Origin: Meiothermus rufus DSM 22234
GTDB taxonomy: Bacteria; Deinococcota; Deinococci; Deinococcales; Thermaceae
Length of the DNA: 58,685 bases
Assembly (NCBI RefSeq): GCF_000423425.1
Contig: NZ_AUHY01000013.1
Coordinates: forward strand, 1 to 58,685
Direction: 5' to 3'
Shown: in pieces, positions 1 to 58,685 of the stretch
Layout: each line of letters begins with the position of its first letter
Numbering within the stretch: position 1 is the first letter of the stretch
Made by a program: the position numbers and the translations under genes
Notes under the pieces: model-generated
The model's database searches: none
What the model saw: only the letters and a program-made list of their open reading frames with translations
What the model was told of the DNA's origin: nothing

Positions 1-334
1 CGCTCTCCAAGGACGGGGAGGCGGAGTACTGGGCCACGAACCATCTGGGGATGAGCGAAGAGAAGCGGGCGGAGTTAGAGCGGCAAGGATGGGGGATCGA
101 AGTGTACCATCGGGGGCTCAAGCAGTGCTGTGGGGGGGAGCGGGCCCAGGTGAGGAAGGCGGTCTCCATCCTGCGGCACCTCCTCCTGGCTTTGCGGGCC
201 TTCCTCCGGCTGGAGGTCTACCGGCTGCGCAGGGGGGTGAGCTGGTACGAGGCCAAGGCGTCCATTGTTCGCGAGGCAATACGAAGTTATCTCGCCCATC
301 CCCTCCACATCCTTCAGCCAACTGCGTAAGTCCT
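1..334 (+). mobile_element. Insertion sequence, right part (5' part lies outside the window)
   Basis: This is the 3' part of an IS carrying a DDE-type transposase. The last 92 bases (243-334) are identical, in inverted orientation, to 58594-58685 at the other end of the window. Both copies stop matching just after the same terminal sequence, read outward here as TGCGTAAGTCCT, so the IS boundary lies at about 334 (335 matches too, possibly by chance). The transposase stop codon sits five bases inside this edge. The other end of the element is not visible, so a target duplication cannot be checked. Confidence 0.85.
3..329 (+). CDS. Transposase, C-terminal fragment (window edge)
   Basis: The reading frame is open from the window edge through a TAA at 327-329, giving about 108 residues. 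The motif WGIEVYHRGLKQCCG is the C-terminal catalytic region (Y, and the E of the DDE triad) of IS4/IS701-like transposases, followed by a helical basic tail (FLRLEVYRLRRG). The internal ATG at 51 is not the real start; the protein continues to the left of the window. The family assignment is from memory of similar cyanobacterial and Thermus transposases and was not checked against ISfinder. Confidence 0.8.
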   Translation, partial: LSKDGEAEYWATNHLGMSEEKRAELERQGWGIEVYHRGLKQCCGGERAQVRKAVSILRHLLLALRAFLRLEVYRLRRGVSWYEAKASIVREAIRSYLAHPLHILQPTA

Positions 335-391
335 AACCAGATGAAAATGGCTTTTTCCCATCCCCAGGAAAAGCCGTGTATCCTAATGGGC

Positions 392-943
392 ATGGAGTGG
401 AGTGGCGCGGTGCTGGCCGGAGGGCAGTCGCGGCGCTTTGGTCAGGACAAGGCCCGCTACTGCTACCGGGGCCGCCCTCTGCTGCAGTGGGTTCTGGAGG
501 GCCTGGAGCAGGCTTCCGAGCGCTTCGTGGTGGCCAACCAAGCCTACCCTGTAGCCGTGCCCATCTACCCCGACCTGCGCCCCGGCGGCGATACCCTCTC
601 GGGCTTACACACCGCCCTAGCCCGTGCCCGCTGCGAATGGGTGGCCGTGGCCGCTTGCGACCAGCCCTTCTTGCAACAGGACTACTGGTGCTACATCCTA
701 AAGCGAATCCTACCGGAAGCCCAGGCCGTAATAGCCGCCTCGGAGGGCTTCCTCGAGCCCTTGGGAGGGCTATACCACAAGTCCCTCGAGGCCGAGGTAG
801 CCTGGCGCCTCGAGGCTGGCCAGCTGGGACTGCAAGCCCTGCTGCGAAGCGTCCCCCACGTGACGGTGCCTAAAGACGAGCTGGAGGCGCGCTTTGGCCC
901 CCAGCTTTTCCTCAACGCCAACCGCCCCCAAGACCTACCCTAA
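392..943 (+). CDS. mobA: Molybdenum cofactor guanylyltransferase MobA
   Basis: MobA transfers GMP from GTP to molybdopterin-Mo to make the MGD cofactor used by DMSO-reductase family enzymes in the cytoplasm. The N-terminus shows the nucleotide-binding loop LAGGQSRRFGQDKA, then GGDTLSGLHTAL and the metal-binding ACDQPF motif, all typical of the family. Length is 183 residues, near the usual 190. I chose the ATG at 392 over an in-frame ATG at 386 because a TATCCT -10 box at 379-384 would put transcription start on it (leaderless) and because family members begin M-x-x-x-GAVLAGG. It overlaps the end of the convergent mscS-like gene by three bases. The nearest other Mo-cofactor genes are not in the window. 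Confidence 0.88.
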   Translation: MEWSGAVLAGGQSRRFGQDKARYCYRGRPLLQWVLEGLEQASERFVVANQAYPVAVPIYPDLRPGGDTLSGLHTALARARCEWVAVAACDQPFLQQDYWCYILKRILPEAQAVIAASEGFLEPLGGLYHKSLEAEVAWRLEAGQLGLQALLRSVPHVTVPKDELEARFGPQLFLNANRPQDLP

Positions 944-1995
944 CCCTGGATGACCCGCCGGGTGGGGTAGGGAATGGGGATGCCCTCGGCATCCAGCCGC
1001 AGCTTAATGCGGCGGCGAAACTCCCGCCCGATGGCCCACTGCTCCTTGGGCTTGGCATTCAAGAGCACCCGGATGACTATCCCTGAGTCGGCGAGCTGCT
1101 GCACCCCCAGCACCTCGGGGGGGTTCTCGGTGAATTTGTCGTGCCAATCAGGGTCTTGGTAGAAGGCCTGCACCTCCTCGCGCACCACCTCTAAGGCCCG
1201 ATCCACCGGAGCCTCGTAGGCAATGGACACATCCACCACCGCCCGGGCCCAGTCACGGCTCATCACCGTGACCTGCTGGATGGTGGAGTTGGGGATGAAG
1301 TGCACCCGGCCCTCGAGGTCGCGCAAAACGGTGACGCGCAGGTTGAAGCGCTCCACCCCCCCGGAAAGCTGGCCCACAGTAATCACGTCGCCCACCCCAT
1401 ACTGGTCTTCCAGGAGGATGAAAAAGCCGTTGATCACGTCGCGGATCAGGTTTTGCGCAGCCAGCGAGATGCCTAGCCCTACTACCCCTGCCCCGGCCAG
1501 CAGGGCGGTGACGTTGAGGCCCAAATTGGAAAGCACCAGCAGCACCCCTAAAGCCACAATCAGCACCCGCAACACCGACTCCAGCACGCTCTTCAGGGTT
1601 TGGGCCCGCACCTGTTCGCGGGTGAACTCCTGCGAGGTGCCCGCTGGCAGGCGTTGCAACAGCCGGGGTACCAAGCGGTAGAAAAACACCGTAGCCCCCA
1701 GGATGAGCAGCACGGCCAGGCCCCGCTCCCCCAGCCAGCCATACAGCCGCTGGCCCCAGGGGTAGAAGGGCTCGAGGGGCATCTGCCAGACAAACACCCC
1801 CAGCGAAAACACCCCTAGGCCAATCAGGCCCCACCAAAGCCAGCCGGCCAGGCGCCAGTAGCGGTCGTCGCGGGCCTCGGGGGTAAGCCGACCCAGCCAG
1901 CCCAAGAGGGCGGCCCCCGCCCGCCCCAGCCAGAAACCCAAGAGGAGCAGGCCCAGGCTGGTTAGAAGCTGAAGGGAAAGGCTCGAGGTCTCCAT
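940..1995 (-). CDS. MscS-family small-conductance mechanosensitive channel
   Basis: Inner-membrane channel opening on hypo-osmotic shock. It has 351 residues and about five hydrophobic segments in the first 180. The last is the glycine/alanine-rich pore helix (about 150-185, GAGVVGLGISLAAQNLIRD), which runs into the conserved FILLEDQYGVGDVI beta-domain and the segment FIPNSTIQQVTV. A C-terminal alpha/beta domain follows. It lies 8 bp downstream of plsX on the same strand, so it is likely co-transcribed with it. It could be an MscS/YnaI-like paralogue; the exact subtype is not resolved. Confidence 0.9.
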   Translation of the reverse strand: METSSLSLQLLTSLGLLLLGFWLGRAGAALLGWLGRLTPEARDDRYWRLAGWLWWGLIGLGVFSLGVFVWQMPLEPFYPWGQRLYGWLGERGLAVLLILGATVFFYRLVPRLLQRLPAGTSQEFTREQVRAQTLKSVLESVLRVLIVALGVLLVLSNLGLNVTALLAGAGVVGLGISLAAQNLIRDVINGFFILLEDQYGVGDVITVGQLSGGVERFNLRVTVLRDLEGRVHFIPNSTIQQVTVMSRDWARAVVDVSIAYEAPVDRALEVVREEVQAFYQDPDWHDKFTENPPEVLGVQQLADSGIVIRVLLNAKPKEQWAIGREFRRRIKLRLDAEGIPIPYPTRRVIQG

Positions 1996-2003
1996 AATGC
2001 CCC

Positions 2004-2990
2004 CTACTCTGCCAAGCGGGCCATCCCTGCGCGTACCCGTTCCACCAAGCCTGCCTCCACCGCGCTTTTGGCCTTACGCAGGGCACTATACACCGCCCGG
2101 GCATCCGCCGAGCCGTGCCCGATAAAGACCGGCCCCTCTACCCCCAGTAGGGGCATCGCCCCATACTCCGCAGGATCCACCCGCGCCCGCAAACCCTGCA
2201 AGGCACCCCGCACCAGCAAGGCCCCCAGCCGGGTCAGCCAAGAGCCATGGGTTAGGGCTTCGCGCACCCACTGGAGAAGGGTGCGGGCCTCCCCCTCGGC
2301 CAGCTTGAGCACCACGTTGCCGGTGTAGCCATCGGTAATCACAATATCGGTGGTGCCGCGGAAGATATCCCGCCCTTCCACGTTGCCGTAAAAGCGAATC
2401 CCGGGAGCGTTTTTCAGCAAAGGGAAGGTCTGCAGGGTTAGCTCGTTGCCCTTCTCCTCCTCCTCCCCAATGGAGAGCAGCCCCACGCTGGGGTGCTCGA
2501 GGCCCTGAGCTTGGGCATAGGCGGTGGCCATTACCGCAAACTGCACCAACCAGTGCGGCTTACAGTCCACGTTAGCCCCGCCGTCGGCCAGGTAGGTGCG
2601 GCCCTTCTCGCTAGGCAGCTCGATGAGCAAGGTAGGCCGATCTACCCCCTGGATGCGCCCCAGATGAAATAGGGCCGCGGCCAGAGTAGCCCCGGTATGG
2701 CCCATGGATACCGCTGCCGAGGCCTGCCCCTGCTTGACCAACTCCATACACACGTTGATGGAGGCTCGGCGCTTCTTGCGCACATCGGTAGCATGATCCT
2801 GCATGGTGATGTACTCGGGGGCTTCCACAATGGGTAGCCAGCCCCCTTGGGCCGTTAGCTCCGGCTTTAGCAGGTCGGTAGGGCCCACCAGCACTACGGG
2901 AATCCCTTGCCTATGGGCTTGTAAAGCGCCTTCTACCGTAACCTTGGGGGCTCGGTCGCCCCCCATGGCGTCTAGGGCAATAGGTTTCAT
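2004..2990 (-). CDS. plsX: Phosphate acyltransferase PlsX
   Basis: PlsX makes acyl-phosphate from acyl-ACP, the first step of the PlsX/PlsY route to phosphatidic acid, at the inner face of the membrane. The protein (328 residues, normal length) starts MKPIALDAMGGDRAP, the diagnostic N-terminus of the family, and continues with DGGANVDCKP and VITDGYTGNV, both conserved. A longer frame exists, but the ATG at 2990 is chosen because of this N-terminus and because a TACAAT -10 box (2999-3004, reverse strand) lies 8 nt upstream, suggesting a leaderless message. It is followed by the MscS gene. The usual fab neighbours are absent. Confidence 0.95.
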   Translation of the reverse strand: MKPIALDAMGGDRAPKVTVEGALQAHRQGIPVVLVGPTDLLKPELTAQGGWLPIVEAPEYITMQDHATDVRKKRRASINVCMELVKQGQASAAVSMGHTGATLAAALFHLGRIQGVDRPTLLIELPSEKGRTYLADGGANVDCKPHWLVQFAVMATAYAQAQGLEHPSVGLLSIGEEEEKGNELTLQTFPLLKNAPGIRFYGNVEGRDIFRGTTDIVITDGYTGNVVLKLAEGEARTLLQWVREALTHGSWLTRLGALLVRGALQGLRARVDPAEYGAMPLLGVEGPVFIGHGSADARAVYSALRKAKSAVEAGLVERVRAGMARLAE

Positions 2991-3007
2991 GCGGGGGTAT
3001 TGTATCC

Positions 3008-4021
3008 CTACTCCTTTGGAGGCGCACAACTTCCCCGTCGGATGAGCCGACCCGGAAAGCGTTTGCGCACCACTTTGTCCAGGGTGCGGTTTTCTATCGC
3101 ATCCAGCACAATTTCCACCGCAGCTTTGCCCATCTCCTCAACGGGTTGTTCGATCACGTCGAGGGGTGGGGTTACCAGACTGGTCCAGGAGTAGTTGTCG
3201 AAAGTAAGCAGCGAGACATCCGTGGGGATGCGCAAACCCAGTTCCCGCAAGGCGCGAAAGGCTCCGGCGGCTTCGCTTCCGGTAAGGGAAAACAGGGCTG
3301 TGGGTGGCTCGGGCAGGCGCATAAGATCCAGCGTCAGGTGATAAGCCGCCACCTCACTGCGTTCTATGACCCGCTGGTAGCGAGGGTCGGGGCTTAGCCC
3401 CACCGCCTGCATAGCTTCAGGGAAGACCTGAGAGCGCTCATCGGGGGTGAGCACAGGGTCGTAATCGCCCAAGGTGGCTATGCGGCGGTGGCCCAAGCTA
3501 TAGAGGTACGAAACCCCAGCAAAAACGCACTGTCGGCCATCCAGCATGACGTAGCTAAAGGGACTTTGGGGATGGCGGTGGTCGATCTCCAGGATATAGG
3601 TACCCCGCTTGTGCATGCGCTCGAGGTACTCGAGGTTGGGCTTACCGAAGGCCGAGCGCAAAATCAGACCGCTGACTCGCTGGCCGCTGAAGGTTTTGAG
3701 GTTTTGCAGCTCGAGGCTCGAGTCATACTCGTTGTCGGCAATCATCAGAGCATAACCACGGGTACGAGCAGCAATAGAAACACTACGAATAAGGGCCGCG
3801 AAAAAAGGCTCGATGATGTTACCCACCATCAGCCCTAGGGTGCGGGTACGGCCTCGGCGCAAGCTCCCGGCCACCTGATCCGGCTCATATCCCAGTTCCT
3901 CGATGGCTTTGCGTACCCGGGCCAGGGTTTCTGGAGCCAGCCGGTGGGGCTCGTGGATGGCCCTTTTGGCAGTGGTGGGGGCCACCCCCGCTTTTTTAGC
4001 AACGTCGAGGATATTGGCCAC
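3008..4021 (-). CDS. LacI-family transcriptional regulator of the adjacent polyol operon
   Basis: A 337-residue repressor with an N-terminal HTH (ILDVAKKAGVAPTTAKRAI), a hinge-helix segment (PDQVAGSLRRGRT) and a periplasmic-binding-protein-like effector domain (TLGLMVGNIIEPFFAALI...). The recognition helix departs from the common VATVSRVL form, which fits an unusual operator. A longer frame extends to 4189, but the family N-terminus begins at the GTG at 4019-4021, and a TACAAT box (4028-4033, reverse) lies 6 nt upstream, implying a leaderless message. A copy of the operator palindrome covers this start, so autorepression is likely. It is divergent from the ribulokinase/ABC/dehydrogenase operon. 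The effector is unknown; a polyol or its ketose product is the obvious guess. Confidence 0.9.
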   Translation of the reverse strand: MANILDVAKKAGVAPTTAKRAIHEPHRLAPETLARVRKAIEELGYEPDQVAGSLRRGRTRTLGLMVGNIIEPFFAALIRSVSIAARTRGYALMIADNEYDSSLELQNLKTFSGQRVSGLILRSAFGKPNLEYLERMHKRGTYILEIDHRHPQSPFSYVMLDGRQCVFAGVSYLYSLGHRRIATLGDYDPVLTPDERSQVFPEAMQAVGLSPDPRYQRVIERSEVAAYHLTLDLMRLPEPPTALFSLTGSEAAGAFRALRELGLRIPTDVSLLTFDNYSWTSLVTPPLDVIEQPVEEMGKAAVEIVLDAIENRTLDKVVRKRFPGRLIRRGSCAPPKE

Positions 4022-4029
4022 GTGACTAT
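4014..4029. promoter_or_regulatory. Putative LacI operator O1 over the regulator's own start
   Basis: The sequence TTGGCCACGTGACTAT matches the perfect palindrome at 4149-4164 in 13 of 16 positions, with the CACGTG core intact. It overlaps both the GTG start and the -10 box of the regulator gene, so binding would give autorepression. Confidence 0.6.
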
Positions 4030-4033
4030 TGTA
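4028..4033 (-). promoter_or_regulatory. -10 box of the LacI-type regulator
   Basis: Read on the minus strand this is TACAAT, 6 nt before the GTG start codon. No convincing -35 hexamer at normal spacing. Overlaps operator O1. Confidence 0.5.
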
Positions 4034-4045
4034 ACAAGAAGGGAC

Positions 4046-4075
4046 TTGACAAGGCCAGGGGGGTACCCGTAGATT
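4046..4075 (+). promoter_or_regulatory. Promoter of the polyol operon
   Basis: A perfect -35 TTGACA (4046-4051) and a -10 TAGATT (4070-4075) are separated by 18 bp. Transcription would start near 4082, inside operator O2, leaving a 5' leader of about 105 nt before the ribulokinase gene. Confidence 0.7.
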
Positions 4076-4076
4076 T

Positions 4077-4092
4077 ATGGACACGAGACCAT
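4077..4092. promoter_or_regulatory. Putative LacI operator O2 at the transcription start
   Basis: ATGGACACGAGACCAT differs from the perfect palindrome O3 at two symmetric positions only, and its flanks extend the dyad (TTATGG...CCATAA, 4075-4094). It begins directly after the -10 box, the classic position for a repressor site. Confidence 0.7.
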
Positions 4093-4148
4093 AAAGCTGT
4101 ACGCCACCACAACAGGTTCGTGAGTCGATTCGGTTGTTAGGGCGATAT

Positions 4149-4164
4149 ATGGTCACGTGACCAT
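4149..4164. promoter_or_regulatory. Putative LacI operator O3, perfect 16-bp palindrome
   Basis: ATGGTCACGTGACCAT is a perfect palindrome with a central CG step, as LacI-family operators have for insertion of the hinge-helix leucine. It lies 72 bp from O2 and 135 bp from O1, distances that would allow DNA looping. Confidence 0.75.
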
Positions 4165-4187
4165 TACCTTGGGGAGCGTATTTCACC

Positions 4188-5765
4188 ATGAAACCTCTAG
4201 CGATTGGACTAGACTACGGCACGGAGTCGGCCCGGGCCTTGCTGCTCGAACTGGAAACGGGCCGGGAACTCGAGGTCGCCGTGGCCCCCTACCCCCATGG
4301 GGTGCTCAGCCGTTGTCTGCCCTCGGGAAAACCCCTACCCCCAGCATGGGCGCTACACCACCCTGCCGACTACCTCGAGGTTACCCAAATCTTGTTGACC
4401 CAGATGGCCCAAGCCGCACGGAAACATACCGGCGAGGTAGTAGCCCTGGGGTTAGATACCACCGCTTCTAGCCCCTTGCCCACCGATGGGGAAGGCACCC
4501 CTCTGGCCCTGAAGGAAGCTTTTCGCGAAGAACCGCACGCCTACCTAAAGCTCTGGAAGCACCACGCTGCAGAGCCCTATGCCCAAGCCATCAACCAGGC
4601 CCAGCCTGGCTTTCTACGCATGTACGGGGGAAAAACCAGCGCGGAATGGTCGCTAGCTAAGGCCTGGGAGGTGCTGGAACAAGCCCCATCAGTCTGGGAA
4701 GCCACCAGCCGCTGGATTGAGGTTGGAGACTGGCTGGTCTGGCAGCTTACCGGCAATGAGGTTCGCTCAGCCTGCCAAGCTGGCTACAAGGCCCACAGGC
4801 AGCCTGAAGGCTATCCTTCACCCGAGGCACTCCGAGCCCTTTGCCCGGGCCTCGAGGGTTGGCTAAACCGCCTGGCTCCTCCCCGGCCAGTAGGCTATCA
4901 GGCCGGGGGGCTTACTTCTCGGTGGGCCCAGGCCTGCGGCCTAAGACCCGGCTTACCGGTGAGTACCGCGGTTATCGATGCCCATGCCGCTCTGCCGGGT
5001 GTAGGGGTGGTGGAGCCCGGAGCGATGGTGGCTATCCTGGGTACCTCGAGCTGCCACCTGACCCTGAGCTCTCAGGCCGTACCCGTGGCCGGGGTAGCCG
5101 GGGTGGTACCTGACGGTATATGGCCTGGCTTTTTCGGTTACGAGTGTGGTCAGCCCGCCAGTGGCGACATGCTGGCTTGGTGGGTGCGCACCTTAGCCTG
5201 GGCTAGCAGCAGCGACGAGGCTCCCCTTTTTACACGCTTAAACCACGCCCTGAAGCAGCAAGCAGGACCCTCCGGACTGGTGGTGCTGGACTGGTGGAAC
5301 GGCTGCCGCACACCCCTGATGAACGCCCGCCTCAAAGGGATGGTCAAGGGTCTCGACCTGGCCACCGACCCTCCCCGTCTTTACCAGGCCCTGGTGGAGG
5401 CCAGCGCCATGGGCACCCGGCTGGTGCGGGAGACCCTGGAAAAGGCTACCGGCCCCCTGCCCCGGGTAGTGCTTACCGGGGGGCTGAGCCGAGTAGAGGC
5501 TATTGTGCAGCTCTACGCCGACGTGCTGGGCTCGGTCGTAGAGGTAGCCACCACGCCCCAGGCCTCGGCCCGGGGAGCCGCCCTGTACGGTGCACGGGCT
5601 GCCAACTTCGAGCTGCCTCCAGCCCCAGCCCTACGCATTTTTGAACCTCGAGGCTGGCCCTATGAAGCTTCCTACGCTGAATACCTCGAGCTGGTCGACT
5701 ATTTCGGTCGTTCGCAAGAAGGAGGTGATCATCCTACACAAAACGCTTCGGCACCTCGGCCCTAA
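4188..5765 (+). CDS. araB: Ribulokinase (FGGY kinase, AraB type)
   Basis: ATP-dependent phosphorylation of ribulose to ribulose 5-phosphate in the cytoplasm. The 525-residue protein starts with the phosphate-1 loop IGLDYGTESARALLLE. It shows AraB features such as GLDTTASSPLP, LWKHHAAEPY, ILGTSSCHL and VVLDWWNGCRTP, the last close to E. coli AraB VVLDWFNGRRTP. It is the first gene behind the LacI-controlled promoter. Neighbouring dehydrogenases and the absence of araA or araD suggest that it phosphorylates a ribulose made by oxidation of a pentitol rather than by arabinose isomerisation; that is inference. The last 20 residues are unlike the family and contain a strong Shine-Dalgarno-like stretch (5719-5730). 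The start is the only ATG near the operator region; no strong SD is seen. Confidence 0.88.
   Translation: MKPLAIGLDYGTESARALLLELETGRELEVAVAPYPHGVLSRCLPSGKPLPPAWALHHPADYLEVTQILLTQMAQAARKHTGEVVALGLDTTASSPLPTDGEGTPLALKEAFREEPHAYLKLWKHHAAEPYAQAINQAQPGFLRMYGGKTSAEWSLAKAWEVLEQAPSVWEATSRWIEVGDWLVWQLTGNEVRSACQAGYKAHRQPEGYPSPEALRALCPGLEGWLNRLAPPRPVGYQAGGLTSRWAQACGLRPGLPVSTAVIDAHAALPGVGVVEPGAMVAILGTSSCHLTLSSQAVPVAGVAGVVPDGIWPGFFGYECGQPASGDMLAWWVRTLAWASSSDEAPLFTRLNHALKQQAGPSGLVVLDWWNGCRTPLMNARLKGMVKGLDLATDPPRLYQALVEASAMGTRLVRETLEKATGPLPRVVLTGGLSRVEAIVQLYADVLGSVVEVATTPQASARGAALYGARAANFELPPAPALRIFEPRGWPYEASYAEYLELVDYFGRSQEGGDHPTQNASAPRP
5719..5730 (+). promoter_or_regulatory. 12-base perfect anti-Shine-Dalgarno complement inside the end of araB
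   Basis: AAGGAGGTGATC is exactly complementary to the 3' tail of 16S rRNA (GATCACCTCCTT). It lies about 58 bases before the binding-protein start, which also has its own SD (TAAGGAGG, 5776-5783). It may act as a ribosome standby site for the highly expressed binding protein. Confidence 0.5.
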
Positions 5766-5787
5766 GCACTTCCCTAAGGAGGTACCT

Positions 5788-7092
5788 ATGCGCTTCAAAA
5801 CCTTGCTGATAGGAAGCACCTTGCTGGCCTCGCTGGCCCTGGCCCAAACCACCATTACCATTGCCACCGTTAACAACCCCGACATGATCACCATGCAAAA
5901 GCTGACCCCGGAGTTCGAAAAAGCCAATCCGGGCATTAAGGTCAACTGGGTGATCCTGCCGGAAAACGAGCTGCGGCAAAAGGTAACCACCGACATCGCC
6001 ACCAACGCAGGCTCCTACGACATTCTGACCATCGGCACCTACGAAACGCCCATGTGGGGTAAGAACGGCTGGCTGGTAGAGTTGACCGACCTGCCGGAAT
6101 CCTACGATCTCAACGATGTCTTGAAGTCGGTGCGCGATGCTCTTTCCTACCAGGGGAAACTCTTTGCCCTGCCCTTCTACGCGGAAAGTTCTATCTTCTA
6201 CTACCGCAAGGACATCTTCGAGCAACGCCGAATAACGGTGCCGAACCAACCAAGTTGGGATCAGGTACTGAACTGGGCCCGTACCCTGCACAACCCCCGC
6301 CAAGGGTTTTATGGCATCTGCCTGCGGGGCCTGCCCGGCTGGGGTGAGAACATGGCTTTCATCGGCACCCTGGTTAACACCTACGGAGGGCGCTGGTTCG
6401 ACGAGAACTGGCGGCCCCAGTTCACCAGCCCAGAGTGGAAACAGGCCATCCAGCGCTATGTAGAGCTGGTCACGCGCTATGGCCCTCCGGGGGTGACGGG
6501 CAACGGCTTCACCGAGAACCTAACCCTGATGTCTGAAGGCAAGTGTGCTATGTGGATCGACGCCACGGTGGCCGCCGGTTTCTTGGAAAACCCCCGCACC
6601 TCCAAGGTGGCTGGCAAAATTGGCTATGCCCGGCCTCCGGTGGCCGTTACCCCTCGAGGCTCCCACTGGCTGTGGGCCTGGGCCCTGGCCATTCCCAAGT
6701 CCAGCAAAAAGATTGACGCAGCCAAAACCTTCATAGCCTGGGCCACCTCCAAGGAGTACATCGCCTTGGTAGGGCGCACCCAAGGCTGGGTCTCAGCACC
6801 TCCAGGCACCCGCCGCTCCACTTACGAAAACCCCAACTACCTGCAAGCAGCTCCTTTCGCCCGCACAGTGCTTAACCTGATCAGCCAAGCCAATCCTAAC
6901 CAGCCTACCCTCAAGCCTGTGCCTTATACGGGAATCCAGTACGTCTCCATCCCTGAGTTCCAGGCCATTGGAACCCGTGTGGGCCAGGAGATTGCTGGGA
7001 TCGTAGCGGGCCGGGCGAGTGTGGATGCTGGGCTAGCTCGAGCCCAGGCCGCAGTAGAGCGGATCATGCGCGATGCGGGATACCTCCGCTAG
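5788..7092 (+). CDS. ABC transporter substrate-binding protein, sugar alcohol/polyol type
   Basis: Periplasmic solute-binding protein of the family-1 (SBP_bac_1) class, 434 residues. A clear Sec signal peptide occupies residues 1-20 (MRFKTLLIGSTLLASLALA, cleaved before Q); there is no lipobox cysteine, so it should be soluble in the periplasm. The mature start TTITIATVNNPDM and the segment ILTIGTYETPMWGKNGWL resemble the sorbitol/mannitol binding proteins SmoE/MtlE. The ATG at 5788 is chosen over longer frames because of the signal peptide and an ideal SD (AAGGAGG, 5 nt spacing). A GC-rich hairpin follows the stop codon, a common way to keep binding protein in excess over the permeases. The ligand is inferred to be a pentitol or hexitol. 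Confidence 0.88.
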   Translation: MRFKTLLIGSTLLASLALAQTTITIATVNNPDMITMQKLTPEFEKANPGIKVNWVILPENELRQKVTTDIATNAGSYDILTIGTYETPMWGKNGWLVELTDLPESYDLNDVLKSVRDALSYQGKLFALPFYAESSIFYYRKDIFEQRRITVPNQPSWDQVLNWARTLHNPRQGFYGICLRGLPGWGENMAFIGTLVNTYGGRWFDENWRPQFTSPEWKQAIQRYVELVTRYGPPGVTGNGFTENLTLMSEGKCAMWIDATVAAGFLENPRTSKVAGKIGYARPPVAVTPRGSHWLWAWALAIPKSSKKIDAAKTFIAWATSKEYIALVGRTQGWVSAPPGTRRSTYENPNYLQAAPFARTVLNLISQANPNQPTLKPVPYTGIQYVSIPEFQAIGTRVGQEIAGIVAGRASVDAGLARAQAAVERIMRDAGYLR

Positions 7093-7102
7093 GTAGCGCA
7101 AA

Positions 7103-7126
7103 GGGGCCGGGGTGTCCCCCGGCCCC
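7103..7126 (+). terminator. GC-rich intra-operon hairpin (partial terminator or mRNA-stabilising stem)
   Basis: A perfect 10-bp stem, GGGGCCGGGG / CCCCGGCCCC, with a TGTC loop lies between the binding-protein gene and the first permease. No U-tract follows, so it more likely protects the upstream mRNA 3' end or attenuates than fully terminates. Confidence 0.7.
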
Positions 7127-7143
7127 CTCTCGAAGGCTTTACC

Positions 7144-8052
7144 ATGGTGCAAATACATGCTCTAAATCAAGGTCGCCGCAGCACTCTTCGTCCCAACACC
7201 TTCTGGCTTCTGGCACCAGCTATAACCGTGCTGGTGTTGTGGACTCAGATTCCCTTTGCCCTAACCATTTATTTTTCTCTACGCCGCTTCAACCTGCTCA
7301 ACCCCGAACGCCAAGGCTTTGTCGGTCTGACGAACTTCGCCTCTTTGCTGAGCGACCCAGTCTTTTGGACAGCCATCCTCAACACTTTGGTGCTGGTGGG
7401 CTCGGTACTGCTGATAACGGTGGTGCTGGGCCTCCTGCTGGCAGTGCTCTTTTACCAGGACTTTCCTGGCCGCTCTCTAGCCCGCACCCTGATCATCTCG
7501 CCCTTCTTCGTGATGCCGGTGGTCTCGGCACTCATCTGGAAGAACATGCTGATGCATCCGGTGCATGGCATCTTCGCCTGGATTGCTCAAAGCCTAGGGC
7601 AAGAACCCATCGACTGGCTGGCCGCCTACCCCATGCAGTCCATCGTGATCATGGTGGCCTGGCAGTGGACCCCTTTTGCCCTACTGCTCATCCTGACCGG
7701 GTTACAGTCGCTTTCCAAGGAGCAGCTCGAGGCTGCCAAGATTGATGGCGCCAACCCATGGCAGGAGTTCCGCTACATCATCGTGCCTCACCTGGCCCAG
7801 ACTCTCTCGGTAGTGGTGATGCTGGAAACCATCTTTCTGCTGACCATCTTTGCCGAAATCTACGCTTCCACCTCAGGCGGGCCGGGTCTAGCTACCACTA
7901 CCCTGCCCTACCTGATCTACCTCAAGGCTTTCGGTGAGTATCGCATCGGCGCTGCAGCAGCAGGGGCCGTTTTCGCGGTCATTCTGGCCAACATCGTAGC
8001 TATCTTTGTGCTACGTATGATTGGGCGTAACCTGCAAGGAGGGCGCACATGA
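7144..8052 (+). CDS. ABC transporter permease 1 (MalF/SmoF-like)
   Basis: Inner-membrane permease, 302 residues with about six transmembrane segments starting at FWLLAPAITVLVLW. The EAA loop that contacts the ATPase is visible as QLEAAKIDGANPWQEFRYI (about 198-216). The SD GAAGG lies 8 nt before the ATG. The stop overlaps the next permease start (ATGA), indicating translational coupling. The protein fits the carbohydrate uptake transporter-1 family, sugar-alcohol branch, in agreement with the binding protein. No ATP-binding gene is present, so a shared MsmK/UgpC-like ATPase encoded elsewhere is expected. Confidence 0.9.
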   Translation: MVQIHALNQGRRSTLRPNTFWLLAPAITVLVLWTQIPFALTIYFSLRRFNLLNPERQGFVGLTNFASLLSDPVFWTAILNTLVLVGSVLLITVVLGLLLAVLFYQDFPGRSLARTLIISPFFVMPVVSALIWKNMLMHPVHGIFAWIAQSLGQEPIDWLAAYPMQSIVIMVAWQWTPFALLLILTGLQSLSKEQLEAAKIDGANPWQEFRYIIVPHLAQTLSVVVMLETIFLLTIFAEIYASTSGGPGLATTTLPYLIYLKAFGEYRIGAAAAGAVFAVILANIVAIFVLRMIGRNLQGGRT

Positions 8053-8867
8053 CCAGCCAGCGCCTGCGTTGGGAACTCAGCCTGCTGGCTTACCTGGCTG
8101 CCGGCATAATGTTCTTCCCCATCTTCTGGCTGTTTCTAACCGGCTTCAAAAGCGAGGGTGAAGCCATTGCCATTCCCCCACGGCTTTTCTTCACCCCAAC
8201 CCTGGAAAGCATCCAAGAAGCTCTGACCCGCAGCGACTATGGCCTCCATGTCATCAACTCCTTGATCTCGGCACTGGGTTCCACCTTCCTAGCTTTGCTG
8301 CTGGCTGTACCGGCGGCCTATGCCATGGCCTTCTACCCCACCCGCCGAACTCAGGGCACCTTATTGTGGATTATCAGCACCAAGATGATGCCCCCTGTAG
8401 GGGTGGTGATCCCGGTGTATCTGATCTTCCGCGACCTACGCTGGTTGGATAACATCTGGGCTTTGGCCCTGATGTACGCGGTGATGAATCTGCCGGTGGT
8501 CATCTGGACGCTTTATGCCTACTTCCGGGAGGTGCCCCACGAGATTATGGAAGCTGCACGAGTGGACGGTGCCAGTACCCGGCAAGAACTCTTGCAGGTC
8601 TTGCTCCCGGTCTCGCTGCCAGCCATCGCCTCCGCTGCCTTGCTCAGCATCATTCTGGCCTGGAACGAGGCTTTCTGGAGCCTTAACCTGACCTCAGCCC
8701 AGGCCTCGCCTCTCTCGGTCTATGTGGCCTCCTTCAAAACAGCGGAGGGCTTGTTCTGGGCGAAAATGTCGGCAGCATCGATGATCGCCGTACTACCAGT
8801 GATGGTGATGGGCTGGCTGGCCCAGCGCCAGTTGGTGCGAGGGCTGACCTTTGGGGCCATTAAGTGA
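8049..8867 (+). CDS. ABC transporter permease 2 (MalG/SmoG-like)
   Basis: Second half of the transmembrane channel, 272 residues, six predicted membrane helices. The EAA loop reads EIMEAARVDGASTRQELLQVL (about 166-186). It is coupled to permease 1 by a 4-bp overlap and preceded by the SD GGAGGG. The segment TKMMPPVGVVIPVYLIFRDL is typical of the sorbitol/mannitol permease subgroup. Pairs with permease 1 in uptake of the same polyol. Confidence 0.9.
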   Translation: MTSQRLRWELSLLAYLAAGIMFFPIFWLFLTGFKSEGEAIAIPPRLFFTPTLESIQEALTRSDYGLHVINSLISALGSTFLALLLAVPAAYAMAFYPTRRTQGTLLWIISTKMMPPVGVVIPVYLIFRDLRWLDNIWALALMYAVMNLPVVIWTLYAYFREVPHEIMEAARVDGASTRQELLQVLLPVSLPAIASAALLSIILAWNEAFWSLNLTSAQASPLSVYVASFKTAEGLFWAKMSAASMIAVLPVMVMGWLAQRQLVRGLTFGAIK

Positions 8868-8878
8868 CAAGGATACCC

Positions 8879-9895
8879 ATGCGCGCTGCTCTGATTACCC
8901 AACCCCGAAACCTCGAGGTTCGCGAACTCCCTACCCCCCACCCGGGCCCCCTGGAAGTGCGGGTTCGGGTAGGGGCCACCGGGGTTTGCGGTACCGACCT
9001 ACACCTTTTTGAGGGTCACTTCCACGCCCGGCTACCTTTGGTACCTGGCCACGAAATCGCAGGAATCATCGACGAGGTAGGGCCGGGCGTACGGGGCCTC
9101 GAGGAAGGCCAGCTGGTGGCCCTCGACCCGGTAATTGCCTGTGGCCAGTGCTGGGCCTGCCGCCGGGGCCAGCGTCAGCACTGCCTGGCCTTCCAGGCCC
9201 TGGGGGTTACCCAGGCCGGCGGTTTTGCTCAATATGTGATTGCCCCTGCCAGCAATGTCTATCCCGTGCAGGGCCTTAGCATGGAAGAAGCTGCCTTTGC
9301 CGAGCCTTTAGGCTGTGTGGCCTGGGGGCTTTTGCGCCTGCGCCCCGAACCCGGCAGCCAGGCCCTGCTCTTCGGGGCCGGGCCCATTGGCCTTCTATTG
9401 ATGCAAGCCCTGCTGATCAGTGGGGCTAGCCGGGTGGTGGTGGTGGACCCGGTGGCCGAACGGCTGGCGTTGGCCCAGCAGCTTGGAGCTCAGGCTACCG
9501 TACAAAGCGGCCCCGAGCTGGAAGGTCATCTGCGCGATCTGGCGCCCCACGGCTTCGACATTGTGGCCGAGGCCACCGGTGTACCCAGCGTGGTAGCCCA
9601 GATGCCCCACTACGCCGCAGTGGGAGGAAAGCTACTGATCTTTGGGGTGGCCCCTGAGGAGGCCCGCGTATCCTTCAGCCCCTACGACATCTTCCAGCGC
9701 GACCTCTCGATTATCGGCAGCTTTTCTCTGAACGGCACCCTACCCCTGGCCCTGGAATGGCTGCAAAGCCGACGCATACAGGTACAACCCCTGATCAGCC
9801 ACCGCCTGCCCCTCGAGGAACTAGCGCAGGCCCTGGCCTACAAAGAGCAACCGGGCATGGCCCGATCCCTCAAGGTGCTGATTACCCCGGAGTAG
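8879..9895 (+). CDS. Zinc-dependent alcohol dehydrogenase 1 (polyol dehydrogenase, MDR family)
   Basis: Medium-chain NAD(P)-dependent dehydrogenase, 338 residues, expected to oxidise a polyol at C2 to a ketose. Catalytic zinc ligands are seen in GVCGTDLH (Cys) and VPGHEIAG (His-Glu). The structural zinc lobe is CGQCWACRRGQRQHC, and the Rossmann motif is GAGPIGLLL. A GTG at 8864 would overlap the permease, but the ATG at 8879 has an AAGGA SD and fits the family N-terminus. It resembles sorbitol, arabitol or threonine dehydrogenases; the true substrate cannot be read from sequence. Confidence 0.85.
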   Translation: MRAALITQPRNLEVRELPTPHPGPLEVRVRVGATGVCGTDLHLFEGHFHARLPLVPGHEIAGIIDEVGPGVRGLEEGQLVALDPVIACGQCWACRRGQRQHCLAFQALGVTQAGGFAQYVIAPASNVYPVQGLSMEEAAFAEPLGCVAWGLLRLRPEPGSQALLFGAGPIGLLLMQALLISGASRVVVVDPVAERLALAQQLGAQATVQSGPELEGHLRDLAPHGFDIVAEATGVPSVVAQMPHYAAVGGKLLIFGVAPEEARVSFSPYDIFQRDLSIIGSFSLNGTLPLALEWLQSRRIQVQPLISHRLPLEELAQALAYKEQPGMARSLKVLITPE

Positions 9896-9898
9896 GTT

Positions 9899-10654
9899 AT
9901 GGTGTTAGACAAGTTTAAACTGAACGGCCAAACCGCAGTGGTGACTGGTGGTGCCCGAGGAATTGGTCTGGCCATCGCCACTGCCCTGGCCGAAGCTGGG
10001 GCCCGGGTGGTCATTGCTGACCTTGACCCCCAGGGCCAAAAAAGCGCCGAGCATCTCCAAGCCCAGGGGCTCCAGGCTGAATACCACTCCCTAGACGTGA
10101 CCCACTCGAGCCAGGTCGAAGCCCTAGCCCAGACCTTAGGCCCGGTGGATATCCTGGTCAACAATGCCGGAATTTGCCGCAATACTCCAGCTTTGGAAAC
10201 CCCCGACGAGGAATGGTTGCAGGTCTTCAACGTTAACGTGCACGGAGTATTTTGGTGCAGTCGGGCTTTTGGCCGGGGCATGGCGGCCCGCCAACAGGGT
10301 AGTATCATCAACATCGCTTCGATGTCGGGGCGAATTGTGAACCGGCCCCAACCCCAGGCCGCCTACAACGCCTCTAAGGCGGCAGTAGTTCACCTGACCC
10401 GCTCTCTAGCAGCCGAATGGGCCCCCTTTGGGGTGCGGGTCAACGCCATCTCACCCGGCTACATCGGCACCAAGATGACCAAGCGAGGCTTACAAACCCC
10501 GGAGTGGCGGCAGGACTGGCTGGGTCTGACCCCCTTGGGCCGGCTGGGCGAACCGGAAGAAGTGGCAGCCTGTGCGCTTTTTCTGGCCTCGGAGGCCAGC
10601 AGCTACCTCACGGGGAGCGAGCTGGTGGTGGACGGGGGCTACACCATTTGGTAG
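9899..10654 (+). CDS. Short-chain dehydrogenase (SDR), probable polyol oxidoreductase
   Basis: Classical SDR of 251 residues. The cofactor loop is TGGARGIG with the acidic ADLD after beta-2 (NAD preference). NNAGI, the catalytic serine in NIASMSG, and YNASK (Tyr and Lys) follow. The C-terminal DGGYTIW is standard. It starts 3 bp after the first zinc dehydrogenase. The N-terminus (LDKFKLNGQTAVVTGGARG) is like D-arabinitol and xylitol dehydrogenases, which make D-ribulose or xylulose. Together with the ribulokinase this suggests a pentitol to ribulose to ribulose-5-phosphate route (inference). Confidence 0.87.
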   Translation: MVLDKFKLNGQTAVVTGGARGIGLAIATALAEAGARVVIADLDPQGQKSAEHLQAQGLQAEYHSLDVTHSSQVEALAQTLGPVDILVNNAGICRNTPALETPDEEWLQVFNVNVHGVFWCSRAFGRGMAARQQGSIINIASMSGRIVNRPQPQAAYNASKAAVVHLTRSLAAEWAPFGVRVNAISPGYIGTKMTKRGLQTPEWRQDWLGLTPLGRLGEPEEVAACALFLASEASSYLTGSELVVDGGYTIW

Positions 10655-10662
10655 GAGGCGCG

Positions 10663-11631
10663 ATGCAAACGGTGATACCTGAGCCCCACCAGGTGATTTG
10701 GGCTGATGCCGTTGAACCCATCCCCGGCCCTGGAGAGGTTCTGCTCCGCCCCCTGGCCGTAGGCATCTGCGGCTCCGACCTCCACGTCCTCGAGGGGCAG
10801 CACCCCTTTGTGCGCTATCCGGTCTACCCCGGTCACGAGGTGGCCGCCGAGGTGGTGGCCCTGGGGCCAGGCGTGGAGGCGGAATGGCTGGGTGCTCGGG
10901 TGGCCCTCGAGCCTTCCCTCACCTGTGGGTGCTGCAACGCCTGCCGCAGCGGCCGGTATAACATCTGCGAAAACCTAAAGGTGATGGGCTTCCAGGCCGC
11001 GGGGGCCATGGCCGAACGATTCGTGAGCCCAGTGCGCAACCTGCACCGCCTACCCCCAGGACTAAGCCCGGAGGCCGGAGCCCTAGTCGAACCGCTAGCG
11101 GTAGCGGTTCATGCAGTAACTCTAACCTCGGTAGCCGGCCGCCGGGTGGCAGTACTGGGGGCAGGCCCTATCGGCCTTCTGGTGGCTCAGGTAGCCCAGG
11201 TGTACGGAGCCACCGAAGTGAGCTTGATAGAGCCATCCCCCACCCGTCGGGCCCGGGCAGAGGCTTTGGGACTGGCCGCCCAGCCCCAGGCAGCCGATCG
11301 CTATGAGGTGCTCTTCGAGTGCGTGGGGCATGAGAGAGCCCTCGAGGCTGCCATTAAGAGCGCCTGCAAGGGCGCCCAAATCGTAGTGGTAGGGGTATAT
11401 GGCCAGCCCACCTGCATCAGCGCTGGCCTCATCCAGGACTGGGAGCTGGGCCTTAAGGGCAGTCTAATGTATACCTATCACGACTACTGCGAAGCCCTAC
11501 GCCTTCTGGCCCAGCAAAAGGTAGATGTGACCTCGCTCGTTACCCATCGCTTTGCCCTTGAACAGGTTGCAGAGGCTTTCAAAACCGCCCAGCAGCGCGA
11601 TCAAGCTCTAAAGGTACTCCTGCTGGGCTGA
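10663..11631 (+). CDS. Zinc-dependent alcohol dehydrogenase 2 (polyol dehydrogenase-like)
   Basis: A second medium-chain zinc dehydrogenase, 322 residues, last gene of the polyol operon. It has GICGSDLHVLEG (zinc Cys), YPGHEVAAEV (zinc His), the structural lobe CGCCNACRSGRYNIC, and the coenzyme motif GAGPIGLLVAQVA. The ATG at 10663 is preceded by TAGGAGG 8 bp downstream of the SDR stop. A longer frame running back into the SDR gene is not real. It is only moderately similar to dehydrogenase 1, so the operon probably handles more than one substrate or two successive oxidations. Confidence 0.85.
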   Translation: MQTVIPEPHQVIWADAVEPIPGPGEVLLRPLAVGICGSDLHVLEGQHPFVRYPVYPGHEVAAEVVALGPGVEAEWLGARVALEPSLTCGCCNACRSGRYNICENLKVMGFQAAGAMAERFVSPVRNLHRLPPGLSPEAGALVEPLAVAVHAVTLTSVAGRRVAVLGAGPIGLLVAQVAQVYGATEVSLIEPSPTRRARAEALGLAAQPQAADRYEVLFECVGHERALEAAIKSACKGAQIVVVGVYGQPTCISAGLIQDWELGLKGSLMYTYHDYCEALRLLAQQKVDVTSLVTHRFALEQVAEAFKTAQQRDQALKVLLLG

Positions 11632-11640
11632 CCTTCCCTT

Positions 11641-11655
11641 TGGACAGATTGTCCA
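11641..11655. promoter_or_regulatory. Possible operator upstream of mmsA
   Basis: An inverted repeat TGGACA-GAT-TGTCCA lies just before a weak promoter (TTGCGG 11656-11661, 18 bp, TACCAT 11680-11685) in front of mmsA. This position would suit a repressor site. No matching copy was noticed elsewhere in the window. Confidence 0.35.
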
Positions 11656-11708
11656 TTGCGGCCCAGGGGGCTTTGCGCCTACCATGAAGCCAAGCCAAGG
11701 AGGCAGGT

Positions 11709-13226
<1,518 letters not shown>

Positions 13227-13231
13227 GCGAC

Positions 13232-14308
13232 CTATCCCCTGAACACCCGCTTCACCTTTTCCCAAAAGCCCTCCGGGGCTACCTCCTCCCCCATCTCCTG
13301 GGCGTACTGGCGCAGTAGGTCTCGAGCCCGGGGAGGAAGATTCTGGGGAACCTCGAGGCGGGTCACCACCTGGAGCTTGCCCCGGCGTGGGCTGCCCGGG
13401 AGGGGCAGCCCCTGGTTCTCCAGCTCGAATACCTCACCCTCGCGGGTACCAGGGGGGATGCTGAGCTCGAGATCCCCCTCCAGACCCGGAACCGTAACCT
13501 TGGCCCCCAGGGCAGCCTGGGCCAGGCCCAGCCTGAGTTCGTAGATCAGGTTGGCCCCATCCCGCTGCAGATGGGGATGAGGGCGGATGCGGGGCCGCAC
13601 AAAGAGGTCACCTGCCCCCCCCGGCCCCAGATTGCCCATCCCCGAGACCCGCAACAACTGGTTTTCGTCTATCCCCGCGGGGAGGTGTACCCGAAGGTGC
13701 TCCTGCCGCCGTACCCGGCCCTGGCCCTTGCAGGTTGGGCAGGTTTCGGCCAGGGTGTAGCCCCGGCCCCGGCAGACCCCACAGGAGGCCTGGGCCACCA
13801 TGTTGCCGAAAAAGGTGCGTTGAATCTGCTCCACCACCCCCCGCCCGCCGCAAGCCCGGCAGGTCTGGCGTCGCCCCCCCTGCCCCTGACAGTCTGCGCA
13901 GGGCACCAAGCGCTCATACACCAGCTCCTTCTCGGCGCCGTGTAGCACCTCGACCAGCTCCATCTCCACTGTGGCTTCCAGGTCCTCCCCCCGGGGGGCT
14001 CGCCCGGCCCCACTCCCAGGGGAGCGAAAGCCAAACACCTGTTCAAACAGGTCGAAAATATCGCCAAAATTGCTACCTCCCGCACCCCCCCCTGGCGTAG
14101 CGGTGCCGTAACGGTCGTAGTGGGCCCGCTTCTCGGGGTCGGAAAGCACGGCATAGGCTTCATTGATCTGCTTGAATTTCTCCTCGGCGGCCTTGTCCCC
14201 AGGGTTTTTGTCGGGGTGGTAGCGCAGGGCCAGTTTGCGGTAGGCCCGCTTGATCTCCTCGGCGCTGGCGTTTCGGTCTACACCCAGGATGGCGTAGTAG
14301 TCGTTCAT
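13232..14308 (-). CDS. dnaJ: Chaperone DnaJ
   Basis: Hsp70 co-chaperone, 358 residues. The J domain is at 1-70 with HPD at 31-33, then a Gly/Phe-rich linker and four CxxCxGxG zinc repeats ([32 protein letters not shown]). Two beta-barrel substrate domains with [17 protein letters not shown] follow. The start ATG is 8 nt from a TAGACT -10 box (14317-14322, reverse), suggesting a leaderless message. No dnaK or grpE adjoins it, so this is likely a second, type-I DnaJ outside the main dnaK operon. It is convergent with mmsA with a 5-bp gap and no clear terminator. Confidence 0.95.
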
Positions 14309-14342
14309 CGAAGTTTAGTCTAGCAGGCTTAGGTATTTTTCA

Positions 14343-14358
14343 GGTGTGATAGAACACC
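14343..14358. promoter_or_regulatory. Inverted repeat in the dnaJ upstream region
   Basis: GGTGT-GATAGA-ACACC is a short perfect dyad about 21 bp upstream of the dnaJ -10 box. It could be an operator. It is not CIRCE, which is TTAGCACTC-N9-GAGTGCTAA. Confidence 0.3.
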
Positions 14359-14392
14359 AGGACGCTTTGCGAAACCTACGGATCGGCCCGCT

Positions 14393-14421
14393 TTGACAAA
14401 GCGTATATACCCCTGTATATT
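14393..14421 (+). promoter_or_regulatory. Strong promoter of the aminotransferase leader RNA
   Basis: Perfect -35 TTGACA (14393-14398) and near-perfect -10 TATATT (14416-14421) with ideal 17-bp spacing. This is the best sigma-A-type promoter in the window. Transcription would start near 14428, only a few bases before the structured leader. Confidence 0.85.
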
Positions 14422-14433
14422 CAGGGCAGATGC

Positions 14434-14513
14434 GGCTCTCTGCTCGAGCTACCCAGTAACGGCGCTCTTCTTCGGAAGAGGCCGTGCGGGTTTCCCAGCA
14501 GGGAGCCTTTTTT
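14434..14513 (+). ncRNA. Structured leader RNA ending in an intrinsic terminator (attenuator or candidate riboswitch)
   Basis: An 11-bp outer stem (GGCTCTCTGCT 14434-14444 with AGCAGGGAGCC 14497-14507, one G-U) is followed directly by six Ts (14508-14513). Inside is a second 11-bp helix with one bulge and a UUCG tetraloop (ACGGC-g-CTCTTC / GAAGAG-GCCGT, 14459-14485). A possible 4-bp helix ACCC/GGGT (14451-14454 with 14488-14491) lies between. The SD of the aminotransferase gene begins 5 nt after the U-tract, so expression needs read-through. I could not match the loop sequences to a riboswitch class I know, nor to SRP RNA or a T-box. Confidence 0.7.
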
Positions 14514-14529
14514 GTTTGGAGGAATCCCC

Positions 14530-15645
14530 ATGGTGCTCCTAACCCCTGGCCCTACCCCTCTCCACCCTCGAGTGCAAAAAGCCCTGGGCAAAGAGATGCG
14601 GGGCCACCTCGATCCCGAGGTACTGGCCACCAACCGACGCATCCGCGCCCATCTAAACCGCCTGTTTGACCCCGGCGAGGGGGCTTTGCTGGCCGCACTG
14701 CCGGGCTCGGGTAGCCTGGGCATGGAGGCGGGCCTGCACAACCTGGCCGACGAGGGCGACGCGGTCTTGCTCTTGGTCAGCGGCACCTTTGGCGAGCGCA
14801 TGGTGGAGATTGCCCACGCCTACCGCTTCAACTACAAGGTGCTGCGTTCCGAGCCGGGGCAGCCCATTGACCCTCAGGCAGTAGCCGAGGAGTTGAACCA
14901 CCGCCCCTATAAACTGGTCGCTCTGGTACATGGCGAAACCAGCACCGGGGTGCTCAACCCGGTAGAAGAGATTGCCGCTTTGGTACAGGCCCACGGAGCC
15001 CTGTTCATGCTGGATGCGGTAACCACCGCGGGCATGATGCCCCTCTCGATGCAGAAACTGGGCATCGACTATGCCTTCACCGGCAGCCAAAAATGCCTTT
15101 CTGCTCCCCCCGGGCTGGCCCCCTTTGCCCTTTCCCAGCGCGGGCGGGAGTGCTTAGGACAGGTGCGCGGCTGGTACTCCGACCTCTCGCGGGTGGCGGT
15201 GTACTGGGAGCAGGAGGGCTACTTCTGCACCTCACCGGTCTTGCTGCACTACGCTTTAGAGGAAGCCCTCGAGCTGGCCCTGGAAGAAGGCCTGGAAAAG
15301 CGGCAAAAACGGGCCGAGAGCCTTTACGCCGCAGTACTCTCGCTTTTAGAGGAGCTGGGCTTTAGGCCCTATGCCGCTGCGGGTGCGCGCCTACCCACAG
15401 TGCTGGTGGTTCGCCCACCCCAAGGCTGGCACGAGGCCGAGATTCGTAAGGGCCTCTACGCCCGGGGGGTCTCGGTAGCTGGGGGCATCGGCCCGACCGC
15501 AGGCCAGGTGCTGCGCTTGGGCCTGATGGGAGAAAGCGCACGGGTCGAGCACTACCGGGCTTTCTTCAAAGCTTTGGGCGAGGTACTGGGCAAGGGTGGC
15601 CTAGAACAGGCCTTCGAGGAGCGGGTCGGGTTGGTGGCATTTTAG
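14530..15645 (+). CDS. Class V aminotransferase (serine-pyruvate / alanine-glyoxylate type)
   Basis: PLP enzyme of 371 residues of the AGXT/SpuC-like family. It starts LLTPGPTPLHPRVQKAL and contains LDAVTTAG (the Asp that binds the pyridine nitrogen) and the Schiff-base lysine in TGSQKCLSAPPG (Lys188). Possible reactions are serine or alanine with glyoxylate or pyruvate, linking to glycine and serine metabolism. It starts at the ATG at 14530 with SD GGAGG at 14518-14522. Expression is apparently gated by the leader terminator immediately upstream. It overlaps the convergent membrane-protein gene by 4 bp. Members of this family are often mis-named, so the substrate is open. Confidence 0.88.
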   Translation: MVLLTPGPTPLHPRVQKALGKEMRGHLDPEVLATNRRIRAHLNRLFDPGEGALLAALPGSGSLGMEAGLHNLADEGDAVLLLVSGTFGERMVEIAHAYRFNYKVLRSEPGQPIDPQAVAEELNHRPYKLVALVHGETSTGVLNPVEEIAALVQAHGALFMLDAVTTAGMMPLSMQKLGIDYAFTGSQKCLSAPPGLAPFALSQRGRECLGQVRGWYSDLSRVAVYWEQEGYFCTSPVLLHYALEEALELALEEGLEKRQKRAESLYAAVLSLLEELGFRPYAAAGARLPTVLVVRPPQGWHEAEIRKGLYARGVSVAGGIGPTAGQVLRLGLMGESARVEHYRAFFKALGEVLGKGGLEQAFEERVGLVAF

Positions 15646-16400
15646 GGTTGGGTTAGGTAGAAGTGCTCGAGCTCGGCCTCGAGCTGCCTCAGGGCCTGCT
15701 TTAGGCTGCCCCCTTGCAGGGGCATAACCCCATAGGCCTGGATGGGTAGGCCCTGCCGGATACGGCGGAAGACCACCTGGGCCCCCTCGGGGCTGCTCCC
15801 CTGCAACACCACCAGAAAGCGATCCGGTGCCAAGGCAAAGACCATATCGGAGGGGCGCAAAAAGGGCAGTAGCTCGCTTCCCGATAGGTCGGTGGGGGCA
15901 TGGAGCAATAAAAGGGTGATGGGACGTGCTCTGGAAAGAACCTCGAGGCTAGGGGCCAGGCCTTCTAGCATAGCCCGGGGCAGCACCCCGGTCTTTGAGG
16001 GGCCCAGCGGTAGGCCCGGCACTTCCTGCCAAAAAAGCAAGCCCAGCAGCAGTGCTCCCGTCCCCATAAGACCCGCCAGCGAGGCCACCACCGCCACGTC
16101 CTCGGGCACCTGGGCCAGGTCGCGACTAGCCGCTACGGCCACCATGCAACCCAAAAGACCCAACCCCAACACCCAGAAAAAGCGCACCCGGGGGCCTAAA
16201 GGGGCTCTGGCATACAGGCTGGCTGCCGCAGCCAAGAGCAAAGCCGCCAGCAAAAACACCACACCGGGATAGAGGCTCTCCTTTCGCGGGAAGAGCCATA
16301 GTGGCAGCAGGCCCAAAAGGACAAACCCCCAGGGCAACAAGGACAACCCCATAATCCCTAGCATAAAAGCTAAGGGCCTGGGTCGGTAGGTAGCCCCCAC
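15642..16400 (-). CDS. Membrane protein with degenerate GGDEF-like cytoplasmic domain (hypothetical)
   Basis: I do not recognise this 252-residue protein. The first 130 residues contain about five hydrophobic segments. The C-terminal 110 residues have the rhythm of a nucleotide-cyclase fold (ITLLLLHAPTDL ... LRPSDMVFALAPDRFLVVLQG ... VFRRIRQGLP), like the strand R-x-x-D-x-x-x-R-x-G-x-D-E-F seen in GGDEF domains. There is no GGDEF signature, so it would be catalytically inactive if related. The start is uncertain: GTG at 16400 has no SD, while an in-frame ATG at 16364 would remove 12 residues. Confidence 0.65.
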   Translation of the reverse strand: MGATYRPRPLAFMLGIMGLSLLPWGFVLLGLLPLWLFPRKESLYPGVVFLLAALLLAAAASLYARAPLGPRVRFFWVLGLGLLGCMVAVAASRDLAQVPEDVAVVASLAGLMGTGALLLGLLFWQEVPGLPLGPSKTGVLPRAMLEGLAPSLEVLSRARPITLLLLHAPTDLSGSELLPFLRPSDMVFALAPDRFLVVLQGSSPEGAQVVFRRIRQGLPIQAYGVMPLQGGSLKQALRQLEAELEHFYLTQP

Positions 16401-16468
16401 AGTCGTTTCGGGGGCGAAAGTACCGATAGCCCGTGGTCAGGGCCTCCTCCTGCTGGTAGAGTTATGCT

Positions 16469-17740
16469 GTGAACATAGTGCCGCTGGCTGAACGCATACG
16501 CCCCAAAACGTTGGACGAGGTCGTAGGACAGGAGCATCTGACCGGGCCAGGAAAACCCTTGCGGCGGATGCTCGAGGCCCGCCGCCTGTCCTCCTTTATC
16601 CTGTGGGGGCCCCCAGGCAGCGGCAAGACCATCCTGGCCCGCCTGCTGGCTCAGGGGGTGGGCCAGGCAATGGTGGCCCTCTCTGCCGTCAGTGCCGGGG
16701 TCAAGGAAATCAAGGAAGCCGTGGCCGGGGCCCAAACCCAAAGTGGCCTGGTGCTTTTCCTAGACGAGATTCACCGCTTCAACAAGTCGCAGCAGGACGC
16801 ACTGTTGCCCCACCTAGAGTCGGGTCTCCTGACCCTGATTGGGGCCACCACCGAGAACCCCAGCTTCGAGATCAACCCTGCGTTGCGCTCCCGAGCCCGG
16901 GTGTACATACTCAAACCGCTGGACGAAGAGGCCATCCGCAAGGTGCTGGAGCGGGCCCTAGCCCACCCCGAGGGGTTGAAAGCCCAGGCCGACCCCGAGG
17001 CCCTAAACCTTTTGGCCCAAGCTGCCTTGGGCGATGCACGCCGGGCCTTGTTGGCCCTCGAGCTAGCCACCAGCCTGGGCGAGGGTCAGGTTACCCTAGC
17101 CACAGCCAAGGAAGCCTTGGGGCACAGCATTCTGGCCTTCGATAAGGAAGGCGAGCACTTCTACGACCTGGTCTCTGCCCTGCACAAATCGGTGCGTGGC
17201 AACCACGTCGATGCCGCGCTTTACTACTTCGCCCGTCTGGTGGAGGGCGGGGCCGACCCTTTGTACCTGGCCCGCCGCCTGACCCGCATGGCCGTGGAGG
17301 ACGTGGGCCTGGCCGACCCAGGCGCCTTACGTTTAGCCATAGCGGCCAAGGCAGCCTACGAACTTCTGGGCAGCCCCGAGGGCGAGCTGGCCCTGGCTGA
17401 GCTGGTCATTTACCTGGCCCTAGCCCCCAAGTCCAACAGCAGCTATGTAGCCTGGAAAAATGCCCAGAACGCGGCCCGTCAGTACCCCGATGCCCCCATT
17501 CCGCTGCACATCCGCAACGCCCCCACCGCTCTGTTGCAGCAGCTTGGCTACGGGCGGGGCTACGCCTACTACCATGACGACCCCGAGGGCAGCTTCGCCC
17601 AGCCCTATCTGCCCGAAATACTCGAGGGTCTGACCCTCTACGAAGCCACCGGGGAAGGCTGGGAACAGCGGGTGCGCCAGCGGCTACAAGCCCTACGCGA
17701 GCACTTCGCCTCGAAAGCCAAAAATCCACGTAACGCTTAG
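16469..17740 (+). CDS. rarA: Replication-associated recombination protein A (RarA/MgsA ATPase)
   Basis: AAA+ clamp-loader-like ATPase, 423 residues, acting at stalled replication forks. Seen are [17 protein letters not shown], Walker [11 protein letters not shown] (about 48-57), Walker [16 protein letters not shown], sensor-1 [12 protein letters not shown] and the C-terminal tetramerisation region with [12 protein letters not shown]. The start is a GTG 6 nt downstream of a TAGAGT box (16457-16462), so the message is probably leaderless. The repeat CGTAACG occurs at its 3' end and twice again in the following promoter region. Confidence 0.95.
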
Positions 17741-17771
17741 AGACCCTGGGTTCGTTCATTCGTCACAGGGG

Positions 17772-17792
17772 TTGCGTAACGTCTTGCGTAAC
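17772..17792. promoter_or_regulatory. Direct repeats upstream of the chemosensory operon
   Basis: TTGCGTAAC occurs at 17772-17780 and again at 17784-17792, a 12-bp period, and CGTAACG also ends rarA. The first copy overlaps a possible -35 (TTGCGT) with TACCCT 16 bp further on. An activator or response regulator bound on one DNA face is plausible. Immediately downstream, 17805-17822 forms a stem GGCGGGA-GCTA-TCCCGCC. Confidence 0.5.
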
Positions 17793-17843
17793 ATACCCTT
17801 ACATGGCGGGAGCTATCCCGCCGCCGCAACCTTGGAGGAACAC

Positions 17844-18200
17844 ATGGCCAAACTTCTAGCCGTAGACGACTCACTAGCCGATTTAAAGCTGATCGAACAA
17901 ACCCTTGCGCCTTACCACCAGGTGGTGCTCTACCAGGGCAGCGAAAACGTAGAACAGCGCATCGAGGCGGAAAAACCCGACCTGGTGCTTTTGGACGTGG
18001 TCATGCCAGGTCGCAACGGCTACGAGGTGTTGCGCTCGCTACGGCGCAACGAGGCCACCAAGCACATCCCGGTGCTGGTCATCAGCTCCAAAGGGGAGCC
18101 TACCGACATTGAGTGGGGTAAGCGCCAGGGGGCCAACGGCTACCTTACCAAGCCCTACACCCCCGAGGCCTTACGCCAAGCGGTGCAGGAGCTGCTCTAG
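17844..18200 (+). CDS. CheY-like single-domain response regulator (PilG/PilH-like)
   Basis: A 118-residue receiver domain: acidic pair Asp8-Asp9 (AVDDS), phosphoacceptor Asp51 (LVLLDVVMP), signalling Ser (VISSK) and Lys103 (YLTKPY). No output domain is attached, so it acts by protein-protein contact, probably on the type IV pilus motor. The ATG at 17844 has a strong SD (TTGGAGGAA). An upstream in-frame start at 17772 lies in the repeat region and is rejected. It is the first gene of the seven-gene chemosensory operon, and the likely phosphate sink or output of the hybrid CheA. Confidence 0.9.
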   Translation: MAKLLAVDDSLADLKLIEQTLAPYHQVVLYQGSENVEQRIEAEKPDLVLLDVVMPGRNGYEVLRSLRRNEATKHIPVLVISSKGEPTDIEWGKRQGANGYLTKPYTPEALRQAVQELL

Positions 18201-18224
18201 CCGACGGTGGCCTGGGGGTGCAGC

Positions 18225-18689
18225 ATGCCCAACACAACCGTAGGCAGAATCTGGGTGCTGCGCCTGGGCAGTGCCTTGCTCGGGGTGGAGCCCAAAGCCT
18301 TTAAGGAGGTATTGGAGGTGAACCAGCCCACCCCCGTTCCGCTGGCCCCCCCGCTGCTGCTGGGGCTTTTGAGCAACCAAGGCCAGATTGTGCCCCTGGT
18401 TGACCTCAGCCAGGTTCTACAGATGACCCCAGCAAGTTCGGGGTTGGCGGCGTTGCTCGAGGTCGAAGGGCAGCCCCTGGCCTTTCCGATCGACGAGGTG
18501 GTGGGGCTGCACACCCCGCTGGGGGCCAGGGTTCTCCCCAGCACCCACCCCCTGTTCAGCGCCGTCCTCGAGGATGGCCGCCAGCCCATCCAGGTCCTCG
18601 AGGTGGGGCGCTTACTGGCCCATCTCTCCGCCCAGATGTCCCCCGCCCTGTCTGCCCCTACACCTGGCCTTACAGGGTCACAAGCCTAA
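18225..18689 (+). CDS. CheW-like coupling protein
   Basis: Adapter that links CheA to chemoreceptors. It is about 154 residues with a CheW fold: ILVLRL-type start (WVLRLGSALLGVEP), FKEVLEV, LLGLLSNQGQIVPLVDLSQVL (the conserved G-x-x-N/R-x-G-x-x-x-P-V-V-D-L core) and FPIDEVVGLHTP. It lies 24 bp behind cheY. The ATG at 18225 has a GGGGGT SD; an in-frame GTG at 18207 has none. Counterpart of PilI or PixI in the pili-linked systems. Confidence 0.85.
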   Translation: MPNTTVGRIWVLRLGSALLGVEPKAFKEVLEVNQPTPVPLAPPLLLGLLSNQGQIVPLVDLSQVLQMTPASSGLAALLEVEGQPLAFPIDEVVGLHTPLGARVLPSTHPLFSAVLEDGRQPIQVLEVGRLLAHLSAQMSPALSAPTPGLTGSQA

Positions 18690-18702
18690 AGGAGCAAATC
18701 CT

Positions 18703-19458
18703 ATGGAACAAAACCATCTCCCCATGAGCCACGACCCCCTGCTGGTGGGGTTATCCTTCTTGATTGCCATCTTTGCGGCCTACGCCGCCCTGACCATTAT
18801 CAACCGCCTGCGCTATACCCGCGCGGGCAAGGGTTGGCTGTGGGTGGGAGCCACCACCTTCGGCCTGGGGGTGTGGGCCATGCACTTTACCGCCATGACC
18901 GCGCTCAAGCTCGACCGGGTGGTGACCTACGACCCTCTCCTCACCCTCCTCTCGGTCTTCTTCGCCATCGCAGGTGCGGCCATGGCCTTTCAAATGGTCA
19001 GCAAGCCCCAGGTGGGCCGGGCCCAGCTCCTGGGCGCGGGCTTTTTCCTGGGAGCTGGCATTGGCACCATGCACTATACCGGCATGTTCGCTATGCGCTT
19101 AGACGCTCAGATGGAATTTAACCTGGCGCTGGTGGCCCTCTCGGTGCTGGTGGCGGTGGTGCTGGGCACCCTGGGGCTCTGGACCCTGACCAGCCCGGTC
19201 TTCCGCCCCCTTCCCTTCCGCCATCTTTTCACTGCTACCCTTACCGGACTGGCCATCCCCTTCATGCACTACACCGCCATGCTGGCGGTTCGGTTTACCG
19301 ATAGCGACAGCGAGCAAATCCACAGCATGGTGGCCAGCGGCCAGCTGCTTTCGCTCAACCTCTTCCTGCTCTTGGCCGTGGCGGTGGTGGGGCTACCCAT
19401 GTTCCTGACTTCCTTGCTCGAGACCCCCGACGATAGCTTGCAGGAGGTTCAGGTATGA
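18703..19458 (+). CDS. Stand-alone MHYT-domain membrane sensor
   Basis: A 251-residue integral membrane protein with about seven transmembrane helices and three copies of the MHYT signature: MHFTAM, MHYTGM and MHYTAM. The MHYT domain is known as a predicted membrane sensor, thought to bind copper and perhaps a gas such as O2, CO or NO; it is usually fused to GGDEF/EAL or kinase domains. Here it stands alone between cheW and the first MCP, with SD AAAGGAG and a 4-bp overlap (ATGA) with the MCP start. The context implies that it passes a signal to the receptor or CheA complex. A longer frame into cheW is rejected. Confidence 0.88.
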   Translation: MEQNHLPMSHDPLLVGLSFLIAIFAAYAALTIINRLRYTRAGKGWLWVGATTFGLGVWAMHFTAMTALKLDRVVTYDPLLTLLSVFFAIAGAAMAFQMVSKPQVGRAQLLGAGFFLGAGIGTMHYTGMFAMRLDAQMEFNLALVALSVLVAVVLGTLGLWTLTSPVFRPLPFRHLFTATLTGLAIPFMHYTAMLAVRFTDSDSEQIHSMVASGQLLSLNLFLLLAVAVVGLPMFLTSLLETPDDSLQEVQV

Positions 19459-21713
19459 TTGGCCGGGTACCTGCCCGCCCCCAGCGCCGGCCTATCCCCG
19501 CCGCCCCCACCCAGGTGCTTCGGGCGGGGGGGGTGCTGGGCTCGCTGAAGATTTGGCAGAAGCTGCTGCTCATTAGCTTGGCCTTCCTCCTGCCGATTGC
19601 CTTGCTTATCGTCACGCTGTACAACAACCAGCAGGCTCGTCTGAGCACCGTTTGGCGCGAAGCCGACGGGGTGCAGTATATCCGCAGCACATACGACATC
19701 ATGTTGCAAGTTGGGCAGCACCGCCGTGCAGTGGAGCGCTTCCTTTTGCGCCAGGGCAGCCGCGACAGTGTTCAGCAACGGGCCCTTGAGGTTGATTCAG
19801 CTGTATCGGCCCTCGAGGCCCTCGATCAGCAGCTAAAGGGGCGGATGGGCGTCGGTCAAGAAATCGCCAGCCTGAAGCAGAGCTGGGAACGGCTTAAGAC
19901 CCAGGCCCTAAGCCTGGATCCTATCAACAGCTTTGAGGAGCATACCGCCCTGCTGGCAGACCTTCAGCGGCTGATCGTGCTGGTAGCCAACAACTCGCAG
20001 TTGGCGCTGGACCCCGAGCTAGACAGCAACTATCTGATGCAGTCGGCGGTGTTCCGAATTCCCGCCTTGCTGCAAGACCTAGAGCGGCTAGATAACCTGG
20101 GTCAGAATATCCTCAACAAGCGCATGGCCAACGCCTACGAACGCTCCGAGGTCAACGCCTTGGCCGTTCGACTGGGTAGCGGTGCCGCCGAACTCAAACA
20201 GCAGTTCGAGTACGCCAGTCAGAAAAACCCCTCGCTGGCCACTGTTCTGGGTGAACCTTTGAACCAGACCGAAGGCTTGGTACGCGAAGCCTACGTGTTG
20301 GCCATTAACGAGATCGTGGCCCCCCCACGCCTGAGCCTGGCGGTGGCAGACTACGAAGCTGCTTTTACCCAAGCCTTTGAGGCCCTTGGTCGCTACAGCG
20401 CATCCCTACTGGCTGAGCTTGAAGATCTGTTGGAAGAGCGGATGTACTACCTCCAGCGAAATCAGCTCATCACCTTCGCCCTCATCGCCCTGGCCTTAGT
20501 ACTCACCTTCGGCCTGGTCGGGTCGGTGACCCGTTCCATCGTGGGGCCGGTGAACCAGTTGTTTCTCGCTTCCAACCGCCTGCGCAAGGGTGAGCTGGGG
20601 GTACAGGTACCGGTACAGTCGGCTGACGAGCTGGGCTCGCTGGCCCGCACCTTCAACGAGACCAGCGTGCAGCTCAAGGCTAAGGCCGAGGCCGACGCCG
20701 AGCAGCTTCGCCAAAGCCAGCTCTTGCAGGAAAACATCGCCGCCTTCCTCAACGTGGCCATGGAAATCGCGCAGGGCGATCTGACCCGGCGTGGACGGGT
20801 CACCGAGGACGTGCTGGGCAACGTGGTGGACGCGGTAAACCTCACCGTAGAGGAGATTGCCTACCTGCTCAAAGAAGTGCAAAAAGCCGCCGAGATGGTC
20901 AACCAAGGGGCCTTGCAGATGGCCCAGGTCTCGGAGAACGTACTGCAAAAGGCCGAGTCGCAGGCTGAGCTCTCGGCCCGGGCCCGCATCGAGGCCCTGG
21001 ACGCCAGCGAAGCGGTTCGCACTATGGCTACCCAGATCGCCCAGGAAAGCGAACTGGTGGCCCAGGCCCGCGAAGCTGCGCAAGAGGGCCAGGCCGTAGT
21101 GGAAAACACCTTGGCCGGCTTGAAGAATATCCGCCGCGAGGTGCAGAGCATCTCCAAGAGCATCAAGGGCCTTACCGATCGCTCCTTAGAGATTTCCGAG
21201 GTGGTGGACACCATCTCTCGCATCGCCAAGCAAACCAACCTGCTGGCGCTGAACGCAGCCATCGAGGCTGCCGGGGCGGGTGAGGCCGGGGCTCGTTTCG
21301 CGGTGGTGGCCGACCAGGTACGCAAGCTGGCCGAGGACTCGGCCCGGGCAGCCCAACGGGTAGCCCTGCTGGTCAAGGGCATCCAGAGCGAGATTCAGGG
21401 CGTGGTGATCTCGGTCGAAGGCGGCACGCGCGAGGTAGAACAAGGCTACCAGATCGCTACCGAGGCTGGGCGTCGCCTCGAGGAAATTGCCCGTCTGGCC
21501 CAGCAGTCCGCCGAGGCAGCTCGCTACGCGGCTCAGGCCGCTCAGGAGCAGGTGAGCCGGGTAGAAGCGGTTACCGAGGTGGTGCAGGAAATCTACGATA
21601 CCGCCCTGCAAACCGACCAGGAAAGCCGCAAAGGCCGCCAAGCGGCTGAAGCCTTGCAGGGGCTGGCCCAGCAACTCAGCCAGAGCCTGACCCGCTTCCG
21701 TCTGCCCCAGTAG
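19455..21713 (+). CDS. Methyl-accepting chemotaxis protein 1 (PilJ-like)
   Basis: Receptor of 752 residues. TM1 is at about 35-56, an extracytoplasmic helical domain follows to about 335, and TM2 is at 336-355. Next come a HAMP domain (VTRSIVGPVNQLFLASNRLRKG region) and a long coiled-coil signalling domain with the tip [15 protein letters not shown] followed by ARFAVVADQVRKLAE. The residue equivalent to the trimer-contact Arg of E. coli Tsr (AAR-AGE) is Gly here. It is translationally coupled to the MHYT gene. No cheR or cheB lies in the operon. It shares a stretch of about 30 residues ([13 protein letters not shown]...) with MCP 2, a sign of duplication. Confidence 0.92.
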   Translation: MIGRVPARPQRRPIPAAPTQVLRAGGVLGSLKIWQKLLLISLAFLLPIALLIVTLYNNQQARLSTVWREADGVQYIRSTYDIMLQVGQHRRAVERFLLRQGSRDSVQQRALEVDSAVSALEALDQQLKGRMGVGQEIASLKQSWERLKTQALSLDPINSFEEHTALLADLQRLIVLVANNSQLALDPELDSNYLMQSAVFRIPALLQDLERLDNLGQNILNKRMANAYERSEVNALAVRLGSGAAELKQQFEYASQKNPSLATVLGEPLNQTEGLVREAYVLAINEIVAPPRLSLAVADYEAAFTQAFEALGRYSASLLAELEDLLEERMYYLQRNQLITFALIALALVLTFGLVGSVTRSIVGPVNQLFLASNRLRKGELGVQVPVQSADELGSLARTFNETSVQLKAKAEADAEQLRQSQLLQENIAAFLNVAMEIAQGDLTRRGRVTEDVLGNVVDAVNLTVEEIAYLLKEVQKAAEMVNQGALQMAQVSENVLQKAESQAELSARARIEALDASEAVRTMATQIAQESELVAQAREAAQEGQAVVENTLAGLKNIRREVQSISKSIKGLTDRSLEISEVVDTISRIAKQTNLLALNAAIEAAGAGEAGARFAVVADQVRKLAEDSARAAQRVALLVKGIQSEIQGVVISVEGGTREVEQGYQIATEAGRRLEEIARLAQQSAEAARYAAQAAQEQVSRVEAVTEVVQEIYDTALQTDQESRKGRQAAEALQGLAQQLSQSLTRFRLPQ

Positions 21714-21728
21714 CCAAGGAGTGCCGCT

Positions 21729-24272
21729 ATGCGCAAAGCCCTCCCCCTCCCCTTCGCCCCTCGAGGCCGGCCTGCCGCCCCTCCCCCAGCCAGGGCCTCG
21801 AGCCTGCGCACCCGCCTTTTGCTGGGGAACCTTCTGCTGGTGCTGGTACCCATCCTACTAGTAGGCCTGGCGGTAGGAGCCCTCTCCCTACAAAGCCTGC
21901 GCCAGAGCCTGCTCCAAGCCCAGCAGGAAAAACTGGTGGTCATCCGCGACGCCACCAAGCGGCAGATCCAGGAAAACCTCCAGCGCACCCTATTCAGCAG
22001 CGCGGTCGCTGCGCGCAACCCCAGCCTGGTAGCCGCCTTGCAAGCCCTTTCCCAAGGCTGGGCCCAGCTTCCCCAGGATGGTCAGCGGGGCCAGCCCCCT
22101 AGCCCGGCTTTCCTGACCGAGCAGCGTAGCGCCATACGCAGCTACTACCAAGACCAGTGGCTACAGACCTACCTGAACCTGAACGCAGGGCAAAGCCTCG
22201 ATCTAACCCCTTATCTGGCCTCGCTGGATAGCCGCAGCCTGCTGCTGCAAGCCGCCCTGCTGAACAACCAACCCAGCCTGCTTCAGGGTAGCGCCTATGG
22301 GGAGGCCTACACCCGCTACCACCCCCTGCTGCAGGAGCTATTGCAGAGCCTCGAGCTCAACAACCTGTACCTGGTGGATGCCCAGGGGGTGGTGGTCTAC
22401 AGCAACCGCATTGACCTAGGGCGCTCCTTGCTCAAAGCCCCATTGGAGAACTCCCCCATGGCCCGGGTCTTCCGCGAGGCCCGCCAAAACCTGGATCGCC
22501 GGGCCGTCCTGAGCGACCTTAGCTTCTACACCCCGGCCTTCGACGAACTGCTTTTGTTCTCGGCAGCCCCCGTCTATCAGGGCCAGAAGCTTTTGGGGGT
22601 GGTCGTCCTCGAGGCCCCGGTAGGCCGGTTAGACAACATCCTGACCAACAACGCCAACTACGAGGAGCTGGGCCTGGGTCAGCGAGGAGATGTATACCTC
22701 CTCAACCTTAACAACGGCCTGATGCTTTCCAACCAACGGGGCTTTCTGCGGGAGACCGATACCTATCTAGAAAGCCTGCGTCAAGCCGGCCTGCCCCAGC
22801 CCCTGCTCGAGCGCATGCTGAGCAAGGGCAGTGTGGCCGGTCTGCTCAAGGCCGACCCCGAGGTGGTGCAGCGGGCCAACTTGGGCGCTGGCGCGGGGCA
22901 GGTGCAAGACCTGCTGATAGCCTATGAACAGGTGAGAATCGCCGACCTCCCCTGGGCTTTGGCCGCCCAGATTCCCCTGAAAGAGGCCCTGGCCCCCCTA
23001 GGCCCACTGCAACAGCGCTTCTTGCTGGTGTTAGGTGCGGTGCTGCTCTTGGTGGTGGGGCTGGCCTTGTTGGCCACCCAAGGCTTCGTAAACGCCATCA
23101 CCCGCCCCATCCAAGCCATCGCTAAGGTGGTGGAAGCCTTCGGCCAGGGCAACCTCTCCCAACGGGTCAACCTGCAAAGCAATGACGAGATCGGCCAACT
23201 AGGGCAGGCGTTCAACCAGGCTATGGCCCAGCTCGAGGTCTTCTTCGCCCAGCAGGCCGAGGAGCAGCGCCGCAGCCAGCAGCTCCAGCAAAACGTGAGC
23301 GCCTTTTTGCAAATCGCCACCGAAATTGCCCAAGGCGACCTGACCAAGCGGGGCCAGGTCACCGAGGACGTCCTGGGGAACGTGGTGGACGCGGTGAACC
23401 TGACCATCGAGGAGCTGGCCCAGCTGCTCAAAGAGGTGCAAAAGGCCGCGCAAATGGTCAACCATAGCGCAATCCAGCTGGACCAGCTCACGGCCTCCAT
23501 TGCCTCTGGGGCGGTTGCCCAGGCCCAGGAAGTCGGCCAGGTGCAAGCCCAGACCCAGCAGGTCACGCAAAACATTCGCCAGATGGCCCAAAGCGCTAAC
23601 CAGACAGCCCAGGCCGCCTTGAAGACCCTCGAGTCGGCCCAGCTAGGCCGTCAGGCGGTCGCCCAGGTACTCTCTGGGATGCAAAGCATCCGCCAGGAGA
23701 TGCAGGACATTGCCCAGAACATTGCCGCTCTCTCGCAACGTTCGGCGGAAATCGAAGAGATCGCCAAAGTGCTGGAGGAGTTCGCCTCCCAGACCAACCT
23801 GCTGGCTCTCAACGCCTCCTTCGAGGCTGCCGGGGCCGGAGCAGCAGGCCGCCGCTTTGCCATTGTGGCCGATGAGATTCGCAAGCTGGCCGAGGAGTCG
23901 GCCCGGGAAACCAGCCGGGTGGGTAGCCTAATCCAGCAGGTGCAACAGGAGATCGCCCAGGTGGTGGGCCTGGTCCAAGAAGGGGTACGCGAGGTCGAAA
24001 CCGGCTATGGCGTGGCCCAGACCGCCGGGAGCCGGCTGGAAGAAATCGCCAGGCTGGCCGAAGCCTCGGCGGGTCTGGCCCAGGCCATCTCCAGCCTGGC
24101 CCAAGGCCAGGTGGCCCTGGTGGAGCGGGTAGAGGAAGCCGTACAGAACATCGCCCAGACCGCGCAGCAAACCGGGCAGGAAAGCCAGGAAGGCCGCCGC
24201 TCCGCTGAGGCCATGCGCCTTCTGGCCGAGCAGCTCTCCCGTGGCCTGGCCCGCTTCCGCCTGCCCAACTAG
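21729..24272 (+). CDS. Methyl-accepting chemotaxis protein 2 with dCache-like sensor
   Basis: Receptor of 847 residues: basic N-terminal tail, TM1 about 28-52, and a large extracytoplasmic region of about 375 residues. This region includes [23 protein letters not shown] and [18 protein letters not shown], the pattern of a Cache/PDC sensor. TM2 is at about 430-450, then HAMP ([24 protein letters not shown]), a second HAMP-like segment and the signalling hairpin. The tip reads [15 protein letters not shown], then [20 protein letters not shown]: both the trimer-contact Arg and the following Glu of the canonical AARAGE are replaced. SD AAGGAG is 8 nt from the ATG. Confidence 0.92.
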
Positions 24273-24280
24273 GAGGCTTT

Positions 24281-27028
24281 GTGTCCACTGCTACCCCGCC
24301 TGATCTGCTGCAAAGCTTCCTCGACGAGGCCTGGGAAACCGTGGTGGTCTTCGAGCAAACCGCGGAATTCCTGGCCATCGGACGGCACGAGCCTTTGGTG
24401 GTGATGGCCCACCGCCTCAAGGGCTCGGCTGGGCTGTATGGCTTCCCCCAGACCGCCAACCTAGGAGCCCTGGCCGAGCGCATCCTGGAAGCGGCCCCTC
24501 ACTACACCGAGGCCCAGCGGGCCAAGGTGGTAGAGTTTATGAGCCAGCTCACCGCGGTACTTTCCACCGCCTTGGAAAACATCGCTATCCACGGCAAGGA
24601 AGGCCAGGTGGGTCTGGAGCTAGGGCGTCTGGGGGCTGCCCAGCTTCTCTACGAGCTCACCGCCGAGAACCCCCAGGCTTTCGCTGACATAGCCCTCGAG
24701 CCCTCGCCCGAGGAAACCCTGGCCCTAGAAAACCCCCAGCCGGGGGTGGTGGAGGAACTCCAACGCTTCTATCAGCAAAACGCTGAGTTCTGGGAGTTCT
24801 TCGCCCCAGAGACCCTGGAGAACCTCGACCAAGTGGCCAATGCTCTGCTGGCGCTGGAACAGAAAGAAGCGCCAGATGAAGCCCAAAGGGATTTGTTCCG
24901 GGCCATGCATACCGTCAAAGGCGCAGCCTACTCGGTAGGCTGTAAACCCATCGGGAGCCTAGCGCACCAGCTCGAGGACCTGATGGTGGCGGTGCGTGAG
25001 GGCCGCCTAGCCTGGGATGCTGAGGTGGCCCGGCTGGTACTGGAAGGGGCCCAGCTTCTGGGCAAAATGGTGGCCGTCGCCGAGGGCAAGGATGCTGGTG
25101 CTGCGCAAAGCCTGCCTGCCGAGCTATTCCACCTGCAAAACCATCTGGCCCGCTTGCTGGGCCTCGAGGCCCCCACCCCCCTAGCCGAACCCGCAGGGCC
25201 AGCCCAGGCCCCTACCCCTTCCCCCGAGCGCCCCCGCCCTAGCCCCACCGCCTCGGTGCGGGTGAACCTCGAGCGCCTGGATGCCTTGCTCAACCTGGCC
25301 GGCGAAACCCTGGTCACCCGGGCCCGGCTGGAGCTTCTGCTAGAGCGCTTGGAAGAGCTAGATGCATTGCTAGAGAATGCCCGCCAGCGGCTTCTGCGCA
25401 CCACCACCGACTTCGAGGCCCGCTACCTCAACCCTCGCCTCGAGGCCAGCCCCCCCGCCCCTGAGGCGCCGGCACAAAGCAGCGTGGGCAAAACGGTACG
25501 GGAGCTTTTTACCGAACTCGAGTTCGACCGCTACGACGACCTCAACATCCTGGCCCGCTCCATTCAGGAGATGACCAACGACCTCACCGAGGTGCGCAAC
25601 AGTTTCAGCGAGCAGATCAAAGCCCTTAGGCAGGAAACCGAGCGCTTCGGCAAGCTCTCGCAGGAGCTGCGCACCGAAGTGAGCCGCACCCGTCTGGTGC
25701 CCATTGGCCGCTTCTATCAGCGCTTGGCCCGCCAGGTGCGGCAGATCGCTGGGGAAAAACCCGTTCAGCTAGAGTTCCAAGGCGAGCAGGTGGAGATCGA
25801 CTCGGTATTGCTTGATGGCCTCTCGGAAGCCCTCATCCACCTGGTCAACAACGCCATCGCCCACGGCCTGGAAAGCCCAGAAGAACGCCTGGTCAGGGGC
25901 AAAAATCCCCAGGGCACCCTGCGCATCCGCACCCTGCAACAGCGCAACACCCTGGTGCTGGAGGTCAGCGACGATGGCCGGGGCATCGACCTAAAGGCCG
26001 TCAAGCAAAAAGCAGTGGAAAAGGGGCTCAAAAGCGCAGCCCAGGTCGAGGCCATGCCCCCGGAAGAGGTGATCCAGCTCATCTTCCTGTCCGGCCTCTC
26101 CACCGCTGAGGCCGTCTCGGACGTAGCTGGGCGGGGAGTGGGGCTAGATGCCGTGGCCGCTACCGTCCGCCGCCTACGCGGCGATCTGAGCGTGGAAACC
26201 CGCGAGGGGCTGGGCACCACCTTCCGCTTGCACATCCCGCAAAATCTGGCGGTCTCGGAGCTCCTGCTGCTGGAGGCCGGGGGCCAGACCCTAGCCCTTC
26301 CCCGGGAAAGTCTGCTTACCTTGCTTAGCGCCCCCGCCGAGGCCCTGGAAATTCCCTACGAAGGCCGCTCGATTCCCATCCAGCGCTTGAGCGAACTCTT
26401 GGGCCTCCCCCCCGTGCAGCAGGAAGAGTATGCCCTGGCGGTGGTGGAAGGACGTGGGGGGGCTTGGGTAGGGCTGGCCGCCGAGCGCTTCATCGGCCTA
26501 GAGCAGGCCTTGGTCAAACCGCTAACCGCCCCTCTAGCCGATCTACCCCATCTTTTGGGGGCCACCGTTTTGGCCACCGGCGAGGTGGTGCTGGTGCTTA
26601 GCCCCAGCGGCCTGCTCTCTTTGAACCATCCCCTTCCCGTGCAGGCCCAGGTTGAGACCTCCCCTACCCAGCAGCTGCCGGTGCTCTTGGTGGACGACTC
26701 TCTCTCGGTACGCAAGGTGGTGGGCCAGATGCTGCGCAAGGCCGGATACCCGGTGGTCACGGCAGCCGACGGGCAGGAAGCCCTCGAGCTTTTGGAGCAG
26801 CAACCTTTCCAGGCGGTGGTCACCGACCTGGAGATGCCCCGCATGTCGGGCTTTGAGCTATTGGAAGAGGTGCGCCGCCGCCCCCACCTGGCCCACCTGC
26901 CGGTAGCGGTGCTCACCACCCGGGCTTCCAGCAAACACCGCGATCTGGCTCTCGAACTGGGAGCCAGGGCCTACCTGACCAAGCCTGCCGACGAAGTAGA
27001 ATTGCACCGATTCTTGCAGGATGTGTAG
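24281..27028 (+). CDS. Hybrid chemotaxis histidine kinase CheA-REC (ChpA/PixL-like)
   Basis: A 915-residue kinase starting at GTG 24281 behind SD AGGAGG. Two Hpt domains are visible, with phospho-histidines His44 (AHRLKGSAG) and His210 (AMHTVKGAA). A coiled-coil/dimerisation region follows (about 325-490). The HATPase domain has N box LIHLVNNAIAHG, G1 SDDGRGID and G2 GRGVGLDAV. A CheW-like domain (about 650-790) and a C-terminal receiver (about 798-915) with VDDS, TDLEMP and YLTKP complete it. Two Hpts plus a fused receiver match the type IV pilus and phototaxis kinases, simpler than Pseudomonas ChpA. It should phosphorylate its own receiver and the CheY at 17844. Confidence 0.95.
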   Translation: MSTATPPDLLQSFLDEAWETVVVFEQTAEFLAIGRHEPLVVMAHRLKGSAGLYGFPQTANLGALAERILEAAPHYTEAQRAKVVEFMSQLTAVLSTALENIAIHGKEGQVGLELGRLGAAQLLYELTAENPQAFADIALEPSPEETLALENPQPGVVEELQRFYQQNAEFWEFFAPETLENLDQVANALLALEQKEAPDEAQRDLFRAMHTVKGAAYSVGCKPIGSLAHQLEDLMVAVREGRLAWDAEVARLVLEGAQLLGKMVAVAEGKDAGAAQSLPAELFHLQNHLARLLGLEAPTPLAEPAGPAQAPTPSPERPRPSPTASVRVNLERLDALLNLAGETLVTRARLELLLERLEELDALLENARQRLLRTTTDFEARYLNPRLEASPPAPEAPAQSSVGKTVRELFTELEFDRYDDLNILARSIQEMTNDLTEVRNSFSEQIKALRQETERFGKLSQELRTEVSRTRLVPIGRFYQRLARQVRQIAGEKPVQLEFQGEQVEIDSVLLDGLSEALIHLVNNAIAHGLESPEERLVRGKNPQGTLRIRTLQQRNTLVLEVSDDGRGIDLKAVKQKAVEKGLKSAAQVEAMPPEEVIQLIFLSGLSTAEAVSDVAGRGVGLDAVAATVRRLRGDLSVETREGLGTTFRLHIPQNLAVSELLLLEAGGQTLALPRESLLTLLSAPAEALEIPYEGRSIPIQRLSELLGLPPVQQEEYALAVVEGRGGAWVGLAAERFIGLEQALVKPLTAPLADLPHLLGATVLATGEVVLVLSPSGLLSLNHPLPVQAQVETSPTQQLPVLLVDDSLSVRKVVGQMLRKAGYPVVTAADGQEALELLEQQPFQAVVTDLEMPRMSGFELLEEVRRRPHLAHLPVAVLTTRASSKHRDLALELGARAYLTKPADEVELHRFLQDV

Positions 27029-27055
27029 CCTTTGATCTACCGGGGAGATTATCCG

Positions 27056-27793
27056 ATGAAGGCGCTTATTCTAACCAACCAGCCCAAGCGGGGCATTGCC
27101 CTCAAGGATAGCTTCGCCCTTTCGGGGTTTGAAGTGCAGGTCGAGGAGAGCGCCCTGTACGCGATGACCCTGCTCGAGCGCAACCACCCCGATGTGATCG
27201 TGAGTACAGCCACCCTCAGCGACCTGAGCGGGCGGGAGTTCTTCGAGCTGGTACGGGCCGACCCTCAGCTAGCCCTGGTACCTTTCGTTCTGCTGGACGA
27301 ACATGCCCCGGCTCAAGCCGGCGAGTTGGACCTGGTACTGCCCCCCAGTACCCCGGTAGCCGAGGTAGTGCGCCAAGCGTACAAGCTGATCCTCGAGCTC
27401 ACCCGCAAGACCCACACCTCCGAGCCCCACAACCCCGTGGCCCAGCACGGCATTCAGGGGCGCCTGGGCGACCTGAGCCTGTTCGAACTGGCCCAGTGGC
27501 TGGCCAAGTCCAACAAAACCGGACGGCTGAGCGTCGAAATTGAGGGCGAGCGGGCTAGCTGGCTTTTTAACAAGGGCCAGCTGATCCACGCCGAGTACGC
27601 CGGCAAAAGCGGCGAGGACGCGGTGTTGCATCTATTGCTTCGGGCGGAAAACCAACCCAAGGGCTACTTCCACTTCGAACCCCTCACCGAGGCTGACTTT
27701 TTCCTGGAACCGGTCACCATCCGCAAAACCACCGATCAGCTCTTGCTTTCCCTAGCGGTAGAGATGGACCACCGCCAACAGGGCATCAACTGA
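27056..27793 (+). CDS. PatA-like protein: degenerate receiver plus DUF4388
   Basis: A 245-residue protein with an N-terminal receiver-like fold (about 1-115) and a DUF4388/PATAN domain (about 130-240; IQGRLGDLSLFELAQWLAKSNKTGRLSV, WLFNKGQLIHAEY, DAVLHLLL). In the receiver the phosphoacceptor Asp is replaced by Thr (PDVIVSTATL where CheY has PDLVLLDVVM), so it is probably not phosphorylated. Related PatA/PixG proteins are outputs of cyanobacterial and myxobacterial motility systems. Start ATG 27056 has SD GGGAG; an upstream in-frame ATG at 27032 is weaker. Last gene of the chemosensory operon, overlapping the convergent RNase gene by 8 bp. Confidence 0.87.
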   Translation: MKALILTNQPKRGIALKDSFALSGFEVQVEESALYAMTLLERNHPDVIVSTATLSDLSGREFFELVRADPQLALVPFVLLDEHAPAQAGELDLVLPPSTPVAEVVRQAYKLILELTRKTHTSEPHNPVAQHGIQGRLGDLSLFELAQWLAKSNKTGRLSVEIEGERASWLFNKGQLIHAEYAGKSGEDAVLHLLLRAENQPKGYFHFEPLTEADFFLEPVTIRKTTDQLLLSLAVEMDHRQQGIN

Positions 27794-29555
27794 GGCGGAA
27801 GCTCGAGCTGAGCCGGCTGAGGTCCGCCGATACAAAGCAAAGCGTCCGGGTGCTGTTGAGGGGAAGCTCCTGGCCCATCGCCAGGCTGGTGGAAAGGCCC
27901 AGCTCGGGGAGCAAGAACACTCCCTGACGCTCGACCAATACCCCCGGGCCACAGTAACCGTGTTGCAGCAGGTAGACCAGGGTCCAGTGCTCCCGGCTTT
28001 TGCGCTCGGCTTCCCGCACCAGATCGGCCACCGCCTCCGCCGCACCCACCCGCAAAAGAACCTCGTCCCGTGAGAGCACCGGCTTCCCGGCCAAGAAAGC
28101 CCGCAGCTGCTGGTGGGCCACCAGGTCCAGGTAGCGGCGCAAAGGGCTGGTCACTTGAGCGTACAAGGGCAGGCCCAGCCCCCGGTGGGGCCCCGGGCTG
28201 GTCTTGAGCTGGGCCCGCCTTATCCGGCGGCGCAGGGCCCACATGCCCGCCAGCCCTTCGGGCAGGGCCTCGAGCGAAACCTCGGGAGCCTCCTGGGTGG
28301 CAAAGGGGAAAGGAATCTGGTGTTCCAAAGCGAACCCCGCAGCCGCCTGGCCGGCCAGCAGCATAGCCTCCCGCACCCAGACGCGGCTTTCGTAGGGGGG
28401 CAAAGGGGCCAGGCGCACTGCTTCCCCTTCCAGCCGAACCTTAACCTCGGGCAAAGCCAGCTCGAAGGCCCCCTGAGCCAGCCGTCGTGCCCGGAATATC
28501 TGGGCCAGCTCAGCTAGGGGAGCCAGCTCCGGGCGATGTAGGGCTTCCGCGTAACTCAGGCGCTCCACCCGCACCCAACTAGGGTAGATGGCCAGGGAAC
28601 ACACCTCCCCTTCCCGCGAGACCTCCAGTTCGAAGCTCAAGGCTGGGCTGATCGCTTTCAGGCCCAGGCCCAGCTCGAGGGTGACCGCGGGGGGCAGCAT
28701 CCCCACCGTGCCTTCTGGCAGGTAAAGGTTGGCCCCTCGGCGGCGGGCCTCGAGGTCCAGGGGGCTATCCGGCCAGACCAAGGCGGCCACATCGGCCACG
28801 TGCACGTACAGACGAAACCCCTTCTCCTGGCGCTCCACCCAGACCGCGTCATCGGGGTCCTGGCTCTCCTCGTCGTCGATGGCTAAAGCTGGCAAGTGGG
28901 TCAGGTCGCGGCGGTTTTCCTCCGCTAAGGAAGGCAGGGGAAGGTCGGGGGGGGAAAGCCGCAGGCCCAGCCGGCTGGGGTGGGGGTTTTGGTAGCGCCA
29001 GTAGCCCCGCTGGACTAGATAGGCCTGGGCGCTCTCCGGCGTTTCCGCCAGGCCCAAGGCTCTAAGCACCGGGCTGTCCTGGCGCCGGCCTAGGGCCAGG
29101 GCCTCAATCTCCCGCCGTAGCTCCGGCACATCCTCCCCCTGGGCCAGCCGGGCGATGGCTGCTTGGTAGGCCTCACGGGCGGCTTGTTTTTGCCGCAGGG
29201 CCTCGAGCTCCTCCCGGCGGCGGGCCCGGATGCGCGTGCCCTCGAGGGTAAACCAGAGGCCCTCCTGGGCCAGCTGGTAGGCCCCGTAGGCGCTCTGGGG
29301 GGTGTACTGGCCGTAGAGCAACTCGGCCAAGGTCGCCAGGGCCACCTCTTCCCCCTGTAATAGCTCCCAGGCTGCCTCGGCCTCGGTAGGAAGCCCGGGC
29401 TCGAGGGGAAAGGAAACCGGCCCGGGATGCAGCAGCCAGACATCCTTAGGGCGCACTTTCTGCTGGCTGCCATCGGCTAGGCGCAGCAGCCACTTCTCCC
29501 CCGTTTGCTCCACCAAAGCGGGTTTTCCTTTATAGATAACCAATGCACCTACCAT
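27786..29555 (-). CDS. RNase II/R family exoribonuclease
   Basis: 3'-5' exoribonuclease of 589 residues. The catalytic RNB domain (about 230-530) carries LPALAIDDEESQDPDDA, the cluster of Asp that holds the metal, then RLYVHVADVAALV, ANLYLPEGTVGMLPP, HRGLGLPLYAQVTSPLRRYLD and the hallmark QVTSPLRRY. The N-terminal region is short and basic-acidic mixed, and the C-terminus keeps only a shortened S1-like domain, closer to Deinococcus RNase II than to E. coli RNase R. The ATG at 29555 overlaps the lpxC stop (ATGGTAG), so it is coupled to lpxC. A longer frame inside lpxC is rejected. Confidence 0.9.
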   Translation of the reverse strand: MVGALVIYKGKPALVEQTGEKWLLRLADGSQQKVRPKDVWLLHPGPVSFPLEPGLPTEAEAAWELLQGEEVALATLAELLYGQYTPQSAYGAYQLAQEGLWFTLEGTRIRARRREELEALRQKQAAREAYQAAIARLAQGEDVPELRREIEALALGRRQDSPVLRALGLAETPESAQAYLVQRGYWRYQNPHPSRLGLRLSPPDLPLPSLAEENRRDLTHLPALAIDDEESQDPDDAVWVERQEKGFRLYVHVADVAALVWPDSPLDLEARRRGANLYLPEGTVGMLPPAVTLELGLGLKAISPALSFELEVSREGEVCSLAIYPSWVRVERLSYAEALHRPELAPLAELAQIFRARRLAQGAFELALPEVKVRLEGEAVRLAPLPPYESRVWVREAMLLAGQAAAGFALEHQIPFPFATQEAPEVSLEALPEGLAGMWALRRRIRRAQLKTSPGPHRGLGLPLYAQVTSPLRRYLDLVAHQQLRAFLAGKPVLSRDEVLLRVGAAEAVADLVREAERKSREHWTLVYLLQHGYCGPGVLVERQGVFLLPELGLSTSLAMGQELPLNSTRTLCFVSADLSRLSSSFRLS

Positions 29556-30319
29556 GTGGGGTCCTGCAGTAGTTTGGCCAGCTCCACGTGCAGCCGGTGT
29601 GAACCCCGGTGCACCATGAACTGGCCCAGATAGGGCCGGCCCGCCAGGTACAAATCCCCCAGAAAATCCAGGGCCTTGTGCCACACCGGCTCCTGCAGCA
29701 TCCGGGGGGTGTTGACAAACCCCTCCCGACTATAGACCAGGGCATTCTCCAGCGAGGCCCCCTGGATAAGCCCCTGGGCCCGCAGGGCCTCCACCTCGTG
29801 CAAAAAGCCAAACGTGCGTGCCGGGGCCAAAGCCTTTAGGGGAGTGGGCGGGCACTGCACCTGCTGGTAGCCAATTTTAGGGTGGGGAAAGAAGATGCTC
29901 ACGGTAAGGGAAAACTGCGCGGCGGGCTGGGCCAGCACACTGCTCTTGCCCTCGGCCACCCGCAGGCTGCCCGGCAGCGGCTGGGGTGGGGGACCTTGGG
30001 GCACTAAGCCTTCCAGGGCAGCCAACCACTCCTGGGCGCTGCCATCCAGGATGGGTACCTCGGGCCCCTCCACCTCGATGAGCAGCCCCTGCCAAACCCC
30101 CCGGATGTAAAGCGCCGCCAGAAGGTGCTCCACCGTCATCAGGCGGGCTTCCTGCTCAGCCAGCACGGTGGAACGCGTCGTCTCCACCACCCTCGAGGCC
30201 AGCGGGCGGAAGGCCACCCCTCCCAGCCAGAAGCGCACGGGCCCCTCACTGGGATGAAAGCGCACCGTGGCGGCTGCACCGGTGTGCAGACCGACGCCGC
30301 GGATAACCACCTCGCTCAT
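29549..30319 (-). CDS. lpxC: UDP-3-O-acyl-N-acetylglucosamine deacetylase-like protein LpxC
   Basis: Zinc deacetylase that commits lipid A synthesis in Gram-negatives. The 256-residue protein has GVGLHTG at the start, TVEHLLAAL (first zinc His), RTFGFLHEVEALRAQGL, the second zinc pair in WHKALDFLGDL (His and Asp) and a catalytic His in GSHRLHVEL. All active-site residues expected from the family are present, but it is shorter than the usual 300, lacking insert sequence. It overlaps lpxD (ATGA). Thermus and Meiothermus are described as lacking lipopolysaccharide, so the substrate may be another acylated amino sugar. Confidence 0.88.
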   Translation of the reverse strand: MSEVVIRGVGLHTGAAATVRFHPSEGPVRFWLGGVAFRPLASRVVETTRSTVLAEQEARLMTVEHLLAALYIRGVWQGLLIEVEGPEVPILDGSAQEWLAALEGLVPQGPPPQPLPGSLRVAEGKSSVLAQPAAQFSLTVSIFFPHPKIGYQQVQCPPTPLKALAPARTFGFLHEVEALRAQGLIQGASLENALVYSREGFVNTPRMLQEPVWHKALDFLGDLYLAGRPYLGQFMVHRGSHRLHVELAKLLQDPTW

Positions 30320-31305
30320 GCCCCGGAGCGCAACAACTGCCGCAGGCCCCGCTCCACGCTGGCCAGCCAGTCCAAGAGGGCCAGGCGGCGCCAGTGCTGG
30401 CGGATGGGCCGGGCGGGCACCGCCCCCGCCCAGGTCTGGCCCGGGGGCACATCCTTGGAAACGGCGCTGCCCCCGCTCAGGCGGGCCCCGGCGCCCACCC
30501 GCACGTGGTCGGAGAGCACCACCCAGCCCCCCATCAAGACCCCATCCTCTACCACCGCACTCCCCCCGATGGCGCTGCTGCCCACCATCACCACACCCCG
30601 GCCAATCCGCACATTGTGACCAATCTGGGTCAGGTCGCCGATCTTGCTCTGGGCCCCGATGCGGGTCTCCCCCACCACGCTGCGCTGCACCACACAGCCA
30701 GCCCCTAGCTCCACCCCGTCCTCCAGCACCACCCGGCCCGTGTGGGGCAGGCGACGCCCCTCCTGGAAGCCAAACCCAATCACCCCTAGCACGCTGCCCG
30801 CCCCCACCCGGCAACCCGCCCCCAGCCGGGTGTAGCGATACAGGGTGACCCGGGGCTCGAGGACGCTAAAAGGCCCCACCTCTACCCCTTCACCCACATA
30901 GCAAAAAGGCCCCACCACCGCTCCCTTGGCAACGCGGGCCCCCCGGCACACCACCGCGTAAGCCCCTACCCGGGCGCCGGCCTCGAGGCAGGCCCCCTCC
31001 TCGATGAGGGCGGTGGGATGAACCCCCAAAGCCCAGTTCTCGGGCGGGTCGAAAAGGGCTAGCAGAGCGGGCCAGGCTTTCTCCACCGAGGGCACCCGGA
31101 CGACGCTTCGCCCCAGGGGGCAAGGGCTGGCCTCGTCCAACACCAGGGCGGCCCCACTGGCTATGGCGGCCTCGAGGAAGCGCGGGCTGCGCACCGCCAC
31201 CAGCTCACCCGGCCGGGCCTCATCGGGCGGGGCCAGGCGGCTAACCTCGACGTCGGGGCCCTCGAGGCGGCCCCCCAGGTGTTGGGCAATAGCCAAGAGC
31301 CGCAT
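30316..31305 (-). CDS. lpxD: UDP-3-O-acylglucosamine N-acyltransferase-like protein LpxD
   Basis: Left-handed beta-helix acyltransferase of 329 residues. The N-terminal uridine-binding domain (about 1-95) precedes a long hexapeptide repeat series (VHPTALIEEGACLEAGARVGA onward) and the LpxD-type catalytic segment IGDLTQIGHNVRIG with the active-site His, then a C-terminal helical tail. Placed between mreB and lpxC, and coupled to lpxC. lpxA and lpxB are not in this operon. Known family role: N-acylation of UDP-3-O-acyl-glucosamine, directly after LpxC. Confidence 0.9.
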   Translation of the reverse strand: MRLLAIAQHLGGRLEGPDVEVSRLAPPDEARPGELVAVRSPRFLEAAIASGAALVLDEASPCPLGRSVVRVPSVEKAWPALLALFDPPENWALGVHPTALIEEGACLEAGARVGAYAVVCRGARVAKGAVVGPFCYVGEGVEVGPFSVLEPRVTLYRYTRLGAGCRVGAGSVLGVIGFGFQEGRRLPHTGRVVLEDGVELGAGCVVQRSVVGETRIGAQSKIGDLTQIGHNVRIGRGVVMVGSSAIGGSAVVEDGVLMGGWVVLSDHVRVGAGARLSGGSAVSKDVPPGQTWAGAVPARPIRQHWRRLALLDWLASVERGLRQLLRSGA

Positions 31306-31311
31306 GGCGTT

Positions 31312-32358
31312 CTAGCGCTTCAGCACATTGTCCGAGGTAACCAATGCGTCGCGCAACACGTGCAGCATCTCCAAGGCCTTGCCGGTGCCCAAAGCTACCG
31401 CCTCCACCGCGTTCTCGGCCACCACCACCGGTACCCCGGTGGACTCTTGCAGCAGTAGGTCTAGGTTGCGTAGCAAAGCCCCTCCCCCGGTGAGCAGAAT
31501 CCCCCGGTCAATAATGTCGGCCACTAGCTCGGGCGGGGTGGTCTCGAGGACGCCCTTCACTCCCTGCACGATCTTTTCCAGAGGCTCCTGTAAAGCCTCC
31601 ACCACATCATCGGCGCTCACCTCGATGCTCTTGGGCAGGCCCGAGATCAGGTCGCGCCCCCGCACCTCGGCCACCGTTTCCTCTTCCCCAGGGGCCTTTT
31701 TGGCCGCCCCGATTTTGATCTTGAGGTCTTCTGCCGTGCGCTCGCCAATCAGCAGGCTGTACTTGTTGCGCACATGGCGAATGATGGATTCGTCGAACTC
31801 GTTTCCGGCAATGCGCAGGCTGGTTGAGCGCACGATGCCCCCCAGGGAGATAACCGCAATGTCGGTCGAACCCCCACCGATATCCACCACCATGCTACCG
31901 GTGGGCTCGGCGATCTTAATCCCGGCCCCGATGGCCGCCGCCAGAGGTTCGTCAATCAGATAGGCCCGCTTAGCCCCGGCCTCCACAATGGCCTGAACTA
32001 CCGCTCGCCGCTCCACCTCGGTGACCCCTGAGGGCACCCCCACCATCACCTGGGGCCGGGCAAAGCGCAAGGGGGGCAGCACCTTTTTGATGAACAAAGT
32101 CAGCATCCGCTCGGTGAGGGTATAGTCGGCGATGACCCCATCCTTAAGGGGCCGGGCCGCCACAATGTTGCCGGGGGTTCGCCCCAGCATCCGGTAGGCC
32201 TCGGCTCCCACCGCCTTGACCTCTTTAGTGTCGCTGACCATAGCAATAACCGAAGGCTCACGCAGCACAATACCTTTGCCACGCACGTAAATCAGCACCG
32301 AGGCGGTGCCCAGGTCAATACCCACATCTTCGCCGCGAAACGAGAACAAACCAGCCAT
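31312..32358 (-). CDS. mreB: Rod shape-determining protein MreB
   Basis: Actin-like filament protein, 348 residues, organising lateral wall synthesis in rods. It shows the phosphate-1 motif VGIDLGTASVLIYVRGKG, GVPSGVTEVERRAV, the phosphate-2 motif MVVDIGGGSTDIAVISL, and the adenosine motif ILLTGGGALLRNLD. A TACAAT -10 box (32367-32372, reverse) is 8 nt from the ATG, so the message is likely leaderless. The operon reads mreB-lpxD-lpxC-RNase. mreC, mreD and the usual morphogenes are not here. Divergent from lhgO, with only 61 bp between the start codons. Confidence 0.96.
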   Translation of the reverse strand: MAGLFSFRGEDVGIDLGTASVLIYVRGKGIVLREPSVIAMVSDTKEVKAVGAEAYRMLGRTPGNIVAARPLKDGVIADYTLTERMLTLFIKKVLPPLRFARPQVMVGVPSGVTEVERRAVVQAIVEAGAKRAYLIDEPLAAAIGAGIKIAEPTGSMVVDIGGGSTDIAVISLGGIVRSTSLRIAGNEFDESIIRHVRNKYSLLIGERTAEDLKIKIGAAKKAPGEEETVAEVRGRDLISGLPKSIEVSADDVVEALQEPLEKIVQGVKGVLETTPPELVADIIDRGILLTGGGALLRNLDLLLQESTGVPVVVAENAVEAVALGTGKALEMLHVLRDALVTSDNVLKR

Positions 32359-32419
32359 AGCGCTTTATTGTACAGGCTTACAACCCAGGCGGGTATCCCA
32401 GTGCCCTAGAATACATGGG

Positions 32420-33637
32420 ATGCAGACCTGTGACTATTTGATCATCGGCGGGGGGATTGTGGGCCTGACCATTGCCCTCGAGCTGCGCCGGCGGCAGAAG
32501 GAAGCCCGGATTGTAGTCCTGGAAAAAGAAAAGGCGCTAGCCCAGCACGGCTCTGGACGCAACTCGGGAGTACTGCACGCTGGGTTTTACTATAGCGCCG
32601 ACTCGCTCAAAGCCCGCTTCACCCGCGAGGGCAACGCCCGTTGGAAGGCTTTCGTGGAGGAACGGGGGTTGCGCATTAACCGCTGTGGCAAGTTGGTGGT
32701 GGCTAAAAACGAACTCGAGGTGGAAGGGCTGCGCGAGCTCAAGCGCCGGGGCGACCAAAACGGGGTAGAGACCTACCTAATCTCCCTCGAGGAGGCCAAA
32801 AAAATCGAGCCCCGGATCAAGACCACCGAGCTGGCCCTGTGGTCGCCCCAGACCGCCACAGTAGACCCTCAGGAGTGCATGGCCGCCATAGCGGCAGAGT
32901 GCCGGGATCAGGGAATCACGCTATGCCTGGATAGCCCTTACCAGGGCCGGCGGGGCCTGGACATCCTCACCCCGCACGAGGTCTACAGCACCGGATTCGT
33001 CATCAACGCCGCAGGCCTTTACGCCGACAAGGTAGCCCACGACTTCGGCCTAGGTCTGCGCTACCGCATCCTGCCCTTTAAGGGGCTGTACCTCTACGGC
33101 GACGAGCCGGCAGGATCGCTGCGCACCAACATCTATCCCGTCCCCGACCTGCGCAACACCTTTTTGGGAGTACATTTCACCGTAACCGTGGACGGCAGGG
33201 TCAAGATTGGCCCCACCGCCATCCCCGCTTTCTGGCGGGAAAACTACCAGGGCCTTCAGGGCTTCAACCCCACCGAGGCCCTATCCATTCTGCGGGATGA
33301 GGCCGTTTTATTCTTGCGCAACGACTTCAACTTCCGCGGGATTGCCCTGGAGGAGCTGAAGAAATACGCCCAGCCCTATCTGGTAGCCCAGGCCGCAGCC
33401 CTGCTGGAAGGGGTCCGGCGAGAGAACTACCGTACCTGGGGCCGGCCCGGCATCCGGGCCCAGCTTTACGACCACCAAGAGAAGAAGCTGGTGATGGACT
33501 TCACCCTCGAGGGCGACGCCACCAGCCTACACGTACTCAATGCCATCTCGCCTGCCTGGACCGCGGCCATGCCCTTTGCCGAGTATGTGGTGACGCGGGT
33601 GGAGGAGCTACAGCAAGGCCACAGCCTCAGCCCATAA
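32420..33637 (+). CDS. lhgO: L-2-hydroxyglutarate dehydrogenase/oxidase
   Basis: FAD-dependent enzyme of 405 residues that oxidises L-2-hydroxyglutarate to 2-oxoglutarate, feeding electrons to the membrane quinone pool. It has the dinucleotide fold YLIIGGGIVGLTIALEL, HGSGRNSGVLHAGFYY (the FAD-linked loop typical of LhgO), VDPQECMAAIA, and INAAGLYADKVA. The ATG at 32420 sits 7 nt after a TAGAAT box (32407-32412), a leaderless start. It overlaps the convergent yceD-like gene by 11 bp. Confidence 0.92.
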   Translation: MQTCDYLIIGGGIVGLTIALELRRRQKEARIVVLEKEKALAQHGSGRNSGVLHAGFYYSADSLKARFTREGNARWKAFVEERGLRINRCGKLVVAKNELEVEGLRELKRRGDQNGVETYLISLEEAKKIEPRIKTTELALWSPQTATVDPQECMAAIAAECRDQGITLCLDSPYQGRRGLDILTPHEVYSTGFVINAAGLYADKVAHDFGLGLRYRILPFKGLYLYGDEPAGSLRTNIYPVPDLRNTFLGVHFTVTVDGRVKIGPTAIPAFWRENYQGLQGFNPTEALSILRDEAVLFLRNDFNFRGIALEELKKYAQPYLVAQAAALLEGVRRENYRTWGRPGIRAQLYDHQEKKLVMDFTLEGDATSLHVLNAISPAWTAAMPFAEYVVTRVEELQQGHSLSP

Positions 33638-34169
33638 GCTGGCCTAACAACCGGCCCAAGCGGGTCGGGGAGCCCTCATCGTGGCCGCAGTCCACCTCGT
33701 TGCGGTTGGTGCCGCAAACCGGGCAAAGGCCCTTGCAATCTTCCTTACAGAGCACGGTGTAGGGCAGCTCGAGGGCAAAGGCCTCGCTGAGGATGGGCCC
33801 TAGCTCGAGGTTGGGATGGCCAAACAGCAGAACCTCCTCTTCATCTTCCTCCACGAGCTCGGGGTGGGCCAGGCCCGGCTGGTAGCGCAGCATGTACTGG
33901 AAATGGGCCCGCACCGCCGCCGGGGTAGGGGTTAGGCAGCGGCGGCACTCCAGCAAAGCGTAGCCGGCAATCTCCCCCGAGAGCCAGAAAGCCTGCCCCT
34001 CCTCCCCCTCCAGCCGGGCCACCCGCACCTTCCAGTGGGCCGGGCCCTGCAGCAGGATGCGCTCGTTCTCTAGGGGAATGTATTCCAAAATCTCCCCCTG
34101 GGCCGCGGTGCTGCCCCCCTCCCGCAGCAGGCGCGAGAGGTTGATGCTTTGAATGGCTTGCTCTTTCAT
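33627..34169 (-). CDS. YceD/DUF177 family protein
   Basis: A 180-residue protein of the DUF177 family, linked in many bacteria to 23S rRNA processing and usually encoded before rpmF. Diagnostic features are the CRRC pair (LECRRCLTP) and the C-terminal metal-like motif CKGLCPVCGTNRN followed by DCGH. Here rpmF is not adjacent: the next gene downstream is the convergent lhgO. A TAGACT box (34177-34182, reverse) lies 7 nt before the ATG. Function in this lineage is not known. Confidence 0.85.
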   Translation of the reverse strand: MKEQAIQSINLSRLLREGGSTAAQGEILEYIPLENERILLQGPAHWKVRVARLEGEEGQAFWLSGEIAGYALLECRRCLTPTPAAVRAHFQYMLRYQPGLAHPELVEEDEEEVLLFGHPNLELGPILSEAFALELPYTVLCKEDCKGLCPVCGTNRNEVDCGHDEGSPTRLGRLLGQLMG

Positions 34170-34251
34170 TTCTGCCAGTCTACGCCCAAAGCGTAGCCTC
34201 TTACTTTAGCCCGGCCAAGGTTATTAGGTCAACAAGGGTAGACTTGAGCCT

Positions 34252-35148
34252 ATGAAGCCGATTGGCATTTTAGGAGTGCCTATGGACCTTGGCCAGGGGC
34301 GACGGGGCGTGGATATGGGGCCCAGCGCCATCCGTTACGGGCGCTTGCAAGAAGTGCTGCAAAGCCTGGGCCACCAGGTACACGATTTTGGCGATGTGAA
34401 GGTGCCCGTGGTGGAAAGCCTGCACCGCCAAGCGGAACAACCGGGGGGACTGGGCTACCTCGAGGCCATCCGGGCCGCCTGCCTGGACACCATCCAGGCC
34501 CTGGGCCAGATGCCAGCCGATACATTCCCCATCGTGTTGGGGGGCGACCACTCCATCGCCATGGGCTCGGTCACCGGGGTGGCTCGAGGGGAGCGCATCG
34601 GGGTGATCTGGGTGGATGCCCACGCCGACTTTAACACCCCCGAGACCAGCCCCAGCGGCAACATCCACGGGATGCCCTTGGCCCACCTGTGCGGCCTGGG
34701 AGACCCCCGCCTGATCAACCTGGGCTACCCAGGGGCCAAGGTACGCCCGGAAGACGTGGTGCTGATCGGGGTTCGCAGCCTGGACCCCGGCGAGGTTCGG
34801 CTGCTGCGCCAGCGGGGGGTCATGGTCTTTACCATGAAAGAGGTGGACATAGAGGGTATTCCGGCCATTGCCGAGGCGGTGGTTCAGCATTTTCGCGGGT
34901 TTGCCAAGGTGCACCTCTCCCTCGATGCCGATGTGCTCGACCCCGAGATTGCCCCTGGGGTGGGCACCCCGGTGGCCGGGGGCCTGACCTACCGCGAGGC
35001 CCACCTGCTGATGGAGCTCTTGGCCGATGCCCAGCTGGTCACCAGCCTTGACCTGGTGGAGGTCAACCCTATCCTGGACATCGCCAACCGCACCGCCCGA
35101 ATGATGGTCGAGCTGGCCGGCAGCCTACTGGGTAAGAAAATTTTCTAA
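34252..35148 (+). CDS. rocF: Arginase
   Basis: Mn-dependent hydrolysis of arginine to ornithine and urea, 298 residues. Metal ligands are in GGDHSIAMG, VDAHADFNTPETSPSGNIHGMP and SLDADVLDPEIAPGVGTP, all intact. The SGN-x-HGMP loop is typical of true arginases rather than agmatinases. A TAGACT box (34239-34244) is 7 nt from the ATG, implying a leaderless message. No other arginine-degradation gene (rocD, rocA) is adjacent. Confidence 0.94.
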   Translation: MKPIGILGVPMDLGQGRRGVDMGPSAIRYGRLQEVLQSLGHQVHDFGDVKVPVVESLHRQAEQPGGLGYLEAIRAACLDTIQALGQMPADTFPIVLGGDHSIAMGSVTGVARGERIGVIWVDAHADFNTPETSPSGNIHGMPLAHLCGLGDPRLINLGYPGAKVRPEDVVLIGVRSLDPGEVRLLRQRGVMVFTMKEVDIEGIPAIAEAVVQHFRGFAKVHLSLDADVLDPEIAPGVGTPVAGGLTYREAHLLMELLADAQLVTSLDLVEVNPILDIANRTARMMVELAGSLLGKKIF

Positions 35149-35192
35149 AGCTGGCTTAATCCTACACTCATAAAGCACAAAGGGCTTTGCTA

Positions 35193-35612
35193 ATGCTGGG
35201 TCTGATTGCCCTGGGAGCCTGCGCCCCCGTCTAAAACCCCCCACCCCAGGCCATTCTCAGCAGCGATCCTTTGGTCTACCTGCCGGAAGCCTGGGTGGAG
35301 GCCCGCACCCTGCGAGGAGGGGTGGAGGAGGTGCGCCTGCGTACCTACTACAGCCGCACCCTGGGCGAGCTGCAAGACGCGCTGGTTCGGGGCTTTCAGA
35401 GCAGCCGGACGCAGCTTAAGTGCAGCGAACTGGTGGGTTTAGGCCTGGGTGGGGGGCCCTACCTAAAGCTGCGCCTGGCCGCCAGCCCCGACCGCGACCT
35501 TACCCTGCGCCTCACCCCGCTGGACGGGCACTGGCTACTGGGCCATAGCCTCTTCCAGGCGGAGCTACGCCGGGTTCCACCCCACTTTGGCCTGGGCTGT
35601 CCATTGGACTAA
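35193..35612 (+). pseudogene. Lipoprotein gene interrupted by an in-frame TAA at codon 14
   Basis: An ATG at 35193 with an AAAGGG SD opens MLGLIALGACAPV, a short lipoprotein signal with lipobox LGAC, then meets TAA at 35232-35234. The same frame continues without interruption for about 125 codons (NPPPQAILSSDPLVYLPEAW...) to the stop at 35610-35612. The natural reading is a nonsense mutation, possibly CAA to TAA, in a secreted lipoprotein of about 139 residues. A TTG at 35271 could give a 113-residue cytoplasmic remnant, which would make little sense. No family recognised. A sequencing error is the main alternative. Confidence 0.65.
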
Positions 35613-36043
35613 GGTAGACCCAGCCGACCTCGAGCCTCATGCACCTGGGCCGGGGTGAGGTTGCGGCCTCGCTGGGCCTGCACCTCGGCGGCGGTGAAGG
35701 GTTTTTGCCCTTTGGGGAAGCGGTTGCCCCACTGGGTGGCGATATGGTTGAGCAACCCGGCAATCTCTTCATCGGAAAGGGAGCGGCCAAAACCGGGCAT
35801 CACCTGGTCGAAGCTACGGCTGCCTACCCGTATTTTGCCTTGCAGGCCATAGAGCACCACCCAAATCAGGTACTCCCGCCCGCCAGGCTGGGCCAGGAGG
35901 GTGGGCACATGGCCTGCCAGCGGGGGCCAGTTACCCACCCCACCCCTTCCGTCCGTTTTGTGGCAGACCGCGCAACGCTCGTAGAGCGGGCTGGGCTGGG
36001 CCAAAGCCAGACCCAGCAAAAGGGGAAGCCAAAACGCCCACAT
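35609..36043 (-). CDS. Monohaem c-type cytochrome
   Basis: Small exported electron carrier, 144 residues. Signal peptide 1-18 (MWAFWLPLLLGLALA), then the haem site CAVCH (ERCAVCHKTDG) and a likely axial Met in FDQVMPGFG. The tail AAEVQAQRGRNLTPAQVHEARGRLG is extra to the usual class-I fold. ATG 36043 has an ideal SD (GGAGGAACTC); longer frames have none. Like cytochromes c of Thermus respiration, but the partner is unknown. Overlaps the end of the lipoprotein remnant by 4 bp. Confidence 0.87.
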   Translation of the reverse strand: MWAFWLPLLLGLALAQPSPLYERCAVCHKTDGRGGVGNWPPLAGHVPTLLAQPGGREYLIWVVLYGLQGKIRVGSRSFDQVMPGFGRSLSDEEIAGLLNHIATQWGNRFPKGQKPFTAAEVQAQRGRNLTPAQVHEARGRLGLP

Positions 36044-36146
36044 GAGTTCCTCCTTACTTCGAGTATAAGCCAAAGGTAGGAGGAGAGCCGGTATTTTGAC
36101 CCTTACCCCACCCAGGTAAGCCGGAACCCTCTGGTACAATCCCGTT

Positions 36147-36854
36147 GTGTTGGTGATTCCCGCGGTAGACATCCAGTCCGGACGGGCGGTTCGGCTCCTC
36201 GAAGGCAATCCCGAGCAGGAAACGGTTTACTTCGAAAACCCCGTGGAGGCTGCCCTGCACTGGCAGGCCCAGGGAGCTCGGATGCTGCACCTGGTGGACC
36301 TAGACGCGGCCACGGGACGAGGGGAGAATCGCCAGGTGCTGCGGGCGGTGGCGGCCACCCTCTCCATCCCTTTCCAGGTGGGAGGTGGGGTGCGCAGCTT
36401 GGAGGACGCTCGAGCCCTTCTGGCCCTGGGGGCCTACCGGGTGGTGGTGGGCACCCTGGCGGTCAAGGCTCCGGAGGTGCTGGGGCAGATGCTGGCGGAG
36501 TGGGGCCCGGAGCGGGTGGTGGTCAGCCTGGACGCCCGAGGCCTGGAGGTGGTGGTCTCGGGCTGGAGCGAGGCCACGGCCCGCCAAGTCCCCGAGCTGG
36601 CCCAGCCCTTGTGGGCCATGGGCCTGCGCACCCTGATCTATACCGATGTACGCCGGGATGGCACCCTGGCTGGGCTAGACCTCGAGGGGGTGCGGGCGGT
36701 ACGCTCGGCCTGGCCCGGCTTCCTGATTGCCGGGGGGGGCATCGCCTCCGAGGCCGACCTACTGGGCCTAAAGCGCCTAGGGGTGGAGGGGGCCATTACC
36801 GGAAAGGCCCTGTACGAGGGGCGCATCGACCTCAGGCGCTGGGTCCAGGGGTAA
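36147..36854 (+). CDS. hisA: ProFAR isomerase HisA
   Basis: Phosphoribosylformimino-5-aminoimidazole carboxamide ribotide isomerase of histidine synthesis, 235 residues, TIM barrel. The catalytic Asp near residue 8 (IPAVDIQSGRAVRL), the phosphate loops VGGGVRSLEDARAL and IAGGGIASEADL, and the second acid in YTDVRRDGTLAGLDL are all visible. It starts at GTG 36147, 6 nt after a near-perfect TACAAT box (36135-36140): a leaderless start. It stands alone, with no other his gene nearby. Confidence 0.95.
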   Translation: MLVIPAVDIQSGRAVRLLEGNPEQETVYFENPVEAALHWQAQGARMLHLVDLDAATGRGENRQVLRAVAATLSIPFQVGGGVRSLEDARALLALGAYRVVVGTLAVKAPEVLGQMLAEWGPERVVVSLDARGLEVVVSGWSEATARQVPELAQPLWAMGLRTLIYTDVRRDGTLAGLDLEGVRAVRSAWPGFLIAGGGIASEADLLGLKRLGVEGAITGKALYEGRIDLRRWVQG

Positions 36855-36863
36855 ACTGCGACC

Positions 36864-37178
36864 ATGAAACTCCTGAACGGGCTGGCTTTCCTAATCGTGC
36901 TGGCGGTGGCCGCAGGGGTCTGGGCTCTGTATACCCTGGAACCGAATCTGTGGTTGGGCACACCCTGGGGCGCGGTACACGGGGCTTATCTCCTTCTAGG
37001 AGCTTTTGCCTTAGGCCTGCTGGTGATGGGGCTGTATGGGCTGGTGGCCTGGGTCAACGCGCAAACCGCCCTTCGTCGGCTGCGGCGAGAGCTACAGCAG
37101 CTTCGGGAGGAACTCGAGGCCCTAAAGCGGCAGCACCCTGAGGAACTCCCGGTCATCCCCGATCGGGAAGCGGAGTAA
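36864..37178 (+). CDS. LapA-like small membrane protein (DUF1049)
   Basis: A 104-residue protein with two transmembrane helices (about 5-25 and 40-66) and a cytoplasmic, highly charged coiled coil (LRRLRRELQQLREELEALKRQ). This is the LapA_dom/DUF1049 arrangement, whose E. coli member LapA works with LapB in envelope homeostasis. It lies between hisA and recJ, separated from recJ by 2 bp, so likely co-transcribed. Interesting next to a genome with lpxC/lpxD, but no functional link is shown. Confidence 0.75.
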   Translation: MKLLNGLAFLIVLAVAAGVWALYTLEPNLWLGTPWGAVHGAYLLLGAFALGLLVMGLYGLVAWVNAQTALRRLRRELQQLREELEALKRQHPEELPVIPDREAE

Positions 37179-37180
37179 GC

Positions 37181-39172
37181 ATGGTCTGGAAGTTTCGCCC
37201 ATGGCCCAGCCTCGAAGCCCTACGCCCGTTGGCCGAAGGGCTGGGCCTCTCCCCTTTGGGGGCTGCTTTGTTGTGGCACCGAGGCTTCCGCCAACCCGCC
37301 GACCTAACCCCACCCCTCACCCTGCTGCCCCTGGAGGGCCTGGAGGAAGCCGCGAGGCGCGTACTGGAGGCCATCGAAAAAGGCCAGCGCATCCGGGTTC
37401 ACGGCGACTACGACGCCGATGGCCTATGCGGCACCGCCCTCCTGCTCGGGGGCCTGGGAAGGCTGGGGGCCAGTATCCATGCCTTTATCCCCCACCGCCT
37501 GGAGGAGGGCTATGGGGTTTTGCTAGAGCGGGTGCCGGAGCACCTGGAGGCTTGCGACCTCTTCATTACCGTGGACTGCGGCATCAGCAATCATGCCGAG
37601 CTGAAAGCGCTGGTGGAAAACGGCGTCTCGGTCCTGGTCACCGACCACCACACCCCAGGGGAGGTGCGGCCTCCGGGTCTGATTGTGCACCCGGCCCTCT
37701 CCCCCCGGCTAAAAGACCAGGCCCACCCTACCGGCGCGGGCGTGGCCTTCCTGCTCTTGTGGCAGGTGTACGCCATCCTGGGTAAAGAACCCCCGCTGGA
37801 GTATGCCGACCTCGCGGCCATCGGTACGGTGGCCGATCTAGCCCCTTTGCAAGGGTTCAACCGGGCACTGGTCATGGAAGGGTTGCGGCGCCTCTGCGAC
37901 TCGGCCCACCCGGGCCTGGCCTGGCTCGCTGCCGAGCACTGCCGGGCCTTTACCGCTAGCGAAGTGGCCTTCCGCATCGCCCCCCGGCTCAACGCGGCCT
38001 CGCGGCTGGGCCAGGCTGAACTCGCCCTGGAACTCCTCACCACCCAAGACCCCCTCCAGGCCCGACGGGCAGCCGAGGCCCTCTCCCGGCTAAACCAGGA
38101 GCGTCAGCGGATCGAAGAGGCGATGCTAAAGCGCATCATGGCCGGGTTGGAAACCGAGCCGGCGGCCCTGGTTGTCCACGACCCAGAGGGCCACCCGGGG
38201 GTAATGGGGATTGTGGCCAGCCGGCTGCTGGAGCGCTTCTACAAGCCGGTATTCATCATCGCCCAGGGCAAGGGTTCGGTGCGCTCCACCCCCGGCATCA
38301 GCGCCGTAGGGGCGCTGCGGAGTGCCCAGGCCCACCTCAAGCGCTTTGGCGGCCACGCGCAGGCGGCCGGTTTTGCTATGGAAGAAAACCAGGTTCCCGC
38401 TTTCAAGGAGGCCATTCAACGTTATGTGGCCCAGTTTCCCCCACCTGTACCCGAGCTTTGGCTGGACGGAGCCCTGGACGGGGAGGACCTCGAGGCCCTG
38501 TACCGGGCCACTACCCTCCTCGAGCCCACCGGGGAAGGCAATCCGCCGCCCTTGTTCTTCCTACGGGGCCGGCCCGAGCGGGTACGCCGGATGGGCAGCG
38601 AAGGGCAGCATCTGGCCTTTTACCTGAATGGGCTGCGGGTAGTGCGGTGGCGGGATGGCGGGGAGAACCTGCCGGCCTTGCTGGAGGTGGCCGGCGAGCT
38701 GGTCGCCAACGAGTGGAACGGCGAGCGTTCCCTCGAGCTCTGGGCTGCGGCCTACCGCCCGGCCCAGGAGGAAGAGGACGATCCCCTATCGAAACAGGCA
38801 AAGCCCGTGCACCTAAGGGCCTGGGCTTTTCCCCTTCCCCTGCGCCATGGCCTAAAGCAGGCCCTTGGGCAGCAAGCCCGGGTTTACGTACACCCCGAGG
38901 GTGCTTTGTGGTTCAAAAGCCGCGGGGCCCAGGTGGTGCCCCCGGAGGAAGCCGAGTACTGGTTCAGCCTGCCCTTAGCCCCAGCCTACCCCCCCCGGGT
39001 GTGGATCGCCCTTTCGGAAAAGGCCCTGGCTCAGCTAGAAAGCCACCCCAACCCCCTGGTACAAGCCCTGGGCCGACGGGTAGCCACCGCTTACCGGCAA
39101 AAGCAGGCGGGTCTGTTGGGAGAAAGTTTAGAGCGCTACTGGCAAGCCCTGAAGGTGTGCGCTACTACCTGA
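37181..39172 (+). CDS. recJ: Single-stranded-DNA exonuclease RecJ
   Basis: 5'-3' ssDNA exonuclease of the DHH family, 663 residues. Motif I VHGDYDADG, motif II FITVDCGISN, the DHH motif LVTDHHTPGE, and the DHHA1 motif FGGHAQAAGFAM are in order. An OB-fold and a C-terminal extension of about 130 residues, as in Thermus/Deinococcus RecJ, follow. Starts at ATG 37181 directly after the LapA-like gene. Works in RecF-type recombination and mismatch repair. Confidence 0.95.
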   Translation: MVWKFRPWPSLEALRPLAEGLGLSPLGAALLWHRGFRQPADLTPPLTLLPLEGLEEAARRVLEAIEKGQRIRVHGDYDADGLCGTALLLGGLGRLGASIHAFIPHRLEEGYGVLLERVPEHLEACDLFITVDCGISNHAELKALVENGVSVLVTDHHTPGEVRPPGLIVHPALSPRLKDQAHPTGAGVAFLLLWQVYAILGKEPPLEYADLAAIGTVADLAPLQGFNRALVMEGLRRLCDSAHPGLAWLAAEHCRAFTASEVAFRIAPRLNAASRLGQAELALELLTTQDPLQARRAAEALSRLNQERQRIEEAMLKRIMAGLETEPAALVVHDPEGHPGVMGIVASRLLERFYKPVFIIAQGKGSVRSTPGISAVGALRSAQAHLKRFGGHAQAAGFAMEENQVPAFKEAIQRYVAQFPPPVPELWLDGALDGEDLEALYRATTLLEPTGEGNPPPLFFLRGRPERVRRMGSEGQHLAFYLNGLRVVRWRDGGENLPALLEVAGELVANEWNGERSLELWAAAYRPAQEEEDDPLSKQAKPVHLRAWAFPLPLRHGLKQALGQQARVYVHPEGALWFKSRGAQVVPPEEAEYWFSLPLAPAYPPRVWIALSEKALAQLESHPNPLVQALGRRVATAYRQKQAGLLGESLERYWQALKVCATT

Positions 39173-39194
39173 CGACGCCACCATTCTCAGGGGC

Positions 39195-39857
39195 TCAAAG
39201 GGCGATCTGCGCCAGTTCTCGCCGCAGGTTCTCCCGCGCGGGCTCTTCCAGAGGGGCAAAGGCTCCGGTCTGGTAGATGCGCTCACGCGCCAAAAAGCGC
39301 TTTAATAGACTGGCCCGACGCTCCTGGTAGAGCCCCTTAGGCAGCCAGGCGTACTCCTGGCGGATGGCCTGGGTATAGGCCTGGTAGGTCTGGGGGTCGC
39401 TGCCCAGAATGGACAGGTCGGCATCCAAAAACAGCGCGCCGTCCGGGTCTTGGGTCTGATGGTTTGCCGTAGCCAGGATAAGATTCACCACCCGTTGAAT
39501 AAGAACGCCAGCCAGCCCCAACCCCTCGAGGCGTGCTTGAGCCAGAAGGGCGCTCTGGAGTTCGTTGTCTTCACGGGTAGGGTCGTAGATAGCGTCGTGG
39601 AACCAGACCGCCAAGGCCAGATGGGGGGCCTGTTGTAGAGCCGGGGCCCCTATGGGCGCGGGTGGGGCTTCCAGCAGAGCGAATAGCCGCTCGAGGTGGG
39701 CCAGGTTGTGGTAGTAGCGCTGGGGCTCGGTGTGGCGGACGAGAAGCTCCTCAAGCAAGGGCCGGTGCGCCGCTGGAGCCACCCCCAGCCCAGCCCATAA
39801 AACCTTCCAGCGCTCTACCAGGCGGCGGCGCCCCCCCGGCGAGAGGTGGAACCTCAT
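39195..39857 (-). CDS. HD-domain metal-dependent phosphohydrolase (COG4339-like)
   Basis: A 220-residue predicted phosphohydrolase. Metal ligands are RYYHNLAHLERL (two His), WFHDAIYDP (the HD pair) and DADLSILG (Asp), the pattern of the uncharacterised HD family COG4339. Substrate unknown. Its start overlaps the rny stop (ATGA), so it is co-translated with RNase Y, which itself has an HD domain. An RNA or nucleotide substrate would fit, but that is speculation. Confidence 0.8.
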   Translation of the reverse strand: MRFHLSPGGRRRLVERWKVLWAGLGVAPAAHRPLLEELLVRHTEPQRYYHNLAHLERLFALLEAPPAPIGAPALQQAPHLALAVWFHDAIYDPTREDNELQSALLAQARLEGLGLAGVLIQRVVNLILATANHQTQDPDGALFLDADLSILGSDPQTYQAYTQAIRQEYAWLPKGLYQERRASLLKRFLARERIYQTGAFAPLEEPARENLRRELAQIAL

Positions 39858-41611
39858 CAGCGGGCGTACTCCACTGCCCGGCTCTCCCGCACCACCGTGA
39901 CCTGCACCTGGCCAGGGTAGTTCATGTCACGCTCGATGCGCCCGGCAATCTCGCGGGCCAGCAGGGTAGCCTTGGCATCGGAGATGCGCTCCGGCTTGAC
40001 GATAACCCGTACCTCGCGCCCGGCCTGCACTGCAAAGGCCTGTTCCACCCCAGGGAAGCTCAGGGCGATGCGCTCGAGCTGTTCTAAGCGCTGGATGTAC
40101 TCCTCCAGGCTTTCCCGCCGGGCCCCGGGCCGGGCCGCACTGATGGCGTCGGCGGCAGCGACCAACACCGAGTACAGGGTCTCGCCGTTCTCTGGGTCGT
40201 GGTGGTGGGCGATGGCGTCGATGACCTCTTTGGGCTCGCCAAAGCGGGAGGCCAGGGTGATACCGATCTCCACGTGGGTGCCCTCGATCTCGCGATCGAC
40301 CGACTTGCCCAGGTCGTGCAACAGCCCTGCGCGACGGGCCAAAGCGGCATCCAGGCCCAGCTCAGCCGCCATGATGCCGGTCAGGTGAGCCACCTGGATA
40401 GAGTGCTTAAGCACATTCTGACCGTAGGAGCTACGGAAGTGCAACCGGCCCAAAAGCTGCACCAGGCCTGGCTTGAGGCCCACCACCCCGGCCTCGAGGG
40501 CCGCCTCTTCCCCGCGCTCATAGACAAAGGTCTTCATCTCGTTCTTGGCCTTCTCCACCACCTCCTCAATGCGGCTGGGGTGAATGCGGCCATCCTGCAC
40601 CAATTGCTCCAGGGCCATCCGGGCAATCTCGCGGCGCATGGGGTTGAAGCTGCTGAGCAGTACCGCCTCAGGGGTATCGTCGATGATCAGGTCTACCCCG
40701 GTCAGGGCCTCGAAGGTGCGGATGTTGCGCCCCTCCCGCCCAATGATGCGCCCCTTCATGGCATCGGAGGGGATGGGCACCACCGAGACCGCCAGGGCCG
40801 CTGCGGTCTCGGAAGCCTGGCGCTGGGCAGCCTGGGCCAGCAGTTTCTGGGCCTCCCGCTTGGCCTCGAGGCGGGCCCGCTCCAAGCTGGCCTTGACCCG
40901 CAGGGCTTTCTCCTCCTCCAGCTCGGCGTCCAGGCGGGAAAGCAGAAGCTGCCGGGCCTCCTCCTGGCTCAGGCCGGCCACCTCTTGCAGCTTGAGGTCG
41001 ATCTGCCGCTCGCGCTGGGCCAACTGGGCCTCACGGGCCTCCAGGGCCTTCTCTAGCGCATCGAGCTTTTCTTCCTGCGCATCGAGCCGGGCCGCCCGGA
41101 GGTCGAGCTGCTCGCCCCGGCGGGCTAGGCGTTCGGTCTCCCGCTTGAGCTCCTCGCGCTCCGCTCGGATGGCCTGTAGCTCGGCCTGTAGCCGTTCACG
41201 CTCGCGGGCCAGGCCTTCCTGCTCGGCCTGCAGGCTGGCCTGAAGCCGTTCGCGCTCCTCACTGAGCTGCTGGCGCAACCGCTCCTCGCCCTGTGTGCGC
41301 AGCCGCTCGAGTTCGGCCTGGGCGCTCTGGCGCAGGCTTTGCACCTCGGCCTGGGCACTCTGACGCAGGCTCTGGGCCTCGGCGCGGGCGGTTTCGAGCT
41401 GGGTTCGGGCCTGGGCCTGGGCCTGCTCTAAAGCGGTCTGGGCCTGTTGCCGTGCGGCCTCGAGGATGCGCTCGGCCTCGCGCCGGGCCGCCTCGAGTTC
41501 GCTTTTATCCAGTACCACCTGGCGGCCTGTGCGCTGCAAGAGCAGCACCACCGTCACCGCCAGCACCACCACCATCAGGGTGAGTATCCAATCCAGTAGG
41601 GTAAACGCCAT
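39857..41611 (-). CDS. rny: Ribonuclease Y
   Basis: Membrane-anchored endoribonuclease that starts mRNA decay, 584 residues. N-terminal TM helix (about 4-24), a long coiled coil rich in Glu, Ala, Gln and Arg (about 30-270), a KH domain ([19 protein letters not shown]), and an HD domain with the metal pair in [10 protein letters not shown]. It follows recA by 210 bp. The SD AGGAGG is 5 nt before the ATG and can pair with an upstream CCTCCT, which may control translation. Confidence 0.96.
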
Positions 41612-41616
41612 CGGTG

Positions 41617-41636
41617 CCTCCTCGATTGCAAGGAGG
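41617..41636 (-). promoter_or_regulatory. Hairpin masking the rny Shine-Dalgarno sequence
   Basis: On the mRNA strand, CCTCCT-TGCAATCG-AGGAGG forms a 6-bp stem with an 8-nt loop. The right arm is the SD itself, ending 5 nt before the rny ATG. It may work as a thermosensor or as a feedback site for RNase Y. Confidence 0.55.
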
Positions 41637-41675
41637 TTCTCACAGTCTCAGGTCTGGCCGGGACAAGAAAAGCTT

Positions 41676-41795
41676 TTAGCGCATGGCCCGCTGTCCCACC
41701 AGAGGTAGATCGTCGCTAAACTCTACACCAAGCTGCCCCTTGGCCCGGCGGATCGCCACCGAGCAAATCCATATACTGGCTTCCTGGCCCTTCAT
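41676..41795 (-). CDS. Small ORF of 39 codons between recA and rny (hypothetical)
   Basis: ATG 41795 to TAA 41676 encodes MKGQEASIWICSVAIRRAKG and 19 more residues ending GQRAMR. It is in the same direction as recA and rny and fills most of their 210-bp gap. I do not recognise it and see no clear SD, only the GGGG-TTCT-CCC stem just upstream. Chance occurrence in GC-rich DNA is possible; conservation in relatives would decide. Confidence 0.35.
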   Translation of the reverse strand: MKGQEASIWICSVAIRRAKGQLGVEFSDDLPLVGQRAMR

Positions 41796-41821
41796 ACTGG
41801 GAGAACCCCACCTAGCAAGCC

Positions 41822-42871
41822 TTAAACCTCGGACAGCCGAGCGGAGGTATCCTCCTCCTCCTCGGCGGTCGTCCGTAGGGATAGCTTACCAGCTTGGGCC
41901 AAAACTTTCTCCCGGATTTCCTGGGCCAGCCTTGGGTCGCCCCGCAGAAACTCGGCGGCTTTCTCCTTGCCCTGGCCCAAACGGGTCTCCCCATAGGAAA
42001 GCCAGGAACCGGCCTTGGTGATGACCTCAGCAGCCACTGCCACCGAGACCAGGTCGGCCCAAGGGTCGATGCCCTTACCGAAGTAGAGCTCGAGCTCGTG
42101 CTCGCGGAAGGGCGGGGCCAGCTTGTTCTTGGTCACCTTGACCCGCACCCGGTTGCCCACCGCCTCGTTGCCCGATTTGATGGGTTGGCCCTGTTTACGC
42201 ACATCCAGGCGCACCGAGGCGTAAAACTTAAGCGCTCGTCCCCCGGGGGTGGTCTCGGGGTTGCCGTACATGGTGCCTACCTTCTCCCGAATCTGGTTGA
42301 TGAAGATGGCCGCGGTGTTGCTCTTGGAAAGGGCCGCGGTCAGCTTGCGCAAGGCCTGGCTCATCAGGCGAGCCTGCAGGCCCACAAAGGCATCGCCCAT
42401 CTGCCCCTCAATCTCGGCCTGAGGCACCAAGGCGGCTACCGAGTCCACCACGATGACATCAATAGCCCCCGAGCGGGTCAGGAGTTCCACGATCTCCAAA
42501 GCCTGCTCGCCGGTATCGGGTTGGGAGACTAAAAGGTCGTCGATGTTGACCCCCAGGCTTTTGGCGTAGATGGGGTCGAGGGCGTGTTCGGCGTCCACAA
42601 AAGCGGCCACCCCTCCCGCGGCCTGGGCCTGGGCCACAATGGAGAGGGCCAGGGTGGTCTTGCCCCCCGACTCGGGGCCGTAGATTTCAATGATGCGCCC
42701 GCGGGGAATCCCCCCAATGCCCAAGGCGATATCGAGCCCCAGGCTTCCGGTGGGAATAACCTCCACCTGCTGCCGGGGGGCCTCGCCCAGGCGCATGACC
42801 GCGCCCTTGCCGAATTGCTTCTCAATGGCCTTTAGGGTTCCTTCCAGCACTTTTTGCTTTTCCTTGTCCAT
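41822..42871 (-). CDS. recA: Recombinase RecA
   Basis: Homologous-recombination ATPase, 349 residues. Walker A is GPESGGKTT at 65-73, Walker B is [10 protein letters not shown], loop L1 [10 protein letters not shown], and loop L2 region [21 protein letters not shown]. The acidic C-terminal tail ([13 protein letters not shown]) is present. SD GAAGGAG lies 10 nt before the ATG. Third gene of cinA-thpR-recA, an order shared with Thermus and Deinococcus relatives (from memory). Confidence 0.98.
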
Positions 42872-42884
42872 GTCCTGTGCTCCT

Positions 42885-43400
42885 TCAACTTAGGGGAAAC
42901 TGCGCCAATACACGGTACACCGACCCCGCGGGCTCGAGCCTGGACTCCACTAAACACAACGCCCGGGCCTCAAAGCGCAGATCGAAGACCAGGGGGCCTA
43001 TGCGGGGAGCCGGCCCCTTTTTACGGGCCAGGGTCAGGTGGGCGTGGAAGGCCTTTGGGTTGGGAATATCTGGCAGGGCTTGCTGCAACCCCTGGGCCAG
43101 AGCCTCGAGGCCCTCCCCCCGGGCCTTCACAAACCAGACCCGAGGCGAGCCCACCGGGGGAAAGTAACCGGTGCCCCCCAGGGCCACCTGGAAGGCCGGC
43201 ACACTCGCCGCCACTGCCTGGCCCACCCGGTGAAGCTGGGGCAGACGCTCCTTGGGCTGCTCCCCCAAGAACAACAGGGTGATGTGGAGCTGGTGGGGCG
43301 GAACGGGCTTCCAGCCCTTGAAGCCCCGCACCTTTTGCTGGGCCTGGCCTAGGGCCTGCTGGATGGCCGGTGGCGGAAAGATGGCGTAAAAGAGCCTCAT
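42885..43400 (-). CDS. thpR: RNA 2',3'-cyclic phosphodiesterase ThpR (LigT family)
   Basis: A 171-residue member of the 2H phosphoesterase family. Both catalytic motifs are intact: His39-x-Thr41 in LHITLLFLG and His121-x-Thr123 in HAHLTLAR. It hydrolyses 2',3'-cyclic phosphate RNA ends and may ligate tRNA halves in vitro. The start overlaps the cinA stop (ATGA), and recA begins 13 bp further on, so it is a firm member of the recA operon. Confidence 0.92.
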
Positions 43401-44596
43401 AGGCCCTCCTCAAGCGCCCTCAGCAAAAAGGCCAGCGCAGCGTGGGCCGCCCGCTGGCGCAACACCTCGCGGCTAGCCCCGGGCAGGCGATGGTGCTGGG
43501 CACGGGTGCCTTTAGGCGTGGCCAAGCCCAGGTAGAACGTACCCACCGGCTGGCCCTCCAGGGCCTCCGGCCCGGCCACCCCGGTGGTGGCGAGGGCATA
43601 GGTGGCCCCCAGGGCCTCGCGGGCCAAAGCCGCCATGGCCTCGGCAAAGGCCGCCGAGACCATACCCTGGCCGGGCGTCAGGCCTAGCCGGGCTTTGGCC
43701 TCCGGGCTGTAGGGCAGAAGCCCGCCCAGGTAGCACTCGGAAGCCCCAGGCACCCCGGTCAGGAGGGCCGCCAAAGCCCCCCCGGTGGCCGACTCGAGGG
43801 TCGCCAGGGTGGCTCGCCGGGCCTGCAGGGCCTGCAACACCAACTGTGGGAGGGTTTCACCCTCCTGACCCCACAGGGCCTGGCCCAAAAGCGGGCGGAT
43901 ACACTCGGCCAGCCGGTCTACCTGCGCTGGCTCCCCGCGCAGCACCACCGCTACCCCATCTACCTTGGCATAGGTGCCCACCTCCACCGCCCCGCCCCGC
44001 TGAAACAGGTCGCCCAACAATTCCACAATGCGCGACTCCCCCAAACCAAAGGTCTTGAAGGTAACCTGCTTGTAGGGTTTTTGCGGCAGGCCCAACCTGG
44101 GCAGCAGGGAAGCCCACATGGGCCGCCACTCGGCCGGAGGGCCGGGCAGGGCCACCAGGTCTTTGCCCTCCTGGCGCACCCACCAACCGGGGGCGGTGCC
44201 CCTGGGGTTTTCAATCCAGGAGGCCGAAGGAATTTTGTAGGCCTGTTTGCGGTTGGCCTCCGGCATCCGCCAGCCCCGGGCCTCGAACAGCTTTTCCAAC
44301 GCGCCTAAGACCAGGGGGTCGAGCACCAGTTCTTCTCCCAAGGCCGCGGCAATGGCCTCGCGGGTGATATCGTCGGGGGTAGGGCCCAGCCCACCGGAAA
44401 GCACCACCAGCCGGGCTTTAGCCCAGGCCTCGCGCACCTCCTGGGCCAGGGTGTCTAGGTCGTCGGCGACCCGCAAGGTACGGCGAACCTGCAGGGCGTA
44501 GGGCCTCAGGCTCTGGGCGATCTCAGCGGTGTTGGTGTCGGTGGTCTCGCCATATAAAAGTTCATCACCCACGCCGATTATTTCTGCTAAAAACAT
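43397..44596 (-). CDS. cinA: CinA-like protein (competence/damage-inducible)
   Basis: A 399-residue two-domain protein: MoCF-like COG1058 domain (AEIIGVGDELLYGETTDTN, LSGGLGPTPDDITREA) and a C-terminal nicotinamide-nucleotide amidase domain (ATLESATGGALAALLTGVPGAS, GMVSAAFAEAMAALAREALGA, ATTGVAGPE). Known roles are ADP-ribose pyrophosphatase and NMN deamidase in NAD recycling; its operon with recA gives the competence name. The first gene behind the promoter at 44609-44637, SD AGAGG 5 nt before the ATG. Confidence 0.94.
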   Translation of the reverse strand: MFLAEIIGVGDELLYGETTDTNTAEIAQSLRPYALQVRRTLRVADDLDTLAQEVREAWAKARLVVLSGGLGPTPDDITREAIAAALGEELVLDPLVLGALEKLFEARGWRMPEANRKQAYKIPSASWIENPRGTAPGWWVRQEGKDLVALPGPPAEWRPMWASLLPRLGLPQKPYKQVTFKTFGLGESRIVELLGDLFQRGGAVEVGTYAKVDGVAVVLRGEPAQVDRLAECIRPLLGQALWGQEGETLPQLVLQALQARRATLATLESATGGALAALLTGVPGASECYLGGLLPYSPEAKARLGLTPGQGMVSAAFAEAMAALAREALGATYALATTGVAGPEALEGQPVGTFYLGLATPKGTRAQHHRLPGASREVLRQRAAHAALAFLLRALEEGL

Positions 44597-44608
44597 AATA
44601 TCCTCTAT

Positions 44609-44637
44609 ATGTTACATCGATTCTTTAAAAAGGTCAA
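44609..44637 (-). promoter_or_regulatory. Promoter of the cinA-thpR-recA operon
   Basis: On the minus strand, TTGACC (44632-44637), 17 bp, TAACAT (44609-44614). The start codon is 12 nt below the -10, with an SD (AGAGGA) in between, so this message has a short leader, unlike the leaderless genes elsewhere in the window. No LexA-type box was seen. Confidence 0.75.
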
Positions 44638-44675
44638 AAACATCCACCCCCCATCCTACACCGGCAGGAGGAGGC

Positions 44676-45644
44676 CTATACCATGGGCAAAGCGCTCACG
44701 GTAGCCGAGGCACCCCCCACCTCCACCTGGTCGCCCGGGGCCAGTTCCTTGCGCAGTAGGGCCAGGGCAATGGCCCCCAGCCGAGGCGATTCCACTGCGG
44801 TGCCCACCCGGCCCACCCGCTGCCCCTGGCGGAAGACCTCGGCCCCCGGCGGAATGGCCCGCTGGCCCAATAGCCCCATGAGCCGGTAGCGGGTCTGGCC
44901 GCGTGCCTCGAGCCGGGCCATTATCTCCTGCCCCAGGTAGCAGCCTTTCTTGTAGCTGACCCGGCTATCCCAGCCCACCTCCTGGGGTAGCTCCCCCCGG
45001 GCCTCGGCCAGGTCGGCCACCCCACGCTCCACCCGCCAGATATGCCAGGCCTCGCGCCCGGCCAGGGTCACCCCCGCCTCCAACAGCCGCTGGGCTAAGG
45101 GCAAAGCCTGGTCAGCGGCCACAAACAGCCACAGGCCAAACTCGTCCCGCGCCACCACCCATCCCTCGGCCTGGCTCAGGCTCCAGCGGGACGGAAGCAG
45201 CCCCAGCACAGCGGCCAGTTCTGGGGCTTTAGGGCCTTGCAGACGCAAGGTGTACCAGTCCTCCAGCACCCCGACCTCTACTTGGTCAAAAACGATGTAG
45301 CGGGCAAAGCGCTCGGCCAGGGCCGAGGCCTCCGGGGTACTGATCCAAAAGGCCTCTTCCCGTGGCAGTACCACCCCGGCATACTCAATCTGGCCTTTGG
45401 CATTGAGAAAGGCGGTCTCGAGCCAGCTTTCCTTAGGCATCTGGCGGATATCCGAGGTGCACTGGTTGTGCAGGAAATCCCGCCGATCCACCCCGGAAAG
45501 CGCCACCAGCCCATACTCGGGAAAGTCCAGCAGGGCCACCCCTTGCTGTAAGGCCCCCAGTTCTTCCTCTACTGCGCCATAGTTCCAGGGAACCCCCTCC
45601 CGCCAGACCACCCCTCGCGAGGCGTGCAGCTCCTGCAGCGACAT
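44676..45644 (-). CDS. ygfZ: tRNA-modifying / folate-binding protein YgfZ (GcvT-like)
   Basis: A folate-binding protein of 322 residues related to GcvT, helping Fe-S enzymes such as MiaB. The signature KGCYLGQEIMARLEARG with the essential cysteine is clear. Also seen are LDFPEYGLVALSGVDRRDFLHNQCTSDI near the N-terminus and WRVERGVADLA. It starts 18 bp after the last DUF11 gene in the same direction. A TAAACT box 6 nt before the ATG could give it its own start. It is probably not functionally linked to the surface genes. Confidence 0.9.
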   Translation of the reverse strand: MSLQELHASRGVVWREGVPWNYGAVEEELGALQQGVALLDFPEYGLVALSGVDRRDFLHNQCTSDIRQMPKESWLETAFLNAKGQIEYAGVVLPREEAFWISTPEASALAERFARYIVFDQVEVGVLEDWYTLRLQGPKAPELAAVLGLLPSRWSLSQAEGWVVARDEFGLWLFVAADQALPLAQRLLEAGVTLAGREAWHIWRVERGVADLAEARGELPQEVGWDSRVSYKKGCYLGQEIMARLEARGQTRYRLMGLLGQRAIPPGAEVFRQGQRVGRVGTAVESPRLGAIALALLRKELAPGDQVEVGGASATVSALPMV

Positions 45645-45664
45645 AGCTCCAGTTTAGCCTGGCC

Positions 45665-48600
45665 CTAGCGCACCTGCACCCGGTAGAAGAAATACCCCTC
45701 CTCACCAGGCAGAAGGGCCGGGGCCGGGCCTGTCCCATCAGGATGAGGCGCAGTGTTCAAAGCGCAGTAGGCCGCCAGGTTGAGGCTGATGGTGCTGGTT
45801 AGGCCCAGGTCAGGGTACACGGTGGTGCCATTGGGGCAGACCAGGGCCACCTCGCCGCCTCCCCCGTAGGCGTTTTGCACCAGGTCGGTGAAGAAGGGGA
45901 TGGGGTCGAAGAGCACCACGTTGAAGATGGGCTGGCTGCCAATGTTCTGGTAGGCAATCCTGTACTCCAGCACCTCCAATGGCCTCCCTCCGGCGCTGGC
46001 GGCAAAGGGGGTGCCCTGGGTTACGTTGCGCACTTCCTTGGTAAGCCTAAGGGTTCCCATGGCCACCGTAGTCGCGTCTACCAGAGAGCGGGACTCCACT
46101 ACGGAGGCGTTGTTGGTCCACTGCAAACTGGCCTGAAGGGTAGCCATATCCACCCGCCCATCCGGCACCCCCGCCGGAACCACTACCTGCACCTCTAGGG
46201 CGCAGGCTTTGAGGCTACCGTCGGCTTCTCGAGGCCAGGCCGCACCCACGGTGAAGCTAAGGGGTAAGGGAGTAAAGCTTTCCCCAGGGTCCCAGCTTCC
46301 ATTGCAGTTGGCATCGAACCGGGCCTGGTAAGCGAAGCTGGGCGCACCGGCCAGGCTCAGCGCGACGTTCCCCAGGGTTCCAGGCTGGAAGAGGTGGGCG
46401 TAGGTCAGCACCCCAGGGCTGGTGGCCTGGCCCGACTGGTCGGGCCGGAAAGTGCTATGCCGTACCAACCCGAAGTTGCGGGTCAGATTAGCGGGCAGTC
46501 CGCTCGCTGCCCCCAGGCTCACCACCGCCCCAGAGGAGGTGGGACTAGTGGCCGCGCTCCAGCTGGTGACCGGTGTGGCCGCGCTCCCATCGTTCCAGCC
46601 CGTGGCCGGGCGCGCGGGGTGGGAGAGGGTTACGCTTCCCCAGGCGTAGGGGATCCAAAGGAGGTAATTGCCGTTCCCGTCCGTGGTGGCGGTACGGGTG
46701 TTCGTACCGTCTGTGGCCGCGAGGGTTACCCCACCCCCACCCCGCTCGGTTCCATCCTGAAGGGCGTTATTAGGGATGCCCCCTCCTTCCCCGTCGTCGT
46801 AGAAGACCCTACCGCTAAGCCGGGTACCGCGGAAAAGACCAAAATCCTGCCCGGTCAGGTTGCTATTCAAAGTCAGGCTACGCACTCCACCCGTGGGGTG
46901 GATAAAGTGCCAGCTGGAGGGCGGGTTGGGCGTGGTATCGGCAGGGTTGTTGTTATCGTCCACAATAAGGGTGTAGCTGCCAGGGGCCAGGTTGGGGAAG
47001 CTGTAGGCCCCAGTGCCGGGGTTGACCGTAGTCACCTGAACCATACTTCCCCCCTGCAAGAGCTTCACATAAACCGTAACCCCGCTGCTCCAGTCCTCGC
47101 CCCCGTCGCGCACGCTGTTGGGCTGGAGGTCGTGGTAGACGAAGCCGGAAAGGGTATACCCCACCACCGTCGAGCTAACCGAGACCGAGGCGCTTTGGCT
47201 GAAGCTAGTACCCAGGGTCTGGCTGTTGTAGCTGATCTGGGCGGTGTTGGTGAGGGTCTGCCCCGCTGCACTGGGGAGCACCTGCACCCGGAAGCGCACC
47301 GTGGCCCCCTGGGTTGGCGGGATAAGGCCGCCCGAGGTGGCGTTGGCCCCTACCCCTAAGCGGAAACGCACCCGGTTGTTGGCGCTATCGTACTCGGCGA
47401 TGTCGTCCCCAGGCGTATCGGACATGGAGCCAGTGGGAGCGGTTGCCGCATTGGAAACCACCACCAGACTGCCCGGCACGTACTGGGTGTGGGCCGGAAT
47501 GGGATCGGTGAGCACCACGTTGGTGGCCCCGTCCAGACCAATGTTGGTGAAGCTTAAGGTGTATTCCAGGATATCCCCCAGCAGGACATCCCCCCCGTTC
47601 AGGTCCTGGACGGTTTTGGTAAAAGTGGTAATCAGGTCGGGGACGTAGAGGTCAATCTGGAAGGTCAGAACGGTGGGAAAGTACACATCCTGGGTACTGG
47701 TGAACTGGAGGGTGGCACTGGTGGCCCCGTTGGGAATGCGGCCCGTGGCGTCTACGATATCGGCATCCACCGCCATCTGGTTGATGTAGTCGGGGGTTTT
47801 GCTGCTGAAGCGGGTTCCCAGGAGAGACACCGAGGAGTTAAAGAAGTTGTTGGCGGGGTTCTGGCCGTCGCTAAGGGCACTACCGTTGAGCAGAAGCTGG
47901 TCACCATTAATCCCGCCATCTCCTTCGAAGGCCACCGCTCCAACCCGGGCATTCACGCTACCAAAATAGGGGGCCAGAAAGCCGGAAGGGGTGATGGTCA
48001 CCGGGTTGCCACTGCTAACTACGGCCAGCCCATCGTAGACCACCAGATTGCGCAGGGACTGGGCGGTGTCGCGGTAGACCACCACCAGGCTCCAGCCGGC
48101 GTAGAACCCCAGGCCGTCGTTTCCCGTGGCGGCCAGAATCCCCCCCACCCAGTAGGTGCCGTTGCCCGCAGCCTGCACCAGGCTGGTCAGGTCGGCAAAG
48201 GCAGTATAGGGGCGGCTTGTATTGGTGCCCTGGGTCGTAATGGTGCCCAGTAAGGTGCCGCTGATGCTCTGGTAACTGCCGCTGCCGGGGGGTTTGACGG
48301 AAATTTGATTGCGTCCAGCCGCGTTTTCACCAGCCCGCGCCCCCCAGTACAGCCTGGCAAAGAGTATCTGGCTGCCTGCGGGCAGGCTCAGGGTGGCGCT
48401 AGAGGAACCGCCCCGCCCAGTGGGCCAGGCTGGGGCGCTGGCATCGGCATTGAAAAAACGCATGGAGCGGGTTGTGTCTAATTGGTTCGATGAGGTAAGA
48501 ATCGTATTGTTCGCCGCAGGGTTATTCATCACCGCAGAATCGCAAGCTGTATTGGTGGCATTCGGATAGCACATGAGGGTGTTGGCTATCAGGGTGATGG

Positions 48601-48700
48601 CCCCCCGGTCGTTGGTCTGGTAGCGAATGGCAAAGGGGGTGACCACCTGGGCGAAGGCCAAACTAGAAAAGAGCAGAAGGGCCAGTGCGCGTTTCACCAT
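45665..48700 (-). CDS. Secreted DUF11/SdrD-B-like repeat surface protein
   Basis: A 1011-residue exported protein: signal peptide 1-18 (MVKRALALLLFSSLAFA), an N-terminal domain (about 20-390) with LFARLYWGAR and GLGFYAGWSLVVVYRD, then DUF11 units (ILEYTLSFTNIGLDGATNVVLTDPIPAHTQYVPGS with FRVQV at the end). Two prealbumin/SdrD-B-like folds follow (LSGFVYHDLQPNSVRDGGED; LSGRVFYDDGEGGG), and a last DUF11 ends FFYRVQVR. A calcium-loop-like DANCNGSWDPGE is present. No LPxTG or anchor helix was seen. The ATG overlaps the stop of the barrel gene (ATGGTGA), so it is translationally coupled; longer frames are rejected. Role unknown. Confidence 0.85.
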   Translation of the reverse strand: MVKRALALLLFSSLAFAQVVTPFAIRYQTNDRGAITLIANTLMCYPNATNTACDSAVMNNPAANNTILTSSNQLDTTRSMRFFNADASAPAWPTGRGGSSSATLSLPAGSQILFARLYWGARAGENAAGRNQISVKPPGSGSYQSISGTLLGTITTQGTNTSRPYTAFADLTSLVQAAGNGTYWVGGILAATGNDGLGFYAGWSLVVVYRDTAQSLRNLVVYDGLAVVSSGNPVTITPSGFLAPYFGSVNARVGAVAFEGDGGINGDQLLLNGSALSDGQNPANNFFNSSVSLLGTRFSSKTPDYINQMAVDADIVDATGRIPNGATSATLQFTSTQDVYFPTVLTFQIDLYVPDLITTFTKTVQDLNGGDVLLGDILEYTLSFTNIGLDGATNVVLTDPIPAHTQYVPGSLVVVSNAATAPTGSMSDTPGDDIAEYDSANNRVRFRLGVGANATSGGLIPPTQGATVRFRVQVLPSAAGQTLTNTAQISYNSQTLGTSFSQSASVSVSSTVVGYTLSGFVYHDLQPNSVRDGGEDWSSGVTVYVKLLQGGSMVQVTTVNPGTGAYSFPNLAPGSYTLIVDDNNNPADTTPNPPSSWHFIHPTGGVRSLTLNSNLTGQDFGLFRGTRLSGRVFYDDGEGGGIPNNALQDGTERGGGGVTLAATDGTNTRTATTDGNGNYLLWIPYAWGSVTLSHPARPATGWNDGSAATPVTSWSAATSPTSSGAVVSLGAASGLPANLTRNFGLVRHSTFRPDQSGQATSPGVLTYAHLFQPGTLGNVALSLAGAPSFAYQARFDANCNGSWDPGESFTPLPLSFTVGAAWPREADGSLKACALEVQVVVPAGVPDGRVDMATLQASLQWTNNASVVESRSLVDATTVAMGTLRLTKEVRNVTQGTPFAASAGGRPLEVLEYRIAYQNIGSQPIFNVVLFDPIPFFTDLVQNAYGGGGEVALVCPNGTTVYPDLGLTSTISLNLAAYCALNTAPHPDGTGPAPALLPGEEGYFFYRVQVR

Positions 48701-51700
48701 CCACCTCCCAGGAAGTCGAGGCGCAGATACAAGCCGGGGGCGGTATCGGGGGTGAGGCCGGTAAAGCCGCCGAAGGTGTAGCCCAGGTTGAGCCACAGGC
48801 CCTCCAGCAGGCGGAAGCTGGCCTCGAGGGCCAGGGCCGTGGCCTCGGTCTGGGTGCCGGGCTGGAACTGGTAGTAGGCCGCCGCCCCCAGGCCCAGCCA
48901 CTCGGTAAAGTAATAGTTCACCCCCAGACCAAGCTGGTAGGTGTGGCCCGCCGGGTCGTCCAGCATGAGCCGGTAGGCCAGGCTGGGGCGGAGTTGGAAC
49001 GAGAGGCCAGGGTGGTAGCTGGTGGCCAGGGCCCCCTCGAGGGTGCGCGCCTCCCCGCTTTGCAGGCGGTGGTAGGAGAGCAGCGAGACCTCGCGGCCCC
49101 GCAGGGCATAGGCCAGGGTGAAGCGGCCCTCGGGGGAGGGCAAAAGCTGGTAGGTGGCGTCAAAGGAGAGGGTTTGCTGGGCGTCGAGCTGGCCCGAAGC
49201 CCCGGCCCGCACCACCACCTTGGGCTCTCTTGCCAAAGCGGTCTCGCCGCCTAGCGTAGCGGTGAAGCCCTCGGCCTGGTAGCGCAGGGCCAGGCCAAAA
49301 GCGGCCTGATCTGCGCCGCTGGCGAGGCTGCGCTCGTAGCCGGCGCTGGCGTTCAGGCTCCAGTGGGCGTCCAAGGGGAGCGGGGCCTCGAGGCCAAAGC
49401 GGGCCCGGTTGCCCTCTCCGCTCACCCCGGGAAGCTGGTAGGAGAGGGCCAGGTTGGCCGCCCCCAGCTTCTGCTTGAGGCCCAGGGTGCCGGCAAAACC
49501 CAGCCCCCAGGTCTGGAGCAGATCGGCCTCGGCCATCAGGTTGGCATCGAAGGTATAGCGGGCGCTCAACCGGGTGGTGGCACTGGCAGCCAGGCTAAAG
49601 GGCTGGGCGTGGGTTAGCTCGCTTTTGAAGGAACCTTCCTGGAGGATGAGCCGCCCCAGGGCGCTGGTGGCGGCGTTTTCCCAGGTGTAGCCCAGCCCCG
49701 CCCCGATGGAGAAGGCCGGGCTCAGGCGGCGGATATACAAAAGGCCGGTGCGGTTGGTCTCGCTGGCCTGGTGCTCCAGGGCAAGCCTATCGGCCTCGCT
49801 CAGCCGGTAGCTCAGGCGGCCCTGGCCCTGGAGCCTATTTTCGTAGGACAGGCTGGCGCTGGACTCCAAAGCCCCGCTTTGGCCGGAGACCTCGAGGCCA
49901 AACCGCCCTTGGGGTTGGCTGGCCATCTGGCTATAGCTGACCTTCAGGCCAAAGCCCGCCCCCTGGTAGGTGGCCTCGGCCCCGTAGCGCCAGGCCTCGC
50001 TCGGCAGGAGGGCGGCCCCTGCGGCCAGGCTGAAATCGCCCAGCCTCAGGCGGGCCCCCAGCCCGTACCCCAGCTCCCGCGCCCCGCCCAGCGGGGCATA
50101 GACCACCCGCAGCCGCACCGGCTGGAAGTCGGAGGTAGTAGGCCAGAGGGGCTGGGCCAGGGTGAGGGTGCCGCTGGGGGCATCCAGCACGTAGTCCTTG
50201 AGGCGCTCGAGGCGCACTTCCTGCGGGCCAATCTGCAAATACACCTGCTCGCTCCCCGCTTCGGCAGGCCCGGAGAGCTTGTAGAAGCGGGTACCATCGG
50301 GCAGGATCAGGTCGGTTTTGCTGTTTGTCGGCACAAAGCCCACGAAGCCCCGCAGCGCCAGGTCGCCCCGGGTTTCCAGGCGCAAAGCGGTGGCCTGGGG
50401 CAGCCCGCTTACCCCGAAGACGCCGAGCCCATCGGCGTAGTAGCCCAGGCTGAAGCGGGCGTCGTCATAGCGCAGGGCTACGGGCTCGTCGGAGCGCAAA
50501 GGCAGGGTGGGCTCATTGCCCGCTCCGGTGAGGGGGAAGCGCCCGGTAGGGTCGGGCTCCTGCCGCAGGCCGCTTTTCACCTCGGGCTGGCCCTGGCTAT
50601 AGCGCAGTGCACCATCCAAAGCCCCACGCAACACCCCCTCCCCCAGGGGGGCTTCCAGGTAACCCCGCCCCAGGCCAAACCCCTCTATGCCCTCGCCCAG
50701 GCGGACGCCCAGGCTGCCCTGGAACTGCCACAGCCGGTTTTGCTGCCCTACCACAAAGAACTCGGCCTCCTGAACTAGCTCGCCAAAGGCCAGCCGCAGG
50801 CGCAAAAGGGTGGGGGTAGGGGTCGGTTTGAGCCGCAGAACTACCCGCCCATCCCGCAAGAGGAGCTGGTAGCCGGAAAGGGTGGGGAAGGCGTCCTCGT
50901 CCAGCGGCTCACCCGAGGTTTCTAGGGTCAGCGGGCCAAAGCCTGAGAGCAAGCCCAGGGCATCCAAGGCCCGCACCTCTAGCTCCAAGGGCGTGCGCCC
51001 ATCGGCCTGCAGGCGCAACGGACGCACCTCCAGCCGGGTGGGGCTGCCGACCAGGAAAACCTCAACCCGGTCGGAGCCTGCCGCGGTCTCCACTTCAATC
51101 AGGTTACGGCCCGGTTGCAGGGGCAGGCCGTAGTACTCCAGCCGCTGGATGCCTGTACCGCTATCGGAGGTGGCCTGGCCTAAATTTTTAGCCTCCACCG
51201 CCTCGCCATTCACGCTCAGGCGGGCCTCCAGGCCCAGCGGCATCTCTAACACCACCCGCGCCTTGTCCACGCGGAACAGGGTGCCCGGCAGGGGCTCCTG
51301 GATAAAGCCCTCGCGCCTTGGCACGACCAGTCCCTGAGCTTTGGCATACTCGGCTTTGCCGATGCGCCCCTTTAGGTAAACCTCCCGCTCCCCCAGCCAA
51401 AGGGTCAGGGTAGGTTCCTCCAAGGCGCCCAGGGCCTCGCGGTGGCGAAGCTGGTAGGTAAGCTCCCCTGTAGCCTGGTAGGGCAGCTCGAAGAAAAGCC
51501 GGCCTTCCGCATCGATCCGGGGATCGGGGATGGGCCTGCCATCCAGGCGGGCCGAGCCGGGTTCGTAGCGGGCCTCCTTGGGCGGAAGGTGGGTGAGCAG
51601 CAGGCCCTGGCCGAATCTGCCGCTGGCCTCGGCCTCTACCCTAAAGTCCAGGCGAACGGTGGAAAGACGCTGAGGCTCCAGGATGGGCAGGGCGGTCAGG

Positions 51701-54207
51701 GTAGCCCTGACCGGGAAGGAGGCCGGGGTATTGCCCACAAAGGCCGCAACCTGGTTTTCCAAGAGGCCCGCCCGGCCCGCCTGGCCTCTGAGTTCAAGCA
51801 CCCGTTCCTCGCCGGGCTGCAAGGTAAAGCGCAGCTCGCCGGGCAGCTCTACTTTTAGCCCTTCATCGGGGGACTCCTGGAGCCGTACCTCGAGGGGGTG
51901 GTCGGTGGGGTTGGCCAGACGGAGGGTGAAACGGGCCTCACCCCCCACCAGTACCCGTGCGGGGGCCACGGTTTTCTCCAGGGGCAGAAGCACCCGGCGC
52001 AGGCGATCCGGGGCGCTGGGGTTGCCCCCGTTGGAGCGGAGATGGGCCAGGAAGCCCCCCTCTGCCGCCGGGCCAAAGCGCACTCGGGCGGTGTAGGTGT
52101 GGGTGGTGGCCTCGCCTGGGGCCAGGGTGCCCATAAAGGCAGGGGGGCTTTCCACCTCGAGCCACTCGGGGTAGGTATCCTCCAGGGTATAGGTGAGCGG
52201 GGCCTGGCCCGCATTGCGCACCATCAGCCTCACCGTCACCTCTTCCCCCGGTACCACTACCCGCCTGTCCAGCGAGCGGGAGAGTTCAGCCAGCGGGCGC
52301 AGCACCTGTACCTCGGCCTGGGCCTGGGCTAAGGTCTCGCCCCGGGCATCCAACAGCCGGGCGGTGTTGGTCAGGGTCGGGGGAGCCTCGGGGCTGAGGC
52401 GGGCGGTCAGCTCAAAGACCCGCTTCTCGCCTGGGGCAAGGGTGAGCGTCTGATCCAGGGGCTCTCCCTCCAAACCCGGGGCCAGGCTGTCCAGAAGCCG
52501 CACCTGGCCCGCTTCGTCGCCGGTGTTTTGTACCACCAGGCGGTAGGCCACCTCGCTGCCCACCGCGGCCCTGGGGGTGAGGGCTTCCTTGCGCAAGGTG
52601 AAGGTGGCCGGCTGGATGATCTGCAAGCTCCCCCGATCCCGCAGGCCCCAGGGGGAAAGATGGCCTTCCACCTGGGGTTCGCCCTTACAAACCGCCTGAA
52701 CCGAAAGGCTAAGGCGTACCGGGCGGTCCTTGCGCAAGGGGGCCACAAGGCGAGGGGCCTCCTGGGCTTCCAAGCAGGGGGGAAGCAACAGCTCAAGCTC
52801 AGCGGGCAGCAGGTTGGGGAAGGCGGTCTCGGCCCAAAGCGTGAGGGTGGCGGTCTCCCCTACGCGCAACAGGGGCTTTTCCACCTCCAACCGAAGCCTG
52901 ACCTCCGGGTAAACCCGGAAGCGCACCCGCTGGGTCTCGCCACTGGCCAGGCTTACCGCGTCCGGCCCTTCGACCCAGGCCCCTTCGATTGGGGTAGCCA
53001 AAGGGTAGCGGCCCGGGGCCACGGTCAGACGGGCTTGGCCCTGGCGCAGCTCCACTGCCTGTTCGCCGACCTGTACCCGTAGGTCAAGGGGTTGTTCGCC
53101 CTCCGGCAGCACCAGCCAGGCCTCTAGCTCGAGGCTGGCCTGGGGCGGCAAGGGCTTTTCCACCACAAAACGAACCTCTCCCCCGGCACAGCCAAAGCGG
53201 GCGGTTCGCTCGTCTATAGCCTCGCCCCCCTGTACCTCGGTGCGCACCAGGCGGTAGCCCTGGGGCAGCTCAGGCAGCCGCACGGTGCGGAGTTTGTCCC
53301 CTTCCTGAAGCAGCGGCAGTGCCAAAGGCTGGCCCTCTCGGTCGACCACCGTGGCCCTGACCGGGCGCGGCGGCACCACCCGGAAAGCCTCTTTTTCCAC
53401 CTCCATACAGGCATCTATCCGCACACCAATGGTGTTCGAGTGCTGGGTTGCCCCCCTGGGCTGGCGGAAACCAAAGACGATGGCGCCCGGCTGTCGGATA
53501 TCGTAGTAGGCCCAGTCCCGGTCGCCCGAGATGCTTCTGGCCTCGAGGCGCCCATCCGGCAGGCGCACCCGGGCTTCCATCTCTTTGGGGCCGTCCTCGT
53601 CGTAGAAGCCCACCCGTAGCGGCAACACCTCGGGGCTTACCTTGAGCACCAGGGGCTCGAGCCACTCAAAGCTGCGATCGTTGAGATTGATTTGACTGGG
53701 GCGGATATCGAAGAGCTGCGAAGTGGGGTCGATTAGAAGCCCCGCCGCCTCCGGCTCACTGGTCTGGATGCGGTAGCGGAAGGCGTTCTTACCCAGGCCG
53801 TAAAACCGGCTCTCGATATGGTACACCCCGGGCTCCACCGGGCCGCGGAAAAAGAGCGCCCAGCGGTGGGGCTCTACCCCGAAGGTTTCCTGGGCCAGCA
53901 CCACCCCATCGCGCACCAGCACAAACTCGGCCCGTAGCTCGCCCTGGCCTTTGTCGTAGCGCTCGTCTCCCAGCTCTTCCTGGCCCTTTAGCCCCCGGCG
54001 GTAATCCGCTGGGTCAAAGCCGGGAGAGTAGATTTGCAGGTTGAGAAGGGTGGGTTTGTGCACCACCACGCTGGCCCGAAGAGCCTGAATCTCCCAGCCC
54101 AGTCGGTCGCCCGGCACGATGCCCAATAGATCGGTGCGGCTTTGCGCCAGGCCCAAAGCCAGGGCCAAAGGCCACAAGAAAAGAAGGAGGCGGGGCCAAA
54201 GGCTCAT
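48694..54207 (-). CDS. Giant DUF11/CARDB-repeat outer-membrane beta-barrel protein
   Basis: A protein of 1837 residues, the longest in the window. Signal peptide 1-21 (LLLFLWPLALALGLA). Then about 1200 residues of Ig-like modules (ATFTLRKEALTPRAAVGSEV, YRLVVQNTGDEAGQVRLLDSL, VTVRLMVRNAGQAPLTYTLED and others) and a C-terminal region of about 500-550 residues of short alternating amphipathic strands with Gly/Tyr turns (AYRLMLDDPAGHTYQLGLGV, YTFGGFTGLTPDTAPGLYLRL). It ends in Trp, as outer-membrane barrels end in an aromatic residue. This predicts a surface or periplasm-facing stalk on a large barrel, perhaps a secretion or anchoring pore for its neighbours. Starts in overlap (ATGA) with the 512-residue DUF11 gene. 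No named family recognised. Confidence 0.8.
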   Translation of the reverse strand: MSLWPRLLLFLWPLALALGLAQSRTDLLGIVPGDRLGWEIQALRASVVVHKPTLLNLQIYSPGFDPADYRRGLKGQEELGDERYDKGQGELRAEFVLVRDGVVLAQETFGVEPHRWALFFRGPVEPGVYHIESRFYGLGKNAFRYRIQTSEPEAAGLLIDPTSQLFDIRPSQINLNDRSFEWLEPLVLKVSPEVLPLRVGFYDEDGPKEMEARVRLPDGRLEARSISGDRDWAYYDIRQPGAIVFGFRQPRGATQHSNTIGVRIDACMEVEKEAFRVVPPRPVRATVVDREGQPLALPLLQEGDKLRTVRLPELPQGYRLVRTEVQGGEAIDERTARFGCAGGEVRFVVEKPLPPQASLELEAWLVLPEGEQPLDLRVQVGEQAVELRQGQARLTVAPGRYPLATPIEGAWVEGPDAVSLASGETQRVRFRVYPEVRLRLEVEKPLLRVGETATLTLWAETAFPNLLPAELELLLPPCLEAQEAPRLVAPLRKDRPVRLSLSVQAVCKGEPQVEGHLSPWGLRDRGSLQIIQPATFTLRKEALTPRAAVGSEVAYRLVVQNTGDEAGQVRLLDSLAPGLEGEPLDQTLTLAPGEKRVFELTARLSPEAPPTLTNTARLLDARGETLAQAQAEVQVLRPLAELSRSLDRRVVVPGEEVTVRLMVRNAGQAPLTYTLEDTYPEWLEVESPPAFMGTLAPGEATTHTYTARVRFGPAAEGGFLAHLRSNGGNPSAPDRLRRVLLPLEKTVAPARVLVGGEARFTLRLANPTDHPLEVRLQESPDEGLKVELPGELRFTLQPGEERVLELRGQAGRAGLLENQVAAFVGNTPASFPVRATLTALPILEPQRLSTVRLDFRVEAEASGRFGQGLLLTHLPPKEARYEPGSARLDGRPIPDPRIDAEGRLFFELPYQATGELTYQLRHREALGALEEPTLTLWLGEREVYLKGRIGKAEYAKAQGLVVPRREGFIQEPLPGTLFRVDKARVVLEMPLGLEARLSVNGEAVEAKNLGQATSDSGTGIQRLEYYGLPLQPGRNLIEVETAAGSDRVEVFLVGSPTRLEVRPLRLQADGRTPLELEVRALDALGLLSGFGPLTLETSGEPLDEDAFPTLSGYQLLLRDGRVVLRLKPTPTPTLLRLRLAFGELVQEAEFFVVGQQNRLWQFQGSLGVRLGEGIEGFGLGRGYLEAPLGEGVLRGALDGALRYSQGQPEVKSGLRQEPDPTGRFPLTGAGNEPTLPLRSDEPVALRYDDARFSLGYYADGLGVFGVSGLPQATALRLETRGDLALRGFVGFVPTNSKTDLILPDGTRFYKLSGPAEAGSEQVYLQIGPQEVRLERLKDYVLDAPSGTLTLAQPLWPTTSDFQPVRLRVVYAPLGGARELGYGLGARLRLGDFSLAAGAALLPSEAWRYGAEATYQGAGFGLKVSYSQMASQPQGRFGLEVSGQSGALESSASLSYENRLQGQGRLSYRLSEADRLALEHQASETNRTGLLYIRRLSPAFSIGAGLGYTWENAATSALGRLILQEGSFKSELTHAQPFSLAASATTRLSARYTFDANLMAEADLLQTWGLGFAGTLGLKQKLGAANLALSYQLPGVSGEGNRARFGLEAPLPLDAHWSLNASAGYERSLASGADQAAFGLALRYQAEGFTATLGGETALAREPKVVVRAGASGQLDAQQTLSFDATYQLLPSPEGRFTLAYALRGREVSLLSYHRLQSGEARTLEGALATSYHPGLSFQLRPSLAYRLMLDDPAGHTYQLGLGVNYYFTEWLGLGAAAYYQFQPGTQTEATALALEASFRLLEGLWLNLGYTFGGFTGLTPDTAPGLYLRLDFLGGGW

Positions 54208-55742
54208 GGGTACCTCCAGCGCACCTGGGGGTCGGTGAGGAAGGCGGGCCCGGGAAGGTCGTAGATGAGGGTTTCCTGCCCCTCAAAGCGTTCGAAGCGG
54301 AAGACCCGTTCTCCCCCCTGGGGCAGCGGGTCGGTGAGGGTCAGCTCGGGGAGGGCCTCGAGGCTCTTTAGCTCGAGCACCACCCGCACCCCTTGCGGCA
54401 GGGGGAGGAGCTTCTTACGCACGGTCAAGGGGCCAAAGGTCAGGGTGGTCTCCCGTAGGGCCTGCACCAGGCCCTCGGGCGGCTCGAGGGGGAAGTCGCT
54501 TTGGGTCAGGCCCTCCACCCAGACCCGGTGGTGGTAGCCCTCCCCCTGGGCCCCGGGATGGGGCCGGGGCTTGAAGGGGGCCGAGGCCAGCTCCAGTAGG
54601 AGCGCCCACCACCCCCCCACCATGTTGCGGAAGCCATACCGCCCCTCGGCATCGGTGGTGGCTTGTAGCCCATTGCCCAAAACCACCCGGGCCCCCGGCA
54701 ACGGCACATCCACCCCAGGGGTATACCGTCCGTCGCGGTCGACATCGAGGAAGACCCGGCCCACCAGGTTGTGCGGCGGGATAAACACCCCTGGCTCCAA
54801 GCGCACCAGGGCCGAGGCCCGGGCCAGCACCCGGAACTGGGCCCCTTCTATCCCGGTGGCCTGGGCAACATTCTCCAGAAGGTCACCTCCCCCGGAACCG
54901 ATGCGCATCTGGTAACGCACCACCAGGCGCTGCCCGGGGTCTAGCCGCAGGTTCTCCCAGACCAGCCGCCCATCCTGCACCGTTGGCTCGGCGGAGCTGG
55001 CCGTTCCCGGCAGGTAGACCAGGCCGGGGTCGGGGGTGTCTTCCAGCCGGATCAGGGCCTCTTCCTCGCCCGTGTTGATCAGGGTGATGGTATAGGTCAA
55101 CCGGTCGCCCGGTCTGGCCCGCGAGGGGCTTACCTCCTTGAGTAACATAACCTGGTAAGGCTTGCGCACTACCAGCCGGCTATAGTTGTCCGCATCCTGG
55201 CTTCCATCCGGGCAGGTGGCCGTCGGACTAAGGTGTAGCACCCCGCTGGCCCCCAGGGGAATGCCTACCTCTACCAGGATTTGCAGGCTCTGGCCCGGGC
55301 CGAGGGTGGCCTGGGTCAGGCCGGGCTCCCCCGGGTCAAGCTGCCCGTTTTCATTGAGGTCGTGATAGAAGGCCACGTTGCTGGGCGTCCAGGGCGCGGT
55401 GTCCCGCTGCCAGCCCAGGGCCAGGGTAAAGCTCGCGTTGCCCAGGTTGGCGAGCTGGTAGGCCAGGTACACCCTCTGCCCGGGAAACCCTCGAACCACA
55501 TAGGCGGGCACGTCGGGCGTACCGTTGGGGGTGACGGAGGGCACGCAAACCGCCTGCACCACGGTCTCCACCGGATTGGAAGAGGCTACCGGCACACCGC
55601 CTACAAACCCGATGGCCTGGTTGCGGATCACCGTACCCGCAGGGGTCGGTTGAGCCCAGGCCAGGCTGAGGGAAAAAAGCAGCGCCCCGCCAAAGCACCC
55701 GTGCAAAATTCGAGGCCAAATATGGGTTGGCAGGGAAAACAT
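54204..55742 (-). CDS. Secreted DUF11 repeat protein
   Basis: An exported 512-residue protein. Signal peptide about 1-30, cleaved after LSLAWA before QPTPAGT, then an N-terminal domain shared with the 898-residue protein upstream (about 170 residues, with the Ca-loop-like DLNENGQLDPGE), a DUF11 unit (SRARPGDRLTYTITLINTGEEEALIRLED), an SdrD-B-like fold (LVGRVFLDVDRDGRYTPG) and a C-terminal strand-rich domain. I chose ATG 55742, 7 nt below a TAACAT box. An alternative GTG at 55826 has a good SD (AAGGAG, 5 nt) and adds 28 residues, but it lies in a stem-loop. Coupled to the barrel gene by an ATGA overlap. Confidence 0.82.
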   Translation of the reverse strand: MFSLPTHIWPRILHGCFGGALLFSLSLAWAQPTPAGTVIRNQAIGFVGGVPVASSNPVETVVQAVCVPSVTPNGTPDVPAYVVRGFPGQRVYLAYQLANLGNASFTLALGWQRDTAPWTPSNVAFYHDLNENGQLDPGEPGLTQATLGPGQSLQILVEVGIPLGASGVLHLSPTATCPDGSQDADNYSRLVVRKPYQVMLLKEVSPSRARPGDRLTYTITLINTGEEEALIRLEDTPDPGLVYLPGTASSAEPTVQDGRLVWENLRLDPGQRLVVRYQMRIGSGGGDLLENVAQATGIEGAQFRVLARASALVRLEPGVFIPPHNLVGRVFLDVDRDGRYTPGVDVPLPGARVVLGNGLQATTDAEGRYGFRNMVGGWWALLLELASAPFKPRPHPGAQGEGYHHRVWVEGLTQSDFPLEPPEGLVQALRETTLTFGPLTVRKKLLPLPQGVRVVLELKSLEALPELTLTDPLPQGGERVFRFERFEGQETLIYDLPGPAFLTDPQVRWRYP

Positions 55743-55779
55743 GGCTCTAATGTTATTAATGACTCTTACGAAAAAGAGA

Positions 55780-55827
55780 AGTGCGAGAGCCGACGGGTTC
55801 ATTGCTAAGCTCACCGACTCTCGCACT
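55780..55827 (-). terminator. Hairpin with U-rich tail before the 512-residue DUF11 gene
   Basis: On the mRNA strand AGTGCGAGAG (55827-55818) pairs perfectly with CTCTCGCACT (55789-55780) around a 28-nt loop, followed by TCTCTTTTT. It could be the terminator of the upstream gene or an attenuator; it also buries the alternative GTG start. Confidence 0.6.
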
Positions 55828-55854
55828 GTAGCTCCTTACTCCTTTGGGTTCCAT

Positions 55855-55886
55855 TGTGGCCCGTCCCTCAAAGGGGGCGGGCCACA
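55855..55886 (-). terminator. Strong GC hairpin directly after the 898-residue surface gene
   Basis: TGTGGCCCG / CGGGCCACA, 9 bp, extended by CCC/GGG with a short loop, starts 7 nt after the stop codon. No U-tract follows, so it may stabilise the mRNA end or pause transcription. Confidence 0.65.
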
Positions 55887-55892
55887 GAAGGC

Positions 55893-58589
55893 CTACTGCA
55901 CCTGCACGCGGAAGGTAATGGTAATGCTCGCCCCAGGCGGCATCACATCCGCAGTGGTGATGGTGCTGTCGCTGTTGGTATCCACCGCCACGTAGAGGCT
56001 CTGCCCAGGGGCCAGGGACGAAGGCGCTGTGGTGCTCCAGGTGGTGCCGTCGGTGGAGTAGAGCACCTGGAACGTACCACTGAATCCACTGGCGCTAGCG
56101 CTGGCGCTTACGAAGGTGGTATAGGCCGGCAGCGGGTCGCTGAGGATCACCTGGGTCAGGTTGCCAGTGCCAATGTTCTGGGCCACCACGGTGTACACGA
56201 TCTGGTCGCCCGGGTAGGCCTGGCTACCATCGGCGGAGCGCACCGTGGAGGTGGAACCCACATAGCTCACCGCGCTCTTGCTAAGGCTCAGCTCCCCACC
56301 CACCACCGTGGTAGTCTCGGTGGCAGTATCGCTGGCGGTGGCGCTGCCCACACTGCAGGTAGCGGTAACGGTATTTACGTCGGTGCGCCCGATGGGCTGG
56401 CCCGCTGGCACGATGACCCGGACGTAGATGGTGAGGCTACCCCCATTGGCCGCTACAAAGACGTTGCCCAAGGCCGAGTACCAGTTGGTGCCGTCCGTGG
56501 AGTACTGGTAGGTCCAGCCGTAGCTGCCCCCGTCACCCGAGATGTTGCAGGTGGCGTCTGCGTTGGAGAGGTTGGTGAGGGTGTGGGTGTACTGGATGGT
56601 ACCAGGCGTGGTTGCGGTGCCCGAGCGGTTAGGCTCGAGGCTAATCTGGGCCACCAAGTTCACATCCACCGCGCCAAATATGGTGTCGCTCACGCTGGGC
56701 AGGGTGGTGCTGGTCACGGTGATGCTCACATTGTCGCTGGCGCCGGGGGTCGCATCTACCGGAGCAGCCCCCACCGGCACCTGCACGGCAGCGATGAAGC
56801 AAGCCGTGGCCCCTGCATTAATCAGGCCAGTGCTGTTCACTGGGGCGGGCGTTGGGGTATCCATGACCCCATCGCAGTTTGCATCAGGGTAAAAGACCAC
56901 GCTCCAACCAGCCGGCAGGCTCGAGGTGAAGTTGTACGTATCGGGGTTGGCCCCGGTGTTGCTCACCTCGAAGGGGAAGTAGGCCACGCCGCCGGGGTTG
57001 ACCGCCGGGTTGTAGCCAGGACGGGTGTCGTTGGCCGGATCAGCAGGCTCGCCCCCTGAGGCACCATTGGTGTTATGGGCGGCATCCACCGAGTAACCCG
57101 AGACCACTGCGCTCACTGTATCCGTAGTGGTGTCGGACTGGCTGGGGTTGCCCTGGCTGGTAGCCGTAACGGTCAAACTGACGGGAGTAGTACTGGTGTA
57201 GCTAGCGGGAATGGTGCAGCGCAGGGCAAAGTTGTAGTCCGCGCCCGCAGCAATCGGGCCTACTGGGCCAGAGATGGGGGTGCTGAGGTCGTCGGCCAGC
57301 AGGGTGCAGACCCAGCCCGAAGGCGCCCCACTCACGCCCAGGCTGAAACTATCACTGGTGTTGCCGGTATTGCGCAGGGTGTGGCGGAAGACCACCGCAC
57401 TACCGCTATTGGCTGAGGCAATGGTCTGGGTATCGCCCGAGCGGCTCACGCTGTACCCGCCTGCGGTATAGCTACCCGAGGCTCCGGCCAGGGGGAAGGC
57501 GTAGGGCCCTACCGCCACGCTGTAGCTGGCGGCCACGGTGTTGTGAGTGCTGTTGGTGGTGGCGGTTTGATCGGTGCCGTTGTTGTAGCGCACCGTGGCG
57601 CTGTTGGTATAGGTAGTACCCGCCGGGGCAGAGGCTGGCACGGTAGCGCTAAAGCTGAAGGTGTAGGAGGCGGTCTGGGGGAAGAAGGCCCCACTCCCGC
57701 CAATGAACATCCCGATGGCAATGGTGCCGTTGCCGGTAAGGGGCAGGTTGCCTGGGGCCAGCGTGCTCCAGGTGGTGCCGTTGATGGTGTAGACGAAACT
57801 CACCGTGCCCGCCCCGGCGCTGCCAGTGGGCATGGCGCTCACCACAAGGCCACTAGGGATGACATCGGCCACCAGAATACCGCTGCCCGTAAGCCCAGGT
57901 ACGCTCACCCCTTGAGCAGCGCTCCCACCGGTGTTGGCCCCGCTGATGGTGTAGGTGATAGAGCTTCCAGGAGCCACCGCACCGGAGGGGCTGGCTGCCT
58001 TGGTGGCGGTCAGGGTGGCGGCGGTGCTCACCACAGCCCGGGCCCAGTTGTTGGTATCGGTCACGCTAGGGCTGCCCGCTGAGGCCCCCTGTAGGTTGAT
58101 GTTGGCGAACTGGCCGTTGGTGGCTGAAGGGGGAATCGTGCCGGCCAGGATGACGCAGGCCGACTGCCCCATGCTCAAGGTAACACTGGTGATGGGCGTG
58201 GTCTCGCCCGGATCGATAGTGCCGTTGCAGTTGGCATCCAGGTAAAGCGCGGTTCCGCTCAGATCGAAGGCATCGCCGCTATCCTGGAGGGTGGTCAGGT
58301 TGATGGTATCGCTGCCGTTGCCGGTATTGCTGACGGTGTAACTGAAGTAAACCGGTGCCCCAGGTAGCCCACTGCGGGTTTGGCCAGGGGTTGCCGGGGC
58401 GTTACCATCAGGGGTGATGCTGAAGCTATAGACCTGCTGCACCACCGTAATGACCTGGTTGGAGGTGGTGGTGCGGGGCTGGCCCGCCGAGTCGATATAG
58501 CTGGCCGAGGCCTGGTTGGCAATGTTAGTGCCGGCGGGGGTCTGCTGGGCCCACACCGCCCCAAGCATGACTAGAGCGGCTATCCACAA
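55893..58589 (-). CDS. Secreted DUF11-type surface protein, 5' end lost to an IS
   Basis: An exported Ser/Thr/Asn-rich repeat protein of about 898 residues made of five or so Ig-like/DUF11 modules (YFSYTVSNTGNGSDTINL, VFRHTLRNTGNTSDSFSLGV, FEVSNTGANPDTYNF, YTVVAQNIGTGNLTQVILSDPLP), ending ITFRVQVQ. DANCNGTIDPGE and DANCDGVMD are calcium-loop-like. The N-terminus visible is only the hydrophobic half of a signal peptide (LWIAALVMLGAVWA, then QQTPAGT). The IS edge is 5 bases before the TTG at 58589, and the frame upstream runs into the transposase stop. The true start and promoter are therefore lost or on the far side of the IS; a weak TTG start is the only option, and the copy may be inactive. 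Confidence 0.75.
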   Translation of the reverse strand: MWIAALVMLGAVWAQQTPAGTNIANQASASYIDSAGQPRTTTSNQVITVVQQVYSFSITPDGNAPATPGQTRSGLPGAPVYFSYTVSNTGNGSDTINLTTLQDSGDAFDLSGTALYLDANCNGTIDPGETTPITSVTLSMGQSACVILAGTIPPSATNGQFANINLQGASAGSPSVTDTNNWARAVVSTAATLTATKAASPSGAVAPGSSITYTISGANTGGSAAQGVSVPGLTGSGILVADVIPSGLVVSAMPTGSAGAGTVSFVYTINGTTWSTLAPGNLPLTGNGTIAIGMFIGGSGAFFPQTASYTFSFSATVPASAPAGTTYTNSATVRYNNGTDQTATTNSTHNTVAASYSVAVGPYAFPLAGASGSYTAGGYSVSRSGDTQTIASANSGSAVVFRHTLRNTGNTSDSFSLGVSGAPSGWVCTLLADDLSTPISGPVGPIAAGADYNFALRCTIPASYTSTTPVSLTVTATSQGNPSQSDTTTDTVSAVVSGYSVDAAHNTNGASGGEPADPANDTRPGYNPAVNPGGVAYFPFEVSNTGANPDTYNFTSSLPAGWSVVFYPDANCDGVMDTPTPAPVNSTGLINAGATACFIAAVQVPVGAAPVDATPGASDNVSITVTSTTLPSVSDTIFGAVDVNLVAQISLEPNRSGTATTPGTIQYTHTLTNLSNADATCNISGDGGSYGWTYQYSTDGTNWYSALGNVFVAANGGSLTIYVRVIVPAGQPIGRTDVNTVTATCSVGSATASDTATETTTVVGGELSLSKSAVSYVGSTSTVRSADGSQAYPGDQIVYTVVAQNIGTGNLTQVILSDPLPAYTTFVSASASASGFSGTFQVLYSTDGTTWSTTAPSSLAPGQSLYVAVDTNSDSTITTADVMPPGASITITFRVQVQ

Positions 58590-58593
58590 AGAT

Positions 58594-58685
58594 AGGACTT
58601 ACGCAGTTGGCTGAAGGATGTGGAGGGGATGGGCGAGATAACTTCGTATTGCCTCGCGAACAATGGACGCCTTGGCCTCGTACCA
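58594..58685 (-). mobile_element. Insertion sequence, right part, inverted copy
   Basis: Identical over all 92 visible bases to 243-334, in opposite orientation. The terminal sequence AGGACTTACGCA begins at 58594. The remainder of the element lies beyond the window. Confidence 0.85.
58599..58685 (-). CDS. Transposase C-terminal fragment (window edge)
   Basis: The last 28 residues (WYEAKASIVREAIRSYLAHP onward to QPTA) of the same transposase as at 3-329, ending in TAA at 58601-58599. The rest continues to the right of the window. Confidence 0.8.
   Translation of the reverse strand, partial: WYEAKASIVREAIRSYLAHPLHILQPTA

Follow-up and report, generated by a model that had tools for sequence, protein, structure and literature searches.

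A split DUF11 domain and a giant outer-membrane barrel in a conserved gene unit of Meiothermus rufus and its relatives: a probable donor-strand-assembled surface fibre

Chaperone-usher pili are assembled from a tip subunit which has no donor strand (FimH, PapG), shaft subunits which have both a donor strand and a groove (FimA), and a terminator which has no groove (PapH). Archaeal threads, TasA, bundling pili and the type V pili of Bacteroidota are also filaments joined by donor strands; to our knowledge, none of them has an outer-membrane barrel of its own together with a base subunit. The T9SS SprA barrel has 36 strands. SpyTag/SpyCatcher is an engineered split of an isopeptide domain.

The DUF11 domain was renamed CLIPPER after the crystal structure 9IFR, in which Lys715 and Asn806 form a bond and Asp748 completes the triad (PMC12617251). 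Natural intermolecular autocatalytic bonds are known in phage capsids and also in a helical hairpin fold; bond formation between chains therefore has a precedent (PMC12617251). The paper on archaeal threads mentions donor strands as well as isopeptide bonds between molecules (PMC9715654).

The window, a stretch of 58,685 nucleotides from Meiothermus rufus DSM 22234, carries four genes (A to D), all on the minus strand, which probably encode a surface fibre assembled by donor strands, together with a cognate outer-membrane barrel. Gene A (55893–58589, minus strand, 898 codons) is a DUF11/CARDB-like array with N-terminal donor strands and a truncated DUF11 domain, the acceptor, at its C-terminus. 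Gene B (54204–55742, minus strand, 512 aa) has an N-terminal donor, DUF11 and SdrD_B-like domains and a conserved C-terminus, LTDPQVRWRYP. Gene C (48694–54207, minus strand, 1837 aa) consists of a signal peptide, a conserved N-domain, DUF11/Ig-like domains and a giant C-terminal beta-barrel. Gene D (45665–48700, minus strand, 1011 aa) has a variable N-terminal module, DUF11 and SdrD_B domains and a C-terminal truncated DUF11 acceptor, without a donor. The sizes of B, C and D given in an earlier note on this DNA are confirmed, as are the overlaps of 4 bp (B/C) and 7 bp (C/D); the frame of A lies 150 bp upstream of B.

The same note assigned Ig-like DUF11/CARDB or SdrD-B folds and signal peptides to all four proteins. 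DUF11 (PF01345) indeed exceeds the Pfam cut-off of 24.6 bits in each of them (A 36.7, B 32.2, C 32.3, D 29.9), SdrD_B does so in D only, and signal-peptide-like N-termini are found in B, C and D, that of A being cut by an insertion sequence in this window. The signal peptides of A, B and D are not followed by the lipobox cysteine of type V pili. The C-termini read FRVQVQ, RVQVR and RWRYP, without the LPXTG motif and hydrophobic tail of sortase pili. Rfam gave no match.

A fifth conserved gene, E, precedes A in the unit; it was missed because the window contig ends there. The 96 bases above the TTG "start" of A (58590–58685, no strand assigned) are the end of a multicopy insertion sequence, which occurs in 21 copies in this genome, many of them at contig ends, and the TTG itself lies at the junction. 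On another contig, C2 (locus L091), gene E (389–883), a single truncated DUF11 domain, is directly followed by a Shine-Dalgarno sequence and ATGAACCGACTCTTT, the true start of A, and then by transposase-like sequence. The 21 copies and this arrangement indicate that the insertion sequence entered the signal-peptide region of A. The supposed four-gene cassette is therefore a real unit, to which E belongs as well, and the 898-residue relative is present as a frame, but not as an intact gene. In this strain A may have lost its function; translation may also start at the TTG despite the insertion. Relatives have an intact A with a normal signal peptide. Besides E and the insertion sequence, the earlier note had overlooked the split DUF11 ends and the isopeptide residues described below.

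The E-A-B-C-D block recurs throughout the order, among relatives in Thermus, Meiothermus and Deinococcus, and A-B-C-D are for this reason genes of one unit and not a chance association. Of 50 Thermaceae genomes, 37 have C, as do 60–62 of the 111 genomes of the class, and the order A-B-C-D is kept in most of the loci examined, in several families. The neighbourhood survey that had been proposed found the genes together: among the 37 C-bearing Thermaceae genomes, 36 have A, against none of the 13 C-less ones (Fisher p = 4e-11), the sole exception being G020, whose C lies on a short broken contig. D occurs in all 37, plus a remnant in G022 (Fisher p = 1e-10). E is likewise found in 36 of these genomes, and G038 has it although it lacks C. 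The tight gene association is thus borne out, and the idea, already put forward, that an outer-membrane barrel has surface fibre proteins as its partners is supported. In one family (G055, G056) the gene found upstream of A is D-like, and D is on another contig in G006 and G011.

The complete set is carried by the megaplasmid pTT27 of the tractable Thermus thermophilus HB8 (E-A-B-C-D: TTH_RS10905, RS10910, RS11750, RS10920 and RS10925). Its sibling HB27 has kept only a short B and C (TT_RS10775 and RS10780) and has lost A and D (L080 compared with L079); the pair is a natural partial deletion, useful for genetics. In G038 (L092), which has E without C, E is identical to that of HB8, and in G022 short pieces of A and D remain (contig G022:C7), which suggests decay in Thermus. 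Deinococcus plasmids carry the block in part, C relatives included; on the two that were inspected, the order is likewise a small gene, other members of the set, then C.

The ends of these proteins were compared with an HMM of 166 positions, for which complete DUF11 domains from the interior of A and D were used. The C-termini of all 34 A proteins match it from about position 7 to 127 and then stop, and D C-termini match its first part. A N-termini match it in 32 of 34 cases, mostly from about position 128 (median 128–158). For B N-termini the match is weaker (29 of 40 at E <= 10); they align with the A donors over the whole motif, and a core motif is common to both. C N-termini give no match, and D N-termini only two weak ones among 30. 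The single domain of E matches the A C-terminal domain in a profile comparison (E = 2.4e-12), and the two end at the same column of the alignment, 128 of 170. These matches show that A and B begin with the strands that are absent from the ends of A, D and E. At the level of sequence, a DUF11 domain is thus split into complementary parts.

In the window, the A donor (residues 16–52, QTPAGTNIANQASASYIDSAGQPRTTTSNQVITVVQ, 58434–58544, minus strand) corresponds to the last DUF11 strands, about positions 128–158 of the 166, and includes the Asn discussed below; an internal domain of A reads "..ATVPASAPAGTTYTNSATVRYNN" where the N-terminus reads "QTPAGTNIANQASASYIDS". The A acceptor (residues 778–898, 55896–56258, minus strand) is a DUF11 domain without its last strands, which contains Lys784 and Asp818. 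The D acceptor (residues 880–1011, 45668–46063, minus strand) has invariant Lys888 and Asp932 and ends in FFYRVQVR. The B donor covers residues 31–66 (QPTPAGTVIRNQAIGFVGGVPVASSNPVETVVQAVC, 55545–55652, minus strand). The C-terminal domain of B (residues 430–512, 54207–54455, minus strand; Lys443, Asp471, Asp504) seems, by eye, to be self-complete: its end, LTDPQVRWRYP, appears to resemble a final strand in which Asp would replace Asn. Both ends of B are kept when the protein shortens by loss of central domains, from about 1000 to about 370 aa (most relatives have about 900), as in the window, with its short B of 512 aa, and in L004, L045 and L046, where the central repeats are lost.

Joining the C- and N-termini of A raised the Pfam score from 42.4 to 45.7 bits (42.2 for a shuffled control), and joining the A N-terminus to D raised DUF7619 only, from 15.0 to 19.8. 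These Pfam/NCBIfam gains are small, and the internal-domain profile is far clearer. A PDB sequence search with the split domain returned nothing relevant and no match to 9IFR.

D and E thus have an acceptor without a donor, A has both, and B has a donor but no evident groove. Since grooves and donors are in part found on different proteins, pairing must take place between chains. This argues against an explanation to which we give little credence, namely that C is an autotransporter-like protein or scaffold which presents the Ig-like half of its own chain, the other four proteins being ordinary secreted adhesins whose ends pair within one chain or with C. Such a role would suit the DUF11/Ig-like array which precedes the C-terminal barrel of C, an order also found in autotransporters, but the N-terminus of C has no match to a DUF11 end. 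The autotransporter barrel family (PF03797) has no match in C or its homologues.

The residues of the isopeptide triad follow the same division. In internal DUF11 domains the Asp (column 52) and the Asn (column 139) are invariant (48 of 48). The terminal domains carry only Lys and Asp, and the Asn is on the N-terminus of the other subunit. The acceptor Asp is found in 33 of 34 A and 28 of 28 D sequences, and the first-strand Lys in 31 of 34 and 29 of 29, respectively; L077 lacks the Lys, its presence in L062 and L063 is uncertain, and Asp is replaced by Ala in L066. The donor Asn (column 139) is present in 30 of 30 A donors, an invariance partly due to selection, as the donor set was gathered with a motif that includes this Asn; the A and B frames without it are cut, split or misstarted at the N-terminus. 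In each of the 30 E sequences the Asp column is occupied by Ile, Leu or Val. The placement of the three residues and the loss of Asp in E are read directly from the alignments. Since the acceptor provides Lys and Asp and the donor provides Asn, the subunits may be joined covalently: D-A, A-A and A-B joints could carry a self-forming isopeptide bond, and an E-A joint, for want of the Asp, could not.

The domain family and the positions of Lys, Asp and Asn correspond to those of CLIPPER (9IFR, PMC12617251), but the bonds described there are within one chain, whereas here the Asn belongs to another subunit. As in SpyTag/SpyCatcher, one reactive residue comes with a peptide strand and the other two with the domain that this strand completes; unlike that pair, the present split is natural, concerns a CnaA-like DUF11 domain and not a CnaB domain, and lies in subunit ends where it would serve chain growth.

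The joint was modelled with AF2 from a natural in-frame read-through, A(660–898)-linker-B(1–197), folded with its relatives and with the stops read as Gln. The model has a mean pLDDT of 87.5 and a pTM of 0.70. The linker is disordered (pLDDT at or below about 65), and the B donor (model residues 321–360) is predicted to be ordered, in strands, with a pLDDT of 94–97. Next to a disordered linker, these confidence values, the pTM and DSSP suggest that the B donor is docked on the domain of A. The fold matches of this model are Ig-like adhesins and pilins, such as antigen I/II C-domains and the CfaB trimer, which is a fusion of major pilins.

We propose that the subunits, which carry Sec signal peptides, would be assembled in the periplasm. 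The N-terminal donor of A would insert into the groove of D, and further A units, or just one, would then join A to A. With its donor and without an evident groove, B would terminate the chain beside C, as the base, so that the product would be D-(A)n-B, with the variable N-terminal module of D as an adhesive tip. At each joint, Lys and Asp of the acceptor would meet Asn of the donor, and a covalent bond may then form with no enzyme involved, much as in SpyTag/SpyCatcher but in a natural system. E, which is one acceptor domain without the Asp, would hold the donor strand of A reversibly, as a cap or chaperone. C, with Ig-like domains in front of its barrel, could export or hold the fibre, in an usher-like role. 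Polymerisation, covalent bonds, polarity, export through C and adhesion are all features that we infer from these parts.

The proposed system would work like chaperone-usher pili: Ig-like subunits which lack strands would be completed by the N-terminus of the next subunit, the ends of D, A and B follow the logic of tip, shaft and base, and an outer-membrane barrel is encoded in the cluster. It is not a member of that family, because no usher (PF00577) is matched by C (E <= 1) or by 42 barrel sequences (E <= 0.01), and no PapD chaperone or fimbrial Pfam family is matched among A to E. Its subunits, unlike those of chaperone-usher pili, are multidomain arrays of 500–1100 aa whose joints may be covalent; E, as the putative cap, is an acceptor, whereas the chaperone donates a strand; and the predicted barrel has about 38–40 strands, against 24 in the usher. 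The archaeal threads, TasA, the bundling pili and the type V pili share the donor strands but belong to different domain families.

The barrel was predicted from residues 850–1837 of C with 41 relatives. The AF2 model predicts it with good confidence, at a pLDDT of 86, and contains about 38–40 long strands from about residue 1144 to the end (barrel domain, residues ~1144–1836, 48700–50778, minus strand), in agreement with the large barrel claimed earlier. Residues 1297–1362 (50122–50319, minus strand) form an insert between barrel strands ~8 and ~9 (DSSP), which might act as a plug. Pfam gives a weak outer-membrane barrel match in C. The nearest PDB folds are LptD and ushers, including FimD and PapC, with low TM-scores; a PDB sequence search with C and the barrel profile returned nothing relevant. 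SprA is likewise a very large single-chain barrel, but its Pfam family has no match in C or the barrel sequences, the PDB gave no sequence match, and SprA is not among the top 50 fold matches listed. According to the model, C is an unusually large barrel, and no closely related structure has been solved. The terminal Trp, presented earlier as a feature of the barrel, was rejected as a signature: relatives end otherwise, most of them in YLRLDxFGG-R or similar.

An RNA hairpin (55856–55885, minus strand, z = -4.0) lies directly 3' of the stop codon of A. A hairpin is found at this position with z <= -3 in 27 of 32 loci (mononucleotide shuffles), its position being kept and its sequence changed. 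By analogy with pilus operons, it suggests that A is made in excess of B, C and D, and such unequal expression would speak against the fixed stoichiometry which had been deduced from the coupling of the genes. The hairpin also weighs against a non-polymeric stalk, a long adhesin in which D, A and B, each present once, would be linked end to end by donor strands and placed on C (1:1:1:1). We regard such a stalk as unlikely, since the A and B donors also share their core motif, although D and A have different acceptor sequences, which could make D-A and A-B joints specific, and the tight gene linkage would fit it.

In a growing D-(A)n-B fibre, the tip would be formed by the N-terminal module of D (residues 18–350, 47651–48649, minus strand), which is DUF3344-like here and an L-type lectin or another domain in some relatives. 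The C-terminal half of D is found in nearly all homologues, the N-terminal half in about 70%. The L-type lectin-like domains of L048 and L056 have E-values of 2e-11 and 5e-12 and score below the Pfam cut-off, and some D homologues contain a beta-helix region. This exchange of modules fits a tip adhesin. It is less compatible with an S-layer or envelope-anchoring layer, in which the proteins would tile the surface with C as anchor and without fibres: Ig-like domains are known in S-layers and SbsB is among the weak fold matches of the A-B model, but the genes are absent from 13 of 50 Thermaceae, unlike a structural S-layer, and we consider this arrangement very improbable.

No described pilus system with these parts was found, in line with the earlier note, which knew of no named system of this make-up. 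The literature gave no report of such a fibre, and the titles, abstracts and text passages covered, on DUF11 in Thermus, Deinococcus and pili and on the HB8 genes, contain no description of the system. Only tentatively, at somewhat less than even chances, we suggest a new class of Gram-negative pili, in which donor strands with self-catalysed isopeptide bonds between subunits would give a covalent fibre, no sortase being needed, with a barrel of about 40 strands as the site of assembly and an acceptor-type cap, E, instead of a chaperone. If the proposal is true, thermophiles gained fibre strength by dividing an isopeptide domain between subunits, as engineers did with SpyTag/SpyCatcher, and paired the split domain with one of the largest single-chain barrels predicted; DUF11 would have a function, open to experiment, in linking subunits. 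For protein ligation, too, natural split domains that withstand heat would be of use.

Two further observations concern relatives of single genes. Weak E-like single-domain proteins occur in G099, G100 and other members of the class where C was not found. Some Meiothermus relatives (G007, G018, G011 and G019; L070–L073) have a second, diverged B-C pair, whose long B-like gene encodes 966–2288 aa or more and ends in ITDPDLLWEEV or similar.
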